A stretch of DNA of 64,000 bases, from NCBI RefSeq assembly GCF_001938565.1, contig NZ_MSYM01000006.1, forward strand, positions 1 to 64,000. The letters run 5' to 3'. A model generated the notes under the pieces. That model was not told where the DNA came from and did not search any database. It saw only the letters and a list, made by a program, of their open reading frames with translations. Source of the DNA: Rhodoferax antarcticus ANT.BR (GTDB taxonomy: Bacteria > Pseudomonadota > Gammaproteobacteria > Burkholderiales > Burkholderiaceae_C). Shown here in pieces: positions 1 through 64,000 of the stretch (within the stretch, counting starts at the first letter, position 1; each line of letters begins with the position of its first letter). The translations under genes were made by a program, and so were the position numbers.

Positions 1-1040
1 GATAGATCAGGTGGTCTATTAGGGTAAATAAACTCCGGTGGAGAACGCAATAAGTAATCAAAATATGTTTCACCAAAACTAAAGCCAACAACATGTGTAT
101 CAACCATGTGCAACAGGTTAGCAAATGTTGAAGCGATAGCGCTTATTGTGCCGGCAAAATAAACACCAGACTCCGCCAAACGGACATAACCTTCAATAAT
201 AGTTTCTGTCGCGCCAGTAAAAAGTGTAGATCGTAACGATCCCCACACCTCCATAAATATGGCCAGCAATAAAATTATGAAAAAATGTTTCGCGCTTAAC
301 TTGACAACTTTTCCCTGCGTAGCTGGGACCACAACAAAGAGTGCGAGTAGACCTGATAACACTTCAAGACGTCCTCCCCGAAGCAATATTCCCCAACCTA
401 AAAAATAGAATGCGATGAATAAAACACCTATAAAGTAATTAATTTTCTTAACTCTAATTGCAGAAACAAAAGATAAAACAAGACAGACGACACCAATGGA
501 TTGGAGGTTGCCAAGTAATTGCCCTTGTCCCTCACCCGTGCCATAAACTCCCTCAAAGACTGTTGGGCCATAACTGATGGCGGAAAGATAGCCCGTGATC
601 AATACACCCAGCGAGGACACCCAATAAACAGTTTTCCAATAGGCTGGCTTGATTGATTGAGCGGCGATCATTAAATTAGTATTATTTTTCTTCTTCCACG
701 CAAAAAAGAAACCTGCACTGGCACCAAATAGCGCAATAGATGTTAACGCAAACATTTTTGCACCGATCACTGCAGTTTGAGAATCAATTGCAACAGGAGA
801 AAAGGCGAGATCAGGATTAATTGCCTTAACAATTCCTGCGAAATAACCGATAGTCACAAGTAAGAACAAGCGCGCCTGAAAAAGAACAGAATAGCTAAAT
901 TTAACAAGCGAGACAACCAGCGTCAAAATACCAACAGCGACAAACCACCAGCCATAATTTTTAAATAAAATTGGATCTAAATATATCAAGAAACCAAGGC
1001 CTGCATTTAATAGATGTGCCAAGTAAAATAGGCCATCCAT
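1..1040 (-). CDS. Wzy-like O-antigen/oligosaccharide repeat-unit polymerase, partial (3' end beyond window)
   Basis: One frame stays open on the minus strand from an ATG at 1040 to the window edge (346 codons visible, no stop). The product is strongly hydrophobic, with about nine or more membrane segments and short Lys/Arg-rich connectors, as in Wzy-type polymerases that join lipid-linked repeat units in the periplasm. It follows the FkbM gene closely. A GTG at 1067 overlaps that gene's TGA (GTGA) and is an equally plausible, translationally coupled start. No specific polymerase family signature is visible, so the function rests on topology plus position in a Wzx/GT/acyltransferase cluster. 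Codon use is AT-rich like its neighbours. Another polytopic polysaccharide protein is the main alternative. Confidence 0.7.
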   Translation of the reverse strand, partial: MDGLFYLAHLLNAGLGFLIYLDPILFKNYGWWFVAVGILTLVVSLVKFSYSVLFQARLFLLVTIGYFAGIVKAINPDLAFSPVAIDSQTAVIGAKMFALTSIALFGASAGFFFAWKKKNNTNLMIAAQSIKPAYWKTVYWVSSLGVLITGYLSAISYGPTVFEGVYGTGEGQGQLLGNLQSIGVVCLVLSFVSAIRVKKINYFIGVLFIAFYFLGWGILLRGGRLEVLSGLLALFVVVPATQGKVVKLSAKHFFIILLLAIFMEVWGSLRSTLFTGATETIIEGYVRLAESGVYFAGTISAIASTFANLLHMVDTHVVGFSFGETYFDYLLRSPPEFIYPNRPPDL

Positions 1041-1063
1041 ATAAACACTATTTTTCTGGCTAT

Positions 1064-1894
1064 TCACATTGCCGCCGGAGTTAACGATAATGAAACTTTG
1101 GTAGAGTTAGGAATAATCCGAGTACCAAATATATTGGCTTGCATATCGAAGCCACAACTCACTTCTATTTTCTTATACGGTGAAGCAGGGCTAAAGAGTG
1201 TTTTTATGTAGTACCTAAAACCCGCATGTGAAAGCCCAGCTAATATTTTTTCCAAGTCTTGGCTATTATTTGGCTCACTGTGATATTCGCAAAATATATT
1301 TTGCACACTAACAAGCTGATCCTTGATCGTTTCAAAAACAAGACGCTCTCCTCCTTCGATATCGATCTTCAGGAAATCAATATGATTATGCGAGGACAAC
1401 ATATTTGAAAGTGAAACTGCCCGAACAGCTACACCGCTAGCGGAAACACGCCCACCGTCCCCCCCTTCCTGCATAAAAAATATCTCCGTATCGTGTGTCC
1501 ATGCAGCCACATTCAGGACAGTTACATTATCAAAACCAAAGCTCTCTATATTTTTCTTCAATACTGCGTAAATTTTTGGATCAGCTTCAATTGCAATAAT
1601 TTTTGCATTGGGGTATTTCAGTTTGAAGAAGATAGTCGCCAAACCAATATTTGCACCAACATCAAAAATCACAGGTGATTCTGTTGATGATTCAAAATCA
1701 TAAATTCCATTGGCAAATATTTCGTAATACGCGCCCAGAAAAGACCCAAAGTCGTGAAAGAATAATGTTTTACCTAAAAATTTTAGAGCCCCACCTTCAC
1801 CCCGTTTTGCATTCAAATGCAATAACCGATATAGATAGAACTGCCGCCACTCTTTTTTACCTATTAGCCGACGAAAAATCAATACGAAGTTCAT
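1064..1894 (-). CDS. FkbM-family SAM-dependent methyltransferase
   Basis: A 276-residue protein if started at the ATG at 1894. That start has an AGGTG ribosome-binding site and lies 13 bases after the preceding glycosyltransferase stop. The longer open frame (to 1975) overlaps that gene and lacks support. The SAM-binding motif I, FDVGANIG, is at about residues 77-84, and a later DFLKIDIEGGE segment (about residue 175) is typical of the FkbM family. Family members O-methylate sugars or glycolipids. In this cluster it probably methylates a repeat-unit sugar, but the acceptor cannot be read from the sequence. Base composition is AT-rich, like the genes on both sides. Confidence 0.85.
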   Translation of the reverse strand: MNFVLIFRRLIGKKEWRQFYLYRLLHLNAKRGEGGALKFLGKTLFFHDFGSFLGAYYEIFANGIYDFESSTESPVIFDVGANIGLATIFFKLKYPNAKIIAIEADPKIYAVLKKNIESFGFDNVTVLNVAAWTHDTEIFFMQEGGDGGRVSASGVAVRAVSLSNMLSSHNHIDFLKIDIEGGERLVFETIKDQLVSVQNIFCEYHSEPNNSQDLEKILAGLSHAGFRYYIKTLFSPASPYKKIEVSCGFDMQANIFGTRIIPNSTKVSLSLTPAAM

Positions 1895-1907
1895 AGAGTC
1901 ACACCTG

Positions 1908-2969
1908 TTACGCGGGAAAGTCTTTGCCAAAATTATTGTATTTACCGAGTCCGCCCAAGAAATATTTCTGCGCAAAATGCAGCGACTTCATGACGGTTAT
2001 AACCAATAGCCGCCTGATCCAGGACGGAATAGTTGTGAGCAATCCAAAGTTGTCTCTAACTTCTTTGGCCGCAGCAGAGGCTTGTTCAAAATACCCAGCT
2101 CTCGATCTAGAAATAAAAATCCTAAGTACACGCAGGCCATATGCATTTTTCCATTTTCTGAATTGCCGATCAAGCAAAGAAAAATTATTTATTCCTAATG
2201 CTAATTTCCTGCGCTGTATTTCTATGTACGCATTTTTAATGGCTGCGTTGAACTCTCTGTGCATATTTACACTACCCACTCTGTTGCTCCAGTTACCTGA
2301 ATGTCGGCGATTAATTACTCCATAATATGGTGCATAAATTAGTTTATGTTTAAATCCCGTTCTGATAAAGAAATCCGTATCAGACAACTCGTAACTGGAA
2401 TCAAAGGGGCCACAACTCATCCAAACTTTCCTCTTAAATATCCATGTTGATGGATGAAATGGCCAGTTGAAATACTTCGCCATGTATTCGATTATCGAGT
2501 TATCAGAAATAACGATTGGCTCATTACTTTTTAAGGGTGATTTCTCTATCACCGCGGTTCCATCATCACGGCAATTGGAGTTAATAAATCCAGCATGGAG
2601 AAAGTCAACAGTCTTGTCAGACACAAATACTTTTAAAGCATTCTCCAAATGATCTGGAGTGAACATGTCATCATCTGAGCACCACGCAATTAGATCACCC
2701 GTCGATGCCTCTATAACCCTATTCCAGTTAGGCACACCTCCACTATTTTTTGCATTTTCAACAATTTTCAGAATTGGAATTTCTTTCTGTAGTTCGCGTA
2801 ACACTTCAAGTGTATTATCAGGAGAGCAGTCGTCGCTAACTACAATTTCATCTGGCTTTAACGTCTGCCCCCAAGCCGCCAGTACAGCCTCACGCACCAT
2901 TTTTGCGCGGTTGTATGTGGCAATTACCACAGATATTGTTGGTCGCATTTGAGTCATGTTGTTATCCAT
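1908..2969 (-). CDS. Family 2 glycosyltransferase
   Basis: A 353-residue GT-A fold inverting glycosyltransferase. The N-terminus TISVVIATYNR (11-21) begins the nucleotide-binding fold. SDD (45-47) and the metal/nucleotide-binding triple Asp in WCSDDDM (99-101) are present, and a basic C-terminal third follows. The start is supported by AGAGGA eight bases upstream. It probably adds one sugar of the O-antigen/EPS repeat unit on undecaprenyl phosphate at the inner face of the membrane. Donor and acceptor are unknown. It sits in the same run as the acyltransferase upstream (11-base gap) and FkbM downstream. Confidence 0.88.
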   Translation of the reverse strand: MDNNMTQMRPTISVVIATYNRAKMVREAVLAAWGQTLKPDEIVVSDDCSPDNTLEVLRELQKEIPILKIVENAKNSGGVPNWNRVIEASTGDLIAWCSDDDMFTPDHLENALKVFVSDKTVDFLHAGFINSNCRDDGTAVIEKSPLKSNEPIVISDNSIIEYMAKYFNWPFHPSTWIFKRKVWMSCGPFDSSYELSDTDFFIRTGFKHKLIYAPYYGVINRRHSGNWSNRVGSVNMHREFNAAIKNAYIEIQRRKLALGINNFSLLDRQFRKWKNAYGLRVLRIFISRSRAGYFEQASAAAKEVRDNFGLLTTIPSWIRRLLVITVMKSLHFAQKYFLGGLGKYNNFGKDFPA

Positions 2970-2980
2970 TTATTTTCCTC

Positions 2981-3619
2981 TTAATGCAAATCATCAGTGA
3001 AACAGTCGGTTGACTGCAATCGCTTAATCACTCTTGCAGGTACCCCTGCAATTACGCAGTTACACGGCATTGTTTGTGTCACAACGGCTCCGCTTGCAAT
3101 AACGCAATTATCACCAATTTTCACACCTTTAAGTACAGTTACGCGGGAGCCTATAAACACATTTTCACCAATTTCAACAGCGGATGTTTGATGCTGACCA
3201 CTAAATCGTTTGGTAGGATGTGTCTCATGAAAGTCGGAGTCGTAGACAGTAAAATCTGTTCCAATAATAGTATTTTTTCCAATCTTCACTCTTGTACGCT
3301 CAGCAATAATACAAGCATTATTACTTATCCAAACACCATCTTCGATCACTACTTCTGATTCAATATCACGCGCCTCTATGTGTATGTAGCCACTTAAATA
3401 ATACGGGGAAGGCCAAACTCCCAAGTTACATTTACCAAGGCTAATTTTTCCAAGGCCTGTCATCAGCACTGGTTGATGACAGTGTGCTAAGCTATTGAAA
3501 CTTTGTGAATCCGAAAGAATTCTGTATTTTAATACACGAATTTTTTGATAAATAACAAGCATAAATAATTTAAATCTGCGTACTATCCGAGAATAAAAGC
3601 TTCGCTTATTATTACGCAT
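2981..3619 (-). CDS. Left-handed beta-helix (hexapeptide) acyltransferase, WbbJ/maltose-acetyltransferase-like
   Basis: A 212-residue protein. From about residue 60 to 200 it carries hexapeptide-repeat turns (for example IEDGVWI, IGKNTIIG, IGENVFIGSRV, IGDNCVIASGAVV, IAGVPARVI). The SDFHETHP segment resembles the His-containing active site of the acetyltransferase subgroup, which uses acetyl-CoA to O-acetylate sugars. The start overlaps the end of the flippase gene by 8 bases, so translation is probably coupled. It most likely O-acetylates a repeat-unit sugar or its lipid-linked precursor. The basic N-terminal ~35 residues are outside the catalytic domain. Confidence 0.85.
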   Translation of the reverse strand: MRNNKRSFYSRIVRRFKLFMLVIYQKIRVLKYRILSDSQSFNSLAHCHQPVLMTGLGKISLGKCNLGVWPSPYYLSGYIHIEARDIESEVVIEDGVWISNNACIIAERTRVKIGKNTIIGTDFTVYDSDFHETHPTKRFSGQHQTSAVEIGENVFIGSRVTVLKGVKIGDNCVIASGAVVTQTMPCNCVIAGVPARVIKRLQSTDCFTDDLH

Positions 3620-4874
3620 GTTGTTTCATTTTTTTTATTTCAAATATCGCCAAGTACGCCATCGCACCCCAGTGCAGCAAGTAATTAATCGCGTATGCCA
3701 TAGTCACACCAACGAGGCCAAATTGATTAATTAACAACCAACTAAAGCCTAAAAAGAAAGTAGAAAATATTATTTCCGAAATAACAAAAGCTTTAACCAT
3801 TGCCCTGCCAACCAAAATATATCCAAGTATCCATGATCCGATTTTTAATACATCTCCTAGCAATTGCCAGGCAAAAAGCTCGCGCATCGGGTTGAAATCT
3901 TCAGTAAATAAAGTGCGAATAATGAAATCCCTGAGCAGATAAATAGTCAATGCGCCAATAGTTACGACAGGCATAACAAAACGATAAACCTTGAAGATTT
4001 CCGCTTTCAGTTCTGTTGCGGTACGAATTGCGGCAAGTCTAGGCAAGTAATAAACAGACAAGGTTGAGGTTGCCATCATGACGAATATGCCACTGATATT
4101 CCAAGTTGCTTGCCAATAACCTGCTTCTGTCAAGCTGAGATGACTTGCCAGGTAGTCGCGGATCAACATATAGCTAATCGGCACAACCATCGCGGATGTG
4201 ATTCCCATGATGGCAAAGCCAGATAGCTCGCGTACTGCGGGCTGATCAATCTTCCCCATAAGAAAACGCACTTTAAACCAATGACACCGGGTGACCATCA
4301 CTGCGGTTGACATTAACACGATTGCTGGATTGATGGTAAAAGCCAGCAGGGCACCATACAATCCAAAACTATAGGTAAGCAAGCCAGTTACGAACAGGCT
4401 GAAAAGACTTCCCGTTATATTGGCAATAACATAAATGCCAACTTCTTTTTTGCCATTTACGATGGCTAGCAACAAGTTATTCGCAGCCATTGCAGGTAAA
4501 AATAGAGCTATCCAGACAAATAAGCTGGACATATCTGGCCGATGCAACAGCCATTCGGATATCCAATCGCGCGTCAACAACAAAGCAAAGCCAGCAAATA
4601 GTGCAGCAACTAGAGAGAACAACATTGCGGTTTGCCATACCTTGTGCTGCTTAGCTTCATCATCGAAATGCTGAGCTGTAATCTTGGTGACACCCTGGGC
4701 TAGAAGTCCACCAGCAAGACTCGCCAAGATAGAAACCGCATTCTGAAATTGACCAATAATTGCATAGCCGGTGGGGCCAACATACACTGCTAGTATTTTG
4801 TTCAGTACTATGCCGCTTGCAATTTTTATCGCTACGGAGATCCCGTTAAGCAGGCTTGTTTTGACTAAGCTCAT
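3612..4874 (-). CDS. wzx: Wzx-type O-antigen flippase (WzxE-like polysaccharide transporter)
   Basis: A 420-residue polytopic membrane protein with about 12 predicted helices, the usual size of Wzx proteins. The N-terminus ([46 protein letters not shown]) closely resembles the WzxE/O-antigen translocase group of the MATE/MVF superfamily. Such proteins flip undecaprenyl-linked repeat units to the periplasm. The ATG overlaps the preceding aminotransferase stop as ATGA, indicating translational coupling. Together with the polymerase at 1-1040 and the Wzz-like protein at 16840-17745 it makes a complete Wzx/Wzy-type assembly set. Confidence 0.88.
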
Positions 4875-5983
4875 TGATTCTCTATTTTCGATAGTGCTGT
4901 TCGTACAGACTGCATCACGTGCGTGATATCCGGACCAAACATTGCTGGCCCCATGGGCAGGCTGAGCACATCATCAGCCATGCGCTCGGCCAATGGAAAA
5001 GACCCCTGCGCCCTGTTGGCGTGCGCATATGCACGTTGCAGATGTGGGGGAATAGGGTAATGAATCAGCGTGCCCACTCCAGCATCGGTCAATGCCTGCT
5101 GCAAGGCATCGCGTTGGGGGTGTTGCACCACATACAGGTGCCAGACAGGCTCGGCCCAGTCGAGCACATAAGGTAAGGTCAGACCGCAGTTGGCCAAGCC
5201 TTGCTGGTAGCGCTGTGCAACATCAGTGCGGCGGGCATTCCATGCGTCAAGGTGGGCGAGTTTGACGCGCAAAATTGCCGCTTGCAGTGGGTCAAGGCGG
5301 CTGTTGTAGCCCTGCATCTCGTTAACGTACTTCACCCGCGAACCATAGTTACGCAGCACACGGATTCGGTCGGCTATTTGCGGATCATTGGTCGTCACTG
5401 CACCACCGTCACCCATGGCGCCCAGATTTTTGCCGGGATAAAAGCTCCACGTGACAGCATCGCCATGTGCGCCCAGGCGTTGGCCTTTGTAGCGTGCGCC
5501 GTGTGCTTGTGCGCCGTCTTCAAGCACGCGCAGTCCGTGCTTGCGCGCAATGGACAAGATCGGGTCCATGTCGGCAGGCTGGCCGTACAGGTGCACGGGC
5601 AGGATGACTTTGGTGCGCGGGGTGATGGCCGCTTCAATCAACGCTGGGTTGATATTGAAGGTGCGCGCATCGGGCTCAACCGGTACCGGCATGGCTCCGC
5701 ATTGGCTGACGGCCAGCCAAGTGGCGATATAGGTATTGCTGGGGACGATGACTTCGTCGCCCGGTCCCACGGCCATGGCGCGCAGGGCCAGGTGCAGGGC
5801 ATCCAAGCCGTTGGCTACGCCTACCGCGTGGGCCGCACCGCAGTACGTGGCGTATTCAGCCTCAAACTGATCGACCTCACCCCCGCCAATGAACCAACCG
5901 GAGCTGACGACACGGGCAATGGCCTCGTCCAGTTCTTGTTTGAGTTCTAAATACGGGGCTTTTAAGTCAAGAAAGGGGATCAA
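4871..5983 (-). CDS. DegT/DnrJ/EryC1 (FdtB/QdtB-like) sugar aminotransferase, TTG start
   Basis: PLP-dependent aminotransferase. The chosen TTG start at 5983 gives 370 residues beginning MIPFLDLK, the normal family start. AGGAG lies seven bases upstream, and the TTG overlaps the previous stop as TTGA. The longer frame to 6106 is unsupported. The PLP-binding lysine is Lys185 in [16 protein letters not shown], and [11 protein letters not shown] (153-163) holds the cofactor-binding Asp. The exact context (next to a ketoisomerase/acetyltransferase fusion) matches the FdtB/QdtB enzymes that make dTDP-3-amino-3,6-dideoxy sugars. GC content rises here relative to the downstream AT-rich genes. Confidence 0.88.
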
Positions 5984-6933
5984 GTTGTCGCTCCTGCAAT
6001 TTGACAGAATTCTGAATAATCGCGAATGTAGTCCGCACCGTCGTAGTAGTGCGATGCAAACACCAATAGCACGGCATTTGCCGAGTACTTGTATTGAATG
6101 CCCCACACCATGGGTGGCAGATGAATGCCTACATCAGGCCGGTCGAGCAGGAACTCCTGGCGGTTTACTCCGTCATCGGCCACCACCGCGCAACTGCCAC
6201 GCACACAAATCAAGAATTGATGGCATTCGCGGTGCGCGTGCTCGCCACGTGTTTCCACACTAGGCACGTCGAACACCATGAAATAGCGTTTGGCCGGAAA
6301 CGGAATGCTGCGGTCAAACTCGCCAACTGTGAGGCTGCCGCGAATGTCGGCTACACGAGTCATTTGATGGAGGTTAACGCCCTCGACACGAGTAGATGTA
6401 ACACCCACCACAAGCTTGGTCGACGCAGTGTCGACAACAGTGCCCCGTGCAGCATCCACATAGCCTACGATCTTTGCTGGGTTACCTACTACCACCGCAT
6501 TAGGCGGCACGGATCGCGTGACCACGGCCCCAGCTGCCACCATGGCTTTGCGGCCAATAACTACACCCGGTAAGATCACAGCACCCGCACCGATGGATGC
6601 GCCATCGTGGATGGTGGTTACGAGAAATTCCTCTGGCTTTTGCCGACTGCGTGGAAACCTGTCGTTAGTAAACGATGCGTTGGGGCCTATGAATACATCG
6701 TTACCTACGCGCAAACCGTCCCAAAGCTGGACACCACTCTTGATGGTGACGCGGTCGCCTACCACCACGTCGTTCTCGATCAGGCAGTGTGAGCAGATGT
6801 TGGTATCCCGCCCGATCTTGGCACCAGGCAGCATAACAACATACTGCCAAACACGTGTGCCCGTGCCGATGACGGTGGACTGGACGTCCGACATTGGGTG
6901 AATAAACGGCTGGTTCATTGGTGATTGATTCAT
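5980..6933 (-). CDS. WxcM-like bifunctional protein: hexapeptide N-acetyltransferase + FdtA/QdtA-type sugar 3,4-ketoisomerase
   Basis: About 317 residues from the ATG at 6933; several nearby ATGs (6918, 6894) are possible and none has a clear Shine-Dalgarno. The N-terminal ~170 residues form a hexapeptide-repeat acetyltransferase ([49 protein letters not shown]). The C-terminal ~135 residues form a cupin with the FdtA signatures [12 protein letters not shown] and [13 protein letters not shown]. The pair would isomerise dTDP-4-keto-6-deoxyglucose and then acetylate the amino group installed by the adjacent aminotransferase, giving dTDP-Fuc3NAc or dTDP-Qui3NAc. Which epimer cannot be told. rmlB, needed for the substrate, is not in this window. 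Confidence 0.85.
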
Positions 6934-7110
6934 CTTTATTGGAGTTGCCAGGAACTTAATCACTATTGTTTTTATCTCTGCTTGCATCGGTAACACAAAA
7001 CCTACAACATATATAAGGCAATACTTTTTGCTGGGTAGATGGCTTGGTTTGGGTAATGCCGTCGGCCAAAGCGCTACAGGGACGTAACCCAGCAGGCGCG
7101 CCGCTTGGGC

Positions 7111-8496
7111 TCATGCTGCAACATCCAACGCTGGCACGCCTGATAAGGCCACTCGCCCGACAGAAAGATAGTGCCACCCATCCGACAGCAGCTTTTGTGG
7201 TTGATACAAGTTGCGGCCGTCCACGATGACTTTGCCGCACATGCGCGTTTCCATTTCAGCGAAGTCGGGGGCTCGAAACTGCTGCCACTCTGTGCAAATG
7301 ACCAGCGCGGCTGCATTCTGCAAGGCCGCATATTTGTCGGGGAACAGGGTCAAACCAGGGTTGTTGCCATAGATGCGCTGCGCTTCTGGCATGGCCACAG
7401 GGTCAAAGGCTTGCACTTTGGCACCGGCTTGCCACAAGGCATCCATTAGCGTGCGACTGGGTGCCGCGCGCATGTCGTCGGTGTTGGGTTTAAAGGCCAG
7501 ACCCCACACGGCGATGGTTTTTCCACGCAAGGAAGCTTCGCCATCAAAGTGTGCAGCCAGTTTGGTAAATAGGGTGGTTTTTTGGCGGTTGTTGACGGCC
7601 TCAACCGCCTGCAACAGCTCCGCTTTGTAGCCAATTTTCTCTGCCGTACGGGCCAGGGCTTGCACGTCTTTGGGAAAGCAACTGCCACCGTAGCCACAGC
7701 CGGGGTAGATAAAGTGGTAGCCGATGCGCGGGTCGGCACCTATGCCTTTGCGCACTTCCTCAATGTCAGCGCCCAGCAACTCAGCCATATTGGCTACTTC
7801 GTTCATGAAACTAATTTTGGTGGCGAGCATGGCATTAGCCGCGTATTTGGTGAGTTCTGCGCTGCGCACATCCATAAACAAGGTGCGGTCATGGTTGCGG
7901 TTAAAGGGCTCATACAGCTCGCGCATCAGGGCGCAGGCGCGTTCGTTGGCCGCGGGACCGGTGCCAGTATCTATGCCGATGATGATGCGGTCGGGCTTTA
8001 AAAAGTCACCTACCGCTGCGCCTTCTTTCAAAAATTCGGGATTGGAGACAACGTCAAAGTCAATTGTTTGACCGCGCTCTGACAGCACCTGTGCCATTTG
8101 CGCTTTAACTTTATCAGCAGTGCCCACCGGCACGGTGGATTTGTTGACGATGACGCGGTAGTCAGTCATGTGGGTGGCAATGCTCTGTGCCACGGCCAAT
8201 ACATATTGCAGGTCTGCGCTGCCATCTTCATCGGGCGGGGTGCCTACGGCGTTGAACTGTACCAAGCCGTGCTGCACAGTCTGCGCTGCGTCAGTGGTGA
8301 AGTGCAGTCGACCCTCTTGCACGTTGCGGGCGACTATTGCGTCAAGGCCCGGCTCCCAGATGGGGATGACGCCAGCTTGTAGCTTGTCGATCTTGGCCTG
8401 ATCTACGTCCATGCACAAGACGTCGTGGCCTACCTCAGCCAAGCATGCGCCGGTGACCAAACCTACATAGCCGGTGCCAAAAATGGAGATTTTCAT
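7111..8496 (-). CDS. ugd: UDP-glucose 6-dehydrogenase
   Basis: A 461-residue NAD-dependent enzyme oxidising UDP-glucose to UDP-glucuronate. It has the N-terminal Rossmann motif [18 protein letters not shown] (7-24), [10 protein letters not shown] (152-161), the catalytic cysteine Cys273 in [10 protein letters not shown], and a C-terminal UDP-binding domain ([13 protein letters not shown]). Length is normal for the family. It lies 24 bases downstream of the UDP-glucuronate epimerase gene on the same strand, so the pair would provide UDP-GlcA and UDP-GalA for the surface polysaccharide. The ~180 bases between it and the next gene are less GC-rich and may carry a promoter, but none is convincing. 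Confidence 0.95.
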
Positions 8497-8520
8497 TGGA
8501 GTGAGCGTGTTGCGGTTAGT

Positions 8521-9573
8521 TCAAAGTTTGAAATGGCTGCGATACCAACGCACAAAGTTGGCCACGCCCTGCACTACCGGGGTGTTGGGTTTAAAGCCAA
8601 TCCACGCATGCAGTTCGTCAGTATTGGCGGCCGTGGCTGGCACATCGCCACTTTGCATGGGCAGGTAGTTCTTTTGGGCGGTGATGCCCAGCGCACTTTC
8701 CAGGGCGTGGATGTATTCCATCAGCGGGGTCGGTTGGTTGTTGCCGATATTGAACACGCGGTAGGGGACGCTGCTGGTGGCAGGGTCTGGGTTGGCAGAG
8801 TCAAAGGCCGGGTTGGGGGTGGCGGGCTTGTCGGCCACGCGGATCACGCCCTCAACAATGTCATCTATGTAAGTAAAGTCGCGCACCATGTTGCCGTTGT
8901 TGAAGATATCAATTGGCTGGCCAGCGAGCATGGCTTTGGTAAACAAAAAAAGCGCCATGTCGGGCCGGCCCCAGGGACCGTACACGGTAAAGAAGCGCAG
9001 CCCAGTGGTGGGCAGACCAAACAGGTGGCTGTAGGTGTGGGCCATAAGCTCGTTGGCCTTTTTTGTGGCCGCATACAGGCTTACCGGATGGTCGACGTTG
9101 TGATGCTCGCTAAACGGCAGCGCCGTATTGCCGCCATACACGCTGGAGCTGCTGGCATACACCAGGTGCTCTACCCCGCTGTTGCGGCAGCCTTCCAGTA
9201 TGTTGATGAAGCCCTGTAGGTTGGAGTCAATGTAGGCGTGGGGGTTGGTGATGGAATAGCGCACGCCGGCCTGGGCCGCCAGATGGATAACACGCTGGGG
9301 TTTTTGCTGTCCAAACAGCAGGGCTATGCCTTGGCGGTCAGCTACATCAAGTTGGTGAAAGTTGAAGTTGGCGTGTGCCTGCAGCTGCGCCAGACGGGCC
9401 TTCTTGAGGGACACGTCGTAGTAGTCGTTCAGATTGTCCAGCCCAATAACGCGGTCGCCCCGCGCCAGCAGGCGCTGGGTAGTGTGCATGCCGATGAAAC
9501 CTGCGGCACCGGTGACCAGCCAAGTGCGGGGCTGACTGGCGGCAATATTTTGGTCGGTTGGGTCAATGTGCAT
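8521..9573 (-). CDS. NAD-dependent epimerase, probable UDP-glucuronate 4-epimerase
   Basis: A 350-residue extended SDR. It has the glycine motif [15 protein letters not shown] near residue 21 and [18 protein letters not shown], which is characteristic of the CapI/LspL-type UDP-glucuronate 4-epimerase group. Catalytic SSSSVYGG and [15 protein letters not shown] (YxxxK) are present. It would convert UDP-GlcA from the neighbouring Ugd to UDP-galacturonate. The reaction is inferred from subgroup resemblance and neighbour; UDP-glucose 4-epimerase activity is the alternative. Confidence 0.88.
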
Positions 9574-9591
9574 ATCGAAAAAATCTAGGTG

Positions 9592-10134
9592 TCAAAATGG
9601 CGCCGCATCGCGCAGCGCGAGGCCCTGCTGGTCTTTGGTTGACAAGTTAGGATGTGTTGACAAAGGCCATTTAATGCCGATGGCTGGATCGTCCCAGGCA
9701 ATACATCGCTCATGTTCGGGTGCGTAGTAATCAGTGGTTTTGTATAAAAAGTCCGCCGACTCAGTCAGCACCACAAACCCATGCGCAAACCCAGGCGGCA
9801 CCCACAACTGCTTGTGGTTGTCTTCGGTCAACTTAATGCCCTCCCACTTGCCAAATGTGGGTGACCCCTTGCGGATGTCCACCGCCACATCAAACACCGC
9901 GCCGCGCACCACGCGCACGAGCTTTCCTTGTGGCTGCTGCACTTGGTAGTGCAGGCCGCGCAGCACGCCCTTGGCGCTGCGGCTATGGTTGTCTTGCACA
10001 AAGTTCACGTTCAGGCCGGTAGCCTCGTTGAAGGCTTTTTGGTTGAAGCTTTCAAAGAAAAAGCCACGAGCATCGCCGAACACTTTGGGTTCGATGACGA
10101 GGACGTCGGGGATGGCGGTGGCAATGACGTTCAT
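9592..10134 (-). CDS. rmlC: dTDP-4-dehydrorhamnose 3,5-epimerase
   Basis: A 180-residue cupin-fold enzyme of the dTDP-L-rhamnose pathway. Visible family segments are FFESFNQKAF, the active-site HYQVQQPQGKLVRVVRG, VAVDIRKGSPTFG and WVPPGFAHGFVVL. The start lies 3 bases after the rmlA stop, so the two are co-transcribed and probably coupled. The companion genes rmlB and rmlD are not found in the window and would have to lie elsewhere for rhamnose synthesis. Confidence 0.95.
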   Translation of the reverse strand: MNVIATAIPDVLVIEPKVFGDARGFFFESFNQKAFNEATGLNVNFVQDNHSRSAKGVLRGLHYQVQQPQGKLVRVVRGAVFDVAVDIRKGSPTFGKWEGIKLTEDNHKQLWVPPGFAHGFVVLTESADFLYKTTDYYAPEHERCIAWDDPAIGIKWPLSTHPNLSTKDQQGLALRDAAPF

Positions 10135-10136
10135 GT

Positions 10137-11039
10137 TTAAAACACTTTGTTTGAGAGGATCTGCAGCAGGTAGCGCCCGTAGCCGTTCTTTTTGAGCGGC
10201 TGCGCAAGCAAATCGAGTTGGGCGGCATCGATGTAGCCTTTGCGGTAGGCAATCTCTTCTGGGCAGGCTACTTTTAAGCCCTGGCGGTTTTCGATGGTGG
10301 CAATAAATTGCCCGGCTTCCAGCAATGATTCGTGCGTGCCGGTGTCTAGCCAGGCCATGCCGCGGCCCATGAGTTCGACGTTGAGCTGGCCCTGCTGCAG
10401 GTAGACACGGTTGACGTCGGTAATCTCAAGCTCGCCACGGTTTGAGGGTTTGATGTTGGCGGCAATGTCGCAGACCTGGTTGTCGTAAAAATACAGGCCG
10501 GTGACGGCGTAGTTTGACTTCGGTGCCGTGGGCCTTTCTTCGATGCTGACGGCGCGGCGCTGGGCATCAAATTCGACCACGCCATAACGATCAGGATCGT
10601 GAACGTAAACGTGGTGGGCAAACACGGTGGAGCCTTCTTGGCGTTCAGTCGTGGCGCGCAGTTGGGCTTCAAAGTCGTGGCCGAAATAGATGTTGTCGCC
10701 CAGAATCAGTGCCGATGGCGAGCTGCCAACAAAGTTGCGGCCAATGATGAAGGCTTGCGCCAGGCCGTCCGGGCTGGGCTGCACGGCCTGGCTGAGGTTG
10801 ATGCCCCACTGGCTGCCGGCGCCCAGCAACTCCTGAAACCGCGGCGTGTCTTGCGGGGTGGAGATGATCAGGATGTCTTTGATCCCGGCCAGCATCAGCG
10901 TGGTGAGAGGGTAATAGATCATCGGCTTGTCGTACACCGGCAGCAGTTGCTTGGAGACTGCCATGGTGACAGGGTATAGCCGGGTGCCGGAGCCGCCGTC
11001 TAGGATGATGCCTTTGCGTTGGGTGGAGGTGACTGTCAT
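10137..11039 (-). CDS. rmlA: Glucose-1-phosphate thymidylyltransferase
   Basis: A 300-residue nucleotidyltransferase that makes dTDP-glucose from glucose-1-phosphate and dTTP. The start at 11039 is preferred because the longer frame (11072) overlaps the upstream HEPN gene. Motifs: the N-terminal nucleotide-binding signature, [39 protein letters not shown] and [16 protein letters not shown]. Oddity: the signature reads ILDGGSGTR, with Asp14 where the family normally has Ala (ILAGGSGTR). Everything else looks intact. dTDP-glucose would feed both rhamnose and the 3-acetamido-3,6-dideoxyhexose pathway of this locus. Confidence 0.93.
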
Positions 11040-11043
11040 GGTG

Positions 11044-11571
11044 TTATTTGAGTCGCTTGGCATTTTTGGCACTGATAACAGGTTTCCCTGTTTTCAATTC
11101 GATTTCTTTACGGGTGTTAGCCGCCATCCGTACTTGGGTTTCGATCAGAATATGAACGCCGTTCAAGGCTTGTAGCAGCGCATCCAGAAGGTCGTCTGCC
11201 GACGCCATGTGTTCGTGCACCAGTCGATTCCTTAACTCCCGAAGCTCAATCCAGGCCTGGGTCGATTCGATCCAGCCTAGTTTCTCGGCGCGCAGCAGGT
11301 TGTCAAGCTGCGAACCAGTTTTTTCTAGATTGGCGCTCAACAATGCACGCAGGAGTTTGTCGCCCAAGGAGTCTTGCAGGCGGCTGTAGCGAGAAACAAA
11401 TGCGTCCAGCATTTCGCTGTGCTCATCGCTGTCTTCAAGTGACTTGACCCAAGCAAGATCAAGGTTCTGGCTTTGGAGCCGTGTCGTCGTTCGTTCAAGG
11501 TAGTGCGCTTCTTTTTCTGTGATCTGCAGCAACTGCGCCACCATAAATTGGCTGTCTTGTGGCGTCGTCAT
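11044..11571 (-). CDS. HEPN-domain protein, HepT-like toxin candidate
   Basis: A 175-residue mostly helical protein whose C-terminal half contains the HEPN RNase-like motif R114-NRLV-H119 (Rx4H). The following HxY-type position is His121 rather than Tyr. It overlaps the preceding nucleotidyltransferase gene by ATGA. A MNT nucleotidyltransferase and HEPN protein in this order are the hallmark of MntA/HepT toxin-antitoxin modules, where MntA adds AMP to a Tyr of HepT. The protein is longer than typical HepT and has a Lys-rich tail. It separates rmlA from the repeat and truncated gmd upstream, so it looks like an insertion into the sugar cluster. Activity is inferred only. Confidence 0.75.
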
Positions 11572-11867
11572 AAGATGATTCCGTGGCGTAGTGCTTGTTC
11601 ATAAATGGCCTGTGTCGGCTTGAGTGGATCTTTGATCAGCACGTCAACCTTGCGCCCGCCAAGCCTGATAAACAGACGTGCCGCCAAGCGGCATTCAGCC
11701 TGGATACGGCTCACAAGCGCTTGATGGGGCTTAATCAGCAGATCAATGTCGCCTCCACGCTGCGCATCGTCCACGCGGCTACCAAACAGGCGAACAACGG
11801 CTTGGGCACCAAGCTGGCTGGCAACCTCGTTTTTGATGATGTCACGGGTTTTATCGTCTAGTCGCAT
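11568..11867 (-). CDS. Minimal nucleotidyltransferase (MNT), MntA-like antitoxin candidate
   Basis: A 99-residue protein with the polymerase-beta-like nucleotidyltransferase signature: G29-S30 in RLFGSRVDD, then Asp40 and Asp42 in GGDIDLLIK. This is the GSx(n)DxD metal-binding arrangement of MNT proteins. It is translated just ahead of the HEPN gene with an ATGA overlap, which fixes the pair as one operon. In characterised MntA-HepT modules the MNT partner neutralises HepT by AMP transfer. Whether that works here is uncertain because the acceptor Tyr of HepT appears to be His. Confidence 0.8.
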   Translation of the reverse strand: MRLDDKTRDIIKNEVASQLGAQAVVRLFGSRVDDAQRGGDIDLLIKPHQALVSRIQAECRLAARLFIRLGGRKVDVLIKDPLKPTQAIYEQALRHGIIL

Positions 11868-11910
11868 GTTGGCGCCTTGGTTGCTGACTTGGCACTTGTC
11901 GTTTACTTCG

Positions 11911-11962
11911 TTTTAAATAGCTGCTTGCACAGTGTTAGCAAGGGCTAGAGCCCTATTCGACA
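11911..11962 (+). repeat. Dispersed stem-loop repeat, copy A
   Basis: Matches the family pattern seen elsewhere in the window: TAGCT-CTTGC, a short variable loop, then AAGGGCTAGAG and a T-rich end. It lies between the MNT gene and the truncated gmd. The gmd stop codon (TAG, 11953-11955 on the minus strand) is inside the right end of the repeat. It is the first of three copies that bracket the scrambled 11.9-16.7 kb region. Confidence 0.75.
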
Positions 11963-12732
11963 CTCACATTCACCACATACCCATTCGCCTTGAGCAGCGC
12001 GTGTTGCTTGGCCTGCGCCAGGTCATTGGCGTGGCCCCAGTCGCGCAGGGCGTCGATGTTGCCCATGTACAGGCAGCTCTCCAGGCCTTGGCTGATGTTG
12101 GCCATACCCCGGGTGATTTTGCGGGTGACAAAGGTTTCGCCCCGGCGCGGGCTTTCGTGGTTAAACAAAATGCCGTTGCAGGCATACATGCCATAGGCCT
12201 CGCGGTAGTTGACGCATATCCAGTAGGCGTAAAGCTTGGCCACGGCGTAGGGGCTGCGGGGGTAAAACGGTGTGGTTTCGCGTTGCGGGGTTTCTTGCAC
12301 CAGGCCATAAAGCTCGCTGGTACTGGCTTGGTAAAAGCGGGTTTTTTTCTCCAGCCCCAGTATGCGAATGGCTTCCAGCATGCGCAGGGTACCCATGCCG
12401 TCCACGTCGGCGGTGTATTCAGGGCTCTCAAAGCTCACGGCCACGTGGCTTTGGGCACCCAGGTTATAGATTTCATCCGGCTGGGTTTCTTGGATGATGC
12501 GCGTGAGGTTGCTGCTGTCGCTCAAGTCGCCGTAATGCAGCTTGAAGCGGGCGTTGTCCACATGCGGGTCTTGGTAGATGTGGTCCACGCGGGCGGTGTT
12601 AAAGCTGGAAGCCCGGCGCTTGATGCCGTGCACGGTGTAGCCTTTTTCCAGCAGAAATTCGGCCAGGTAGGAGCCGTCTTGGCCGGTGATGCCGGTGATT
12701 AAAGCTACTTTGGGGGTGGTTTGGGGGTTCAT
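11953..12732 (-). pseudogene. gmd: GDP-mannose 4,6-dehydratase, 3'-truncated
   Basis: A 259-residue open frame, against about 345-370 for intact Gmd. The N-terminal Rossmann motif [14 protein letters not shown] and the catalytic STSELYG and [15 protein letters not shown] segments are normal. Homology breaks off just after [14 protein letters not shown], where Gmd normally continues into its C-terminal substrate-binding region. About 20 unrelated residues (ending [10 protein letters not shown]) follow before a stop supplied by repeat copy A. About 100 C-terminal residues are therefore missing and the enzyme is probably inactive. Gmd makes GDP-4-keto-6-deoxymannose, the substrate of the fcl product encoded at 14208-15185, so the GDP-fucose route here seems broken unless another gmd exists. 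Confidence 0.85.
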
Positions 12733-12733
12733 T

Positions 12734-14164
12734 TTATTCTGAGGACTTAAGACGGTATTGTTGCAAGCGGCTACCGGGTTTATGCGGCAGGGTACCTGCG
12801 ATCAGGCCAGCGACCTGCAGTGCGCGTATGACTTTGTTCAGTTGACCCGACACTTCCTTTTGGCCCAGCGCCGCGGAGATTTCGCGCTTACCCATGGGGC
12901 CGCGGATGAGCAACGCCAAGACGCGGGCTTCGAGTGAGGAAGCGGACTCTGGCTGTGACTCTGGCTGTGACTCTGGCTGTGACTCTGGCTGTGACCGAGT
13001 TTGAGTGAAGGTTGCTACGACACCACCAAATTTTTCTTCAACGGTAAATTCAACTTCAGGGTATTCGAGCAAGGCTTTGCGTATGCGGATGAAGCCGCTG
13101 CCGTATTTTTCGATAGCATGGGTTAGATAAAAACCTTCGGCAATCAGTTTGTTACGCAGGCTAGACCGGTAGTTATCGGCTTGAACGTCTGCCACGGTCA
13201 GCTTGCCGTAGAAGGTGCCGGGGCTGAAGATGGTAATTTGCTTGTCGAATATTTTGATTTGGATGTCCGAGCCATCGGTGTAGTCGCGATGCACCACGGC
13301 ATTGAGCAGTGCCTCGCGCAGGGCGGGCAGGGGGTAGGCAAAGCGCTCTTTACGCTGGATGCTGCCATCAAATTCAAAGGCAACGGCGATGTATGAAATG
13401 ATGAACTTCATCGCCTGGTCAACCGCCTCAAACAAGGTGTCGGTGATCTGACGGTCGTCAATGATTATGTCGGGCGTTTTGAAGCGGCCAATGTGAATGT
13501 GGTGCCGCAATGGCTCCTGGGCAAATAGCAGCATGGCCGCCCAGGTGGGCTGCCCCTGCTGGACGTAGTTGAGCTTTTCAAGCGCCTGCATGGGGGTTGC
13601 GGCATCAAGCGCAAAGCGGCCACCGGCGTTAACTTGGCTCACAAACCGTTCGATTTTGATAGGCGAAAGATCATCAACTCTGGCGTGATGCGCCGGGTAG
13701 GCGTCCCACGAGAGTTGCAGCGACTGCATGTAAAGGTCGCTAATTTGGTTGGCGTTGAGCGCCTGGTTCGAACTGGCCACACGTTTGTAGTACCGACCTT
13801 TGGTGCTAACGGGCTTAACCGGAAATTCAGCAATGTCTATCGCAACGATCGTTTTGCCGTCGAGTTGGTGCACCTGCAGGTCGGGGATGATGGATGGGCT
13901 GGTGGATGATTTGATTTGTACCAGCCATTCATTGAGGCTTTCTTTGCCCAAGGTGATGCCTTGCACGCGGCCAGAATCGGTCACACCAACCAGCACTGTG
14001 CCACCTTGCGCGTTGGCAAAGGCCACCAACGATTCAACCGTCGCTTTATCAAAGCTGGCTTTAAACTCCAGCGTTTGCGACTCACCGGCAAGAAGCAGCC
14101 GATCAAAGGCCAGCCGTGTAGAGGCTACAGCGGTGTCTTGGATGATCGACTTGGAGGTGGTCAT
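12734..14164 (-). CDS. Schlafen/AlbA_2-domain ATPase with C-terminal winged helix (RecG-like regulator)
   Basis: A 476-residue protein. The N-terminal AlbA_2/Schlafen domain reads [28 protein letters not shown] HATPase-like middle domain carries the typical [15 protein letters not shown] motif, followed by a Ser/Gln/Pro/Glu repeat linker (SQPE repeated four times) and a winged-helix C-terminus ([17 protein letters not shown]). Proteins of this build are widespread, mostly uncharacterised, sometimes transcription regulators and sometimes linked to phage defence. It sits 1 base upstream of the truncated gmd and is unrelated to sugar metabolism, so it is probably an inserted cargo gene. Function is unknown. 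Confidence 0.8.
12945..12992 (+). repeat. Four perfect 12-bp tandem repeats inside the AlbA-ATPase gene
   Basis: The unit GACTCTGGCTGT occurs four times head to tail. On the coding (minus) strand it encodes a SQPE/ESQP repeat forming the linker between the ATPase and winged-helix domains. A 12-bp unit changes linker length without shifting frame, so copy number could vary between strains. Confidence 0.95.
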
Positions 14165-14171
14165 TTCACTT

Positions 14172-14226
14172 CGTTTTTGATAGCTTGTTGCGCATATTCA
14201 ACGGGGGCTAGCAGCCTGTTTGATGC
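14172..14226 (+). repeat. Dispersed stem-loop repeat, copy B
   Basis: It follows the family pattern (TTTTGATAGCTTGTTGCGC, loop, GGGGGCTAGCAGCC, T-rich end). It occupies the space between the AlbA-ATPase start and the end of fcl. It supplies the fcl stop codon (TAG at 14208-14210 on the minus strand) and roughly its last five codons (QTGC-stop). Confidence 0.75.
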
Positions 14227-15185
14227 AGGAAATCTTGGTAGGCCAGTCCCAAACCGTCATGCAAATTTACTTTTGCCTGCCAACCCAGCGCATTGATGCG
14301 ATTGCTGTCCATGAGCTTGCGCGGGGTGCCATCTGGCTTGGTGCTGTCAAAGTCGATGTCGCCCTGGTAGCCGATCACCTGGCCTACCGATCTGGCCAGT
14401 TCAGCAATCGTGATGTCGCTGCCAAAACCCACATTGATGTGGCTTTGCATGGGGCTGGTGTGCTGCTCATAGGTGGCTTTGGGCAGGTTCATGACAAACA
14501 CACTGGCAGCGGCCATGTCGTCCACATACAGAAATTCGCGCTTGGGTGTACCACTGCCCCAAATGGCGACCGATGGCGCATCAGACACCTTGGCCTCATG
14601 AAAGCGGCGAATCAATGCGGGGATGACGTGGCTGTTTTGTGGGTGGTAGTTGTCGCCAGGGCCATAGAGGTTGGTGGGCATGACGCTGCGGTAGTTCACG
14701 CCGTGGCTAGCGCCGTACTGGCGGTTGTAGCTTTCGCAGAGCTTGATGCCGGCAATTTTGGCAATGGCATAGGGCTCGTTGGTGGGCTCAAGCGGGCCGG
14801 TGAGCAATGCATTCTCTGCCATGGGCTGTGGGGCTTGGCGTGGGTAGATACAGCTTGAGCCTAAAAACAGCAACTTTTGCACGCCGTTTTGAAAGGCTGC
14901 GTCAATCACGTTGGCCTGCATCATCAGGTTTTGATAAATGAAGTCCGCCGGGTAGGTGTTGTTGGCGTGAATGCCGCCTACCTTGGCGGCGGCTAGGTAA
15001 ACCTGGCTGGGCTTTTCAGCAGCAAAGAAATTGCGCACTGCGGCCTGGTTGGTGAGGTCTAGCTCGGCATGGGTGCGGGTGATGATGGACTCAGGCGCAT
15101 AACCAGCGCCCAGCAGTTGGCGCACGATGGCTGAGCCAACCATGCCTCGGTGGCCAGCAACGTAAATGGTGGCTGACTTGTTCAT
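14208..15185 (-). CDS. fcl: GDP-L-fucose synthase
   Basis: A 325-residue extended SDR that epimerises and reduces GDP-4-keto-6-deoxymannose to GDP-L-fucose. Motifs: [14 protein letters not shown] (11-24), GSSCIYP and [20 protein letters not shown] with the YxxxK pair. Length is normal. The start overlaps the MarR-type regulator upstream as ATGA. The extreme C-terminus (QTGC) is encoded by repeat copy B. A second, broken copy lies at 15861-16666, and its nominal partner Gmd is truncated, so pathway function is doubtful in this strain. Confidence 0.93.
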
Positions 15186-15544
15186 GGTTTTTCGCTGGCT
15201 GGTTCGCCACTCACTTCAAGCTGCAGCACCGCAATTTCAGCTTGCAGGTGCTCATACTCCACCATTTTGCGTTTCAGAAAGCGCGCAGTAAGGGCGCTTT
15301 TTTCAGCGATGCCGACGGGGGTAAGCAGGTAGGCGTAGGCCAGCTTGTTTTGGCTCTTGCGAAAGCTTTGCACTTTGATCAAGCCCTTGTCGACCAGGGC
15401 TTTAAAGCAAAAGTTGGTTTTGCCCAGACTCACCCCTAGCGCCTCACTCACCTCGCGTTGGCTCAAACGCGGGTTGCCCTCCAGCAGGCGCAAGACCTTG
15501 AGGTGGGTTTCTTCGTGGAGGGGTGAGAGTTGTGGCTGGTTCAT
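15182..15544 (-). CDS. MarR-family EPS-associated transcriptional regulator
   Basis: A 120-residue protein starting [21 protein letters not shown], with a winged helix-turn-helix ([32 protein letters not shown]) and a helical C-terminal tail. This is the small MarR-like regulator family commonly found in EPS loci. The start at 15544 is chosen because everything upstream in the same frame is a mosaic of other gene fragments. It overlaps fcl by ATGA, so the two are co-translated. It probably controls expression of the polysaccharide locus; its operator is unknown. Confidence 0.85.
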
Positions 15545-15860
15545 TTGATGAACGCGGATGCTAGCACGGGTGCCGGAGCCGCCGGCGAGGATGATGCCTT
15601 TGTGTTGGGCCATTTCAGCTTTTGCCAAGTTCGCTGGCAGGCCAGTGCGACGCCATTCGGTGTAGTTGAGTTCAGCAAGGTAGGAGCCGTCTTGGCCGGT
15701 GATGCCGGTAATGAGGGCGACTTTGGGATTGATTTCGCGGCACAGGGTGCTTTGAGCGTCGTACAAAGCGTTGACAGCATCACCAAATGTAGGGTCACCA
15801 ATGATCAACAAATCAATGTCGCTACGGTCGTTTTCTGCCCCGCTGGGTGCTGAGCAGGCC
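15545..15860 (-). pseudogene. Mosaic of polysaccharide-locus gene fragments (MNT, gmd, rmlA pieces)
   Basis: One open minus-strand frame joined to the MarR gene reads through pieces of unrelated genes. First comes a nucleotidyltransferase fragment ([27 protein letters not shown]). It joins within the shared word NPKV to a Gmd N-terminus ([20 protein letters not shown]). An unrecognised stretch (NYTEWRRTGLPANLAKAE) follows, then an RmlA N-terminus (MAQHKGIILAGGSGTR), then the MarR gene. Each piece keeps its proper reading direction but is cut after 15-45 codons. This is a scar of repeated deletions or recombinations, not a functional gene. Confidence 0.8.
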
Positions 15861-16666
15861 AACCGGGGTGCGTGCCAGGTCGGCAATGGTGATGGTCGCT
15901 GCCAAAACCTACGTTGATGTGGCTTTGCATGGGGCTGGTGTGCTGCTCGTACACGGTCTTTGGCAGTTTCATGACGAACACACTAGCTGCCGCCATGTCG
16001 TCCACATACAGAAATTCGCGCTTGGGTGTGCCGCTGCCCCAAATGGCGACCGATGGCGCACCAGACACCTTGGCCTCATGAAAGCGGCGAATCAATGCGG
16101 GAATGACGTGGCTGTTTTGTGGGTGGTAGTTGTCGCCAGGACCATACAAATGGGTGGGCATGACGCTGCGGTAGTCCACGCCGTGGCTAGCGCCGTACTG
16201 GCGGTTATAGGACTCGCAGAGTTTGATGCCGGCAATTTTGGCAATGGCATAGGGCTCGTTGGTGGGCTCCAACTGGCCGGTCAGAAGCGCGTCTTCCCGC
16301 GTGGGCTGCGGCACGTCACGCGGGTAGATGCAGCTTGACCCCAAATAACAGCAGCTTTTGCACGCCATTTTGGAAGGCAGCATCAATCACGTTGGCCTGC
16401 ATCATCAGGTTTTGGTAGATGAAATCAGCTGGGTAGGTGCTGTTGGCATGAATGCCACCTACCTTGGCGGCGGCCAGGTAGACCTGGTTGGGCTTTTCAG
16501 CGGCGAAGAACGCGCGCACGGCCGCGTAGTTAGTCAGGTCCAGCTCAGTATGGGTGCGGCTGATGATCGACTCAGGCGTATGGCCAGCCGCCAAGAGTTG
16601 GCGCCCGATGGCTGAGCCCACCATGCCCCGATGGCCGGCGATGTAGATGGTGGGATCAATGGTCAT
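15861..16666 (-). pseudogene. Second, frameshifted and 3'-truncated copy of fcl
   Basis: Very similar at the nucleotide level to the intact fcl at 14208-15185 over most of its length. The frame from 16666 ([19 protein letters not shown]) breaks near 16340, where one extra base turns LGSSCIYP into FGVKLHLPA. The rest ([13 protein letters not shown] to VNVGFGSD) continues in another frame to about 15895, where a second extra base occurs. Homology ends after ITIADLAR, where the sequence changes to a nucleotidyltransferase fragment. At least two frameshifts plus loss of the C-terminal ~80 residues make it non-functional. Confidence 0.9.
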
Positions 16667-16682
16667 GTCGAACAGTTTATTG

Positions 16683-16740
16683 ATGAAATCAGGCTCTAGC
16701 CCAATAAATATAAGCGCCAGCAGCTACTATTTTGGAAGTA
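16683..16740 (-). repeat. Dispersed stem-loop repeat, copy C
   Basis: Reading the minus strand: AAAATAGTAGCTGCTGGCGC, an AT-rich loop, TTGGGCTAGAGCC, TGATTTCATCA. This is one of the best matches to the family consensus. It is intergenic, between the fcl pseudogene start and the Wzz gene, and is inverted relative to copies A and B. The ~100 bases from 16741 to 16839 beyond it hold nothing recognisable. Confidence 0.85.
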
Positions 16741-16839
16741 TGTTGACAACCAATGACGCCACCTCCGTCTACAGCAAAAGCGATGTTTATCGGGCAAGAA
16801 AAATACCAACACGGCAAGGTTAGGGGCTGCCAGGGGCTG

Positions 16840-17745
16840 TCACTTGCGCCAGCCAAACGCTGCTGCCAAACGCTGTTGCTTTTCGGCCAGCACCGGGTCT
16901 TGCGCGGCGTTGCGCCAAGCGTTGCGCATGAACGCCCACAGCAGCAGCACAAAACCGCCCGCCAGAGCCGCCAAGATGGCAATCAGGGCTTTTTTGTTGG
17001 ATGCTGGCTCGGTGGGCAGGGTGGGCGGCTGCTTGACCACATCGCGGCTCAAGCCTTCAAGCTCACGCGGAATGCTCAGCACTTCGTTCAAATAGCGCGC
17101 CTGCAATTCACCCAAGGCCACCAGCGTGGTGCCGGCGTCGCCACGGGTTTGTGACTGGCTGGGGTAGCTGCCGCCGCCGACATCTAGGCGCGTGGTGATC
17201 AGTCGCGTGACGGCCTCCAGGGAGGCGTTAGCGTAGCTCAAGCGCTTTTCAAGGTCTGCACGGTATTTTTCACCGGGTACCGTGCTCTTGAGCCAAGTGT
17301 CAATCACCGCATTGGCCAGTGCCTGAGCATTCTGCGAAGTTGGTGCCGTGACATCTAGACGCAGCAAATTGTCTTTGCCCACTGCGGCTTTGATTTGGCC
17401 GGCCACCCGCAGGCGCGCCACCTGCAATGATTCACCCTCAGTTAATTGCAAAGACGCAATCACTGGGTCAAGCACCAAGGGCGACACCAGCAATGCCGCC
17501 GCTTGCTGCGGCGTTGGCGTTTGCGTTGGCGTTGGCGTTGGCGTTGGCGTTGGCGTTGGCGTTGGCGTTGGCAATGCCAGTATGGCTTGACTGGTGTACT
17601 TCTGCGGCAGCAAATAGGCTCCACCCAGCGCCAACACCCCAATCAGCAGTGGCCCCAAAATCAGCAGCTTGAGGTTGTCCGCCACCACCAACAACAAGTC
17701 CAGCAGACTGATTTCATCAGCGGCTTCATCGACAACTTCATTCAT
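16840..17745 (-). CDS. Wzz-like polysaccharide chain-length determinant with Pro-Thr repeat
   Basis: 301 residues from the ATG at 17745, which has GGGAG eight bases upstream. The topology is Wzz-type: an acidic N-terminus (EISLLDLLLVVADNLKLL), a first membrane helix at about 30-47, a periplasmic helical region with a coiled-coil-like middle, a second helix at about 256-275 (ALIAILAALAGGFVLLLWAF), and a basic tail. Members co-polymerise with Wzy to set chain length. A run of about ten Thr-Pro dipeptides directly after the first helix comes from a hexanucleotide repeat. The run is unusual and probably variable. Confidence 0.82.
   Translation of the reverse strand: MNEVVDEAADEISLLDLLLVVADNLKLLILGPLLIGVLALGGAYLLPQKYTSQAILALPTPTPTPTPTPTPTPTQTPTPQQAAALLVSPLVLDPVIASLQLTEGESLQVARLRVAGQIKAAVGKDNLLRLDVTAPTSQNAQALANAVIDTWLKSTVPGEKYRADLEKRLSYANASLEAVTRLITTRLDVGGGSYPSQSQTRGDAGTTLVALGELQARYLNEVLSIPRELEGLSRDVVKQPPTLPTEPASNKKALIAILAALAGGFVLLLWAFMRNAWRNAAQDPVLAEKQQRLAAAFGWRK
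17523..17570 (+). repeat. Hexanucleotide microsatellite (8 x GCGTTG) inside the Wzz-like gene
   Basis: Eight perfect GCGTTG units, with imperfect units just before (17511-17522). On the coding strand they encode alternating Thr-Pro. Changes in unit number by slipped-strand pairing would add or remove TP dipeptides in frame, altering the periplasmic spacer after the first membrane helix rather than switching the gene off. Confidence 0.97.
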
Positions 17746-17785
17746 TCGTGAGGCTCCCATAACAGAGCCGCGAGTCTAACTGCTG

Positions 17786-19783
17786 TTAAAAATGAATTCC
17801 CTGCATCATCTGCTGCAGCGCCACCGCCTCGGCAGACAGTTTTTGCTTGGGTGGCTTGTCCCCAGGTTTGGCCCCCTTTGCAGCGGTCGAATCCGCAAAC
17901 ATTCTGAACGTGGTGTTCATGGTGATCTGCGCCACGCGGGGCACCAGGGCGTGCAGCAGCTGGCCAAAAATGCCCAGCCGGGTGGCGATACGCACCGGCT
18001 TGAAGATGCAGGCCTGCGCAATCATGTCGGCGGCTTCTTTGGGGCTGAGCGTGGGCACGTTGTTGTAAAGCCCGGTGGGCGCAATCATGGGGGTGCGCAC
18101 CAGCGGCATGTTGATGGTGGTGAAGCTGATGCCCTGGTCGGCAAATTCGCTGCTGGCACAGCGCGTCCAGGCGTCCAGCGCGGCTTTGCTGGCCACATAG
18201 GCACTGAAACGTGGTGCGTTGGTCAGCACACCGATTGAGCTGATGTTGACCACATGGCCCTTGTGCTTGGCGACCATACCGGGCAAAAAGCCCATGGTGA
18301 CGCGCAGGCTGCCAAAGTAGTTGAGCTGCATGGTGCGCTCGTAGTCGTGAAAGCGGTCGTAGCTGGACTCGATGGCGCGGCGTATGGAGCGCCCGGCGTT
18401 GTTGACAAGGAAGTCTGCGCCGCCATGTTCTTGCGTCACCCGCTGCACAAAGGCTTCACAGGCTTGCTGGTCGGCAATGTCCACCGCGTAGGCGATGAAG
18501 CAGTAACCCTTTGCATTGGCTTCGGCGCAGGCGGCGTCGAGCTTGTCTTGATCTCGACCGCAGATCAAAGTAATAGCACCCGCCTCAGCAAACTTGTGGG
18601 CTGCAGCCAATCCAATACCTGAACTACCACCAGTGATCAGCACCACCTTGCCAGCCACCGTGCCCTTCAGGGTGTGGTCAATGTGCAACGCGGGGTCGAG
18701 GTGGCGCTCCCAGTAGTCCCACAGCCGCCAGGCATAGTCTTTGAGGTTGGGGCAGTGCACACCGCTGCCTTTGAGCGCTGCCAGCGTTTCGCGGCAGTCA
18801 AATCGCGTGGGGTAGTTGACAAAGGTGAGCATGTCTTGCGGCAGGCCCAGGTCGGTCAGGATGGCGTTGCGCACCCGGCGCACTGGTGCCAGCGCCATCA
18901 GGCCTTTGGTTACGCTGCGCGGAATAAAGCCGAGCAGGGCCGCATTGACAAACAGGTTCATCTTGGGCGCGTGCGCCGCTTTGCTGAAAATGTCCAGCAC
19001 ATCACCTACGCGGTAGCCCACCGGGTCCACCAGGTGGTAGCACTTGCTGGTGATGTCTTTCTGGTGGCTGATAACGGCGAGCGCATCCACCACAAAGTCC
19101 ACCGGCACGATGTTGATGCGCCCGCCTTCCAGGCCAATGGAGGGCATCCACGGGGGCAGCAGCTGGCGCATGCGCTGAATCAGCTTGAAGAAGTAATACG
19201 GCCCGTCAATCTTGTCCATCTCGCCGGTTTGGCTGTCGCCCACCACCATTGCCGGGCGGTAGACCGACCAGGGCAGTTTGCATTCCTGGCGAACAATTTT
19301 TTCGCTTTCATGCTTGGTCATGAAATACGGGTGTTGGTAGTTTTCAGCCTCATCGAACATGTCTTCGCGGAACACGCCTTCATACAAACCCGCCGCCGCA
19401 ATCGAGGACACATGGTGAAAGTGCCCGGCCTGCAACGCCTGGGCCAGTTGCACCGTGTTGCGTGTGCCATCAATGTTCACTGCGATTTGTTGCTCAGCTT
19501 CGGCACCCAGGTCGTAGATGGCGGCCAGATGGTAAAAATGGTCAATCTGGCCGTTGAGATGCTTCAAGTCGCTGCTGGAGACGCCCAGTTTGGGGGTCGT
19601 CAAATCGCCGACCACCGGTACCAGCCGGGCGGCGCTGGCGTTGCAAAACTCACGCAGCGCTTTCACCTTGTCGCTGCTGCCGGGGCGAACCAGGCAGTAC
19701 ACCACCGCACCCTTGCGCTGCAGCAGCTTCTTCACCAACCGCTTGCCGATAAACCCGGTGGCCCCTGTCACAAAATAGCGCAT
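17786..19783 (-). CDS. Two-domain fatty acyl-CoA reductase (FAR-type, extended SDR + classical SDR)
   Basis: A 665-residue protein. The N-terminal half is an extended SDR of the thioester-reductase/male-sterility type (TGATGFIGKRLVKKLL at 6-21, YFMTKHESEKIV with YxxxK near 155). The C-terminal third is a classical SDR (VLITGGSSGIGLAAAHKF, NNAGRSIRRA, YVASKAALDAW). This layout and length match bacterial fatty acyl-CoA reductases such as the ~660-residue Marinobacter enzyme, which reduces acyl-CoA to the alcohol. Nearby WS/DGAT, acyl-CoA-binding protein and phasin genes support a role in making alcohols for wax esters. The substrate itself is inferred. Confidence 0.82.
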   Translation of the reverse strand: MRYFVTGATGFIGKRLVKKLLQRKGAVVYCLVRPGSSDKVKALREFCNASAARLVPVVGDLTTPKLGVSSSDLKHLNGQIDHFYHLAAIYDLGAEAEQQIAVNIDGTRNTVQLAQALQAGHFHHVSSIAAAGLYEGVFREDMFDEAENYQHPYFMTKHESEKIVRQECKLPWSVYRPAMVVGDSQTGEMDKIDGPYYFFKLIQRMRQLLPPWMPSIGLEGGRINIVPVDFVVDALAVISHQKDITSKCYHLVDPVGYRVGDVLDIFSKAAHAPKMNLFVNAALLGFIPRSVTKGLMALAPVRRVRNAILTDLGLPQDMLTFVNYPTRFDCRETLAALKGSGVHCPNLKDYAWRLWDYWERHLDPALHIDHTLKGTVAGKVVLITGGSSGIGLAAAHKFAEAGAITLICGRDQDKLDAACAEANAKGYCFIAYAVDIADQQACEAFVQRVTQEHGGADFLVNNAGRSIRRAIESSYDRFHDYERTMQLNYFGSLRVTMGFLPGMVAKHKGHVVNISSIGVLTNAPRFSAYVASKAALDAWTRCASSEFADQGISFTTINMPLVRTPMIAPTGLYNNVPTLSPKEAADMIAQACIFKPVRIATRLGIFGQLLHALVPRVAQITMNTTFRMFADSTAAKGAKPGDKPPKQKLSAEAVALQQMMQGIHF

Positions 19784-19998
19784 AACTGTCTCCCAAAGTA
19801 GCCCATATTTTTGTCTGAAAAACGGGCCTGGGGCTTCAGCATAAACCCGCGTGCCCGGCGCTATTGCCGCCCTCTATTTAGTCAGCGGCACCTACACCTT
19901 GCACCGTTTGAGCCCTAAAGTGTCACCCCATGCACCGCGAACCCCTTCCGTGCAGCCTGTCCAGTGTTTCTTTTCCTTCCTCTTTACCGGAGTACATC

Positions 19999-20691
19999 AT
20001 GGTCACCAAACTCACCAAATCTACCAAAGCCACCCCCGTCAAAAAACCTGCCGCCAGCAAAAAGGCTGCCCCTGGCAAAAAAGCCACGGCCAAAAAAGCG
20101 GGCAATCCGCTTAGCAGTTCGGTGAAAGACTCCGCCCAACAAATCTGGCAAGCCGGCCTGGGTGCCTTTACCAAAGCCCAGACCGAGGGCACCAAGGCAT
20201 TTGAGGCCTTGGTAAAAGAAGGCGTGAGCTTCCAGCGCAAAACTCAATCGGCTGCGGAAGACAGAATCAACGAAGCCACACAAAAGATGACCAACATGGC
20301 CACTGATATTTCCAGCAAGGCTTCGGGCCAGTGGGACAAGCTGGAGAGTATTTTTGAAGACCGCGTGGCCAAAGTGCTCAACAAGATGGGCGTGCCGTCT
20401 GCCAAAGACATCAATGCGCTGATCGCCCGCATTGACGCCCTCAACGCCAGCGTGCAAAAGCTCAGCCCGGCCAAACCCTCAGCCAAGAGCACGGCTAAGG
20501 CCGCTGCCAAGCCAGCAACTGCGGCAAAGGCACCTGCCGCACCAGCTGCCAAGCCGGCTGCCAAGCCAGCGGTCAAGCCAGCGGTCAAGCCCGCTGTCAA
20601 AGCAGCAGCAAAAAAGGCCGCCCCGCGCAAAACAGCCGCCCCGTTGGTCTCAGACGTGCCCGCCGCTCAGGCAAACCCTGACGCGGCATAG
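19999..20691 (+). CDS. Phasin-family PHA granule-associated protein with Lys/Ala/Pro-rich tail
   Basis: 230 residues from the ATG at 19999, preceded by CCGGAG; the frame upstream to 19930 is discarded. A Lys/Ala-rich N-terminus leads into the phasin core (SAQQIWQAGLGAFTKAQTEGTKAFEALVKEG, about 40-70). An amphipathic helical region follows, then a C-terminal low-complexity tail of AAKPA/AVKP repeats. The basic tail resembles PhaF-type phasins, whose tail binds DNA and links granule segregation to the nucleoid. It probably coats PHA or other lipid granules. It is divergent from the acyl-CoA reductase, with about 215 bases between them. Confidence 0.88.
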   Translation: MVTKLTKSTKATPVKKPAASKKAAPGKKATAKKAGNPLSSSVKDSAQQIWQAGLGAFTKAQTEGTKAFEALVKEGVSFQRKTQSAAEDRINEATQKMTNMATDISSKASGQWDKLESIFEDRVAKVLNKMGVPSAKDINALIARIDALNASVQKLSPAKPSAKSTAKAAAKPATAAKAPAAPAAKPAAKPAVKPAVKPAVKAAAKKAAPRKTAAPLVSDVPAAQANPDAA

Positions 20692-20717
20692 CACGACCGG
20701 TCGTAAACTGGCGACCC

Positions 20718-21968
20718 ATGAAACGCGCCCAGCCCCACACGCCCCGAATCGCCTTGGCGCTGGCGGGTGGTGGCCCGCTGGGGGCCATTTACGAGATTGG
20801 CGCCCTGTGTGCACTGCAAGAGTCTCTGACCGGTATTGACTTCAACCGCCTGCAACACTATGTGGGCGTGTCGGCGGGTGGCTTTATCGCTGCCGGCCTG
20901 GCCAACGGCATCACGCCCATTCAGTTGTTCGGGTTGTTCATTGAAGACCGCAAGCGCCAAACCGAGGCTTTTGATCCGGCCTGGCTGCTCAAACCGGCGT
21001 TTTCTGAATTTTTCTCGCGCTCGCTGTTGTTGCCTGAATTGCTGCTCAAAGGCGCCTGGCACAGCACGCTGGGGCGCAAGTCGCTCATGCGCGCGCTGGA
21101 GCGCTTGAGCCCGAGCTTGCCCACCGGCATTTTTTCCAACGCACAGATTGATGTGCAACTGAGCAAGCTGTTCTCACGCCCCGGGCGCAGCAATGACTTT
21201 CGCCAGCTCAAAAGTCGCTTGACACTGGTGGCCACGCATTTGGACAGCAGCACTGCTGTGGCCTTTGGCCGCACCGGCTGGGACCATATTCCCATCTCCA
21301 AGGCGGTGCAGGCCAGTGCCGCGCTGCCAGGCCTGTTTCCGCCGGTGGAGATTGAAGGCCAGCATTTTGTGGACGGGGCCTTGAACAAGACCATGCACGC
21401 CTCGATTGCGCTGGACGAGGGGGTGGAGCTGATGTTGTGCCTGAACCCGCTGGTGCCGTTCGATGCCTCAGCGCCAGCGCTGGCGACCGGGTCCAGCACA
21501 CCGTGGGCAGCGCCTGTGCCGATTCCGCGCATTGCCGACGGGGGTTTGCCTGCCGTCTTGAGCCAGACGTTTCGCTCGCTCATCCACTCCAGGTTGCTGC
21601 TGGGCCTGAAAAGTTACGAGCAGGCCTACCCCAACACCGACATCGTGCTCTTTGAGCCCAACCACCGTGACCCTGAGCTGTACCTGGCCAACACCTTCAG
21701 CTACAGCCAACGCCGCCACCTGGCCGAGCACGCCTACCAGCAAACACGCCAGTTGTTACGCTCGCGCCAGACCAACCTGGCGGCCAAGCTGAGCTACCAC
21801 GGCATCAACTTGAACCAGGCGGTGCTGAACGACGAAACCCGCCACCTGTGCGCACCCCCGCGCCCAGCCGCCCGCACGGGCCGTGCGCTGACCAAGCTGC
21901 ACAACCTGTTGGACAATCTGCAGCAAGTGGTGACCAGCACCGAACAACAAGGCAAGGTCACATGGTAA
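20718..21968 (+). CDS. Patatin-like phospholipase/lipid acyl hydrolase
   Basis: A 416-residue protein with the patatin catalytic dyad: the glycine-rich oxyanion segment LAGGGPLGAIYEIGAL (15-30), nucleophile Ser52 in GVSAG, and Asp219 in the DGA motif. Such enzymes hydrolyse acyl esters of lipids; some act on storage-granule lipids. It follows the phasin gene by 26 bases on the same strand, and its stop overlaps the TetR start, indicating one operon. No signal peptide is visible, consistent with action at intracellular granules or the inner membrane. Confidence 0.88.
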   Translation: MKRAQPHTPRIALALAGGGPLGAIYEIGALCALQESLTGIDFNRLQHYVGVSAGGFIAAGLANGITPIQLFGLFIEDRKRQTEAFDPAWLLKPAFSEFFSRSLLLPELLLKGAWHSTLGRKSLMRALERLSPSLPTGIFSNAQIDVQLSKLFSRPGRSNDFRQLKSRLTLVATHLDSSTAVAFGRTGWDHIPISKAVQASAALPGLFPPVEIEGQHFVDGALNKTMHASIALDEGVELMLCLNPLVPFDASAPALATGSSTPWAAPVPIPRIADGGLPAVLSQTFRSLIHSRLLLGLKSYEQAYPNTDIVLFEPNHRDPELYLANTFSYSQRRHLAEHAYQQTRQLLRSRQTNLAAKLSYHGINLNQAVLNDETRHLCAPPRPAARTGRALTKLHNLLDNLQQVVTSTEQQGKVTW

Positions 21969-22618
21969 AAAAGGCGCCCCGGCGCACCGCTGAGCGCATT
22001 CTGGAAGTGACCTTGGTGCTGTTTAACCGCTTTGGCGAGCCCAATGTGTCGACCACGCTGATCTCTGCCGAACTCAACATCAGCCCCGGCAACCTGTACT
22101 ACCACTACCCCGCCAAAGACGAGCTGATCAACGCGCTGTTTGACCGCTTTGAGCACGCCCTGACTGACCTGCTCAACGCTGGCGACGATGTGCGCAACGT
22201 GGAAGACGCCTGGTTTTTCATGCACACATTGTTCGAACTGATCTGGGAGTACCGCTTTTTGTACCGCGACCTCAACGACCTGCTGAGCAAAAACCGCCGC
22301 CTGGAAACCCACTTTCAAAGCATCCTGAAGAACAAAACCCGCGCCACCCGCGCCCTGCTGGACGGCATGCGCCGCAGCGGCTCGCTACAAATTGACTCGC
22401 GCGAGACGGATGTCACCGCCACCAGCATGGTGGTGGTGCTGACCTACTGGCTGAGCTTTGAATACGTGCGCGACCCGCGCAACGCGCTCGAACCCGCCAA
22501 CGCCCAGGCCGCCCTGCTGCGCGGCGCGCAACACGTGTTGAACCTGATGGCGCCTTATCTGGAAAGCGGCCAGAGAGCGCATTTGCTGAAACTGTCGGAT
22601 GCCTACAATAAGCAATAG
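21962..22618 (+). CDS. TetR-family transcriptional regulator
   Basis: 218 residues from an ATG at 21962 that overlaps the patatin stop. The N-terminal helix-turn-helix is typical (RILEVTLVLFNRFGEPNVSTTLISAELNISPGNLYYHYPAKDELI, about 10-55), and the rest is an all-helical ligand domain. Position in a lipid-storage cluster suggests control of phasin/patatin or acyl-CoA genes, possibly by an acyl-CoA ligand. That is inference. The upstream frame to 21848 lies inside patatin and is not used. Confidence 0.9.
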   Translation: MVKKAPRRTAERILEVTLVLFNRFGEPNVSTTLISAELNISPGNLYYHYPAKDELINALFDRFEHALTDLLNAGDDVRNVEDAWFFMHTLFELIWEYRFLYRDLNDLLSKNRRLETHFQSILKNKTRATRALLDGMRRSGSLQIDSRETDVTATSMVVVLTYWLSFEYVRDPRNALEPANAQAALLRGAQHVLNLMAPYLESGQRAHLLKLSDAYNKQ

Positions 22619-22647
22619 CAACAAAGATAAGGTTCGAGGAGACCGAC

Positions 22648-23421
22648 ATGGCCGCATGGACCGTTTTTCCCTACACAGGTGACTACCGTTTTGACGCCGC
22701 CAGCGTCACAAAAAAATGGGCCAGACTACACGCTGGCGACCTGGAGCCACTTCCCCAAGACCCAGCTGTGCTGCAGGCCTGGGTGCATTTTCACAACGGC
22801 GAATTTCAAAAAGCTGCCACTGCGGGTCAAAACCTGGGCTTTGCAGGCACCTGTGTGGCCAGCAAAGCCACCTGCGTGTATGCCACCTACCTTGAAAAGC
22901 ACGAAACACGCCGTCTGGACCTGTTTCTGGCGGTAGCCGACCACGCCAGCCACCTGACCGCCAACAACCCCGACAACCTGAATGGCCGCTACTGGCGCGC
23001 CTACGCACTGGGCCGTTACAGCCAGGGCATCAGTGTGGCCAAGGCGCTGGCGCAGGGCTTGGGCACCAAGATCAAAACCGACCTGGAATACGTGATTCGC
23101 CACGCACCGCAGCACGCGGATGCCCATGTGGCGCTGGGCAGCTTTCACGCCGAAGTCATTGACAAAGTGGGCTCGCTGATCGGAGCCATGGCCTATGGCG
23201 CCAAAAAGGACGTTGGTCTGACCCTGTTTGAGCAGGCGCTCAAACTCCATCAGGAGTCGTCTTGCTGCTTGCTGGAATACGCGCACGCGATGCTGATGCT
23301 GGGCGGCAATGACATGATGGACGAAGCCAACCAGCTCTACCAACGTGCCGCACAAACCAAGCCGATAGACGCCGCCGAACGGCTGGACGTCGAAATGGCC
23401 AAAGCCCAGCTTAATGACTGA
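22648..23421 (+). CDS. Conserved hypothetical protein with TPR-like helical repeats
   Basis: A 257-residue protein with GAGGAG upstream of the ATG. No named family is recognised with confidence. The sequence is helical, with TPR-like pairs (AVLQAWVHFHNGEFQKAATAG, DAHVALGSFHAEVIDKVG, CCLLEYAHAMLMLGG followed by ANQLYQRAAQTKP) and no signal peptide. It follows the TetR gene by 29 bases, so it may belong to the phasin-patatin-tetR operon. Its stop abuts repeat copy D. A scaffold or chaperone role at granules is possible but unproven. Confidence 0.75.
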   Translation: MAAWTVFPYTGDYRFDAASVTKKWARLHAGDLEPLPQDPAVLQAWVHFHNGEFQKAATAGQNLGFAGTCVASKATCVYATYLEKHETRRLDLFLAVADHASHLTANNPDNLNGRYWRAYALGRYSQGISVAKALAQGLGTKIKTDLEYVIRHAPQHADAHVALGSFHAEVIDKVGSLIGAMAYGAKKDVGLTLFEQALKLHQESSCCLLEYAHAMLMLGGNDMMDEANQLYQRAAQTKPIDAAERLDVEMAKAQLND

Positions 23422-23475
23422 AATTGGCCTCTAGCCCTTATAGATAAAGCGCGTATAGCTATTTTTAATATAGCT
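23420..23475 (-). repeat. Dispersed stem-loop repeat, copy D
   Basis: On the minus strand: TTAAAAATAGCTATACGCGCTT, a short loop, ATAAGGGCTAGAGGCCAATT. It fills the gap between two convergent genes exactly: it starts at the stop of the TPR-like gene and provides the stop (TAA) and last codons (KLY) of the wax-ester synthase gene. Its hairpin could act as a bidirectional terminator. Confidence 0.85.
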
Positions 23476-24964
23476 TATCTTCACCCCAGGGCAACATCAG
23501 CGTCAGCAGTTTGAGCTTCTCAAACTCGGGTTCAAACTGGTCAATGATGGCCTGCGGATCCGGGCACAGGGTGCTGTCGCTGATGATGCCAAACTGCACA
23601 CCCCCGCCATAACTCAGGATCGACACGCCCAAGCCCACCGAGCCCGACTGCGGCACCCAGAACAGCGCCTGCTCCAGCGTCGCACCGCAAAAGCGCAGCT
23701 TCTCTCGCGGGCCGGGTACATTGGTCATGACCGCGGTGGTCTTTTTGGAAAACAGGCTGAGCATGGCGTCCTGCACCGGCTTGACCAGAACGCCCGCTAC
23801 CGCCAGCAGCCCAAACGCCAGCAGCGGCTGCAGGCTACCCTTGAGATCAGTCATGCGCCGACGCACCTCAAACACCCGCTCAATCGGGTTGTCCAGCCCG
23901 ATCGGCAGCACCACCGGCGCCAGGCCAAATTTGTTGCCCAGCTTGTAGGCCTCGGTCATGGGGCGCAGGTTCACCGGCACCATGGCGCGAATCTCCTGGC
24001 CAGTCACATCGTCGCCATGATTTTTCAGATACTGGCCCATGGCACCGGCAACGCACGACAGCAGCACATCGTTGATGGAGCAACGCAGCGCCTTGCTCAC
24101 CGCGCGCACCTCGTCCAGCGCAATCGGCTGGCACCAGGCCACGCGCTTGGAATGCCCGGGCACACCTTTGAGACGGGTCGGCGAGTCGTCTGCCATCAAC
24201 ACCAGCGCAGCACCGTCACGCACCACCTGACAGGCCAGGCGCGCCGCCTCTGACGAGCCCTCGATGCTCTTGGTCAGCCCCAACGCCAGCCATTTTTCCA
24301 ACACATGACGCGGGTCAGCCACGGCCTTGAAGGCTTGCGCCGCGCCGCCGCCAGCGGCTTCCAACGCCTTCACGGCAGCCACCGCCAACGGTTCAATCAG
24401 CGCGTGGCTCATCCATTCTTCAGCCGCTTCCAGCCCATGCAGGGGTTCTGGCTGGGGCGCGCGTTGGGGCGGGTCCATGCCACCGTCCACCATCGACTGG
24501 ATCACCGAGAGCAGCGCTAGGCCATCGGCAATGCAGTGGTGAATGCGCACGATCAGCACCGAGCCGCCGTCAAAGTGCTCAACCAGCAGGTATTCCCACA
24601 GCGGGTAGCGCCGGTCCAGCGGCTCCATGGCCAACTCCGCCAGGCGCGCCTGCAGGGCTTGCGTCGGGTGCTTTTTGCTGGACGGCGGGAGTTTTTCAAG
24701 GCGCACATGACGGTTGATGTCAAAGTGGGGGTCGGTCACCCAACTAGCACCGGTCGCGTCCACTTGCACACGCTGCGAAAAACGCGGGTATTTCAGCAAA
24801 CGCTCGGCCAGACGCTCGCGCACATCAGCGTAGTGCACCGCGGGCTTGATGATCCACACCCCCATGATCATCATCAGGTTGCTCGGGCTGTCCATGCGCA
24901 GCCAAGCGGTGTCAACCTTGCTCATGCGTTCAACAATGCGGGGAAGGGAGGGAGTTGTCAGCAT
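23465..24964 (-). CDS. Wax ester synthase / diacylglycerol acyltransferase (WS/DGAT)
   Basis: A 499-residue acyltransferase with the catalytic HHxxxDG motif at 142-148 (HHCIADG), the PLWE segment at 121-124, and the C-terminal NVPGPREKLRFCGA and SYGGGVQFGIISD regions typical of the family. It esterifies fatty alcohols or diacylglycerol with acyl-CoA to make wax esters or triacylglycerol at the membrane/lipid body. An ATG at 24925 (MSKVDTAW) is an alternative start. The C-terminal three codons lie in repeat copy D. The neighbouring acyl-CoA reductase and acyl-CoA-binding protein make a coherent neutral-lipid set. Confidence 0.93.
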   Translation of the reverse strand: MLTTPSLPRIVERMSKVDTAWLRMDSPSNLMMIMGVWIIKPAVHYADVRERLAERLLKYPRFSQRVQVDATGASWVTDPHFDINRHVRLEKLPPSSKKHPTQALQARLAELAMEPLDRRYPLWEYLLVEHFDGGSVLIVRIHHCIADGLALLSVIQSMVDGGMDPPQRAPQPEPLHGLEAAEEWMSHALIEPLAVAAVKALEAAGGGAAQAFKAVADPRHVLEKWLALGLTKSIEGSSEAARLACQVVRDGAALVLMADDSPTRLKGVPGHSKRVAWCQPIALDEVRAVSKALRCSINDVLLSCVAGAMGQYLKNHGDDVTGQEIRAMVPVNLRPMTEAYKLGNKFGLAPVVLPIGLDNPIERVFEVRRRMTDLKGSLQPLLAFGLLAVAGVLVKPVQDAMLSLFSKKTTAVMTNVPGPREKLRFCGATLEQALFWVPQSGSVGLGVSILSYGGGVQFGIISDSTLCPDPQAIIDQFEPEFEKLKLLTLMLPWGEDKLY

Positions 24965-25073
24965 GGCGGCAGAGTATTGGAGGGCGACCCCTATTCTGGC
25001 GGCAAATCGCCCCTTAGACTAGTCTGGCTTTACCGCGATTTGCCTCTTTTAACCCCCATCGGAAGCTTGCCTC

Positions 25074-25328
25074 ATGCCTAATCTGCAAACGAAATTTGAC
25101 GCCGCCGTGGCGCACTCCAAAAACCTGAGTGAGCGCCCCGACAACATGACCCTGCTGAAGCTCTATGCGCTGTACAAGCAGGGTAGCGTGGGCGACAACA
25201 CCGAGAAAAAACCCGGCTTCACCGACATGGTCGCCCGTGCCAAGTGGGACGCCTGGACCCTGCTTAAAGGCACCAGCAGCGAAGACGCCATGCAGCAGTA
25301 CATTGACCGGGTGGACTCACTCAGCTGA
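25074..25328 (+). CDS. Acyl-CoA-binding protein (ACBP)
   Basis: An 84-residue protein matching the four-helix ACBP family: LQTKFDAAVAHSKNL, the NMTLLKLYALYKQGSVGDN core and the ARAKWDAWTLLKGTSSEDAMQQYI end. Key ligand-contact residues (the Tyr/Lys of the LYALYKQ segment and the KWDAW Trp) are present. ACBPs bind medium/long acyl-CoA and pass it to acyltransferases. It is divergent from the WS/DGAT gene and its 3' end overlaps the PHA-system gene tail to tail by 12 bases. Confidence 0.93.
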   Translation: MPNLQTKFDAAVAHSKNLSERPDNMTLLKLYALYKQGSVGDNTEKKPGFTDMVARAKWDAWTLLKGTSSEDAMQQYIDRVDSLS

Positions 25329-25652
25329 TTTGACTTTTTTGCGGCTGGCGCGCTTCGGGTTCGGCGCGGCCAGCAGCGTGTCGAGGTTGCTCACAATCTC
25401 GGCTTCAATGCGGTGTTTGAAGGCCCCCAGCAAAAAACCCAGCTGCATGCGCAGCTCAAAGCGCGAGGCATCCACGTCCAGCTTGCCTTTGACGCCAGAG
25501 CGTGAGAAGTTCACTTCGTCTACGCCGTCGCCCTCGATATAGCTGCAAGCCAGCCCGAAGTCGGTCTGAGCCTGCTCGGCCCATTTGAAAGCAATCTTGC
25601 GGGCCTGGGCCAGACCCAGAGTGTGTTCGCGAACAATGTGTAATTCAGCCAT
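25317..25652 (-). CDS. Polyhydroxyalkanoic acid system family protein
   Basis: A 111-residue protein of the small PHA-system family (PHA_gran_rgn type): HIVREHTLGLAQARKIAFKWAEQ at the N-terminus, then GVKGKLDVDASRFELRMQLGFLLGAFKHRIEAEI, and a short basic tail. Members are found with PHA granule genes but their molecular role is not established. Here it is encoded opposite the ACBP gene. Confidence 0.85.
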   Translation of the reverse strand: MAELHIVREHTLGLAQARKIAFKWAEQAQTDFGLACSYIEGDGVDEVNFSRSGVKGKLDVDASRFELRMQLGFLLGAFKHRIEAEIVSNLDTLLAAPNPKRASRKKVKSAE

Positions 25653-25658
25653 GGTGTC

Positions 25659-25817
25659 TCAAAGTGGGTTGAAAGGAGTGCCCAACGTGGCGAACGGGTG
25701 GGCGCCAGCGGTGTTGTTGGTGGCATCGACTGGGGTGGAAGCTGGCGTGTCGCCGCGCCAAGCCTGAACCTGTTGCATGCGCTCGGCTCTGTCGTCTCGC
25801 AGTACATTGTTTTTCAT
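25659..25817 (-). CDS. Possible small hypothetical protein (52 aa)
   Basis: A short open frame just upstream of the PHA-system gene on the same strand (6-base gap), starting MKNNVLRDDRAERMQQVQAW and Ala/Thr/Pro-rich later. No family is recognised and there is no good Shine-Dalgarno. The ATG lies in repeat copy E. The frame may be spurious; the tight spacing to the next gene is the only positive sign. Confidence 0.3.
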   Translation of the reverse strand: MKNNVLRDDRAERMQQVQAWRGDTPASTPVDATNNTAGAHPFATLGTPFNPL

Positions 25818-25866
25818 AGCTACTCGCGCTTGATTATCAAGGGCTAGAGGGCTATTTTGCATATAA
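25810..25866 (+). repeat. Dispersed stem-loop repeat, copy E
   Basis: TTTTTCATAGCTACTCGCGCTT, loop GATTAT, CAAGGGCTAGAGGGCTATTT, GCAT. This is a near-consensus member, in the 376-base interval between the PHA-system gene and the DUF1840 gene. The remainder of that interval (about 25867-26028) holds no recognisable gene. Confidence 0.85.
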
Positions 25867-26028
25867 ATATCCGTTGGGTGCTGGCGCGTATTATGGGTCA
25901 GTGTGCGGCACGGCTGCGTACCCAGATGAGCGCCCCAACCCATCAAGCCACCCTGCGGCAAGGCCACGCGGCCACAGAAAAGGCTAACATGGCCATCAAC
26001 CAAATCAGTTAACACTCTAGGAAGCACC

Positions 26029-26364
26029 ATGCTCTATATTTTCAAATCCAAGGTAACCGGGGACGTGATCATGCTGCAGCCCAACGGGGAGCGCCTGCTG
26101 GAGATCATTGGCAAGCGCACGGCCAAAGAACCCAGCGTGAAGGGTATTTTGCTGGTTGAGCAGATGCCCCAGGCGTTGGAGGCGCTCACCGCAGCCATCG
26201 CACAAGAAGATGCCGCCCGCGCGGTAGCCAATGATCAGACCCATGCTGAAGACGCGCCCGTGTCGCCCGCTGAAGCCGTCGGCCTGCGCCAGCGCGCTGC
26301 ACCCTTCATGGACATGATCCGCGAATGCTTGAAGGCCAAAGAGGCCATCCTCTGGGGCGTTTGA
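26029..26364 (+). CDS. DUF1840 domain-containing protein
   Basis: A 111-residue protein with the DUF1840 hallmark N-terminus MLYIFKSKVTGDVIMLQPNGERLLEIIGK and the PSVKGILLVEQMPQALEALTAAI segment; AGGAAG precedes the ATG. The family is common in betaproteobacteria and has no known function. The C-terminus ends with a helical LRQRAAPFMDMIREC region. It stands alone on the plus strand between the PHA region and the PaaK-like gene. Confidence 0.9.
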   Translation: MLYIFKSKVTGDVIMLQPNGERLLEIIGKRTAKEPSVKGILLVEQMPQALEALTAAIAQEDAARAVANDQTHAEDAPVSPAEAVGLRQRAAPFMDMIRECLKAKEAILWGV

Positions 26365-26386
26365 TTTTTGGCGCGGGCGCCAGCGG

Positions 26387-27643
26387 CTACTTGTAGCTAC
26401 GGGCGTCTTCGATCACCTTGCCGTCATTGGGCAAGGCGCCCAGCGCCAGCACTTCGACCTGGCCGCGCAGCTTGGTCACATCGCGAATCGCCTCCATGAG
26501 TTTGGCACTCAGGCCATCCGGGGCGCTGCAGGCCGTCTCGACCTTGAGGGTCATGACATCGTTGGCCATCTCGCCGCTGACCACCAGGCGAGCGCGCATC
26601 ACCTCGGGGAAGCGTTTGGCAATCTGGTCTACCTGAGCGGGGTGCACGAACATGCCGCGGATTTTGGTGGTCTGGTCGGCGCGGCCCATCCAGCCCTTGA
26701 TGCGGGTGTTGCTTCGCCCGGTGGGGCAGGCGCCCGGCAACACGGCTGACAAATCGCCGGTGCCAAAGCGGATCAAGGGGTAGGTTGGGTTCAGGGTGGT
26801 CACCACCACTTCACCCACTTCGCCCTGAGCCACCGGGTCACCGGTGCCGGGGCGCACGATTTCCAGCAGCACGCCTTCGTCCAGCACCAGACCTTCGCGA
26901 GCGGCGGTCTCAAAGGCGATAGAGCCCACATCGGCGGTGGCATAACACTGGTAGCCCACAACGCCATGCGCGCTGAACCAGTCACGCAGGCTGGGTGGGT
27001 AGGCTTCGCCGCCAAACATGGCCTTGGTCACGCTGGGCAAAGCTACGCCCATCTCAAGCGCTTTTTCCAGGATGATTTTCAGAAAACTCGGGGTGCCAAT
27101 GTAGCCTGCTGGCTGCAACTCAGCCATGGTCTGCACCTGTTGCTCGGTCTGGCCGGTGCCACCGGGGAACACCGTGCAGCCCAGCGCATGGGCGCCGGTT
27201 TCCATCATCGACCCGGCAGGCACAAAGTGGTAGCTGAAGCTGTTGTGAATCAGGTCGCCTGGGCGAAAACCTGCCGCAAAAATGGCGCGCGCCATGCGCC
27301 AGTAGTCGCGCGCCGTGCCTTCTGGCTCATAGATTGGGCCAGGGCTGGCAAACACGCGGGGCATATGGCTACCAAAGGCCGCTGCGCTGAATCCGCCAAA
27401 AACGCTGCCACCGCGCTGGCGGCTGGCCAATTGCAGCTCCAGCAACGCCTGTTTGCGCGTTACCGGCAGTTTGGCCAGCGCTGCACGGCTGGTTACCGCT
27501 GCCGGATTTACGTCTTTGAAGATCTCTGCCAACGCGGGCGAGACCAGCTTGGCGTGCGCCAGCTGCAGCGCCAGGGCCGCGAGCAATTGGGCTTCACGCG
27601 CTTCGGGGCTGCGGGTTTCCAGTTCGTCGTAAAAAGCTGTCAT
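26387..27643 (-). CDS. PaaK-like AMP-binding acyl-CoA ligase with altered P-loop
   Basis: A 418-residue member of the phenylacetate-CoA ligase group: AELQPAGYIGTPSFLKIILEKA, MFGGEAYPPSLRDWF, GEVVVTTLNPTYPLIRFGTGDLS, and the C-terminal GRADQTTKIRGMFVHPAQVDQI are all clear. The usual ATP-binding SSGTTG motif is absent; the matching place reads FASPGPIYEPEG. This appears to be a subfamily feature of ligases next to Liv-type transporters rather than damage, but the activity is unverified. It is the last gene of the transporter operon, separated from livF by repeat copy F. Confidence 0.78.
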   Translation of the reverse strand: MTAFYDELETRSPEAREAQLLAALALQLAHAKLVSPALAEIFKDVNPAAVTSRAALAKLPVTRKQALLELQLASRQRGGSVFGGFSAAAFGSHMPRVFASPGPIYEPEGTARDYWRMARAIFAAGFRPGDLIHNSFSYHFVPAGSMMETGAHALGCTVFPGGTGQTEQQVQTMAELQPAGYIGTPSFLKIILEKALEMGVALPSVTKAMFGGEAYPPSLRDWFSAHGVVGYQCYATADVGSIAFETAAREGLVLDEGVLLEIVRPGTGDPVAQGEVGEVVVTTLNPTYPLIRFGTGDLSAVLPGACPTGRSNTRIKGWMGRADQTTKIRGMFVHPAQVDQIAKRFPEVMRARLVVSGEMANDVMTLKVETACSAPDGLSAKLMEAIRDVTKLRGQVEVLALGALPNDGKVIEDARSYK

Positions 27644-27706
27644 TATTGGCCTTTTGGGCTTGAGCCCTTATATCTATTGCGTGGGTAGCTTCTTTTAATA
27701 TAGCGG
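27641..27706 (-). repeat. Dispersed stem-loop repeat, copy F
   Basis: On the minus strand: GCTATATTAAAAGAAGCTAC, CCACGCAATAGATATAAGGGC, TCAAGCCCAAAAGGCC. This is a diverged member of the family filling the gap between livF and the PaaK-like gene; it runs into the latter's start codon. Its stem-loop could affect read-through into the ligase gene. Confidence 0.7.
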
Positions 27707-27720
27707 CTAAAGCGCTGCAA

Positions 27721-28545
27721 TCAGGCCAGCCAGCGTTTACGGCGCTTGTAGCTTTTTGCGTCTTTGAAGCTCTTGCGCTCGCCGCCACCCATACCAAGGT
27801 AAAACTCCTTGACGTCCTCGTTATTGGCCAAGCTGGCCGCAGCGCCGTCCATCACCACCCGACCCGACTCCATGATGTAGCCGTAGTCGGAGTATTTAAG
27901 GGCCATGTTGGTGTTCTGCTCGGCAAGCAAAAAGGTCACCTTTTCGCGTGTGTTCAGGTCTTTAACGATGTTGAACACTTCTTCCACAATCTGTGGTGCC
28001 AGGCCCATGGAGGGCTCGTCGAGCAGCACCATGCTGGGGTTGGTCATGAGCGCCCGGCCAATGGCGCACATCTGCTGCTCGCCACCCGAGGTGTAGGCCG
28101 CCTGGCTGGTGCGCCGCGTTTTCAGGCGCGGGAAATAGGTGTAGACCTTCTCCAGGTTGGCCGCAATCTCGGGCTTGCTGGTGCGCGTGTAGGCACCCGT
28201 CAGCAAATTTTCTTCAATGGTGAGGTGGGCGAAACAGTGGCGCCCCTCCATGACCTGCACCACACCACGCTTGACTAGGTCAGCGGGCGTGAGGTTTTCG
28301 ATGCGCTCGCCGCGTAGCTCAATGCTGCCCTTGGTGACCTCGCCGCGCTCGCCTTGCAGCAGGTTCGAGACGGCGCGCAGCGTGGTGGTCTTGCCCGCGC
28401 CGTTACCACCCAAAATGGCGACGATGCTGCCTTCAGGCACCTGCAAGGACACGCCCTTGAGCACCAAAATCACGTGGTTGTAAATGACCTCGATGCCATT
28501 GACATTGAGCAGCGTGGCGGGCGCTGGGGGGGCGGTGGTGTCCAT
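27721..28545 (-). CDS. livF: ABC transporter ATP-binding protein, LivF type
   Basis: A 274-residue ATPase with Walker A GGNGAGKTT, signature TSGGEQQMCAIGRALM (Thr instead of the usual Leu at its start), Walker B MVLLDEPSMGLAP and the switch His replaced in FLLAEQNTNMAL, as is usual for LivF. It is one of the two ATPases of the Liv-type importer encoded by this operon. The C-terminus has an extra basic tail (KSFKDAKSYKRRKRWLA). Confidence 0.92.
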   Translation of the reverse strand: MDTTAPPAPATLLNVNGIEVIYNHVILVLKGVSLQVPEGSIVAILGGNGAGKTTTLRAVSNLLQGERGEVTKGSIELRGERIENLTPADLVKRGVVQVMEGRHCFAHLTIEENLLTGAYTRTSKPEIAANLEKVYTYFPRLKTRRTSQAAYTSGGEQQMCAIGRALMTNPSMVLLDEPSMGLAPQIVEEVFNIVKDLNTREKVTFLLAEQNTNMALKYSDYGYIMESGRVVMDGAAASLANNEDVKEFYLGMGGGERKSFKDAKSYKRRKRWLA

Positions 28546-28578
28546 AGAGCGTTCCGAAAAAATTCGAGGGAATCAAGA

Positions 28579-28603
28579 GCCCCGCCTTTATGCAAGGCGG
28601 GGC
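28579..28603 (-). terminator. GC-rich hairpin between the substrate-binding protein gene and livF
   Basis: A perfect 10-bp inverted repeat (GCCCCGCCTT / AAGGCGGGGC) with a 5-base loop, just downstream of the substrate-binding protein stop on the minus strand; a run of T follows about 20 bases later. It probably causes partial termination or stabilises the upstream mRNA, giving more binding protein than ATPase. Confidence 0.7.
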
Positions 28604-28615
28604 CCGCGAAGCACA

Positions 28616-29935
28616 TCAGTTGCAGGTGCGCGGCGTGATGTTTTTCTCTTTGGCGTACTTGGCAGCGTATTCCTTCACCAGCGGATTGATGTGGGTCTTG
28701 TCGGACTGATACCAGTCAGAGGTGATGTTCCACTTGCCGCCGTCCCACTGCACGATGCGCGCCCAGTCGTCGCCCATGTGGTTGCTGCACGATGTTTTGA
28801 CCGGGCGCATGATGGTGCCAAAACCCAGCGCTTTCAGGCGCTCGGCGGTGAGGTTCAGGTTTTCGAAGCCCCAACGCACTTGTTCTGACGTCAGTGACTT
28901 GCCTTTGCCATACTTTTCTTGCGCAGCGCGGATCGCCTCGACCTGGAGCATCGAGATCATCATGCCGCGCGTGTGTGCCAAGGTGCCGACGCTGGTGGCG
29001 GGGCCGGTGCCCTGGCCCTTGTCGTACACCATTGTCTTGAGCGCGTCGTGCACAGCATCTTTCGCGGCACTGTTGTGAATGGTCACGGCGTTGTAGCCCT
29101 TGGCGCTGATGCCAAGGTCTTTGACGTCGTGGTCCGAACCCGCCCACCACACGGCGTACATCTTCTCGCGGGGGAAGGCGGTGGCTTGCGCCTCACGGAT
29201 GCCAGCGGGGGTCATGACGCCTGCAGACCAGAACAGCACATAGTCAGGCTTTTGCTGGCGAATCTTCAGCCAAGTCGATTTTTGCTCGACACCGGGGGGG
29301 GTGACTGGGAACAATACCACCTCAAAACCATCGGCCGCGGCGCGCTTTTCCAGCAACGGGATCGGCTCTTTGCCATACGGCGAGTCGTGGTAAACGAGCC
29401 CGATTTTCTTGCCCTTGAGGCTGCCCTTTTCTTTCTTGGCAATGTCTTGCAAGATCACGTCGGCGGCGGTCCAGTAGGTGCCCAGCAACGGAAAGTTCCA
29501 CTCAAACACGGTGCCATCCACCGATTGCGACAGGCCGTAGCCCGGGGTTTCAATCGACACCTTGTCGGCAAAGGCCTTGTCGGTTACCGCGAAAGTGATG
29601 CCGGTGGACTGCGGGTCAAACCCCGATGCGCCCGAGCCCTTGGACTTGAGGCGCTCATAGCATTCCACCCCTTTGGCTGCGTCGTAGGCAGTTTCGCATT
29701 CCTCGTACGTCAGCTTTACGCCATTGACGCCGCCATCACGCGCGTTGACCAACTTAAGGTAGTCCTGCTTGCCATCGGCCCATGGAATGCCCAGCGGTGC
29801 AAACTGACCGGTGCGGTACACCAGCAGCGCAATGAACTGTTCGGCCGCTTGGGCTTGCGCCAGCGTGGGTGCGACCAGGCTGGAAAGTCCGGTCACCGCG
29901 ATGGCGCCGGCGAGTGCGATTTTTTTAATAGGCAT
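28616..29935 (-). CDS. ABC transporter substrate-binding protein (Liv/aromatic-type)
   Basis: A 439-residue periplasmic type I binding protein with an N-terminal signal peptide (KKIALAGAIAVTGLSSLVAPTLAQA). Domain signs: QFAPLGIPWADGKQDYLKLVN, FPLLGTYWTAADVILQDIAKKE, and GLVYHDSPYGKEPIPLLEK. It belongs to the long LivK-like group usually seen in operons with acyl-CoA ligases rather than true leucine transporters. The ligand is therefore more likely an organic or aromatic acid than an amino acid, though this is inferred from neighbours. Confidence 0.88.
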   Translation of the reverse strand: MPIKKIALAGAIAVTGLSSLVAPTLAQAQAAEQFIALLVYRTGQFAPLGIPWADGKQDYLKLVNARDGGVNGVKLTYEECETAYDAAKGVECYERLKSKGSGASGFDPQSTGITFAVTDKAFADKVSIETPGYGLSQSVDGTVFEWNFPLLGTYWTAADVILQDIAKKEKGSLKGKKIGLVYHDSPYGKEPIPLLEKRAAADGFEVVLFPVTPPGVEQKSTWLKIRQQKPDYVLFWSAGVMTPAGIREAQATAFPREKMYAVWWAGSDHDVKDLGISAKGYNAVTIHNSAAKDAVHDALKTMVYDKGQGTGPATSVGTLAHTRGMMISMLQVEAIRAAQEKYGKGKSLTSEQVRWGFENLNLTAERLKALGFGTIMRPVKTSCSNHMGDDWARIVQWDGGKWNITSDWYQSDKTHINPLVKEYAAKYAKEKNITPRTCN

Positions 29936-29998
29936 GGTTTGTCTCCTGGTGGTTGCAAAAGTTTGCGGGGGGTGAAAAGGTGTGCAGCGCGTTGGCGC

Positions 29999-31063
29999 TC
30001 AGTGTGGGAAAGGCCAAAGGCGAAGTTTCTGTCGCGCGGTAGACCACAGACGCGCCAGCCCGTGGGGTTCAACGATGAGGAAAAACACGATCAACGCACC
30101 AAAAATCATGTGCTCTAGGTGCGCGGCCGTGGCCGTGGAAAACGCAATGCCCAGCCAATGCGGCACGTAGTTGAGAAATAGCGGGAGCATCACGATGAAG
30201 GCGGCGCCAAAAAAGCTCCCGGCAATGGAGCCGAGCCCGCCAATGATGATCATGAACAGCAGCTGCAGCGACTTGTCCAGGCCAAACGCCGCTGGCTCCC
30301 ACGCGCCTAGGTGCACAAAACCCCATAACGCACCGGCCACGCCAACAATAAAGCTGCTCACCGCAAAGGCGGTGAGCTTGGCGTTCACCGGGCGAATACC
30401 GATGACGCTGGCAGCCACGTCCATATCGCGCATGGCCATCCATTCGCGGCCAATGGCGCCGCGTACCAAATTCTTGGCCAGCAGGGCGAACACCACGACA
30501 AAGCTCAGGCACAGCAGGTATCTTTGTGCCGGTGTGTCAATGGCGAAGCCAGCCACCTCCAGTGAACCGACGCTGACCGACCCGGAGGACGAATCGTTCG
30601 TCACCCACGGCACGCGGTTGGTGAACCAGTCCACGAAGAACTGCGCCGCCAGTGTGGCCACAGCCAGGTAGAGCCCCCTAATACGCAGGCTGGGAATGCC
30701 AAACAGGACGCCTGCCACCATGGCGCACAGGCCGCCACCCAGCACGGCCAACAGCAGCGGCATGCCTTCGATGCGAACTTGCAGGTTGTAAGCCGCATAA
30801 GCGCCAACCGCCATGAAGGCGCCGGTGCCCAAGGAAATCTGGCCGCAGTAACCCACCAGAATGTTCAGCCCGATGGCTGCCAGCGAAAGAATCAGAAACG
30901 GAATGATGACGGCGCGAAAGGCGTAGTCGCTGGCCACGATGGGCACGACAAAAAACGCGACGCCGGCCAGCGCCAACAAAACCCAACGGTCTTGCGCCAC
31001 AGGGAACAGTGCCGTGTCGGCACGGTAGCTGCTTTTGAACTGGCCATTTTCTCGGTAAAACAT
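29999..31063 (-). CDS. livM: ABC transporter permease, LivM type
   Basis: A 354-residue polytopic inner-membrane protein with a hydrophobic core of about 8-10 helices. The LivM hallmark segments are GLNILVGYCGQISLGTGAFMAVGAY and REWMAMRDMDVAASVIGI, with MIIIGGLGSIAGSFFGAAFI near the end. It forms the channel with the LivH-type permease encoded just upstream (57-base gap). Confidence 0.92.
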   Translation of the reverse strand: MFYRENGQFKSSYRADTALFPVAQDRWVLLALAGVAFFVVPIVASDYAFRAVIIPFLILSLAAIGLNILVGYCGQISLGTGAFMAVGAYAAYNLQVRIEGMPLLLAVLGGGLCAMVAGVLFGIPSLRIRGLYLAVATLAAQFFVDWFTNRVPWVTNDSSSGSVSVGSLEVAGFAIDTPAQRYLLCLSFVVVFALLAKNLVRGAIGREWMAMRDMDVAASVIGIRPVNAKLTAFAVSSFIVGVAGALWGFVHLGAWEPAAFGLDKSLQLLFMIIIGGLGSIAGSFFGAAFIVMLPLFLNYVPHWLGIAFSTATAAHLEHMIFGALIVFFLIVEPHGLARLWSTARQKLRLWPFPH

Positions 31064-31120
31064 AGATGCCTCTGGGTGTTCTCAGTGGGGAACGCGCAAA
31101 TTTGCTGCGGATATTCGGGG

Positions 31121-32050
31121 TCAGACCCGGTCGATGATCTTGTCGCCGAACAAGCCCTGAGGCCGGAACAGCAAAATAGCCAACGCCAGCACATAGGCGA
31201 ACCAGGTCTCGATGCCACCGCCTACAAACGGGCCCAGATAGATCTCTGAGAGCTTTTCACCCACGCCAATCAACAGCCCGCCCAGAATAGCGCCGGGTAC
31301 CGAGGTGAGGCCACCGAGGATGACCACCGGGAACGCCTTGAGCGCCACCAGAGAAATCGAATATTGCACACCCAGCTTGGAACCCCAGATCATCCCGGCC
31401 ACCAGCGCCACAATGCCGCCAATCGCCCAGACCACTACCCAGATACGGTTCAACGGGATGCCAATAGATTGGGCTGCCTGGTGGTCGTCTGCCACCGCGC
31501 GCAGCGCGCGCCCGGTGCGGGTTTTCTGAAAGAAGATGGTCAGCAGCACCACCAGCACCGCAGAGATCAGCGCGGCGATCAGGTCTTCCAGGTTCAGCAG
31601 CAGGCCGCCCTCGAACATGTTCTCCAGCACGATCAGCGGCTCCTTGGGCATGCCGATGTCGATCTTGTAGGTGCCGCTGCCAAACAGCAATTGGCCAGAT
31701 CCGTCTAAAAAGTAGCCAATGCCCAGTGTGGCCATCAACAGCGTGATGCCTTCTTGGTTGACGAGGCCACGCAGTGCGAGCCGCTCAATCAACCAGGCCA
31801 CGATCACCATCGCCAGCATGGCCACCATGAACGCCAAAAGGTTAGCCAGGAACAGGCTGTCAAAGCCGAGCCATTGCGGAATCCATTCGGCAAACCGCGC
31901 CATGACGAGGGCCGCGAAGAGCACCATGGAGCCTTGGGCAAAATTGAATACGCCCGATGCTTTGTAGATGAGCACGAAGCCCAGCGCAATGAGCGAATAA
32001 AGCATGCCCGCCATCAGGCCGCCAAAAAGAGTTTCGAGAAAAAAGCCCAT
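31121..32050 (-). CDS. livH: ABC transporter permease, LivH type
   Basis: 309 residues when started at MGFFLETLFGGLMAGMLYSL (ATG at 32050); the longer frame to 32134 overlaps livG and is rejected. Typical LivH segments: ALGFVLIYKASGVFNFAQGSMV, RALRAVADDHQAAQSIGI (the cytoplasmic EAA-like loop) and FPVVILGGLTSVPGAILGGLLIG. It lies 10 bases after the livG stop. Confidence 0.93.
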   Translation of the reverse strand: MGFFLETLFGGLMAGMLYSLIALGFVLIYKASGVFNFAQGSMVLFAALVMARFAEWIPQWLGFDSLFLANLLAFMVAMLAMVIVAWLIERLALRGLVNQEGITLLMATLGIGYFLDGSGQLLFGSGTYKIDIGMPKEPLIVLENMFEGGLLLNLEDLIAALISAVLVVLLTIFFQKTRTGRALRAVADDHQAAQSIGIPLNRIWVVVWAIGGIVALVAGMIWGSKLGVQYSISLVALKAFPVVILGGLTSVPGAILGGLLIGVGEKLSEIYLGPFVGGGIETWFAYVLALAILLFRPQGLFGDKIIDRV

Positions 32051-32060
32051 GCTGGTGTCC

Positions 32061-32846
32061 TTAGTGTGACGTGCCCAAATAGGCGGTGATGACGTCTTCG
32101 TTGTCTCGGACCTCGTCTGGCGTGCCGTCGCCAATTTTTTTGCCGTAATCCAGCACCACCACGCGGTCGGAGATGTCCATCACCACGCCCATGTCGTGCT
32201 CAATCAAAACGATGGTGGTGCCAAACTCTTCATTCACATCCAGAATGAAGCGGCACATGTCCTGCTTTTCCTCGACGTTCATACCGGCCATGGGCTCATC
32301 AAGCAGCAGCACCTGCGGCTCCATGGCCAGCGCGCGTCCCAGGTCCACACGTTTTTGCAAGCCATAGGGCAACTGGCCCACAGGCGTTTTGCGAAAGGCC
32401 TGGATTTCGAGAAAGTCGATGATGTGCTCGACCTTTTCCCGGTTGGCAAACTCTTCACGCTGGGCCGGGCCGATGCGCAGTGCCTGCAGCAGGATGTTGC
32501 TTTTGATCTTCAGATTGCGCCCGGTCATGATGTTGTCGATCACGCTCATGCCCTTGAACAGCGCCAGGTTCTGAAAGGTCCGGCCAATGCCCATCTCGGC
32601 GACTTGCCGCGAGTTCATATGCGAAAAGGTTTGACCGCGAAAGGTGATGGCGCCCTCGGACGGCGTGTATACGCCGTTGATGCAATTGAGCATGGAGCTT
32701 TTGCCCGCGCCGTTGGGGCCGATGATGGCGCGCACCTCGTGCTCACGCACATCAAAGCTGATGTCGGTCAGCGCCTTGACGCCACCGAAGCGCAGGGAAA
32801 TGCTTTTGACGTCCAGAATGACGTCACCGATGTTTTTGCTTGCCAT
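32061..32846 (-). CDS. livG: ABC transporter ATP-binding protein, LivG type
   Basis: A 261-residue ATPase with Walker A GPNGAGKSS, the LivG-type signature LPYGLQKRVDLGRALA in place of LSGGQ, Walker B VLLLDEPMAGM, and the switch EHDMGVVM. It lies 14 bases downstream of the acyl-CoA synthetase gene, so uptake and CoA activation are encoded together. Confidence 0.93.
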   Translation of the reverse strand: MASKNIGDVILDVKSISLRFGGVKALTDISFDVREHEVRAIIGPNGAGKSSMLNCINGVYTPSEGAITFRGQTFSHMNSRQVAEMGIGRTFQNLALFKGMSVIDNIMTGRNLKIKSNILLQALRIGPAQREEFANREKVEHIIDFLEIQAFRKTPVGQLPYGLQKRVDLGRALAMEPQVLLLDEPMAGMNVEEKQDMCRFILDVNEEFGTTIVLIEHDMGVVMDISDRVVVLDYGKKIGDGTPDEVRDNEDVITAYLGTSH

Positions 32847-32860
32847 GGGGTTAACTTCTT

Positions 32861-34807
32861 TCAGGCCGCGGCCTTGACCGGCGCAAAGGTCTTGGTGTCG
32901 TCAATGCGCAGCGTGGCGCTGACACTGCCGGTGCGGCCGTCTTCAAACTTGACCTGGGTTTCGATGAACTGCGTGGTTTTGCCACCATAGAGGGCGTCAA
33001 TCAGCGCGTCGTATTTCTCGGCGATGAAGCCGCGGCGCACTTTGTTAGTGCGCGTCAACTCCCCGTCATCGGCATCCAACTCTTTGTGCAGCACCAGGAA
33101 TCGGCTGACCTGGCTGCCGGCCAGCAGGGTGTCGACGCTCAGGTCGGCATTGACCTTTTCCACGCACTCGCCGATGAGCTCGTAGACCTCGGACTTTTGC
33201 GCCAGATCGGTGTAGCCGGCGTAGGGCAGGTTGCGTCGCTCGGCCCAGTTGCCCACCGCTTCAAAGTCGATATTGATCATCACGCAGACCTTTTCGCGGC
33301 CGTCGCCATAGGCCACCACTTCTTTGATGTACGGGAAGAACTTGAGTTTGTTCTCCACATACTTGGGCGCAAACATGGCGGCATCAAAGACACCGCCCTT
33401 GATGCGGCCCACGTCCTTGACGCGGTCGATGATTTTCAGGTGACCGTGCGCGTCCAGAAACCCCGCGTCACTGGTGTGGTACCAGCCGTCGGCGGTGAGC
33501 ACTTCGGCGGTGGCTTCGGGGTCTTTGAAGTAACCCTTGAGCAGCCCCGGCGACTTGACCAGAATCTCGCCGTTGTCGGCCACCTTGATCTCGACGCCAG
33601 CACACGGCACACCGACCGTATCGGCGCGGGCTTCATGGTCGGGCTGCAAGCAGACAAACACCGCGGTCTCGGTGGAACCGTAGAGCTGCTTCAAGTTGAC
33701 GCCAATGGAGCGGTAAAAGCTGAACAAATCCGGCCCAATGGCCTCGCCCGCGGTGTAGGCCACGCGCACCCGGCTCAAGCCCAGGTTGTTGCGCAGCGGG
33801 CCATAGACCATCAAGTCGCCGATGGCATACAACAGCCGGTCCAGCGTGCCTACCGGTTTGGCATCCATCAGCGTCGGGCCCACACGTTTGGCCAGTTCCA
33901 TAAAGGAGTGAAACATCTTGCGCTTGATCGCGCCCGCGTCTTCCATGCGGATCATCACGCTGGTGAGCAAGCCCTCAAACACGCGCGGTGGCGCAAAGTA
34001 ATAGGTGGGCCCGATTTCTTTCAGGTCGATCGTCACCGTTGCCGCCGATTCGGGGCAGTTCACCACGTAGCCACAAGACAGCCACTGCGCGTAACTGAAG
34101 ATGTTTTGCCCGATCCAGGCCGGTGGCAGGTAGGCCAGCACGTCTTCCTTGTGAGTCAGCTTGTCAAAGTCAGCGCCGGCGCGGGCACGGTTAAGCAGCG
34201 AGTCATGGGTGTGCACCACGCCTTTGGGGTTGCCGGTGGTGCCGCTGGTGAAAAACATGGCGGCCACGTCATCGGGTTTGACCTTGGCCACTTCCTGCTT
34301 GAAGAAATCGGGATGCATCGCGGCGAAGGCTTTACCGGCAGCCATCAGCTCATCCATTGCGGTCAGGCCAGGCTCGTCGTATTTGCGCAGGCCACGCGGG
34401 TCATCAAAGTAGATGTGGCCCAGCTGCGGACACTGCTCGCGGATTTCCAGCAGTTTGTCTACCTGCTCCTGGTCTTCGGCAAAGGCAAAGGCAACATCGG
34501 CGTTGTTGATGGGAAACACACACTCGGGCGCAGCCGCATCCTGGTACAGCGCAATCGGCACCGCACCCAGCGCCTGCACCGCCAGCATGGTGGCGTACAG
34601 GCGCGGGCGGTTGGCACCGATCACCACCATGTGATCATGCTGGCGCAGCCCGGCTTGGTGCAGGCCGCAGGCCAAATGCTCCACCAGCGCGGCCATGTCA
34701 GCCCAGCTGATGGCTTGCCAGATACCGTACTCTTTTTCGCGCATGGCCGTATCTGCCGGCCTAGCGCTGGCATGGTTCAGCAGAAGCTGCGGGAAAGTCG
34801 TTTGCAT
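32861..34807 (-). CDS. AMP-dependent long-chain acyl-CoA synthetase
   Basis: 648 residues from the ATG at 34807 (MQTTFPQLLLNHA; AAGGCAAG upstream); the frame to 34915 is not used. The adenylation motif FFTSGTTGNPKGVVHTH, LYGSTETAVF, and the hinge GWYHTSDAGFLDAHGHLKIIDRVKD are all clear, and the long form matches ACSL-like enzymes. It is the first gene of the transporter operon and probably activates the imported acid to its CoA ester. The substrate is unknown. It is divergent from the Crp/Fnr-type gene. Confidence 0.9.
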   Translation of the reverse strand: MQTTFPQLLLNHASARPADTAMREKEYGIWQAISWADMAALVEHLACGLHQAGLRQHDHMVVIGANRPRLYATMLAVQALGAVPIALYQDAAAPECVFPINNADVAFAFAEDQEQVDKLLEIREQCPQLGHIYFDDPRGLRKYDEPGLTAMDELMAAGKAFAAMHPDFFKQEVAKVKPDDVAAMFFTSGTTGNPKGVVHTHDSLLNRARAGADFDKLTHKEDVLAYLPPAWIGQNIFSYAQWLSCGYVVNCPESAATVTIDLKEIGPTYYFAPPRVFEGLLTSVMIRMEDAGAIKRKMFHSFMELAKRVGPTLMDAKPVGTLDRLLYAIGDLMVYGPLRNNLGLSRVRVAYTAGEAIGPDLFSFYRSIGVNLKQLYGSTETAVFVCLQPDHEARADTVGVPCAGVEIKVADNGEILVKSPGLLKGYFKDPEATAEVLTADGWYHTSDAGFLDAHGHLKIIDRVKDVGRIKGGVFDAAMFAPKYVENKLKFFPYIKEVVAYGDGREKVCVMINIDFEAVGNWAERRNLPYAGYTDLAQKSEVYELIGECVEKVNADLSVDTLLAGSQVSRFLVLHKELDADDGELTRTNKVRRGFIAEKYDALIDALYGGKTTQFIETQVKFEDGRTGSVSATLRIDDTKTFAPVKAAA

Positions 34808-34897
34808 TGCTTGCCTTGTCTGGATTGCTTTCAAGCCCCAACACAGTCGATGGGCCGCTTGACGTGCCGCAATCGTAGGGGTTAGTTTGACGCTCGG

Positions 34898-34915
34898 TTG
34901 TCGTTTGGATGACAA
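34898..34915. promoter_or_regulatory. Candidate Crp/Fnr-type operator in the divergent promoter region
   Basis: An 18-bp palindrome, TTGTC-N8-GACAA, lies midway between the start of the acyl-CoA synthetase (34807) and the Crp/Fnr regulator (34993). Size and symmetry suit a dimeric Crp/Fnr protein, which suggests autoregulation and control of the transporter operon by the adjacent gene. No binding data are available. Confidence 0.45.
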
Positions 34916-34992
34916 TTCAAACTTTTCCCAGTAAGTGTTTTCCCTGGTTTGTGGGTAATCCTTACCCTCTTTCCCCGCCTCTGGAGCCCGCC

Positions 34993-35700
34993 ATGACCCA
35001 CGACGCCACCCTCTACCAGCGCAGCCGTCCGTTGACGGCCGCCGAGCTGAGTGTGATTCCGTGGCTCAAAGTGTTGCTGCCCGACGAGCGCGAGCGTGCC
35101 TTGGAGGATCTCAAGATCACCGACGCAAACAGTGGCGATTTCATCTGCCGCACCGGCCGCCCGGTGACCTACTGGTTTGGCCTGGTTGATGGACTCCTAA
35201 AGATGAGCGCCGACAACATCGACGGCCAAACCATGACATTCACCGGCGTGCCGCCCGGCGGCTGGTTTGGCGAGGGCACCGCACTCAAACGTGAGGTCTA
35301 TCGCTACAACATCCAGGCGCTGCGCAAAAGCCTGGTCGCGGGCCTGCACGTGGACACCTTTCATTGGCTGCTGGACCACTCGATTGGCTTTAACCGCTTT
35401 GTCATGCGCCAACTCAATGAGCGCCTGGGCCAGTTTATTGCCGCGCGCGAAATCGACCGCATGACCAACCCGAACATTCGCGTGGCGCGCAGCTTGGCCG
35501 CGCTGTTTAACCCGGTACTCTACCCCGGCCTGGGCACGGTGCTGCGCATCACCCAGCAAGAGCTGGCGTATCTGGTGGGCCTGTCGCGCCAGCGCGTTAA
35601 CGAAGCGCTGACGACACTGGCCGCAGAAGGGGCGATTGCAGTGGACTACGGGGGCTTGCGGGTGCTGAATTTGCAGGCACTGCGCACGGGGATGTTTTGA
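34993..35700 (+). CDS. Crp/Fnr-family transcriptional regulator
   Basis: 235 residues from MTHDATLYQRSRP (ATG 34993, GGAG upstream). The N-terminal cyclic-nucleotide-binding beta-roll fold (GDFICRTGRPVTYWFGLVDGLLKM..GGWFGEGTALKRE) is followed by the dimer helix and a C-terminal helix-turn-helix (ITQQELAYLVGLSRQRVNEALTTL). No Fnr-type cysteine cluster is visible at the N-terminus. It probably regulates the divergent ligase/transporter operon; the effector is unknown. Confidence 0.9.
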   Translation: MTHDATLYQRSRPLTAAELSVIPWLKVLLPDERERALEDLKITDANSGDFICRTGRPVTYWFGLVDGLLKMSADNIDGQTMTFTGVPPGGWFGEGTALKREVYRYNIQALRKSLVAGLHVDTFHWLLDHSIGFNRFVMRQLNERLGQFIAAREIDRMTNPNIRVARSLAALFNPVLYPGLGTVLRITQQELAYLVGLSRQRVNEALTTLAAEGAIAVDYGGLRVLNLQALRTGMF

Positions 35701-35867
35701 GGTACGCACCCCATAGCTGCCCAGTGTCCGAACCTGAGCCAAACGTCGACCCCCGCTCGTAGTGTGGTTTTCGGCAGCTCAAGTAGCATCTGACGGCGCC
35801 TTGCTGGTTAGCTGGCTTTGGCGGCTTCACCAATAACTTCGACCTATTTATTCAAGGACGGCATCCC

Positions 35868-36266
35868 ATGACACAGACTCTCTCACAGGCATCCAAGTTG
35901 GGCACAGCGATCGTGCTGGGCGCATGGCTCTCAGGCGCAGCTTTCGCCCAGGCGGCTGATCCGCATGCTGGCCACACCATGGCGATGCCCACCAGCACGG
36001 GGCAGTCAGCCTCCAATGCCGCCTACGAGCAGGCCAACGCCAAAATGCACAAGGACATGGCGGTACCACTCAGCGGCAATGCCGATACTGACTTTTTGGC
36101 CGGCATGATTCCGCACCACCAAGGCGCGGTAGATATGGCTGAAGTCGTGCTCAAGTACGGCAAAGACCCGAAGGTGAAGAAACTCGCGCAAGAGATCATC
36201 GCGGCGCAAAAGCAGGAAATTGCCATGATGCGAGCTTGGCTGAAGCAAAAGCAGGCCACCAAGTAG
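35868..36266 (+). CDS. DUF305 domain-containing periplasmic protein (CopM-like)
   Basis: A 132-residue protein with a signal peptide (AIVLGAWLSGAAFAQA, cleavage after about residue 25) and a His/Met-rich region (HAGHTMAMP). The DUF305 core is DFLAGMIPHHQGAVDMAEVVLKYGKD..IIAAQKQEIAMMRAWL. Family members have been linked to copper binding and resistance, which fits the HxxM-rich content. It stands alone, with about 170 featureless bases upstream. Confidence 0.88.
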   Translation: MTQTLSQASKLGTAIVLGAWLSGAAFAQAADPHAGHTMAMPTSTGQSASNAAYEQANAKMHKDMAVPLSGNADTDFLAGMIPHHQGAVDMAEVVLKYGKDPKVKKLAQEIIAAQKQEIAMMRAWLKQKQATK

Positions 36267-36303
36267 GCTGACGCTGCGTTAACCACACCGCTGGGTTGTA
36301 TGT

Positions 36304-36355
36304 AAAATCATGCTCTAGCCCTCTATTTATAAGGGCTAAAAGCTATAGTTTTCAT
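36304..36355 (-). repeat. Dispersed stem-loop repeat, copy G
   Basis: On the minus strand: TATGAAAACTATAGCTTTTAG, CCCTTATAAATAG, AGGGCTAGAGCATG. In this copy the two arms TAGCCCT and AGGGCTA pair perfectly, giving the most regular hairpin of the family. It lies directly upstream of the RluF-like gene and so within its leader. Confidence 0.75.
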
Positions 36356-36358
36356 ACC

Positions 36359-37369
36359 ATGACTACAACCCCACCCCCCTGCGGTTTTCGCCGCGCTGCG
36401 CCACCACCCGCCAAAGCACCCATCCCTGCGGGGCAAAGCAACACCGCCGCACATGGCGCGGGCGGCACGCTGCGGCTGAACAAACGCATGGCCGAGCTGG
36501 GGCTGGCGTCGCGCCGCGAAGCTGACGAATGGATTGGCAAAGGCTGGGTCAAGGTCAACGGCCGTGTTGCAGAGATGGGCATGCAGGTCGCGCCAGATGT
36601 GAAAATCGTGATCGACAGATTGGCCACAGGTGCGCAGGCCAAGCAGGTGACGGTGCTGATCAACAAGCCGCTGGGTTTGGTCAGCGGCCAGGCCGAAGAC
36701 GGCCACCAGCCCGCCATCACCCTGGTGCAGCCGCAAAACCGCTGGGTTGACGACAACGCACGTTTCTTTTTTCACCCGAGCCAGCTCAAAAGCCTGGTGC
36801 CTGCCGGTCGGCTGGACATTGATTCCACCGGCTTGCTGGTGCTGACGCAAGACGGCCGCATCGCCCGCCAGCTGATTGGCGAAGACGCGACGATAGACAA
36901 GGAATACCTGGTGCGGGTGATGTACACCGGCGTCATCAACACCGCCGCTGCCACCTCCGCCGCCGCCACTCACGCAGCGCGCCCGCAGGCCCGCGGCCAG
37001 ATCAGCGCCACAACGGCCACGGCGCACGCACCGGCCCGCCCTGCCCCACCCACCCAGCTCAGCCGCATCGACGATGACGACCCGATAAGTCAGGATGTGC
37101 AATCTGTTTTTCCTGCTGACAAGCTGGCGCTGCTGCGCCATGGCCTGAAGCTTGACGGCAAGGCGCTGCTGCCAGCGAAAGTGGAATGGCAAAACCCCGA
37201 ACAATTACGTTTTGTGCTGGCCGAGGGCAAAAAGCGCCAGATCCGGCGCATGTGCGAGCTGGTCGGCCTGAAGGTGGTGGGCCTGAAGCGGGTGCGCGTT
37301 GGCCGGGTGATGCTGGGTAATTTGCCGGTGGGCCAGTGGCGCTACTTGGCGCCGCATGAGCAGTTTTGA
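36359..37369 (+). CDS. rRNA pseudouridine synthase, RluF/RsuA family
   Basis: 336 residues from the ATG at 36359. A Pro/Ala-rich N-terminal extension is followed by an S4 RNA-binding domain (RLNKRMAELGLASRREADEWI, 39-59, through about 85) and the catalytic domain with GRLDIDSTGLL (150-160, catalytic Asp153) and AEGKKRQIRRMCELVGLKVVGLKR. This is the RluF/RluB/RsuA layout, which isomerises a specific uridine in rRNA. A low-complexity Ala/Thr/Pro insertion (about 205-240) interrupts the catalytic domain and is not typical of the family. The exact target uridine is inferred only. Confidence 0.87.
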   Translation: MTTTPPPCGFRRAAPPPAKAPIPAGQSNTAAHGAGGTLRLNKRMAELGLASRREADEWIGKGWVKVNGRVAEMGMQVAPDVKIVIDRLATGAQAKQVTVLINKPLGLVSGQAEDGHQPAITLVQPQNRWVDDNARFFFHPSQLKSLVPAGRLDIDSTGLLVLTQDGRIARQLIGEDATIDKEYLVRVMYTGVINTAAATSAAATHAARPQARGQISATTATAHAPARPAPPTQLSRIDDDDPISQDVQSVFPADKLALLRHGLKLDGKALLPAKVEWQNPEQLRFVLAEGKKRQIRRMCELVGLKVVGLKRVRVGRVMLGNLPVGQWRYLAPHEQF

Positions 37370-37437
37370 TCCCCGCGGGCGCCGATGCTGTAGCGGCCAC
37401 CCTGATTTGCCCATAGAACCCAGACTGCGCACACACC

Positions 37438-37965
37438 ATGCCTTTACCCAACGAACCCACCCCTCTGCCGGTTGAGGTGCTCGACCCTAACGCGCCAGAA
37501 GAAAAGACACTGGTGCCGCTGAAGATTGAAGACTGGCTCACGGTGACCGTGATGGCGCTGCTGGCGCTGATCACCTTCAGCAATGTACTGGTGCGCTATT
37601 TCACCAATGAGTCATTTGCCTGGACCGAAGAGTTTTCGGTGTTTCTGATGATTGTGCTGGCGCTGGTGGCGGGCTCGGCTTCGGTGGCGCGTAACCGGCA
37701 AATCCGCATCGAGTTTTTCTCCGACAGTGGCTCACCCACACGCCAGCGCGCCCTGGCCCGCTTTGGCGCGCTGATGGTGGCTGTGCTGTTCACGCTGATC
37801 GCCGTATTGAGCGTGCGCACCGTCTATGACGACTTCCGCTACGGTGAGACTTCACCCGGCATTGGTGTGCCGCAGTGGTGGTACACCATCTGGCTGCCAG
37901 TGCTCTCGGTGGCCATCGCGCTGCGTGCGCTGGGGCTGTTCATCCGCCGGGGACGACAGCCATGA
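37438..37965 (+). CDS. dctQ: TRAP transporter small permease (DctQ)
   Basis: A 175-residue membrane protein with four predicted helices and the DctQ pattern (VRYFTNESFAWTEEFSVFLMIVLALVAGSASVARNRQIRIEFF). It pairs with the large permease encoded next, whose ATG overlaps its stop (ATGA). The small subunit bridges the large permease and the periplasmic binding protein of a sodium-driven importer of organic acids or related solutes. Confidence 0.92.
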   Translation: MPLPNEPTPLPVEVLDPNAPEEKTLVPLKIEDWLTVTVMALLALITFSNVLVRYFTNESFAWTEEFSVFLMIVLALVAGSASVARNRQIRIEFFSDSGSPTRQRALARFGALMVAVLFTLIAVLSVRTVYDDFRYGETSPGIGVPQWWYTIWLPVLSVAIALRALGLFIRRGRQP

Positions 37966-39260
37966 TCGCCACGCTGCTGTTTGTGGTGTTTGTGCTGATG
38001 ATGCTCGCCGGGGTGCCGATTGGTGCGTCGCTGGGGCTGGCGGGGGCGGCGGCGATTGCGCTGGCCAATGCGGATTCGCAATGGTTTGGCCTGCTGGCCG
38101 TGCCGCAGAACTTTTACGCGGGCTTGGGCAAATACCCGCTGCTGGCGATTCCAATGTTTGTTTTGGTGGGCTCGATTTTTGACCGCTCGGGCGTGGCGCT
38201 GCGGCTGGTGAACTTTGCCACCGCCATCGTTGGCCGTGGCCCAGGCATGCTGCCGGTGGTGGTGATTGGGGTGGCGATGTTCATGGGTGGCATCTCCGGC
38301 TCGGGGCCAGCCACGGCTGCGGCAGTGGGCGGGGTGATGATTGCCGCCATGACCCGCGCCGGTTATGTGCCGGCATTTTCGGCCAGCGTGGTGGGGGCAG
38401 CGGCCTCCATCGACATTTTGATTCCGCCGTCGATTGCTTTCATCGTTTATTCAGTGCTGGTGCCGGGGGTGTCGGTACCGGCGATTTTTGCCGCTGGCAT
38501 GCTGCCCGGCCTGCTGGTCGGGCTGGCGCTGATGGTGCCCGCCGTCTGGCTGTCACGCAAGCACAGCATGGGCCTGCACGAAGCGCTGCTGCCGCGCCCG
38601 CCGTTTTGGGCCAGCCTGCGCGAGGCCTCCTGGGGACTGATGGCACCAGTGGTGATTCTGGGCGGCATGCGCGCGGGCTGGTTCACGCCCACCGAGGCGG
38701 CGGTAGTGGCGGTGTTTTACGGCCTGTTTGTCGGCATGGTGATCTACCGCACGATCCGGGTCCGCGACCTGTTTGTCATCCTGCGCGAATCGGGTGAGTT
38801 GTCGGCGATCATTTTGTTGGTGGTGGCGCTGGCGGGTATTTTTGCCTATTCGCTGTCGACGCTGGGCATCATCGACCCGGTGACCGAGGCGATTGTGAAT
38901 TCTGGGCTGGGTGAGTACGGTGTACTGGCACTGCTGATGTTGCTGCTGGTGGCGGTAGGTATGTTTCTGGACGGGATCTCGATCTTCTTGATCTTTGTGC
39001 CGCTGCTGCTGCCCATCGCCAACCATTTCCACTGGGACCCGGTGTGGTTTGGCGTGCTGTTGACGATGATGGTGGCGCTGGGCCAGTTCACCCCGCCGAT
39101 TGCGGTGAACCTGATGGTATCGTGCCGTATTGCTGGCGTGCGCATGGAGCAAACGGTGCCGTGGGTGATGTGGCTATTGGTGGCACTGCTGAGCGTTTTA
39201 GTGCTGGTCATTGCTTTTCCGCAAGTGGCCCTGTGGCTGCCCACACGCCTGGGCTATTGA
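37962..39260 (+). CDS. dctM: TRAP transporter large permease (DctM)
   Basis: 432 residues from the ATG at 37962, which overlaps the dctQ stop; the longer frame from 37875 is rejected. A polytopic protein (about 11-12 helices) with DctM hallmarks GVPIGASLGLAGAAAI, FMGGISGSGPATAAAVGGVMI, PPSIAFIVYSVLVPG, and GQFTPPIAVNLMVSCRIAG. It is the sodium/solute translocating subunit. Confidence 0.94.
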   Translation: MIATLLFVVFVLMMLAGVPIGASLGLAGAAAIALANADSQWFGLLAVPQNFYAGLGKYPLLAIPMFVLVGSIFDRSGVALRLVNFATAIVGRGPGMLPVVVIGVAMFMGGISGSGPATAAAVGGVMIAAMTRAGYVPAFSASVVGAAASIDILIPPSIAFIVYSVLVPGVSVPAIFAAGMLPGLLVGLALMVPAVWLSRKHSMGLHEALLPRPPFWASLREASWGLMAPVVILGGMRAGWFTPTEAAVVAVFYGLFVGMVIYRTIRVRDLFVILRESGELSAIILLVVALAGIFAYSLSTLGIIDPVTEAIVNSGLGEYGVLALLMLLLVAVGMFLDGISIFLIFVPLLLPIANHFHWDPVWFGVLLTMMVALGQFTPPIAVNLMVSCRIAGVRMEQTVPWVMWLLVALLSVLVLVIAFPQVALWLPTRLGY

Positions 39261-39309
39261 ACCCGTGTCACGGCTTGGGGCTTATTTTTTAAAACTTAGG
39301 AGGCTGAAG

Positions 39310-40350
39310 ATGATGAAATTGCGTAGAACACTGGTGGGGTTGCTGGCTGCCGTGGCAGCGCTGGGCGCTGTGCCAACAGCGGCGGTGGCAGACACGCCGT
39401 ACAAGTCCGAGTACCGCATGTCGCTGGTGCTGGGCACCGCCTTCCCCTGGGGCAAGGGCGGCGAAATCTGGGCCAATTTGGTCAAGGAGCGCACCAAAGG
39501 CCGCATCAACATCAAGCTGTACCCCGGTGTGTCGCTGATCCAGGGTGACCAGACGCGCGAGTTTTCCGCGCTGCGCCAGGGCGTGATTGACATGGCGGTG
39601 GGCTCCACCATCAACTGGTCGCCGCAAGTGCGCCAGTTGAACCTGTTCTCGCTGCCGTTTCTGATGCCCGACTACGCCGCCATGGACGCGCTCACCCAAG
39701 GCGACGTCGGCCGACAGCTGTTTGCCACCCTGGACAAAGCCGGCGTGGTGCCATTGGCCTGGGGTGAAAACGGCTACCGCGAGCTGAGCAACTCCAAACG
39801 TGCGGTGCGCACACCAACTGACCTGAAAGGCATGAAGATCCGTGTGGTCGGCTCGCCGCTGTTTCTGGACACCTTCACCGCGCTGGGCGCCAACCCCACG
39901 CAAATGAGCTGGGCTGATGCGCAACCCGCCTTTGCCAGCGGCGCTGTTGACGGCCAGGAAAACCCGCTGTCGATCTTTACCGCCGCCAAGCTGCACAACG
40001 TGGCGCAGAAAAACATCACCCTGTGGGGCTACGTGGCTGACCCGCTGATTTTTGTGGTCAACAAAGAAATCTGGGCCTCCTGGACGCCAGCCGACCAGGC
40101 CATCGTGCGCCAGGCCGCCATGGATGCGGGCAAGCAAGAGATCGCCATTGCCCGCAAAGGCTTGGTCGAGCCCGGCCAGCCGCTGCTTAAAGAGATTGCC
40201 GCCCTGGGTGTAACGGTGACGCAACTCACCCCGGCCGAGCGCGAGGCCTTTGTCAAAGCCACCCGCCCGGTGTATGAGAAATGGAAAAAGGCCATTGGCG
40301 TGGATCTGGTGACCACCGCCGAGCAGGCGATTGCTGCACGCAAACAGTAA
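39310..40350 (+). CDS. dctP: TRAP transporter solute-binding protein (DctP)
   Basis: 346 residues with AGGAGG 6-9 bases before the tandem ATGs (39310, 39313). A signal peptide (TLVGLLAAVAALGAVPTAAVA) precedes the DctP fold, with SALRQGVIDMAVGS, GMKIRVVGSPLFLDTFTALGANPTQMSWADA (containing the conserved ligand Arg) and ASGAVDGQENPL. The likely ligand is a carboxylate, unidentified. It is the last gene of the TRAP operon and is followed by a strong hairpin. Confidence 0.93.
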   Translation: MMKLRRTLVGLLAAVAALGAVPTAAVADTPYKSEYRMSLVLGTAFPWGKGGEIWANLVKERTKGRINIKLYPGVSLIQGDQTREFSALRQGVIDMAVGSTINWSPQVRQLNLFSLPFLMPDYAAMDALTQGDVGRQLFATLDKAGVVPLAWGENGYRELSNSKRAVRTPTDLKGMKIRVVGSPLFLDTFTALGANPTQMSWADAQPAFASGAVDGQENPLSIFTAAKLHNVAQKNITLWGYVADPLIFVVNKEIWASWTPADQAIVRQAAMDAGKQEIAIARKGLVEPGQPLLKEIAALGVTVTQLTPAEREAFVKATRPVYEKWKKAIGVDLVTTAEQAIAARKQ

Positions 40351-40360
40351 GCAACAGAGC

Positions 40361-40387
40361 GCCAGCCCTGTCGACATAAGGGCTGGC
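40361..40387. terminator. Bidirectional terminator-like hairpin
   Basis: A perfect 9-bp inverted repeat (GCCAGCCCT / AGGGCTGGC) with a 9-base loop, placed between the convergent dctP and methionine gamma-lyase-like genes. There is no U-run on either side, so it may be a weak or factor-assisted terminator. Confidence 0.6.
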
Positions 40388-40403
40388 TTGAACTATGCAG
40401 CGC

Positions 40404-41606
40404 CTATGCCAGCGCTTGATCCAGCGCCTGCGCAATGTCGCCCAGGATGTCTTGCGGGTCTTCCAGGCCCACTGACAAGCGCACCAGCCCCTCGCTGATG
40501 CCGTGCGCGGCGCGCTCCTCGGAGGTGTAGGTGGTGTGCGTCATGCTGGCCGGGTGTTGTGCCAGGGTTTCGGCATCGCCCAGGCTCACCGCACGGGTCA
40601 CGAGCTGCAACGCGTCCATGAAGCGGATGCCCGCTGCCATGCCGCCGCGCAGCTCAAAGGCCACCATGCCGCCAAACTGGCTCATCTGGCGTTTCGCCAA
40701 TTCATACTGTGGAAAATCTGGCAGGCCAGGGAAATAGACGTGCTTGGTCGCCGGGTGGCGGTGCAGCAGCTCGGCCACTTTTTGTGCGCTCTGGCAATGG
40801 CGGTCCATGCGCAGGGTGAGCGTTTTCAGGCCGCGCATCACCAGATGCGCGTCTTGCGATGACATCACCGCGCCAGTCATGTCTTTCAGGCCGAACACGC
40901 GCACGCGCAGGGCCAACTCAGGGTCGGCAAAGATGGCGGCACCAGCCATCAGGTCGCCATGGCCGCCCAGGTATTTGGTGACTGAATGCAGACTCACATC
41001 CGCACCCAGGGTGAGCGGGCGCTGCAGGTACGGCGTGCAATAGGTGTTGTCCACCACCACCCGCACACCCGCCTGGTGGGCGATGGCAGATACCGCCGCA
41101 ATGTCAATCAGGCGCATGTTGGGGTTGGCGGGTGTCTCACAGTAGACAACACGGGTGTTTGGGCCAATGGCCTGCGCCACGGCTTGCGGGTCAGTCATGT
41201 CCACATGCCGCACGCTCACCCCAAAGTGCGTCAGCCCGTGGTTCAGCAGGGAAAAGGTGCAGCCGTAGAGCGTCAGGTCAGCCAGCACTTCGTCGCCCTG
41301 TTGCAGCATCGACCACAGGGTGGCGCTGATGGCGCCCATGCCCGAGCCAAACACGACCGCGCCTGCGCCCTCTTCCAGGCTGGCCAGGCGTGCCTCCAGC
41401 AGCGCCAGCGTGGGGTTGCCAACGCGGCTGTAAAAGTAGCCTGATTCGGTACCGGCAAAGCAACGCCCGCCATAGGCTGCGTCCGGGAACACGTAGGTGG
41501 CTGAGGTGTAGATCGGCGGCACCAGCGCGCCATGGTGGTCAGCCGGGTTGTAGCCGTGGTGAATGGCGCGGGTACTGAAACCGCTGCACTTGGGGGTGTG
41601 GTTCAT
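40404..41606 (-). CDS. PLP-dependent methionine gamma-lyase / trans-sulfuration enzyme
   Basis: A 400-residue Cys/Met-metabolism PLP enzyme. PLP-binding Lys211 is in SVTKYLGGHGD, with YSRVGNPT (59-66) and FGSGMGAISATLW. Cys116 in LYGCTFSLL corresponds to the cysteine that distinguishes methionine gamma-lyases from cystathionine lyases/synthases, which favours degradation of methionine to methanethiol, 2-oxobutyrate and ammonia. The divergent, truncated Lrp/AsnC gene is its probable ancestral regulator. Homocysteine or cystathionine lyase activity cannot be excluded. Confidence 0.85.
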   Translation of the reverse strand: MNHTPKCSGFSTRAIHHGYNPADHHGALVPPIYTSATYVFPDAAYGGRCFAGTESGYFYSRVGNPTLALLEARLASLEEGAGAVVFGSGMGAISATLWSMLQQGDEVLADLTLYGCTFSLLNHGLTHFGVSVRHVDMTDPQAVAQAIGPNTRVVYCETPANPNMRLIDIAAVSAIAHQAGVRVVVDNTYCTPYLQRPLTLGADVSLHSVTKYLGGHGDLMAGAAIFADPELALRVRVFGLKDMTGAVMSSQDAHLVMRGLKTLTLRMDRHCQSAQKVAELLHRHPATKHVYFPGLPDFPQYELAKRQMSQFGGMVAFELRGGMAAGIRFMDALQLVTRAVSLGDAETLAQHPASMTHTTYTSEERAAHGISEGLVRLSVGLEDPQDILGDIAQALDQALA

Positions 41607-41775
41607 GCTCGGCTTTCAAAAATTGAACTGAGGAACAACGCAGTGCCTGGGTACAGGCAGATGCTGGTGCTGCAGAATTTTGAATCTATTGAGTGGGAGA
41701 AGTTTTCTCAAATTTCATATTGAATGCGGTAAATTTGGAAAACTATTGCACTCTTCATTATTTTTGAGGTGAATC

Positions 41776-42024
41776 ATGCCTAACCAGGACAAGCGCTTTG
41801 ATGCCATAGACCGCCAGCTGCTCAGCGCCCTGCAGCAAGACGGCCGCGCCACCGTGGGTGAACTCGCCCAACAGGTGTCGCTGTCGGCATCGCCGTGCTG
41901 GCGGCGCATCAAAAACCTGGAAGATGCCGGCGTGATCGAGGGCTACCACGCGCGCCTGAGCCGCCAGAAACTCGGCTACGGCGTCACCGGCTTTGCCGGT
42001 GCAATAAGCCACAATCAACCATGA
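41776..42024 (+). pseudogene. Lrp/AsnC-family regulator truncated after the DNA-binding domain
   Basis: An 82-residue frame. The N-terminal AsnC helix-turn-helix is complete (DAIDRQLLSALQQDGRATVGELAQQVSLSASPCWRRIKNLEDAGVIEGYHARL), but the product stops right after KLGYGVTGFAGAI, where a full protein of about 150-160 residues continues into its effector/oligomerisation domain. No remnant of that domain follows; instead the stop overlaps the hydrolase start (ATGA). It may still be expressed as an HTH-only protein. The ~170 AT-rich bases between it and the divergent gamma-lyase gene presumably hold the promoters and Lrp-type sites. Confidence 0.82.
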
Positions 42025-43262
42025 CTGCCGCAGCCAAACTCAGAACCTCTGAGCATGTGCGCGCCTCTGACCTGCGCGCTGCCGCCTTGCTGGCCACCGA
42101 GGCGACCCACGCCATTGCCAGCATGGCCGAGGGCGTGCATCAGGCGGTGTGGCGCACGCTGGGCGCGCCCAGTGGCGCCACCCCCGAGCAGGCGCGTGGC
42201 CTCACCGGACGGGTGTACCAAGGCATTCAAGGCATCACCGGCCTCATCGGGCGCAGCCTGAACAGCGCACTGATCCGGCTGGAGCCGCTGCTGCAGCGCC
42301 TGGAAGGGCAAGGTGACGAGTCGCCTGAGCGCGCCGCCATCATCGCCGCGCTCAACGGTGTGATGGGCGACCGCCTGAAGGTCAGCGGCAACCCGTTGGC
42401 ACTCCCCATGACGCTCTCATATCAAGAGCATGTTGCGCAATCAGCACAAGGGCTAGAGGCCAATTTGGCATCAAATAAGCTGCTGATCGTCATGCACGGC
42501 CTGTGCATGAATGACGCGCAGTGGACCACCGAGCACGCCGACGGCCCGATCAACCCTGCCGAAACATTGGCCCAAACCCTGGGCTACACCCCCATCTACC
42601 TGCGCTACAACAGTGGCCTGCATGTCTCGCAAAACGGGCGGCTGCTGGCCCAGCGCCTGGAAGACCTCGTCACCCAGTGGCCCAGCGCCGTGCAAGAGGT
42701 AAGCGCGCTGACGCACAGCATGGGCGGCCTGGTGATGCGCAGCGCGCTGTTTTACGCCCAGCAAGACGGCCTGCGCTGGCCTGCCTTGTTGAAAAACATG
42801 GTGTTTTTAGGCACACCACACCACGGCGCGCCGCTGGAGCGTGCCGGTAATTGGGTCGATGAAGTGTTGGGCAGCACGCCCTACAGCCGCCCGTTTGCCA
42901 AGCTCGGCCAGCTGCGCAGCGCCGGCGTGACCGACCTGCGCTACGGCCACCTGCTGGATGTGGACTGGCAGGGCCATGACCGCTTTCGCCGCAAGCCCGA
43001 CAGCCGCCAGCCGGTGCCGCTGCCCGCAGGCGTGCGCTGCTTTGCGGTGGCCGCCACCAACGCCGCCAAACGCGGCAGCCTGGCAGACCGCTTGCTGGGC
43101 GACGGCCTGGTACCGTTGCCAAGCGCCCTGGGCCAGCACGCAGACCCGGCGCGCTGCCTTAGTTTTGCGCCAGAGCACCAGCACATTCTGTACCGCACGC
43201 ACCACCTGCAGCTGCTCAGCAGCCCGGAGGTGACCCGGCAGCTGCTGCAGTGGCTGGCCTAA
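42021..43262 (+). CDS. Alpha/beta-hydrolase, PGAP1/esterase-like
   Basis: 413 residues from an ATG at 42021 that overlaps the truncated Lrp stop. A ~150-residue helical N-terminal part precedes the hydrolase fold: LLIVMHGLCMNDAQW (oxyanion region), nucleophile Ser at about 233 in LTHSMGGLVMRSA (first Gly of GxSxG replaced by Thr), FLGTPHHGAPLERAGN, and a C-terminal candidate His in SPEHQH-like APEHQHI. A carboxylesterase/lipase role is likely; substrate unknown. Repeat copy H encodes about 20 residues of the N-terminal part in frame (about 131-152). Confidence 0.82.
   Translation: MTAAAKLRTSEHVRASDLRAAALLATEATHAIASMAEGVHQAVWRTLGAPSGATPEQARGLTGRVYQGIQGITGLIGRSLNSALIRLEPLLQRLEGQGDESPERAAIIAALNGVMGDRLKVSGNPLALPMTLSYQEHVAQSAQGLEANLASNKLLIVMHGLCMNDAQWTTEHADGPINPAETLAQTLGYTPIYLRYNSGLHVSQNGRLLAQRLEDLVTQWPSAVQEVSALTHSMGGLVMRSALFYAQQDGLRWPALLKNMVFLGTPHHGAPLERAGNWVDEVLGSTPYSRPFAKLGQLRSAGVTDLRYGHLLDVDWQGHDRFRRKPDSRQPVPLPAGVRCFAVAATNAAKRGSLADRLLGDGLVPLPSALGQHADPARCLSFAPEHQHILYRTHHLQLLSSPEVTRQLLQWLA
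42415..42477 (+). repeat. Dispersed stem-loop repeat, copy H, inside a coding sequence
   Basis: CATATCAAGAGCATGTTGCGC, AATCAGCA, CAAGGGCTAGAGGCCAATTT, GGCATC: the right half matches the family consensus perfectly. It is read in frame within the alpha/beta-hydrolase gene as a peptide (SYQEHVAQSAQGLEANLA) just before the first core beta-strand, so it appears tolerated as an interdomain insertion. Confidence 0.78.
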
Positions 43263-43351
43263 TTCAAGCTGAGCGCTCCGGGCCCTCTGCCCTGCTTGTG
43301 CCCGGGCTTTGGCGATTCGTTGAGAATCAACCCCTATTCACCTGACCCACC

Positions 43352-43840
43352 ATGCACCCCAACGCCCAAACCCTGACCCGCTTTTACACCGCCTTTGCAG
43401 AGCTGGACGCCGACGCCATGGGCAGCTGCTACAGCCTAGACGCCACCTTTGACGACCCGGCCTTCTCCCTCAAAGGGCAGCACGAGATCGCCGGTATGTG
43501 GCACATGCTGTGCAATGCCGCACGCGGCAATGGCAAGCAAGACTGGCGGCTCGATTTCAATAACCTACAGGCCAACGACAGCAGCGGCCACGTCCACTGG
43601 GAGGCGCGTTACCGCTTCACTGCCACCCGGCGCCAGGTGCACAACATCGTCGAGGCGGATTTCACCTTCTGCCCCGAAGGGCTGATTGCCAGCCACCGCG
43701 ACCAGTTCGACTTCTGGCGCTGGTCCCGCCAGGCGCTGGGCATGGGCGGCTGGGTGCTGGGTTGGGCGCCCTTCTTCAACACACAGATGCGCCGCCAAAC
43801 CCGAGCCGCGCTGGACAGCCATCTCGCCAAAAATGTCTGA
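43352..43840 (+). CDS. NTF2-like/SnoaL-type protein
   Basis: A 162-residue cone-fold protein: LTRFYTAFAELDADAMGSCYSLDATFDDPAFSLKG at the N-terminus and HWEARYRFTATRRQVHNIVEADFTF later fit the nuclear-transport-factor-2/SnoaL superfamily. Such proteins are small isomerases, hydrolases or ligand binders; no specific activity can be assigned. It is 20 bases upstream of an SDR gene, so the two probably form an operon. Confidence 0.85.
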   Translation: MHPNAQTLTRFYTAFAELDADAMGSCYSLDATFDDPAFSLKGQHEIAGMWHMLCNAARGNGKQDWRLDFNNLQANDSSGHVHWEARYRFTATRRQVHNIVEADFTFCPEGLIASHRDQFDFWRWSRQALGMGGWVLGWAPFFNTQMRRQTRAALDSHLAKNV

Positions 43841-43860
43841 TAAAAATCGCTGATCAAAAC

Positions 43861-44577
43861 ATGCAGAACACCGACTTAAAGCCATTTTGTTTGGTCATCG
43901 GGGCCAGCGGCGGTCTCGGTGCGGCATTGCTGGCGCGGCTGCAGGCAGACCCGCGCTACGCAGTGACGCTGGGTCTGTCACGCCGCAGCACGCCAGCGCT
44001 GGATTTGCTCGACGAGGCGAGCATTGCCGCGGCGGCACAGCATCTGTCGACGCTGCTGGCCGAGCAGGCCGGGGTGTTGCGCCTGATCGTGGACGCCACC
44101 GGCATGCTGCACACGCCAACACAGCAGCCGGAAAAAAGCTGGGCGCAGCTAGATGCAGCGCAAATGGCGCAGGCCTTTGCCATCAACGCCATCGGCCCGG
44201 CGCTGCTGATGAAACATTTTTTACCGCTGCTACCGCGCCAAGGCACGGCGGTGTTTGCCACGCTGTCGGCCAAGGTTGGCAGCATTGGCGACAACCGGCT
44301 GGGCGGCTGGTACAGCTACCGCGCCAGCAAAGCCGCGCTGAACCAGTTGGTGCACACCGCGGCGATTGAGCTGCGCCGACGCGCACCGCAGGCGATTTGC
44401 GTGGCACTGCATCCGGGTACGGTGCACAGTGCCTTGTCACAGCCGTTTGCCAAAACCGGCCTCGACGTGCGCCAGCCCGAAGTTGCGGCGGCGCAGTTGC
44501 TGGCGGTCATGGCTGATTTGAAGCCGGAAGACTCTGGCGGGTTTTTCAGTTTTGAGGGCGAGTCACTGCCCTGGTAG
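43861..44577 (+). CDS. SDR-family oxidoreductase (CsgA-like)
   Basis: 238 residues from the ATG at 43861; the frame from 43762 overlaps the NTF2-like gene. Cofactor motif VIGASGGLGAAL (about 11-22), NAIGPALLMKHFLPLL, and YSYRASKAALNQL with the YxxxSK-type catalytic pair. It resembles the CsgA/sniffer group of short SDRs. The substrate is unknown. The stop codon abuts repeat copy I. Confidence 0.87.
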   Translation: MQNTDLKPFCLVIGASGGLGAALLARLQADPRYAVTLGLSRRSTPALDLLDEASIAAAAQHLSTLLAEQAGVLRLIVDATGMLHTPTQQPEKSWAQLDAAQMAQAFAINAIGPALLMKHFLPLLPRQGTAVFATLSAKVGSIGDNRLGGWYSYRASKAALNQLVHTAAIELRRRAPQAICVALHPGTVHSALSQPFAKTGLDVRQPEVAAAQLLAVMADLKPEDSGGFFSFEGESLPW

Positions 44578-44626
44578 GCACCTAGCCCATATGAATAAAG
44601 GGCTAGTAGCTACCAAATTAGGAACG
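44577..44626 (-). repeat. Dispersed stem-loop repeat, copy I
   Basis: On the minus strand: AATTTGGTAGCTA, CTAGCCC, TTTATTCATAT, GGGCTAG, GTGCC. The arms CTAGCCC/GGGCTAG are perfect. It sits exactly between two convergent stop codons (SDR at 44577, UPF0149 protein at 44629), a position expected of a bidirectional terminator. Confidence 0.8.
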
Positions 44627-44628
44627 TT

Positions 44629-45432
44629 TTAGTTCGCCCCGCAGCACTTTTTGTACTTTTTACCGCTGCCACACGAGCACAGGTCGTTGCGGCCGGGGGT
44701 CTCCACGCGGTAGACGGTTTCCACGCGCGGGCCGATATGCAGCCAGACATCACGCAGGTCATACACCGCCCACAGCGCGTCGGCAAAGTCGTTCAGGCGT
44801 TGCTTGCTCAGGGTCGGTTCGCCGTCTTCCTCAAAAGCGCCGATGGTCGGCTCTTCGGTGTCGTCTTCGGTCAAGGCCACGATGCATTCCAGCGCACCGT
44901 TGACCATCTTGGAGGCCTCTGGGTCCTTCGGCGGCTCCCACTCCTCGGCCCAGTTTTCCACCGCGTACATGAAGCCAATGGCCCAGATCTGGCCAAAAGA
45001 GGGAATAGGCGCGTCACCCATCTCGGCGCGTTGCTCGGGCGGCAAGGCGGCTATGGCAGCGCGCAGGTCCATCACTTCAGGCTGGTAGGCGCCGTCATCG
45101 TTGAGCGACTCGATGTTCAGATCGAGCGCGGTGGAGATTTCCTTCCAGCGCTGTGTCCAGAGTTCCATGAAGCGCTCAAATTGGTCGGTGTCGGCAAACA
45201 CCGCAGCGCCGCAGGCACCCGCCGGATCGAACCCCAGCAGCACCGGCAGGAATTCAGCGGGCACCAGCGGACGGCGGCAGCAAACCAGTGCGGCCATGAA
45301 ACCTTCGCAAAACTCCCACTGCGGGATTTCGTCGTCGCGGGTGCGCAGGTCGTCCAGAATGGTGTCGAGCTCGTCGAATTGTTCGAGGCCAAGGGCGCCG
45401 TCTGGCGCGTTTTGGGTGGGTTCAGTGGTCAT
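44629..45432 (-). CDS. UPF0149 (YecA/YgfB) family protein with C-terminal SEC-C metal-binding motif
   Basis: A 267-residue protein. The helical YecA/YgfB domain spans about 15-195 (DTILDDLRTRDDEIPQWEFCEGFMAALVCC..FGQIWAIGFMYAVENW). The C-terminus carries the zinc-binding SEC-C motif CSCGSGKKYKKCCG. The family's role is unclear; SEC-C motifs resemble the SecA tail that contacts SecB and ribosomes. It is acidic in the middle. Confidence 0.9.
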   Translation of the reverse strand: MTTEPTQNAPDGALGLEQFDELDTILDDLRTRDDEIPQWEFCEGFMAALVCCRRPLVPAEFLPVLLGFDPAGACGAAVFADTDQFERFMELWTQRWKEISTALDLNIESLNDDGAYQPEVMDLRAAIAALPPEQRAEMGDAPIPSFGQIWAIGFMYAVENWAEEWEPPKDPEASKMVNGALECIVALTEDDTEEPTIGAFEEDGEPTLSKQRLNDFADALWAVYDLRDVWLHIGPRVETVYRVETPGRNDLCSCGSGKKYKKCCGAN

Positions 45433-45487
45433 GGTTAGAAAAGAATTGATGAAGCAGCCCGCATTGTCTGTCGAGCCGCCACGGGAG

Positions 45488-45940
45488 TCAAACTACTATG
45501 CTATCAATAGCTACTGACGCTTTCACGTCAAGGGCTAGAAGCCTTTTCTTCATACAAAGTACGGCTTTGTCCTTGCTCAGTAATGTGGCTTGATGGGTCA
45601 CGGCCAGGTCAATGAACTTCTGGTCATCCGGGTCTTGGCAGGTGACGCTGGCCTTGGGTGCCACGGCAACGATCTGCGCCTGGGCGTCAAACGCGGCCAG
45701 CACCTGCTCGGCGACGACGGCTTGCTGGGTCAGGCATTTGCCGATGGCGCCGTAACCCAGCACCCGCGCCAGCTCTTCGCGCATCGGCGCGGTTGCCACC
45801 CATTGCAGTTGACCTTGTTCCATGGCGCACTGCAGGGCTCGCGTTGCCGGGTCGTGGAAGAGGAACAGGTCGAGGACGATGTTGGTGTCAAGGACGAGGC
45901 GGGGGAAAGCGGGGTCAGGGAAAGTGGGGTCAGAGCACAC
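45488..45940 (-). CDS. PIN-domain protein (VapC-like putative toxin, PIN family)
   Basis: A 150-residue protein with the PIN acidic residues: Asp18 in LVLDTNIVLDLF, a Glu in the REELARVLGY segment, and Asp pairs in CQDPDDQKFIDLAV. It belongs to the group annotated as putative toxin-antitoxin PIN proteins. No antitoxin gene is adjacent, so a toxin role is uncertain. The start overlaps the RlmL-like gene's end by 11 bases within a GGGGTCAGA inverted repeat. The C-terminal ~21 residues derive from repeat copy J. Confidence 0.82.
   Translation of the reverse strand: MCSDPTFPDPAFPRLVLDTNIVLDLFLFHDPATRALQCAMEQGQLQWVATAPMREELARVLGYGAIGKCLTQQAVVAEQVLAAFDAQAQIVAVAPKASVTCQDPDDQKFIDLAVTHQATLLSKDKAVLCMKKRLLALDVKASVAIDSIVV
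45492..45555 (+). repeat. Dispersed stem-loop repeat, copy J
   Basis: TATCAATAGCTACTGACGCTTT, CACGT, CAAGGGCTAGAAGCCTTTT. It forms the 3' end of the PIN-domain gene: read on the minus strand it encodes that protein's last ~21 residues, with the stop just outside. The residual gap up to the UPF0149 gene (45433-45487) is otherwise empty. Confidence 0.82.
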
Positions 45941-45969
45941 GGTTGCTTGGCGCCCGGTGATCTGACCCC
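45926..45969. repeat. Inverted repeat GGGGTCAGA...TCTGACCCC at the PIN/RlmL junction
   Basis: Perfect 9-bp arms (45926-45934 and 45961-45969), extendable imperfectly through flanking GGGAAA/TTTTCCC words. Partial direct copies lie alongside (GCGGGGTCAGGG near 45909, TTTTCCCCGC near 45970 and 45992). Such GGGGTCAG/CTGACCCC motifs recur in betaproteobacteria as REP-like remnants. Here the repeat encodes the PIN N-terminus and the RlmL C-terminus. Confidence 0.7.
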
Positions 45970-47345
45970 TTTTCCCCGCGATCTAACGCCATTTTCCCCG
46001 CCACCATGTCAAAGCGGAACAAGCGGCATTCGATCGGGCCATTCCACATGGGGACGCGGCGCGATTCTTTCAGGCGCATCTTGCCCGGTAGTTTCAGGTC
46101 GGGGGTGAGCATCCAGGCGGTCCAGCCGGGATAGTTTTTCTTCCAGTGGGTGGCGAGTTGGCTGAAGAACTCGCCGCCATTTTCCGTTTGTGGCAGCTCG
46201 CGGGCACCAAAGCGGCCCTGCTGCGGTGCGCCTTGGGCCACAAGTTCGCTATCGTCTTCATAGCTTGTATCCGAATTAGCATAGGGGCTAGAGGCCGTTT
46301 TCCCCTGTAACGATGGGCGTGTAGCCCGGCCCGCGCGCGCCGCCCCCGCCACACCTGCCACGTCAATACGCTCGCCATACGGCGGGTTCAGCAACATCAC
46401 GCCGCCACCGGTTTGGCTCACGTCAATGGGGGGCATGCGCTGCAGCGCGTCACCACCACGGAACTCGATGACGCCGGCCACCCCCGCACGCTCGGCGTTG
46501 CGTTGGGCGAAATCAACCATGCGGTGCGCCACGTCGCTGCCAAAAATAATGGGTTTTTGGCCTGCATCCGGCATAGATACTGCGTCAGCAGCTTCCTGTT
46601 TGATAGCGTCCCAATCAGTTTTGCGAAACGGTACATATTTCTCAAAGGCAAAACGGCGTTGGCCACCGGCAGGCAAGTTGCAGGCCATTTGCGCGGCTTC
46701 AATCAGAATCGTGCCGCTGCCGCAACACGGGTCGTACAGCGGCTGCAGGTCGCCCTCACCGTCGAGCCAGCCGCTGGCCGCTAGCATCGCGGCGGCCAGG
46801 GTTTCTTTCAGCGGTGCGTCGCCGGTACCGACGCGCCAACCGCGTTTGAACAGGGGTTCGCCCGAGGTGTCGATGTAGAGCGAGCAGCTGTCGGTGGTCA
46901 GGTGGGCGTAGATACGGGCGTCCGGCCACTGGGTGTTGACGTCGGGGCGCACGCCATTGGCCACCGCCCGGAAGCGATCACACACCGCGTCTTTGACTTT
47001 GAGCGCGGCAAAGTTAAGGCTGTTGAGCGGGCTGTGTTGGGCAGTGATCTCGACCTTGATCGATTCACGCGGGGTGAACCAGCGCTCCCAGGCCACCTCG
47101 CTGGCGGCGCGGTACAGGTCTTGCTCGCTGCGGTACTCGGTGTAGCTCAACAGCACCAGCACGCGCTGCGCCAGGCGGCTGTAGAGGTTGAGCAGCATGG
47201 CGTGCGCTAGCCCAGTGCGCACCGCAACCCCGCCGCGCTGCTTGGTGATGCAGCCCGGCGGCAGGCCGGTGATGCGCAGCACCTCGGGCGCCAGATAGTC
47301 TTCTACGCCAGCGGCGCAGGGTAGGAACAGTTGCAGTTGGTTCAT
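45930..47345 (-). CDS. THUMP-domain class I SAM-dependent RNA methyltransferase (RlmL-like)
   Basis: A 471-residue protein with an N-terminal ferredoxin/THUMP RNA-binding region (LQLFLPCAAGVEDYLAPEV..RQAVAN region to about 150) and a UPF0020-type Rossmann methyltransferase. The latter has YDPCCGSGTILIEAAQMA (SAM motif) and LLNPPYGERID (catalytic NPPY). The family modifies 23S rRNA guanosine at N2. It is longer than usual because of a low-complexity insertion after NPPYGER (about 335-385) containing repeat copy K, and its C-terminus comes from the GGGGTCAGA repeat. Confidence 0.9.
   Translation of the reverse strand: MNQLQLFLPCAAGVEDYLAPEVLRITGLPPGCITKQRGGVAVRTGLAHAMLLNLYSRLAQRVLVLLSYTEYRSEQDLYRAASEVAWERWFTPRESIKVEITAQHSPLNSLNFAALKVKDAVCDRFRAVANGVRPDVNTQWPDARIYAHLTTDSCSLYIDTSGEPLFKRGWRVGTGDAPLKETLAAAMLAASGWLDGEGDLQPLYDPCCGSGTILIEAAQMACNLPAGGQRRFAFEKYVPFRKTDWDAIKQEAADAVSMPDAGQKPIIFGSDVAHRMVDFAQRNAERAGVAGVIEFRGGDALQRMPPIDVSQTGGGVMLLNPPYGERIDVAGVAGAARAGRATRPSLQGKTASSPYANSDTSYEDDSELVAQGAPQQGRFGARELPQTENGGEFFSQLATHWKKNYPGWTAWMLTPDLKLPGKMRLKESRRVPMWNGPIECRLFRFDMVAGKMALDRGEKGSDHRAPSNRVL
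46255..46306 (+). repeat. Dispersed stem-loop repeat, copy K, inside the RlmL-like gene
   Basis: TCTTCATAGCTTGTATCCG, AATTAGCA, TAGGGGCTAGAGGCCGTTTT. On the coding strand it is read in frame as GKTASSPYANSDTSYEDD, within a family-atypical insertion just after the catalytic NPPY motif. Confidence 0.75.
46555..46607 (-). repeat. Possible diverged repeat copy M inside the RlmL-like gene
   Basis: On the minus strand GCTATCAAACAGGAAGCTGC, TGACGCAGTATCTATGCCGG, ATGCAGGCCAAAA aligns without gaps over 53 bases to copy F (35 of 53 identical by eye). It encodes AIKQEAADAVSMPDAGQKP. The resemblance may be coincidental. Confidence 0.4.
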
Positions 47346-47426
47346 GAATTCACCTGGTCAGTTGACATTTTCGTCATGGCGGGGAGCGCATCTCTTGGCA
47401 GCGCACGATGTCATCGTGCTGGGTCT

Positions 47427-47452
47427 GCCGCCACTGCGCTCGCAGTGGCGGC
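47427..47452. terminator. GC-rich hairpin after rpoN
   Basis: A perfect 11-bp inverted repeat (GCCGCCACTGC / GCAGTGGCGGC) with a 4-base loop, 15 bases beyond the rpoN stop on the minus strand. It is followed in that direction by a second small hairpin, CACGAT-GTC-ATCGTG (47404-47418). No U-run is present. It is probably the transcript end or a stabiliser of the lptA-lptB-rpoN mRNA. Confidence 0.65.
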
Positions 47453-47467
47453 CGGGGTTGCCGACCT

Positions 47468-49066
47468 TCACAATTCCTTTCTCAGATACGCCGGGGCGAT
47501 GCGCAGCCCTTCACGGTATTTCGCCACGGTGCGCCGCGCGCATTCAATGCCCTGCTCTTTGAGCATGTCGGAGATCTGGTTGTCAGACAGCGGTTTCTTC
47601 GGGCTCTCGGCGGCGACAAACTGCTTGATGAGGGCGCGCACCGCGGTGCTGGAGGCGTTGCCGCCCGACTCGGTGCCCAGCCCGGAGCCAAAAAAGTACT
47701 TCAGCTCAAAGGTGCCGTAGGGTGTGGCTATGTATTTAGCGGTGGTGACGCGGCTGATGGTGGACTCGTGCAGGCCCAGCTCGTCAGCAATCTCGCGCAG
47801 CACCAGCGGGCGCATGGCCAGTTCACCGTGGATGAAGAAGCTTTTTTGACGCTCGACAATCGCAGTGCTGACACGCAGGATGGTGTCAAAACGCTGTTGA
47901 ATGTTTTTAATAAACCAGCGCGCTTCTTGCAGCCGTTGCTGCAGCGCCAAGGCGCTTGCGGCTTCGCTGCCACCGGCTTTATGGCCTTTGAGCGCGTTGG
48001 CATAAATGTCATGGACACGCAGGCGCGGCATCACTTCGGGGTTCAGCCGCACGATGAATTTGACCGCCGCACCGCTGCCGACCTTGATCACCAGCACGTC
48101 TGGCACCACCACGTTGCGCTCCACGTCGACAAAACGCCGCCCGGGTTTGGGCTCCAGGTGGCCAATCATGGTGATGGCGGCGCGCACTTCGGCGTCACTG
48201 GCGCGGCACAGCGGCATCAGGTGCTTGATGTCACGCCGCGCCAGCAATTCCATCGGCTGGCGGCAAATTGCCAAGGCCACTTCGATGGTGTCAGGGTCCA
48301 GGTCAAGCTGGGTGTCGGAGAGTTTCAGCAACGCCTGCAGCTGCAGCGTGAGGCATTCGGCCAGGCCACGCGCACCCACACCGATGGGCTCCAGACTCTG
48401 CAGCAGGCGTAGCGCCACGGTGAAGTGGTGCACCAATTGGCCGAGTTGCTCCTCATCGTCACCCCCGGCAAGGCCGCCCGCCAGCTCTTCCAGCGGGTCT
48501 TCCAGGTAGCCGTCGTCATTGAGCGACTCGATCAGGAAGCGCAGCGCAGCGTTGTCCTCCAAGCTTAGGCGTAAGCCCAACGCCTGCCGGTGCAAAAAGC
48601 TTTGCAGCGACTCCTGGTTGCGCGCCAGCTCGGTGGCGTCCATCGCGTCGTCACCGCTGAGGTTGTTGCCTTTGGCCTGTGCTTCGCTGCCCCATTCGCT
48701 GTCATCGGGGCCCATGCTGACGCTGCCATCGCCTTCCCAGCTGGGGCCGTCGTCGCTGGACAAGCCTGAATTTTCTACGTCATTTTCGGTCTTAGCCGTT
48801 GTTGTGCTTGCGTAGTCAGCTGCCGAATAAGTAGCAGACTCCGCCTCACGGTCGGAGGCGCTGACAGGCGTGTCCAATTGCTCCAAGCCAAACGACTCGC
48901 GCTCAGCTTCTTCCACTTTGCGCTCTAAAAACGGGTTGTCGTCCAGCATCTGATCGACTTCGGAAGACAACTCCAGCGTCGACAACTGCAGCAGCCGGAT
49001 GGATTGCTGCAACTGGGGCGTGAGCGCCAGATGCTGCGAAACGCGTAGCGACAGGCCTTGCTTCAT
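47468..49066 (-). CDS. rpoN: RNA polymerase sigma-54 factor
   Basis: 532 residues when started at MKQGLSLRVSQHLALTPQLQQSI (ATG 49066), the usual RpoN N-terminus; the frame to 49195 overlaps lptB and is rejected. Region I is glutamine-rich (QLQQSIRLLQLS), an acidic region II follows, then the core-binding region, the helix-turn-helix (LGLHESTISRVTTAKYI) and the diagnostic RpoN box ARRTVAKYRE at about 510-519. It recognises -24/-12 promoters with enhancer-binding proteins. Confidence 0.97.
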   Translation of the reverse strand: MKQGLSLRVSQHLALTPQLQQSIRLLQLSTLELSSEVDQMLDDNPFLERKVEEAERESFGLEQLDTPVSASDREAESATYSAADYASTTTAKTENDVENSGLSSDDGPSWEGDGSVSMGPDDSEWGSEAQAKGNNLSGDDAMDATELARNQESLQSFLHRQALGLRLSLEDNAALRFLIESLNDDGYLEDPLEELAGGLAGGDDEEQLGQLVHHFTVALRLLQSLEPIGVGARGLAECLTLQLQALLKLSDTQLDLDPDTIEVALAICRQPMELLARRDIKHLMPLCRASDAEVRAAITMIGHLEPKPGRRFVDVERNVVVPDVLVIKVGSGAAVKFIVRLNPEVMPRLRVHDIYANALKGHKAGGSEAASALALQQRLQEARWFIKNIQQRFDTILRVSTAIVERQKSFFIHGELAMRPLVLREIADELGLHESTISRVTTAKYIATPYGTFELKYFFGSGLGTESGGNASSTAVRALIKQFVAAESPKKPLSDNQISDMLKEQGIECARRTVAKYREGLRIAPAYLRKEL

Positions 49067-49148
49067 GGCGTTGCCGGGCCGCCCCAAGGCGCCATAGCCT
49101 CCGCGGGGGGAAGCGCAATACACGGCGTGATAAGCATGGGGGTCATGC

Positions 49149-49970
49149 TCACATTCTGAAGTGTTCGCCCAGATACACCCGGCGCACCTCGGCATCGTTG
49201 ACGATCTCGGCGGGTGTGCCCTGCGCCAGCACCGCGCCGTCGTTGATGATGTAGGCGTGGTCGCAAATACCCAGGGTTTCGCGCACGTTGTGGTCGGTGA
49301 TCAGCACACCAATCCCCCGGCTTTTCAGGAAGCTGATGATGCGCTGGATCTCAATCACCGCAATTGGGTCGATGCCGGCAAACGGTTCGTCCAGCAGGAT
49401 GAAGCTGGGCCGCGTGGCCAGCGCTCGGGCGATCTCCACCCGCCTGCGCTCACCACCCGACAAAGACAGCGCGCTGGACTGACGCAAATGCTCCACCCGC
49501 AGGTCTTGCAGCAAATAGGTCAGGCGTTTTTCAATTTCGGGCTCAGCCAAAGGCTTGCCTTGCTCGTCGAATTGCAGTTCCAGCACTGCGCGCACGTTGT
49601 CTTGCACATTGAGCTTGCGAAAAATCGACGACTCCTGCGGCAGGTAACCCAAACCCAGGCGCGCCCGGCGGTGAATCGGCATGTGGTCGATGGCCTGGCC
49701 GTCAATGGTGATGGTGCCCGCACTGGCGCGCACCAGCCCGACGATCATATAAAACGAGGTCGTCTTGCCAGCGCCATTGGGGCCCAACAACCCGACCACC
49801 TCGCCCTTGCGCACCTCCAGAGACACATCTTTCACCACCTTGCGCGCGCCATACGACTTTTGCAGGTGTAGCGCCTGCAAGCAGTTCTCGACTTCACCCG
49901 GCGCCCGCCGACCGCGCCGATCACTGACGTCAAGTTGCGGCGCTGGAACGATCGGGCTGTCTAGGGTCAT
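49149..49970 (-). CDS. lptB: LPS export ABC transporter ATP-binding protein
   Basis: A 273-residue ATPase of the LptB2FG complex that powers LPS transport. Walker A GPNGAGKT (63-70), the LptB-typical [18 protein letters not shown], signature [16 protein letters not shown], Walker [14 protein letters not shown], and [18 protein letters not shown]. An extra ~30-residue N-terminal extension precedes the canonical [10 protein letters not shown]. It overlaps lptA by ATGA and is followed by rpoN. Confidence 0.96.
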
Positions 49971-50605
49971 GGCTTGCCAGCCCCTAGCGTGCGGGTTTCG
50001 CGCAATGCGGCAGACGCTGCGCCCGCGGGCGCCTTGGCGGGTGCGCTGCTGACGTTTGGCGTCAGCATCGCCCTGACCCGCCCAGCCGGAGCGCCAGGGC
50101 GCCCGGTGCTGCCACTTTTGCCCACCGCTGGCGCGCCGTCCAGCGTGAAAACGTCGGTGAGGTTGTTGTAGACGATCAGGCCAGCGTTGAATTCGTCGCT
50201 CAGGGTGGCACCCCGGTAGCGCCGCAACTGGGCACTGTCGATGAATTTGACGGTATCGCCACGGCCATCGTACTCAATGGTTTCGCCTTCACCTTCAATG
50301 AATTCGTCCAAGCCTTCGCGCTTTTGGCGGAAAAACGCCAGCTTGCCTGGCGCAGCGGTCGCCACGCCAAACTGGTTGCCATCAGCGTCCTGGCGCACCT
50401 CAAGCTTGCCACCCCGGATCAGGACCGTGCCCTTGGTCAACACCACACGGCCGGTGAAGACGCTGACTTGGCGCGCATCGTCGTAACGCAAGGCGTCTGA
50501 CTCAATGTTCATGGGTTTGTCGCGGTCCGCTTTTTCCGCCCAGGCAGCAGGCGCCAGCGCCACCAGAAGCACAACCAGTAGCCGGGAGAGAAAAGTGTTA
50601 TTCAT
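49967..50605 (-). CDS. lptA: LPS transport periplasmic protein LptA
   Basis: 212 residues from the ATG at 50605, with a signal peptide ([18 protein letters not shown]) and the OstA/LptA beta-jellyroll ([43 protein letters not shown]). It forms the periplasmic bridge carrying LPS to the outer membrane. A Pro/Ala-rich C-terminal tail is less typical. It is coupled to lptB; lptC and kdsC are not adjacent, dsbA being upstream instead. Confidence 0.94.
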
Positions 50606-50706
50606 AAAGGCACGGATCTTGCATGATTTATGCCTGGCATTGTAGCGGGCTAGCGCTCGGCGCGCACTTGGCAAGACCCGCTTGCTGCTGCCAAAACCGT
50701 CGCTCT

Positions 50707-51357
50707 TCAACGCCCGGCGCGAACCTCTGCCACCAGAAAATCAGCCACTTGCAGCACTCTATCCATCGTCTTGGTCATCGCACCATCGGTGTAAAAACGC
50801 CCGGCAACCCCCAGCGCAGGGACACCCTCCACCTGGTAAGCGGTCATCAACTGGTTGGCTCGGCGCGCCTTGGATAGAGTAGTAAAGGAGTTGAAATGGC
50901 TGGCAAATAGTGCTTTGTCGACCCCTTGTTTGCCTATCCAGGCAGTGATGGCCTGCTCGCTGACCAGGTTTTGCCGATCGACGTGGATGGTGGCAAACAC
51001 CCGGCTGTGCAGTTGCCCAACCAAACCCATGGCCTCCAGCGCGTAAAAAAGCCGCTGCTGGGACAAATAACTATCCTGAAATGCCACCGGAACGCGCTTG
51101 AACGCCACATCTGACGGCAGCTTCTGCGCCCACGCCGCCAGCAGCGGCTCAAACGCGTTGCAGTGCGAGCAGTTGTACCAAAAGAACTCCAGCACTTCGA
51201 TCTTGCCCGCGGGTGCGTCGACCGGGGCCAATTTGTTCAATTGGGTGAAATCGGTTCCCGCTTGCGGCGCTCTGGCCTGCGCTAAAACACCGCCAGAGGC
51301 CAAGCCAGCCGCAACCAGGGTGGTGGCAGTACAAAAGGTGCGACGTTTCATGGACAT
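50707..51357 (-). CDS. dsbA: Thiol:disulfide interchange protein DsbA
   Basis: 216 residues from the ATG at 51357 (AGGAAAA upstream), with a signal peptide (RRTFCTATTLVAAGLASGGVL). A thioredoxin fold carries the active-site CSHC (63-66) in EFFWYNCSHCNAFEP, and the cis-Pro segment VEGVPALGVAGR. It oxidises cysteines of secreted proteins. It belongs to an argS-SPOR-dsbA-lptA-lptB-rpoN run on one strand; oxidative folding of the LPS-export protein LptD would also need it. Confidence 0.93.
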   Translation of the reverse strand: MSMKRRTFCTATTLVAAGLASGGVLAQARAPQAGTDFTQLNKLAPVDAPAGKIEVLEFFWYNCSHCNAFEPLLAAWAQKLPSDVAFKRVPVAFQDSYLSQQRLFYALEAMGLVGQLHSRVFATIHVDRQNLVSEQAITAWIGKQGVDKALFASHFNSFTTLSKARRANQLMTAYQVEGVPALGVAGRFYTDGAMTKTMDRVLQVADFLVAEVRAGR

Positions 51358-51421
51358 GCTTGTTTTCCTAGATAGTGCAGACATTGGACTAGCCTTTAAA
51401 GCCAGCGATGGGCACAGAAGC

Positions 51422-52039
51422 TCAACGTGTCACGCGTACTATGGCAGCTTCCTGGTCGGCGGCTTCAAGCCGGGCTTTGGCTATTTCAGCGTCATCGCGC
51501 TGATCAAAAGGCCCCATGCGTACCCGATAGACCGTGCGCCCCGCCTGCTCGCGTTCGCTCATTTTGGTCTCGATGCCCGCCAGGGAGAGCTTGGCGCGCT
51601 GGCTCTCGGCGTCTTCAGGCGTGCGATACGCACCCACCTGCACAAAGTAAGTAAAAAGCTCAGCAGCAGCATCAGGGGCCGCGTTTTTGGCACCGGCCAT
51701 TTTGGACTTGACAAGATCACCCAGCGGGTCACTTGTCACCGCGGGTTTGAGTTCGGGCGCCGAGGCGGATAGCTTGGGGGCTGCGCTCTCGATCTGTTCA
51801 GCGGTGGCGGCTGGCCGCGCCGGGTTTTTACCGTACAAGGGCGCGTTGGGGTCCCAGTTTTTGTTTTTCTGCAGCTCGGCGGCGTCCTGATCGGCTGGGC
51901 GGCTGGCGCCTTTGTCCAGAAACGGCACCGGTACTTTGGTCACGTACACCGCCACCGCCAGCGCAATACCCAGCCCAATCACCAGCCCCAGAACCAATCC
52001 CAAAATAGTCCCGCCACGTTGTTGTTTCATGGTTCGCAT
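51422..52039 (-). CDS. SPOR-domain cell-division/peptidoglycan-binding protein
   Basis: A 205-residue bitopic membrane protein: a short cytoplasmic N-terminus, one Gly/Leu-rich transmembrane helix (ILGLVLGLVIGLGIALAVAVYV, about 12-33), a Pro/Ala-rich periplasmic linker, and a C-terminal SPOR domain (YFVQVGAYRTPEDAESQRAKLSLAGIE..YRVRMGPFDQRDDAEIAKARLEA). SPOR domains bind denuded glycan at the division septum (FtsN-like). An ATG at 52030 is an alternative start. It lies 24 bases downstream of argS. Confidence 0.92.
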   Translation of the reverse strand: MRTMKQQRGGTILGLVLGLVIGLGIALAVAVYVTKVPVPFLDKGASRPADQDAAELQKNKNWDPNAPLYGKNPARPAATAEQIESAAPKLSASAPELKPAVTSDPLGDLVKSKMAGAKNAAPDAAAELFTYFVQVGAYRTPEDAESQRAKLSLAGIETKMSEREQAGRTVYRVRMGPFDQRDDAEIAKARLEAADQEAAIVRVTR

Positions 52040-52063
52040 TTGCTACCTGTCTGTTCGCGTTAT

Positions 52064-53761
52064 TTACATTTTTTGCGGGGCACTCACGCCCAGCACCGCC
52101 AAACCATTTTGCAATACCTGCGCGGTAGCCGCGACCAGCGCCAGCCGCGCCAGCTTGACCGCTTGATCATCCACCAGAATGCGCTCGGCATCGTAGTAAC
52201 TGTGATAGCAGGCAGCAAGTTCACGCAGATAAAAGGTCACATCATGCGGTGCAAAACCCTCGGCGGCTGCACTCAGCATGGCGGGGTATTTTGCCAGCAG
52301 CAGCATCAGCGCCTGGGCTTGCGGACTGGTCAGCGGGGTCAAATCGACTTGGGCCAGAGAGGCCACGTCGCCCGCCCACGCGGCCAGCACCGAGCAGATC
52401 CGCGCATGGGCGTACTGCACGTAGTACACCGGGTTGTCGTTGTTTTTGGCCACCGCCAGATCGACATCAAAGGTGTATTCGGTATCGGGCTTGCGACTCA
52501 ATAGAAAGAACCGCACCGCGTCTTTGCTGGTCCACTCGATCAGGTCGCGCAGCGTCACATAACTACCAGCGCGTTTGCCGATCTTGACTTCTTCCCCGCC
52601 TTTGACCACCCGCACCATGGTGTGCAGCACATAGTCGGGAAAGCCCTGCGGAATACCCACGTTGGCGCCCTGCAGGCCAGCGCGCACCCGGGCGATGGTG
52701 CCGTGGTGATCGGTGCCCTGGATGTTGATCACCTTGCTGAAACCACGCTCCCACTTGGCAATGTGGTAAGCCACATCGGGCACAAAGTAGGTGTAGCTGC
52801 CGTCGCGCTTGCGCATGACGCGGTCTTTGTCGTCGCCGTAGTCGGTAGATTTGAGCCACAGCGCGCCGTCCAGCGCGTAGGTTTTACCGGCTTCGATCAA
52901 ACGCGCAACCGTCGCCTCAACCCGGCCAGAGGTGTACAGGCTGCTCTCAAGATAGTAGTTATCAAACTTGACCGCAAAGGCCGACAAGTCCAGATCCTGC
53001 TCGTGGCGCAGGTAAGCCACAGCAAACTGGCGGATGCTGTCGAGATCAGCCGGGTCCCCTGAAGCGGTGAACGCACGGTCATCAGACTTGACGGTTTTGC
53101 TGGTCAAAAAATCAGCGGCAATGTCGGCGATGTAGTCACCGTTGTAAAAATTCTTGGCTAGGGGGTTGTCTGGGTCGATCGGCCAGCAGGCGTCGCCCGG
53201 CTTGAAACCCTGCACCCGCAACTGGGTGCTGGTGGCCAGGGTACCAATCTGCACACCCGCATCGTTGTAATAAAACTCGCGGTAAACGTCCCAGCCCTGT
53301 GTGGCAAACAGGTTACAGATGGCGTCCCCCAGCGCTGCCTGGCGGCCGTGGCCCACATGCAGCGGACCCGTGGGGTTGGCAGAGACAAACTCGACCAGCA
53401 TGCGTTTGCCGTTGGCGGCCTGCTGGCCATAACAGGACTGCTGCACCAGCACTTCAAGCACGACCTGCTGTTTGGCAGCGGGCTTGAGTTTGATGTTGAT
53501 GAAGCCCGGACCAGCAATGTCGAGTGCCTCTACCCAGGTCTGGTAGGGCAAAGTCGCTTGCAGGGCGGCGCAAAGCTTCTCGGCCAGTTGGCGCGGGTTC
53601 ATTTTGAGCGGCTTGGCCAGTTGCATCGCGGCAGTGGTGGCGAGGTCACCGTGCGCAGCGACTTTGGGCGACTCAAAAGCCGCTTTTTCGCCAGCACCCG
53701 GCAGTAAATCTTCCAGCGCTGCGCGCAGGGCTTCTAACAATTCGGTTTTTACGGTGAGCAT
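52064..53761 (-). CDS. argS: Arginyl-tRNA synthetase
   Basis: A 565-residue class I synthetase: an N-terminal Arg-tRNA binding domain (about 1-110), the HIGH motif as HVGH (135-138) in [15 protein letters not shown], the catalytic Rossmann fold, [10 protein letters not shown] in place of KMSKR, and a C-terminal helical anticodon-binding domain ([20 protein letters not shown]). It charges tRNA-Arg in the cytoplasm. It is the first gene of the operon running to rpoN. Confidence 0.97.
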
Positions 53762-53851
53762 CGGCTGATTTTAGGGGGGCAGCTTTGGCACCAGAAATCT
53801 GCCCTCCAATGCGGCGCGTAACCTGGACTCGCCTAGCGCTGCGGCAGCGCC

Positions 53852-54775
53852 TTAACGAGGCTCATGCCAGAAACCCATCTCGGCAAACTGCTGCTTGAGG
53901 TAGTCAATCCATAAGCGCAGGCGCAGCGGCAGGTGCTTGCGCTGGGGAAACACCGCGTAGATACCGTTGGCAGGCGCAGCGAATGGCTCCAGCACCGGCA
54001 CCAGCAAACCGGCCGCCACTTCGGCCTGCACCTCCCAGGTGCTGCGCCAGGCAATGCCGTAGCCTGCCAGGCACCAGTCAAACAACACCTCGCCGTCGGA
54101 GCAGCTCAAGGGGCCACCGGGCTTGAGGTGCACCAGCTCTATGCCCGCAGGCTGGTGCAGCGAAAACGCCCAACCGCGCGTTTGCGAGGCATCGCTGGAC
54201 AGCGTCAGGCAGTCAAAGCGCACCAAGTCTTGCGGGGTTTTTGGTGCGCCGTGGCGCTTCAGGTAGCTGGGTGCCGCCACGCACAGGCGCCGGTTGTCAG
54301 CCAGGCGCACACTTACCAGACTGGAATCGGGCATCTCGCCTACCCGTACTGCGCAATCAAAGCCTTCAGCAGCCAGGTCGACGACACGGTCACTCAGGCT
54401 AAGCGAGATGGTCACGTCCGGGTGTAATTCGCGAAACCGGGGCACCAGTGGCGCCACATGCCGCCGCCCAAATCCCGCCGGTGCCGTTAAAGCCAGATGC
54501 CCGGTGGCCTTGACACCGCCGACAGACACGCTGGCCTCTGCGCTGGCCAACTCAGCCAGCAGGCGTTGGCAGTCTTCCAGAAACGCACTGCCTTCCTGGG
54601 TAAGCGTGACATGCCGGGTGGTGCGCACCAGCAGTTTGACGCCTAGACGTTCTTCCAGCGCATTTAGCCTGCGCCCGATGATGGCGGGGGCCAGCCCTTC
54701 GGCCTTGGCCGCCGCTGTCAGGCCGCCACGGTGGGCCACAGCGACAAAGGTTTCGAGTTGCTTGAGTTTGCTCAT
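53852..54775 (-). CDS. LysR-family transcriptional regulator
   Basis: A 307-residue regulator with the LysR winged HTH at the N-terminus (LETFVAVAHRGGLTAAAKAEGLAPAIIGRRLNALEERLGVKLL) and a periplasmic-binding-protein-like effector domain. It follows the CaiB-type CoA-transferase gene by 9 bases on the same strand, so the two are co-transcribed. The target and effector are not evident. Confidence 0.92.
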   Translation of the reverse strand: MSKLKQLETFVAVAHRGGLTAAAKAEGLAPAIIGRRLNALEERLGVKLLVRTTRHVTLTQEGSAFLEDCQRLLAELASAEASVSVGGVKATGHLALTAPAGFGRRHVAPLVPRFRELHPDVTISLSLSDRVVDLAAEGFDCAVRVGEMPDSSLVSVRLADNRRLCVAAPSYLKRHGAPKTPQDLVRFDCLTLSSDASQTRGWAFSLHQPAGIELVHLKPGGPLSCSDGEVLFDWCLAGYGIAWRSTWEVQAEVAAGLLVPVLEPFAAPANGIYAVFPQRKHLPLRLRLWIDYLKQQFAEMGFWHEPR

Positions 54776-54784
54776 GGTGCGCTA

Positions 54785-56041
54785 TCAGCCGATCGCACCC
54801 GCCGCGCGCAGCGACTGCACCCGCTTGGCGTCCAGACCGAGCCCAAGCAGCAGTTCCTGGGTGTGCGCACCGAGCGTGGGCGGGCTCAGGCGCACACCCA
54901 GCCGCTGGCCGCCCATAGTGAAGGGAAACAGGGCGGCCTGGGTGGTTTGCCCGGCGCGCTCACCATCGGGCAAGGTAATGTCGGCCAGGCCACCGGTCGC
55001 CAACAAGTGTTCGTCGTCAAACAGCTCTTCGGGTTTACGGATCGGGGCGTAGGGCAACTTGTTCGCGGCCATTAGCTGGACGATTTGCGCGGCGGTGTAG
55101 CGCGCCAGCCGCTCACGCAGGATCGGCAGCAGCGTGGGGCGCTCGCGCACCCGGTCATTGTTGGAGGCGTACTTACCATCCGCTTTCAGGTCAGCCAGCT
55201 CAAACACGGCGCAAAACGTGGCCCACTGTGCATCGCTCACCGCCGAGATAAAAATCTGCTCGCCATCGCCTGCGGTAAACACGTCGTACACGCCCCAGGG
55301 CGAAATTCGCGCGGGCATGGGGGCTGCTGCCTGGCCGGTCATGGCGTACTGCAACATGTGCTGGCCGACCAGAAACACATTGTTTTCAAATAACGCGCTT
55401 TGCACCTCTTGGCCACGCCCGGTGATACCACGCTGGATCAGCGCCCCCAGCGCACCAATGGCACCAAACATACCGCCCATGATGTCGTTGACGCTGCTGC
55501 CCGCGCGCAGTGGGTCGCCAGGGCGCCCGGTCATGTAGGCCAGGCCACCCATCATTTGCACCACCTCGTCCAGCGCGGTGCGGTGTTCATACGGGCCGGG
55601 CAGAAAACCCTTGTGACTGACGTAAATGATTTTGGGGTTGGCCTGCGACAGCGCCGCGTAGTCCAGCCCGTACTTGGCCATGGTGCCGGGCTTGAAGTTC
55701 TCCAGCACCACATCGGCACTCAAGGCCAACTGGCGCGCCACGGCGGCACCCTCGGGATGGTGCAGATTGATGGCGATGCTTTTCTTGTTGCGGTTGAACA
55801 TCGGAAAGAAACCCGCACCCGCACCCAGCAAATGCCGCGTGCGGTCACCCTCGATGGGTTCGACCTTGATCACCTCGGCCCCCATGTCGGCCAGCACCAT
55901 GCCACAGGTGGGGCCCATCACCATGTGGGTGAACTCCACCACACGCAAACCTTGCAGGGGTAAAGGTGGCGTTGCCGGGGTGGGTGGCAGGCTGCTGGGT
56001 AATGGGTCGGGTGAAGGACTAGAGACAGAGCTGTGGGTCAT
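54785..56041 (-). CDS. CaiB/BaiF family CoA-transferase
   Basis: A 418-residue class III CoA-transferase: LRVVEFTHMVMGPTCGMVLADMGAEVIKVEP, the catalytic Asp region DVVLENFKPGTMAKYGLDYAAL, and a C-terminal DDEHLLATGGLADI. Members transfer CoA between carboxylic acids (formyl, carnitine, bile or aromatic acids). The donor/acceptor pair is unknown. It is divergent from malate synthase G, with a 223-base intergenic region. Confidence 0.9.
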   Translation of the reverse strand: MTHSSVSSPSPDPLPSSLPPTPATPPLPLQGLRVVEFTHMVMGPTCGMVLADMGAEVIKVEPIEGDRTRHLLGAGAGFFPMFNRNKKSIAINLHHPEGAAVARQLALSADVVLENFKPGTMAKYGLDYAALSQANPKIIYVSHKGFLPGPYEHRTALDEVVQMMGGLAYMTGRPGDPLRAGSSVNDIMGGMFGAIGALGALIQRGITGRGQEVQSALFENNVFLVGQHMLQYAMTGQAAAPMPARISPWGVYDVFTAGDGEQIFISAVSDAQWATFCAVFELADLKADGKYASNNDRVRERPTLLPILRERLARYTAAQIVQLMAANKLPYAPIRKPEELFDDEHLLATGGLADITLPDGERAGQTTQAALFPFTMGGQRLGVRLSPPTLGAHTQELLLGLGLDAKRVQSLRAAGAIG

Positions 56042-56153
56042 GGTGCGTCCGGCAAATCAGCGGCAACTTGCCGTACTGCCCATTATTTCGCAGTGCGTCG
56101 CCCTTGTGCTGGATTACCGTTATTTTTGTCACAACTGCGTACCGACGTTTCGT

Positions 56154-56183
56154 TTGAATGCGGGCAGCGCCTCACTCTAAAAT
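56154..56183 (+). promoter_or_regulatory. Candidate sigma-70 promoter for malate synthase G
   Basis: TTGAAT, an 18-base spacer, and TAAAAT lie about 80 bases upstream of the glcB start in the divergent caiB-glcB region. The hexamers are near consensus but untested. Confidence 0.35.
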
Positions 56184-56264
56184 CGGCTGCTGCACTGCAA
56201 CATATGCAAGGCAACCTGCACCGTGCGGCCCACCCCCTGAACCTTCAACGCCCAAGGACTGACC

Positions 56265-58478
56265 ATGACCGAACGCATCACCAAAAACCGCCTGCAAGTG
56301 GCCGCCAACTTGTGCCTTTTTCTCGAGACCCAAGTGCTGCCCGGCACCGGCGTTACCCCGGAAAACTTCTGGAAAGGCTTTGACGCCATCGTGGCTGATC
56401 TGGCACCGAAAAACATTGCCTTGCTGGGCGAGCGCGACCGCCTGCAAACCGAGTTGGATACTTGGCACAAAACCAACCCCGGCCCCATCGCCGACATGAA
56501 AGCCTACCGCGCCTTTCTCACAAAGATTGGCTACTTGGTGCCCTCGCCCGCCAACGTGACGATCACCACCTCCAACGTCGACGATGAGCTGGCGCTGCAG
56601 GCGGGCCCGCAACTGGTGGTGCCCATTTTGAATGCACGCTACGCGCTCAATGCCGCTAACGCCCGCTGGGGTTCGCTGTATGACGCGCTCTACGGCACCG
56701 ACGTGATTGCGGAGACCGAAGGCATCGAAAAGGGCAAGGGCTACAACCCAGCGCGTGGCGCCAAGGTCATTGCCTACGCACGCAATGTGCTGGACCAGGC
56801 CGCTCCCCTGGCTACGGGCTCGCACAGAGACGCGACGCTGTACAGCGTGGCGGACGGCCAGTTGGTGGTGAAGCTCAAAAACGGCTCAGTCACCGGGCTG
56901 AAGGATCCTGCGCGGTTTGTCGGCTACCAGGGCGCTCTGGATGCGCCTTCGTCCATCTTGCTGCGCCACAACGGCATCCACATCGACATCCGTATCGACC
57001 GCACCACCGTCATTGGCAAAGACGATGCGCCCGGCATCAGCGACCTGGTGGTTGAAGCCGCACTTTCCACCATTCTCGACCTTGAAGATTCCGTGGCGGT
57101 GGTGGACGCAGAAGACAAGGTTGCAGCGTACGCAAACTGGCTGGGTATCCTGCAAGGCACCCTGACAGAAGAGATGCAAAAAGGTGGCAAAACCTTTACT
57201 CGCGGCCTGAACCCCGACCGCGAGTACACCAGCCCCGGCGGCGGCAAGCTCACGCTGCATGGCCGCTCACTCATGTTTCTGCGCAATGTGGGGCATCTGA
57301 TGACCAACCCCGCCATCCTGTACAGCGCCGAAGACGGAACGCTCAAGGAAATCCCGGAAGGCATTCTGGACGCGGTGGTCACCACGACCATTGCCATGCA
57401 TGATCTCAAGCGCAAGGATGCGCCCGGCATCAAAAACTCACGCAAGGGCTCGGTCTATATCGTCAAGCCCAAAATGCATGGTCCGGCTGAAGTGGCGTTT
57501 GCTGCCGAGCTGTTCAGCCGGGTTGAGGTAATGCTGGCCCTGCCGGAGAACACCGTCAAGCTGGGCATCATGGACGAGGAGCGCCGCACCAGCGTCAACC
57601 TCAAGGCCTGCATCGCCGGCGCGGCCTCACGTGTGGCCTTCATCAACACCGGCTTCCTCGACCGCACCGGCGACGAAATGCATACCGCCATGCAGTCGGG
57701 CGCCATGATGCGCAAGCCGCGGATGAAGAATTCGCAATGGCTGCGCGCCTATGAAATGAGCAACGTGCAGATCGGCCTGGCGTGCGGGCTGCGTGGCCGT
57801 GCCCAGATCGGCAAGGGCATGTGGGCCATGCCCGATCTGATGGCGGACATGATGAAGCAAAAAATCGAACACCCACAGGCGGGCGCCAACACCGCCTGGG
57901 TGCCCTCGCCGACCGCAGCTACCCTGCACGCGTTGCACTATCACCAGGTGGATGTGACGGCTTTGCAAAAGAGCATGGAGACCTTCGTCAACGAGCGGAA
58001 ATCACTGGCGATGGAAGAAAACCTGCTGGATGCCATCCTGCAGATCCCGACTGCGCTCATGCCGTTCTGGACCGAAGCCGAAATTCAGGCGGAACTCGAC
58101 AACAACGCCCAAGGCATTTTGGGCTACGTGGTGCGATGGGTCGACCAGGGCGTGGGCTGCTCCAAGGTGCCCGATATTCACAATGTGGGCCTGATGGAAG
58201 ACCGCGCCACCCTGCGCATCAGCAGCCAGCACATGGCCAACTGGTTGCTGCACGGCGTGGTGACCAAAGCCCAAATCACAGAAACCTTTGAGCGCATGGC
58301 CGGCGTCGTCGATGGCCAGAACGCCGGTGACCCGCTGTACAAACCGATGGCGGGCCACTTCGATACATCGATGGCGTACCAGGCGGCCTGCGATCTGGTC
58401 TTCAAAGGCCTGGTGCAACCCAGCGGCTACACCGAGCCGCTGTTACACGCCTGGCGGCTGAAGGTGAAGGCGGCGTGA
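56265..58478 (+). CDS. glcB: Malate synthase G
   Basis: A 737-residue enzyme, the normal size of the G isoform, condensing glyoxylate and acetyl-CoA to malate. Clear segments: [16 protein letters not shown] near the start, [66 protein letters not shown] (catalytic region), and [23 protein letters not shown] precedes the ATG. It allows growth on glycolate, acetate or two-carbon products; isocitrate lyase is not in the window. Confidence 0.97.
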
Positions 58479-58491
58479 TGCTGCACCGGTT

Positions 58492-58557
58492 AAATACTAT
58501 CTAATCAATAGCTACTAGCACTTGTATTTAAAGGGCTAAGGTCTGATTTGGCATACA
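58492..58557 (+). repeat. Dispersed stem-loop repeat, copy L
   Basis: AATCAATAGCTACTAGCACTT, GTATTT, AAAGGGCTAAGG, TCTGATTTGGCAT. It lies in the 243-base gap after malate synthase G, just upstream of the strong terminator hairpin. The rest of that gap (58595-58721) contains nothing further that I recognise. Confidence 0.8.
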
Positions 58558-58566
58558 AACTTTGTA

Positions 58567-58594
58567 ACAAACGGCACCCATGGGTGCCGTTTGT
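58567..58594 (+). terminator. Rho-independent-type terminator of glcB
   Basis: A perfect 28-base palindrome (14-bp arms, ACAAACGGCACCCA / TGGGTGCCGTTTGT) ending in GTTTT, about 90 bases after the glcB stop. The A/U-flanked stem and the T-run on either side make it likely to work for transcripts in both directions. Confidence 0.85.
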
Positions 58595-58721
58595 TTTGGC
58601 GGCGTGGCACAGGTGGGGATTGGGTACCGGGTCCCCGGTGTACGTTGCCAAACGCTCAGATGCCAGGTTTTCTTGCAGGCCGATACACTCGCCAATCCTC
58701 CACTTTGATAGACCACACGCC

Positions 58722-58946
58722 ATGTCACAAACCACCACACCCCAAACGCCCCCAGCGAGCCTGTGCCCGATTTGCGGCGGTCCCAATCTGTGTGCCATGG
58801 AAATTGGGCGCGTCACCGGCGTCATGCAGGAGCCCTGCTGGTGCACCAAGGTGAAGTTCAGCAAAAACGTGCTTGACCGTATTCCAGCGGAAGCTACCAA
58901 TGCGGCCTGCGTGTGTGCGGCCTGCAGGGCGGCCACCCCTGCGTGA
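58722..58946 (+). CDS. Cysteine-rich CWC family protein
   Basis: A 74-residue protein, started at the ATG at 58722. Cysteine pairs LCPICGGPNLC and EPCWC, plus a terminal CVCAAC, fit the small Cys/Trp/Cys family, which probably binds zinc. Function is unknown. The longer frame from 58548 crosses the terminator and is rejected. Its stop overlaps a tiny downstream frame by GTGA. Confidence 0.85.
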   Translation: MSQTTTPQTPPASLCPICGGPNLCAMEIGRVTGVMQEPCWCTKVKFSKNVLDRIPAEATNAACVCAACRAATPA

Positions 58947-59032
58947 GGTGGCTCGACCGCCTTCCACTGGGTATTTTGGTGGCGCTGGTGTTGCTGGGTG
59001 TGCGTCTGTGGCGGCAGTTCGGCTCGCGCTAA
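58943..59032 (+). CDS. Possible 29-residue single-span membrane protein coupled to the CWC gene
   Basis: A GTG at 58943 overlaps the CWC stop (GTGA) and opens a 29-codon frame. The product starts MRWLDRLPLG, continues with a hydrophobic stretch ILVALVLLGV, and ends in a basic RLWRQFGSR tail: one membrane helix with positive ends. Its size is far below normal gene-finder cut-offs. The overlap and clean membrane-protein character support it; nothing else does. Confidence 0.45.
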   Translation: MRWLDRLPLGILVALVLLGVRLWRQFGSR

Positions 59033-59124
59033 GGTTGGACGTACCTACACACTGCGGCTGGACTCAATCGCTTGGTAACGCCGTCATCCCTGATTTCCCC
59101 GCCTTCTACCCAGAAGCTAAAGAG

Positions 59125-60918
59125 CTAAGCCTCGGGCTTGCCACGCGGATCCATCGCCATACCGGCCCAATCGGCGGGCCCGGTGGTGATGTCCCCCAGG
59201 CCGTCAAGATTGGTCATTTTCCAGGGAGACTCAGAGGTGACGTTTTCAGCCACCGCGTGAAGCATTAGCAGGTCGCGAAAGGCGGGCAAGTCGAAAGACA
59301 GCTGCATTGGTGCCGCATCGTTGCGGAAAATACAGGCTTCCAGAAACGCAATAGCTTCAATATTGGGCCAGAAGCGCACCAGCACGGCCAAGGGTTCGGG
59401 GTAATCCAGCAGTTCGCTGCCCGCCAGATTGAAGGTTGAAAAGTCTGGTACCACCCCATTGAAAAAACGGCTAAAAGCAGCGCGCAGTTCAAGAAAATCG
59501 GTTCTCATACCTTGCGCTTGGTACAGGCCCAGCAAATCAAGATACACCAGCGGGTTGGGCTGCGGACCCTCCATGACCTGCTTGCGCAAGACATTGATGG
59601 CTCGCTCGCTTTGCCCCAGTGAGACAAAAAACTCGGCCTGCTGTCGAATATCCGAGACACCTTCCCCATTCAGTGGGTGGGTGGCGGCAGAGCGGTCTGC
59701 AGGCAACAGGTCCAAAGGTTGGGAGGCGGTGGGCGCTTCGTCAGCAGGCGCTAAGCTGCCCAGGTCGATGTCCAGATTGGTGTCAAGATCCGTGTGCAGA
59801 TCGGTGTCGGCCTGCAACTCAGCTGGCATGCTGGACTCGGTAGCCTCCAGCGCTATCGGTTCTACAGGCTCAAAGGCTTCGCCAAAATCAGACAGCCGCT
59901 GCTCGGACTGACGCGATGCTGGTGGCGCGACCACCAGGGTTTCAGATGCAGCGTCCCTGCCCTGTTGCCACCAGACATCATCGCCTTTATTGGCCACCTG
60001 TTGCCTTCGTAGCACCCAAGTCAGGGCCCCCAGCGTAGCGATCAGCAGCCCACCCAAAAGGTAAAGCCAAGTCATGGGAACACGCTCGGCTTCAGCTTGG
60101 CGCAACTTTGCCTGAAGGTCTACCAGCGTTACCTCGTTTTTTATGGCCAGATCTTTGAGCGCCTTGATGTCAGCTTGCAAAGCTTCCATACGTGCCGCCT
60201 GTAGCGCCACTTCGTCGCTGGGCGCGGAGGCCGCAGCCAAGGCCGGTAGCGCCGCCGAAGCAGGCACCTGCGCCTGGTCAGGCAAAGCTGGCGTCGGATC
60301 GAGCTTCAAGACCGGCTTCGCCAATTCAGGCTCTGGTGGGGCAGGCGGTGGCACCGGAATAACTGCCGGGCGCGGCTTGGGTCGCTTCTTGACTGGCGCA
60401 GCAGGCTTTGGTGCCACGTCAGCCACGTCAGCCACGTCAGCCACGTCAGCCACGTCAGCCTCATCAGTTCGGCCGGCATCGCGCACTGGAGGTTTGGCCG
60501 CTGCCACCGCCGCGGTGGCCACTTGGGGCAGATCAGGTGCCGGGAAATCGGAAAGAAGAACGTACTGGCGTGTGGTCAGCCCTGCACAAGTGGAACGCAA
60601 CATCACGGTCACCACCGGCTCATCCACGGCCGCAGCCGAGCGGATGCGGACCATGCTGACGGAAACCGCGCTGGAAGTCTCCGGTGACACCGTCACTGAA
60701 GCCCTCATACGCTGCGCATCCCCCTGTAAAACTTCAGCCGACAAGCACGACGCATTCACCTCTTCACCAGAGCCGGGCGATACCGGCACAGACACATCAA
60801 GCGAGCGGCCGATCACCGCATTGCCACGCAAGTCCCCAAGCGTCATGGCTTGACCAGTTGAAACAGCACCGGTTAACACGGCCATCAAGGCAACCCAATA
60901 ACTGACTTTGTTCTTCAC
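59125..60918 (-). CDS. FimV/HubP-like polar/pilus-assembly protein
   Basis: 597 residues from a GTG at 60918 with GGAAGAG five bases upstream; an ATG at 60951 is the alternative. A signal peptide (SYWVALMAVLTGAVSTGQA) precedes a FimV N-terminal domain (MTLGDLRGNAVIGRSLDVSVPV). A Pro/Ala/Asp-rich region follows, then a coiled coil (ARMEALQADIKALKDLAIKNEVTLVDLQAKLRQAEAE), one transmembrane helix (WLYLLGGLLIATLGALTWVL), an acidic linker and a C-terminal TPR-like FimV domain (QQAEFFVSLGQSERAINVLRKQV). Relatives organise the cell pole and twitching motility. It lacks an obvious LysM domain. Confidence 0.85.
   Translation of the reverse strand: MKNKVSYWVALMAVLTGAVSTGQAMTLGDLRGNAVIGRSLDVSVPVSPGSGEEVNASCLSAEVLQGDAQRMRASVTVSPETSSAVSVSMVRIRSAAAVDEPVVTVMLRSTCAGLTTRQYVLLSDFPAPDLPQVATAAVAAAKPPVRDAGRTDEADVADVADVADVADVAPKPAAPVKKRPKPRPAVIPVPPPAPPEPELAKPVLKLDPTPALPDQAQVPASAALPALAAASAPSDEVALQAARMEALQADIKALKDLAIKNEVTLVDLQAKLRQAEAERVPMTWLYLLGGLLIATLGALTWVLRRQQVANKGDDVWWQQGRDAASETLVVAPPASRQSEQRLSDFGEAFEPVEPIALEATESSMPAELQADTDLHTDLDTNLDIDLGSLAPADEAPTASQPLDLLPADRSAATHPLNGEGVSDIRQQAEFFVSLGQSERAINVLRKQVMEGPQPNPLVYLDLLGLYQAQGMRTDFLELRAAFSRFFNGVVPDFSTFNLAGSELLDYPEPLAVLVRFWPNIEAIAFLEACIFRNDAAPMQLSFDLPAFRDLLMLHAVAENVTSESPWKMTNLDGLGDITTGPADWAGMAMDPRGKPEA
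60413..60457 (+). repeat. Five perfect 9-bp tandem repeats in the FimV-like gene
   Basis: The unit GCCACGTCA occurs five times in a row. On the coding strand it yields an Ala-Asp-Val repeat in the low-complexity periplasmic region before the coiled coil. Copy-number changes would alter length in frame. Confidence 0.95.
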
Positions 60919-61150
60919 TACAGCTCTTCCATGGTGTGATGATTGACGCATAGGACATGACCCTCTGTCCAGAGCTTTGCGGCCCAACGATCTGTCAAAA
61001 AAACGCACAAATGCAGAAACCACAGCATAACTGTGTGGCCGTCATGTTTCGAGACATTTTGCCCACCCGGTGCGCAACAAAGCAGCAAATCGCTCAGCTT
61101 TGCGCCCCGAGGCAACACTTCGTGGCGGCCGACGGCCTCCCATGAAACAT

Positions 61151-62143
61151 TCAATTAATGCCAGAGGGGCCCGCCCCTGAGTGCACTTCAGCCTGTGCGG
61201 CTTCAAGCGCCTGCACAAACATGGCGGCCACGTCAAATCCGGTTTGATCAAAAATTTCCTGAAAACAAGTTGGGCTGGTGACATTGATCTCGGTGAGGTG
61301 CTCACCAATCACGTCCAGCCCCATCAGCAGCAAGCCCCGCTCGGCCAGCACTGGGCCAATGGCTTGGGCAATCTCGCGGTCTCGCACGGTTAACGGCTGG
61401 GCCACGCCCTTGCCACCGGCAGCCAGGTTGCCACGCACTTCACCCCCCTGCGGAATGCGCGCCAGGCTGTAAGGCACCGGCTGGCCGCCAATCACCAGCA
61501 CCCGCTTGTCGCCCTGGGCGATGGCCGGCAAAAAGGCCTGCACCATCACGGTCTCGGCACCGTTCTTGTTAAGCGTTTCAATGATGGCGCCCAGATTTAG
61601 CCCATCTTCTTTCACACGAAAGATCCCGGTGCCGCCCATGCCATCCAGCGGCTTGAGGATGATGTCTTGGTGCTCGGCGTGAAAACGCCGAATATCCTGT
61701 GCATCACGCGTAACCAGCGTCGGGCCGATGAATTGGGGCCACTCCAGAATCGCCAGCTTCTCCGGATGGTCACGCAGGGCGCGCGGCTTGTTGAAGACGC
61801 GTGCGCCCTCGCGCTCAGCCTGCTCCAGCAGGTGTGTGGCGTAGAAAAACTCGCTGTTAAACGGCGGGTCTTTGCGCATCACCACCGCATCAAATTCTTT
61901 CAACGCAGCGGGGCGCTCATTGGGGGCTTGCTGCTCGGCACTAAACCAGTCTGGGCTTTGGCCGGTGAGCCGGATGTCGCGCACAAAGGCGGTCACTACA
62001 CCGCCGCGCTGCCACATGATGTCTTTGGGCGCGCAAGCACTCAAGGTATGACCGCGCTTTTGTGCCTCGCGCATCATGGAGAAGGTGGTGTCCTTGTAAA
62101 TCTGGAACGATTCGAGCGGGTCGGCAACAAACAATATTTTCAT
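61151..62143 (-). CDS. gshB: Glutathione synthetase
   Basis: 330 residues from the ATG at 62143 (MKILFVADPLESFQIYKDTTF, the normal GshB start); the longer frame to 62254 overlaps BenE. ATP-grasp features: VMRKDPPFNSEFFYATHLLE, FINKP-like VFNKPRALRDHPEKL, LKPLDGMGGTGIFRV, and GLDVIGEHLTEINVTSPTCFQEI. It joins gamma-glutamylcysteine and glycine. gshA is not in the window. Confidence 0.96.
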   Translation of the reverse strand: MKILFVADPLESFQIYKDTTFSMMREAQKRGHTLSACAPKDIMWQRGGVVTAFVRDIRLTGQSPDWFSAEQQAPNERPAALKEFDAVVMRKDPPFNSEFFYATHLLEQAEREGARVFNKPRALRDHPEKLAILEWPQFIGPTLVTRDAQDIRRFHAEHQDIILKPLDGMGGTGIFRVKEDGLNLGAIIETLNKNGAETVMVQAFLPAIAQGDKRVLVIGGQPVPYSLARIPQGGEVRGNLAAGGKGVAQPLTVRDREIAQAIGPVLAERGLLLMGLDVIGEHLTEINVTSPTCFQEIFDQTGFDVAAMFVQALEAAQAEVHSGAGPSGIN

Positions 62144-62219
62144 GGAGTAAATCACTTTATGGGCGGGCCGGATCGGCCGAGTACACAAGACAAGACGACA
62201 CCGCAGCGCGTTGAAAACG

Positions 62220-63434
62220 TCAGCGCGGCGGCAGGTCAAAGTGCGATTTTCCAACCCTTTGCACTAAAAGCGCCAGCCCCCCGGCAATCACCCCCCAAAA
62301 GGCCGAACCCACACCCGCAATCACCACGCCGCTCAGGGTCACCAAAAAGGTGATCAGAGCCGCCTCGCGGTGAAAGTCGTCACGCAAGGCCATGCTCAGC
62401 GCTGAGCCAATCGTGCCCAGCAGCGCCAGCCCGGCGATGGCGGCGATCAGTTCCTTGGGAAACGCAGTGAGCGCGCCGGTAATCGCTGTGCCAAAAATGC
62501 CGATCAGGATGTACAGCACGCCGCACGACACCGCCGCGGTGTAGCGCTTGTCACGGTCCGGGTGGGCTTCTTCGCCCATGCAGATGGCAGCAGTGATGGC
62601 GCTGAAGTTCAGGGCAAAGGCGCCAAACGGCGCCAGCACCAGCGTGGCCAGCCCGGTGAGTGTGATCATGCCGGAGACCGCAATACCCGGCTTGTCCCGG
62701 CTGTGGCTGTAGCCCGCCGCACGGATGGCCGCCACCCCTGGCAGGTTTTGCGAGGCCATGGTCACCACAAACAGCGGCAATGCCAGACTGATAGCGGCCG
62801 CCAACGTGAACTGCGGCATGGTGAACACCGGCATAGCCAAGCCAAATCGCACGCTAGCCCCCGTAAAACCTGCGTCGACAGCTACTTGAACAATAGCAAC
62901 CAGCAGGGTCAGCGGCACCGCATAGCGCGGCAACCAGCGCCTGCCGATCAGATAGCTGGCCAGCATGACCAGCACCAGCGTCAGGTTGGTCTGCGCGGCC
63001 GTAAACGCTTGCATGCCAAAACGCGCCAGCACACCCGCCAGCAGCCCGGAGGCGATGGCCATGGGCAGGTGGTTCATGACACGCTCAAACCAGCCGGTGA
63101 CCCCCACTAGCGTGATCAGCGCAGCACACACCATAAAAGCCCCCACCGCCTCAGCCATGTTGAAGCCACCAGCCACGCCTGCCGTGGCCAGCACTGCGGC
63201 CCCAGGCGTGCTCCACGCCACCATCACCGGTTTTTTCAGGATCAGCGACGGCACCGCCGTGCACAGCCCCATGCCCCAGCCCAGCGCCCACACCCAAGAG
63301 GTGATCTGCTCCGGCGTAGCCCCAAACGCCAAGGCCGCTTGAAACACGATGGCCACCGAGCTGGTGAACCCGACCAGGACAGCCACAAAACCGGCGGTGA
63401 ACGCGGCCGGGGAAAGGTCTTTGAAGAACTGCAT
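62220..63434 (-). CDS. benE: Benzoate/H+ symporter, BenE family
   Basis: A 404-residue polytopic protein (about 11-12 helices) with BenE segments AGFVAVLVGFTSSVAIVFQAA, PVMVAWSTPGAAVLA, GVTGWFERVMNHLPMAIASGLLAGVLARFG and APFGAFALNFSAITAAICMG. It imports benzoate or related aromatic acids with protons. No benzoate-degradation genes are adjacent; the substrate is taken from the family. Confidence 0.9.
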   Translation of the reverse strand: MQFFKDLSPAAFTAGFVAVLVGFTSSVAIVFQAALAFGATPEQITSWVWALGWGMGLCTAVPSLILKKPVMVAWSTPGAAVLATAGVAGGFNMAEAVGAFMVCAALITLVGVTGWFERVMNHLPMAIASGLLAGVLARFGMQAFTAAQTNLTLVLVMLASYLIGRRWLPRYAVPLTLLVAIVQVAVDAGFTGASVRFGLAMPVFTMPQFTLAAAISLALPLFVVTMASQNLPGVAAIRAAGYSHSRDKPGIAVSGMITLTGLATLVLAPFGAFALNFSAITAAICMGEEAHPDRDKRYTAAVSCGVLYILIGIFGTAITGALTAFPKELIAAIAGLALLGTIGSALSMALRDDFHREAALITFLVTLSGVVIAGVGSAFWGVIAGGLALLVQRVGKSHFDLPPR

Positions 63435-63588
63435 GTTGGATATGTTGTTTCAACCTGATTTTTACATTGCAGGCGCCCCGGACTGTTTTCCCCAGATTGT
63501 CTGGTTCGGCCCAGGGTGCGAAACGCAGAAGATGGGGGGTCAGCGCCTGCGTCAGCAATCAATACAGCAAAAACAAACCCCAAAAACC

Positions 63589-64000
63589 TCAAATCTCAAT
63601 CTTCGACCCCAACTCCACCACCGCGTTACTCGGCAAGTTAAGGAACCCCGCCGCACCGCTGGCGTTCAGGTGCATCTGCGCAAAGAGCTTTTCGCGCCAC
63701 AGCGCCATGCCCCGGCCAATGGTCGGCGACACCGTGTCGCGGCTCAGGAAATAGCTGGTGGTCATGGGGTCGAGTTCAAAGCCGCGGCCTTTGATGCTGT
63801 GCAGCGCCTTGGGCAGATCGGGGTCGTTCTTGAAGCCGTAGTTCACCATCACCTGCCAGCAGTCGTGACCCAGCGCCTCAATGCTCAGGCGCTTGTCCAT
63901 GCCGATCCACGGCACCTCGTGACTGACCACGGTAACAAACAGGTTCATCTCGTGCAGCACCTTGTTGTGCTTGAGGTTGTGCAGCATGGCATTGGGCACG
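63589..64000 (-). CDS. kup: Kup potassium transporter, 3' end only (5' end beyond window)
   Basis: The last ~137 residues of a Kup/TrkD low-affinity potassium symporter: [24 protein letters not shown], the cytoplasmic region GLHS-like [68 protein letters not shown] at the C-terminus. The frame remains open at the right edge of the window, so the membrane domain lies outside. Confidence 0.92.

Follow-up and report, generated by a model that had tools for sequence, protein, structure and literature searches.

A mosaic of truncated genes before a MarR_EPS regulator gene in Rhodoferax antarcticus, a probable deletion scar in a polysaccharide locus

In Rhodoferax antarcticus ANT.BR, about 300 bp directly before an intact MarR-type regulator gene consist of pieces of other genes, most of them read in one frame with the regulator. 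How did this patchwork arise, and does its open frame have a function? We examined it within a window of 64,000 nucleotides (contig NZ_MSYM01000006.1, positions 1 to 64,000), for which an earlier sequence-only reading had proposed successive deletions in a polysaccharide locus. It is highly likely, in our judgement, that the mosaic is a scar left by the decay of a GDP-fucose/rhamnose module through successive short-homology deletions.

The locus and the pieces of the mosaic

The mosaic belongs to a series of minus-strand genes, given here in the direction of reading.

19783-17786, minus strand: two-domain SDR protein, first of the gene series
17760-16840, minus strand: Wzz, name confirmed by family check
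about 16666-15857, minus strand: fcl2, second GDP-L-fucose synthase copy, a frameshifted pseudogene between Wzz and the mosaic
about 15857-15565, minus strand: mosaic of gene pieces, about 300 bp, directly before marR
15728..15856, minus strand: HTH-nucleotidyltransferase piece, SDID region to REINPKV; protein matches in five genomes
15671..15727, minus strand: gmd 5' piece, without start codon; DNA matches to the genome's own gmd and to G033
15635..15671, minus strand: piece of a 68-aa gene (NYTEWRRTGLP); parents L047:2120-1917 and L046:9441-9641
15614..15634, minus strand: stretch of about 21 bp before the rmlA ATG, possibly an rmlA leader
15567..15613, minus strand: rmlA 5' piece (MAQHKGIILAGGSGTR); DNA matches to the genome's own rmlA and to G001
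15558..15566, minus strand: extended -10-like element (TGCTAGCAT) of the marR promoter, from a comparison of 13 MarR_EPS upstream regions
15539..15553: palindrome GTTCA-N5-TGAAC, candidate MarR_EPS operator, which holds the marR ATG; no other copy found in the window
15544-15182, minus strand: marR, intact MarR_EPS regulator (TIGR04176; E 1.5e-45, 153.6 bits, cut-off 88)
15185-14208, minus strand: fcl1, intact (513.1 bits, cut-off 500)
14164-12734, minus strand: Schlafen/AlbA_2 protein
12732-11953, minus strand: gmd with an in-frame internal deletion, about 318 bp missing relative to G465
11867-11044, minus strand: MNT/HEPN-like pair, weak family matches only
11072-10137, minus strand: rmlA (TIGR01207; 502.5 bits, cut-off 360.65)
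10134-9592, minus strand: rmlC, name confirmed by family check

On the minus strand the pieces follow the order HTH-nucleotidyltransferase, gmd 5' end, small gene, rmlA 5' end and then marR, whose product covers positions 2-104 of the 105 in the TIGR04176 profile, above the curated cut-off, and is a full MarR_EPS member. DNA and protein matches to the parents, beyond chance, bore out the earlier naming of the pieces and their common orientation into the regulator; the pieces are fragments of genes that relatives carry intact. The term "broken sugar-locus genes" fits fcl, gmd and rmlA and does not fit the HTH-nucleotidyltransferase or the small PIN-associated gene, which are not sugar genes. 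Likewise, the proposed extent of 300 bp is right for the other pieces and too short for the fcl remnant, which runs from about 16653 to 15857.

This remnant, fcl2, aligned with the intact fcl1 over 16653-15874 (780 bp at 86.5% DNA identity, interrupted by single-base indels), the stretch from there to 15857 being judged by eye, and its NF047922 matches are divided between two frames. The two copies (15874-16653 and 14395-15172) are about 97% identical in alignment columns 540-660 and about 73-93% identical in the other 60-column blocks, a pattern resembling that expected after gene conversion.

The nucleotidyltransferase piece had protein matches in five of 59 other genomes (G003, G011, G013, G022 and G020), with 67% identity over 39 amino acids in G003 (E 7.8e-12). 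Its parents are open frames of about 190-260 amino acids; the G011 protein scored above the Pfam Polbeta and MarR_2 cut-offs, and a parent reached 22.3 bits against the MntA model, whose cut-off is 60. The gmd piece is 85% identical over 65 bp to the genome's own gmd (E 1.9e-13) and 94.7% identical over 57 bp to G033. The small-gene piece is identical at 25 of 25 bases in G013 and 91.7% identical over 36 bp in G014. Its 68-aa parent, which overlaps a PIN-like gene at that gene's end, stands directly behind such a gene in G014 and behind a broken one in G013; the PIN-like neighbour scored slightly below the PF01850 cut-off of 23.6 (22.6 bits, E 1.8e-4). The 68-aa gene had no NCBIfam or PADLOC match and a single implausible sub-threshold match in Pfam; its position behind the PIN-like gene suggests that it is probably the antitoxin.

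No convincing parent was found for the stretch of 21 bp at 15614..15634. A match of 23/25 bases in G020 overlaps this stretch but lies outside any sugar gene and is probably due to chance. The rmlA piece is 92% identical over 48 bp to the genome's own rmlA (E 2.8e-11) and 97.6% identical over 41 bp to G001. A second rmlA start occurs in the genome on contig C4. The start of the locus rmlA (10137-11072) departs from the GIILAGG motif (followed by S, A or N) of the other rmlA starts compared, and the altered motif may possibly impair the gene.

Parent genes and similar scars in relatives

Of the 89 genomes of the genus, 43 have a TIGR04176 match, which is above the cut-off in 33 of them. Neighbourhoods were taken from selected genomes, not from a survey of all 89, and in these most of the mosaic's parent types occur near MarR_EPS in some congener. 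The orders are Wzz-fcl-MarR-gmd in G478, fcl-MNT-HEPN-MarR-gmd in G501, MNT-HEPN-MarR-fcl in G021 (with fcl cut by the contig end), Wzz-MarR-fcl in G032 and G465, rmlA-rmlC-Wzz-MarR in G496, and MarR-PIN-small gene-gmd in G461, whose marR match contains one TAG. MarR is followed in G462 by a gmd remnant and then AlbA_2, and the fcl matches of G478 and G462 each have one TAG inside the profile match. The small gene precedes gmd in G461 and follows it in the mosaic and in G014. An HTH-nucleotidyltransferase was not seen near MarR_EPS in the loci examined, where only the related MNT occurred. Matching the segments to relatives, as had been suggested for recovering the parental order, thus yielded partial orders near MarR_EPS and the complete order in no relative examined.

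Scars of a similar kind are found in other genomes of the genus. Internal joins in fcl or gmd occur in G013, G015, G461, G462, G463, G464, G482 and G483, and truncated copies away from contig ends in G031, G463, G471 and G488. We hand-picked 11 internal joins, one of them in the window's gmd and none from the mosaic, out of a DNA-level listing over the loci examined. Left out were L138 (its two pieces are shorter than 40 bp), repeated rows for a single join, a G013 stretch in which part of gmd has given way to a repeat-like insert, and rows explained by the extra length of the references L193, L128 and L054. The parental overlaps at these joins were 3, 11, -10, 2, 10, 6, 2, 8, -13, 10 and 16, the last value being soft because it belongs to the G464 fcl join, with a left arm of only about 70-73% identity. 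The median overlap was 6 bp, whereas the 387 scored deletions of a simulation had a median of 0 (Mann-Whitney p 0.001); some of the 83 references are overlapping copies, and two of the 11 joins had as best reference L054, which the simulation excluded. Seven of the 11 preserve the reading frame (p 0.039 against 1/3).

Among the scars, the fcl of G015 (L042:724-1019) has lost 108 bp, in frame, between 10-bp repeats, GCCCACCAAC. In G013, two gmd copies (L046:11126-11665 and 13171-13959) carry a near-identical, in-frame, repeat-like insert replacing about 130 codons. A possible excess of 5' ends among partial gmd and fcl copies was discarded, the count of about seven to eight five-prime against three three-prime pieces being too small; it was made by eye, and some of the pieces are parts of joins.

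Within the mosaic itself, the breakpoint between the nucleotidyltransferase and gmd pieces falls within 15728-15718. The sequence-only reading had placed it in a shared NPKV word, and this was confirmed, with 3-10 ambiguous bases. At the other joins mapped for microhomology the values are weak, 1-6 bases between gmd and the small gene and 1-4 between rmlA and the marR promoter; all three are raw values that depend on the parents used.

The decay also extends to the other gmd. The copy at 11953-12732 is the only one in the genome above the family cut-off, and it matches profile positions 1-236 of 342, with an in-frame deletion join near 12022-12024 at an imperfect shared word, GCCAAnGAC. Because the genome's only above-cut-off gmd is internally deleted, we infer that the GDP-fucose branch is probably no longer active, which agrees with relaxed selection.

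The open frame and the marR promoter

The nucleotidyltransferase, gmd, small-gene and rmlA pieces and MarR share one frame and fcl is out of it, so the earlier description of a single frame holds at four of the five junctions (chance probability 0.045). This count is weak evidence because the stretch drew notice through its frame, and the in-frame bias is no more than suggestive. A TTG (15886) inside the fcl2 pseudogene opens the 234-codon frame; no ribosome-binding site was seen before this TTG, and MarR has its own ATG at 15544-15542. The best explanation is that the fused frame is a by-product and that MarR is made from its own ATG.

Conservation of the 234 residues as one protein in other species would have spoken against a mosaic, and we found no such conservation. 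A search of 60 genomes, including the mosaic's own, with a query containing marR gave 44 matching genomes, the others with single pieces only; the longest single-piece match was to the nucleotidyltransferase, 105 bp at 75% in G003. A query without marR matched 143 of 399 family genomes at E 1e-9, with the whole mosaic only in its own genome and a longest single piece of about 64 bp, from gmd; at this threshold, and with two candidates scored per genome, weak lone pieces would be missed. A scan of genome contigs with the 234-aa frame matched five relatives, one of them a Rhodoferax MAG, with every alignment confined to residues 118-227, which belong to MarR, and a degenerate peptide pattern for the nucleotidyltransferase/gmd junction gave 0 matches; the window's own genome may be missing from both scans. 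In the collections searched, and at the thresholds used, the composite frame is not conserved as one gene.

Most of the 13 marR upstream regions compared contain an extended -10-like element and then GTTCA-Nx-TGAAC. Of 43 distinct MarR_EPS loci, 22, two of them from gammaproteobacterial MAGs, have the palindrome in its exact N5 form within the 250 bp before the gene, and the other 21 lack this form. TGnTA stands just before it in 16 of the 22, and a total of 47 copies occurred in 1.12 Mb of partly redundant sequence examined. From this placement, the palindrome is a candidate autoregulatory operator of MarR_EPS genes. In the window the rmlA piece ends right at the extended -10, and any -35 region has been replaced. 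An extended -10 promoter can function without a -35 region, and marR could therefore survive the deletion. We considered whether a decayed marR promoter copy precedes fcl2 and rejected this, the best local match of 8 bp being reached by 162 of 2000 shuffles.

Origin of the mosaic

We propose that a module of the kind Wzz - fcl - (HTH-nucleotidyltransferase) - gmd - (PIN/antitoxin) - rmlA once stood upstream of marR. Several deletions, each apparently at short matching words, would have removed nearly the whole module and left pieces of 37-129 bp, the last of them ending just upstream of the extended -10 and palindrome. With both spared, marR would have kept its likely start signals and probably stayed expressible. 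Successive deletions, as first proposed, are the best-supported reading, given the occurrence of most parent types near MarR_EPS and the scars in congeners; the series itself, with the full parental order and the number and order of the events, we infer. Against it stand the absence of the whole parental order in relatives, the weak and parent-dependent homology at the gmd/small gene and rmlA/marR promoter joins, and the nature of the gmd and rmlA pieces as highly conserved 5' ends, which could also be obtained by partial copying.

This last point, together with the missing intact order, would equally suit a one-step insertion, in which short stretches of nearby or horizontally acquired EPS genes were copied by template switching into a break upstream of marR and no large module was ever deleted at the marR locus. 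We regard such an event as improbable. The long fcl2 remnant fits erosion, several congeners show single-gene deletion scars, the pieces differ from the genome's own genes (85% identity for gmd, 92% and 93% for rmlA), and the HTH-nucleotidyltransferase and the small PIN-associated gene have no other match in the genome at E 0.001. An assembly artefact is extremely improbable: the assembly is a draft of 20 contigs, but the mosaic sits well inside a 95.7-kb contig, contamination is 0.27%, an ordinary read would cover more than one of the closely spaced junctions, and comparable joins occur in other genomes.

The frame could itself have been selected, as an N-terminal extension of MarR or as a translated leader coupling marR to the upstream operon; the in-frame junctions of the mosaic and of the other fcl and gmd joins would then be accounted for. 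The start inside a pseudogene, the promoter-like element and ATG that MarR retains, the failure to find the fusion in other genomes searched, and the way in which the mosaic came to notice make this very improbable. A broader proposal, which taken as a whole we consider unlikely, is that short-homology deletions that keep the frame are the preferred route of decay for EPS-operon genes in the genus. A deletion that breaks the frame would halt translation and shut off the genes downstream, and the open frame into marR would be the end product of such frame-filtered decay, perhaps translated and coupling marR to the operon.

The scar is real and informative, a well-preserved example of the ordinary decay of genes in a sugar-coat locus, and comparable scars occur in some relatives. 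From it one can read how a polysaccharide module was dismantled and its regulator spared, and the congener fcl and gmd scars could grow into a data set for testing a reading-frame filter on decay inside operons. Open frames through scars can also mislead annotation: marR is a full member of the TIGR04176 family, to which automatic annotation could add the mosaic as a false N-terminus, giving a 234-aa "MarR".

Deletions between short direct repeats, by slippage or annealing, are RecA-independent. The scars in the genus resemble them in having joins in short shared words, with the G015 fcl join in a 10-bp repeat; in the mosaic, where the same route would have operated, the mechanism is read from sequence and the shared words measure 1-10 bp according to the parents used. 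Pseudogene remnants and deletion scars are common in bacterial polysaccharide (O-antigen/EPS) loci. Like these, the mosaic consists of partial sugar-gene pieces left after loss of function in a fast-changing locus. Unlike the usual scars, it packs pieces of four genes into 300 bp behind a broken fifth, joins their open frames and stops at the promoter of a regulator.
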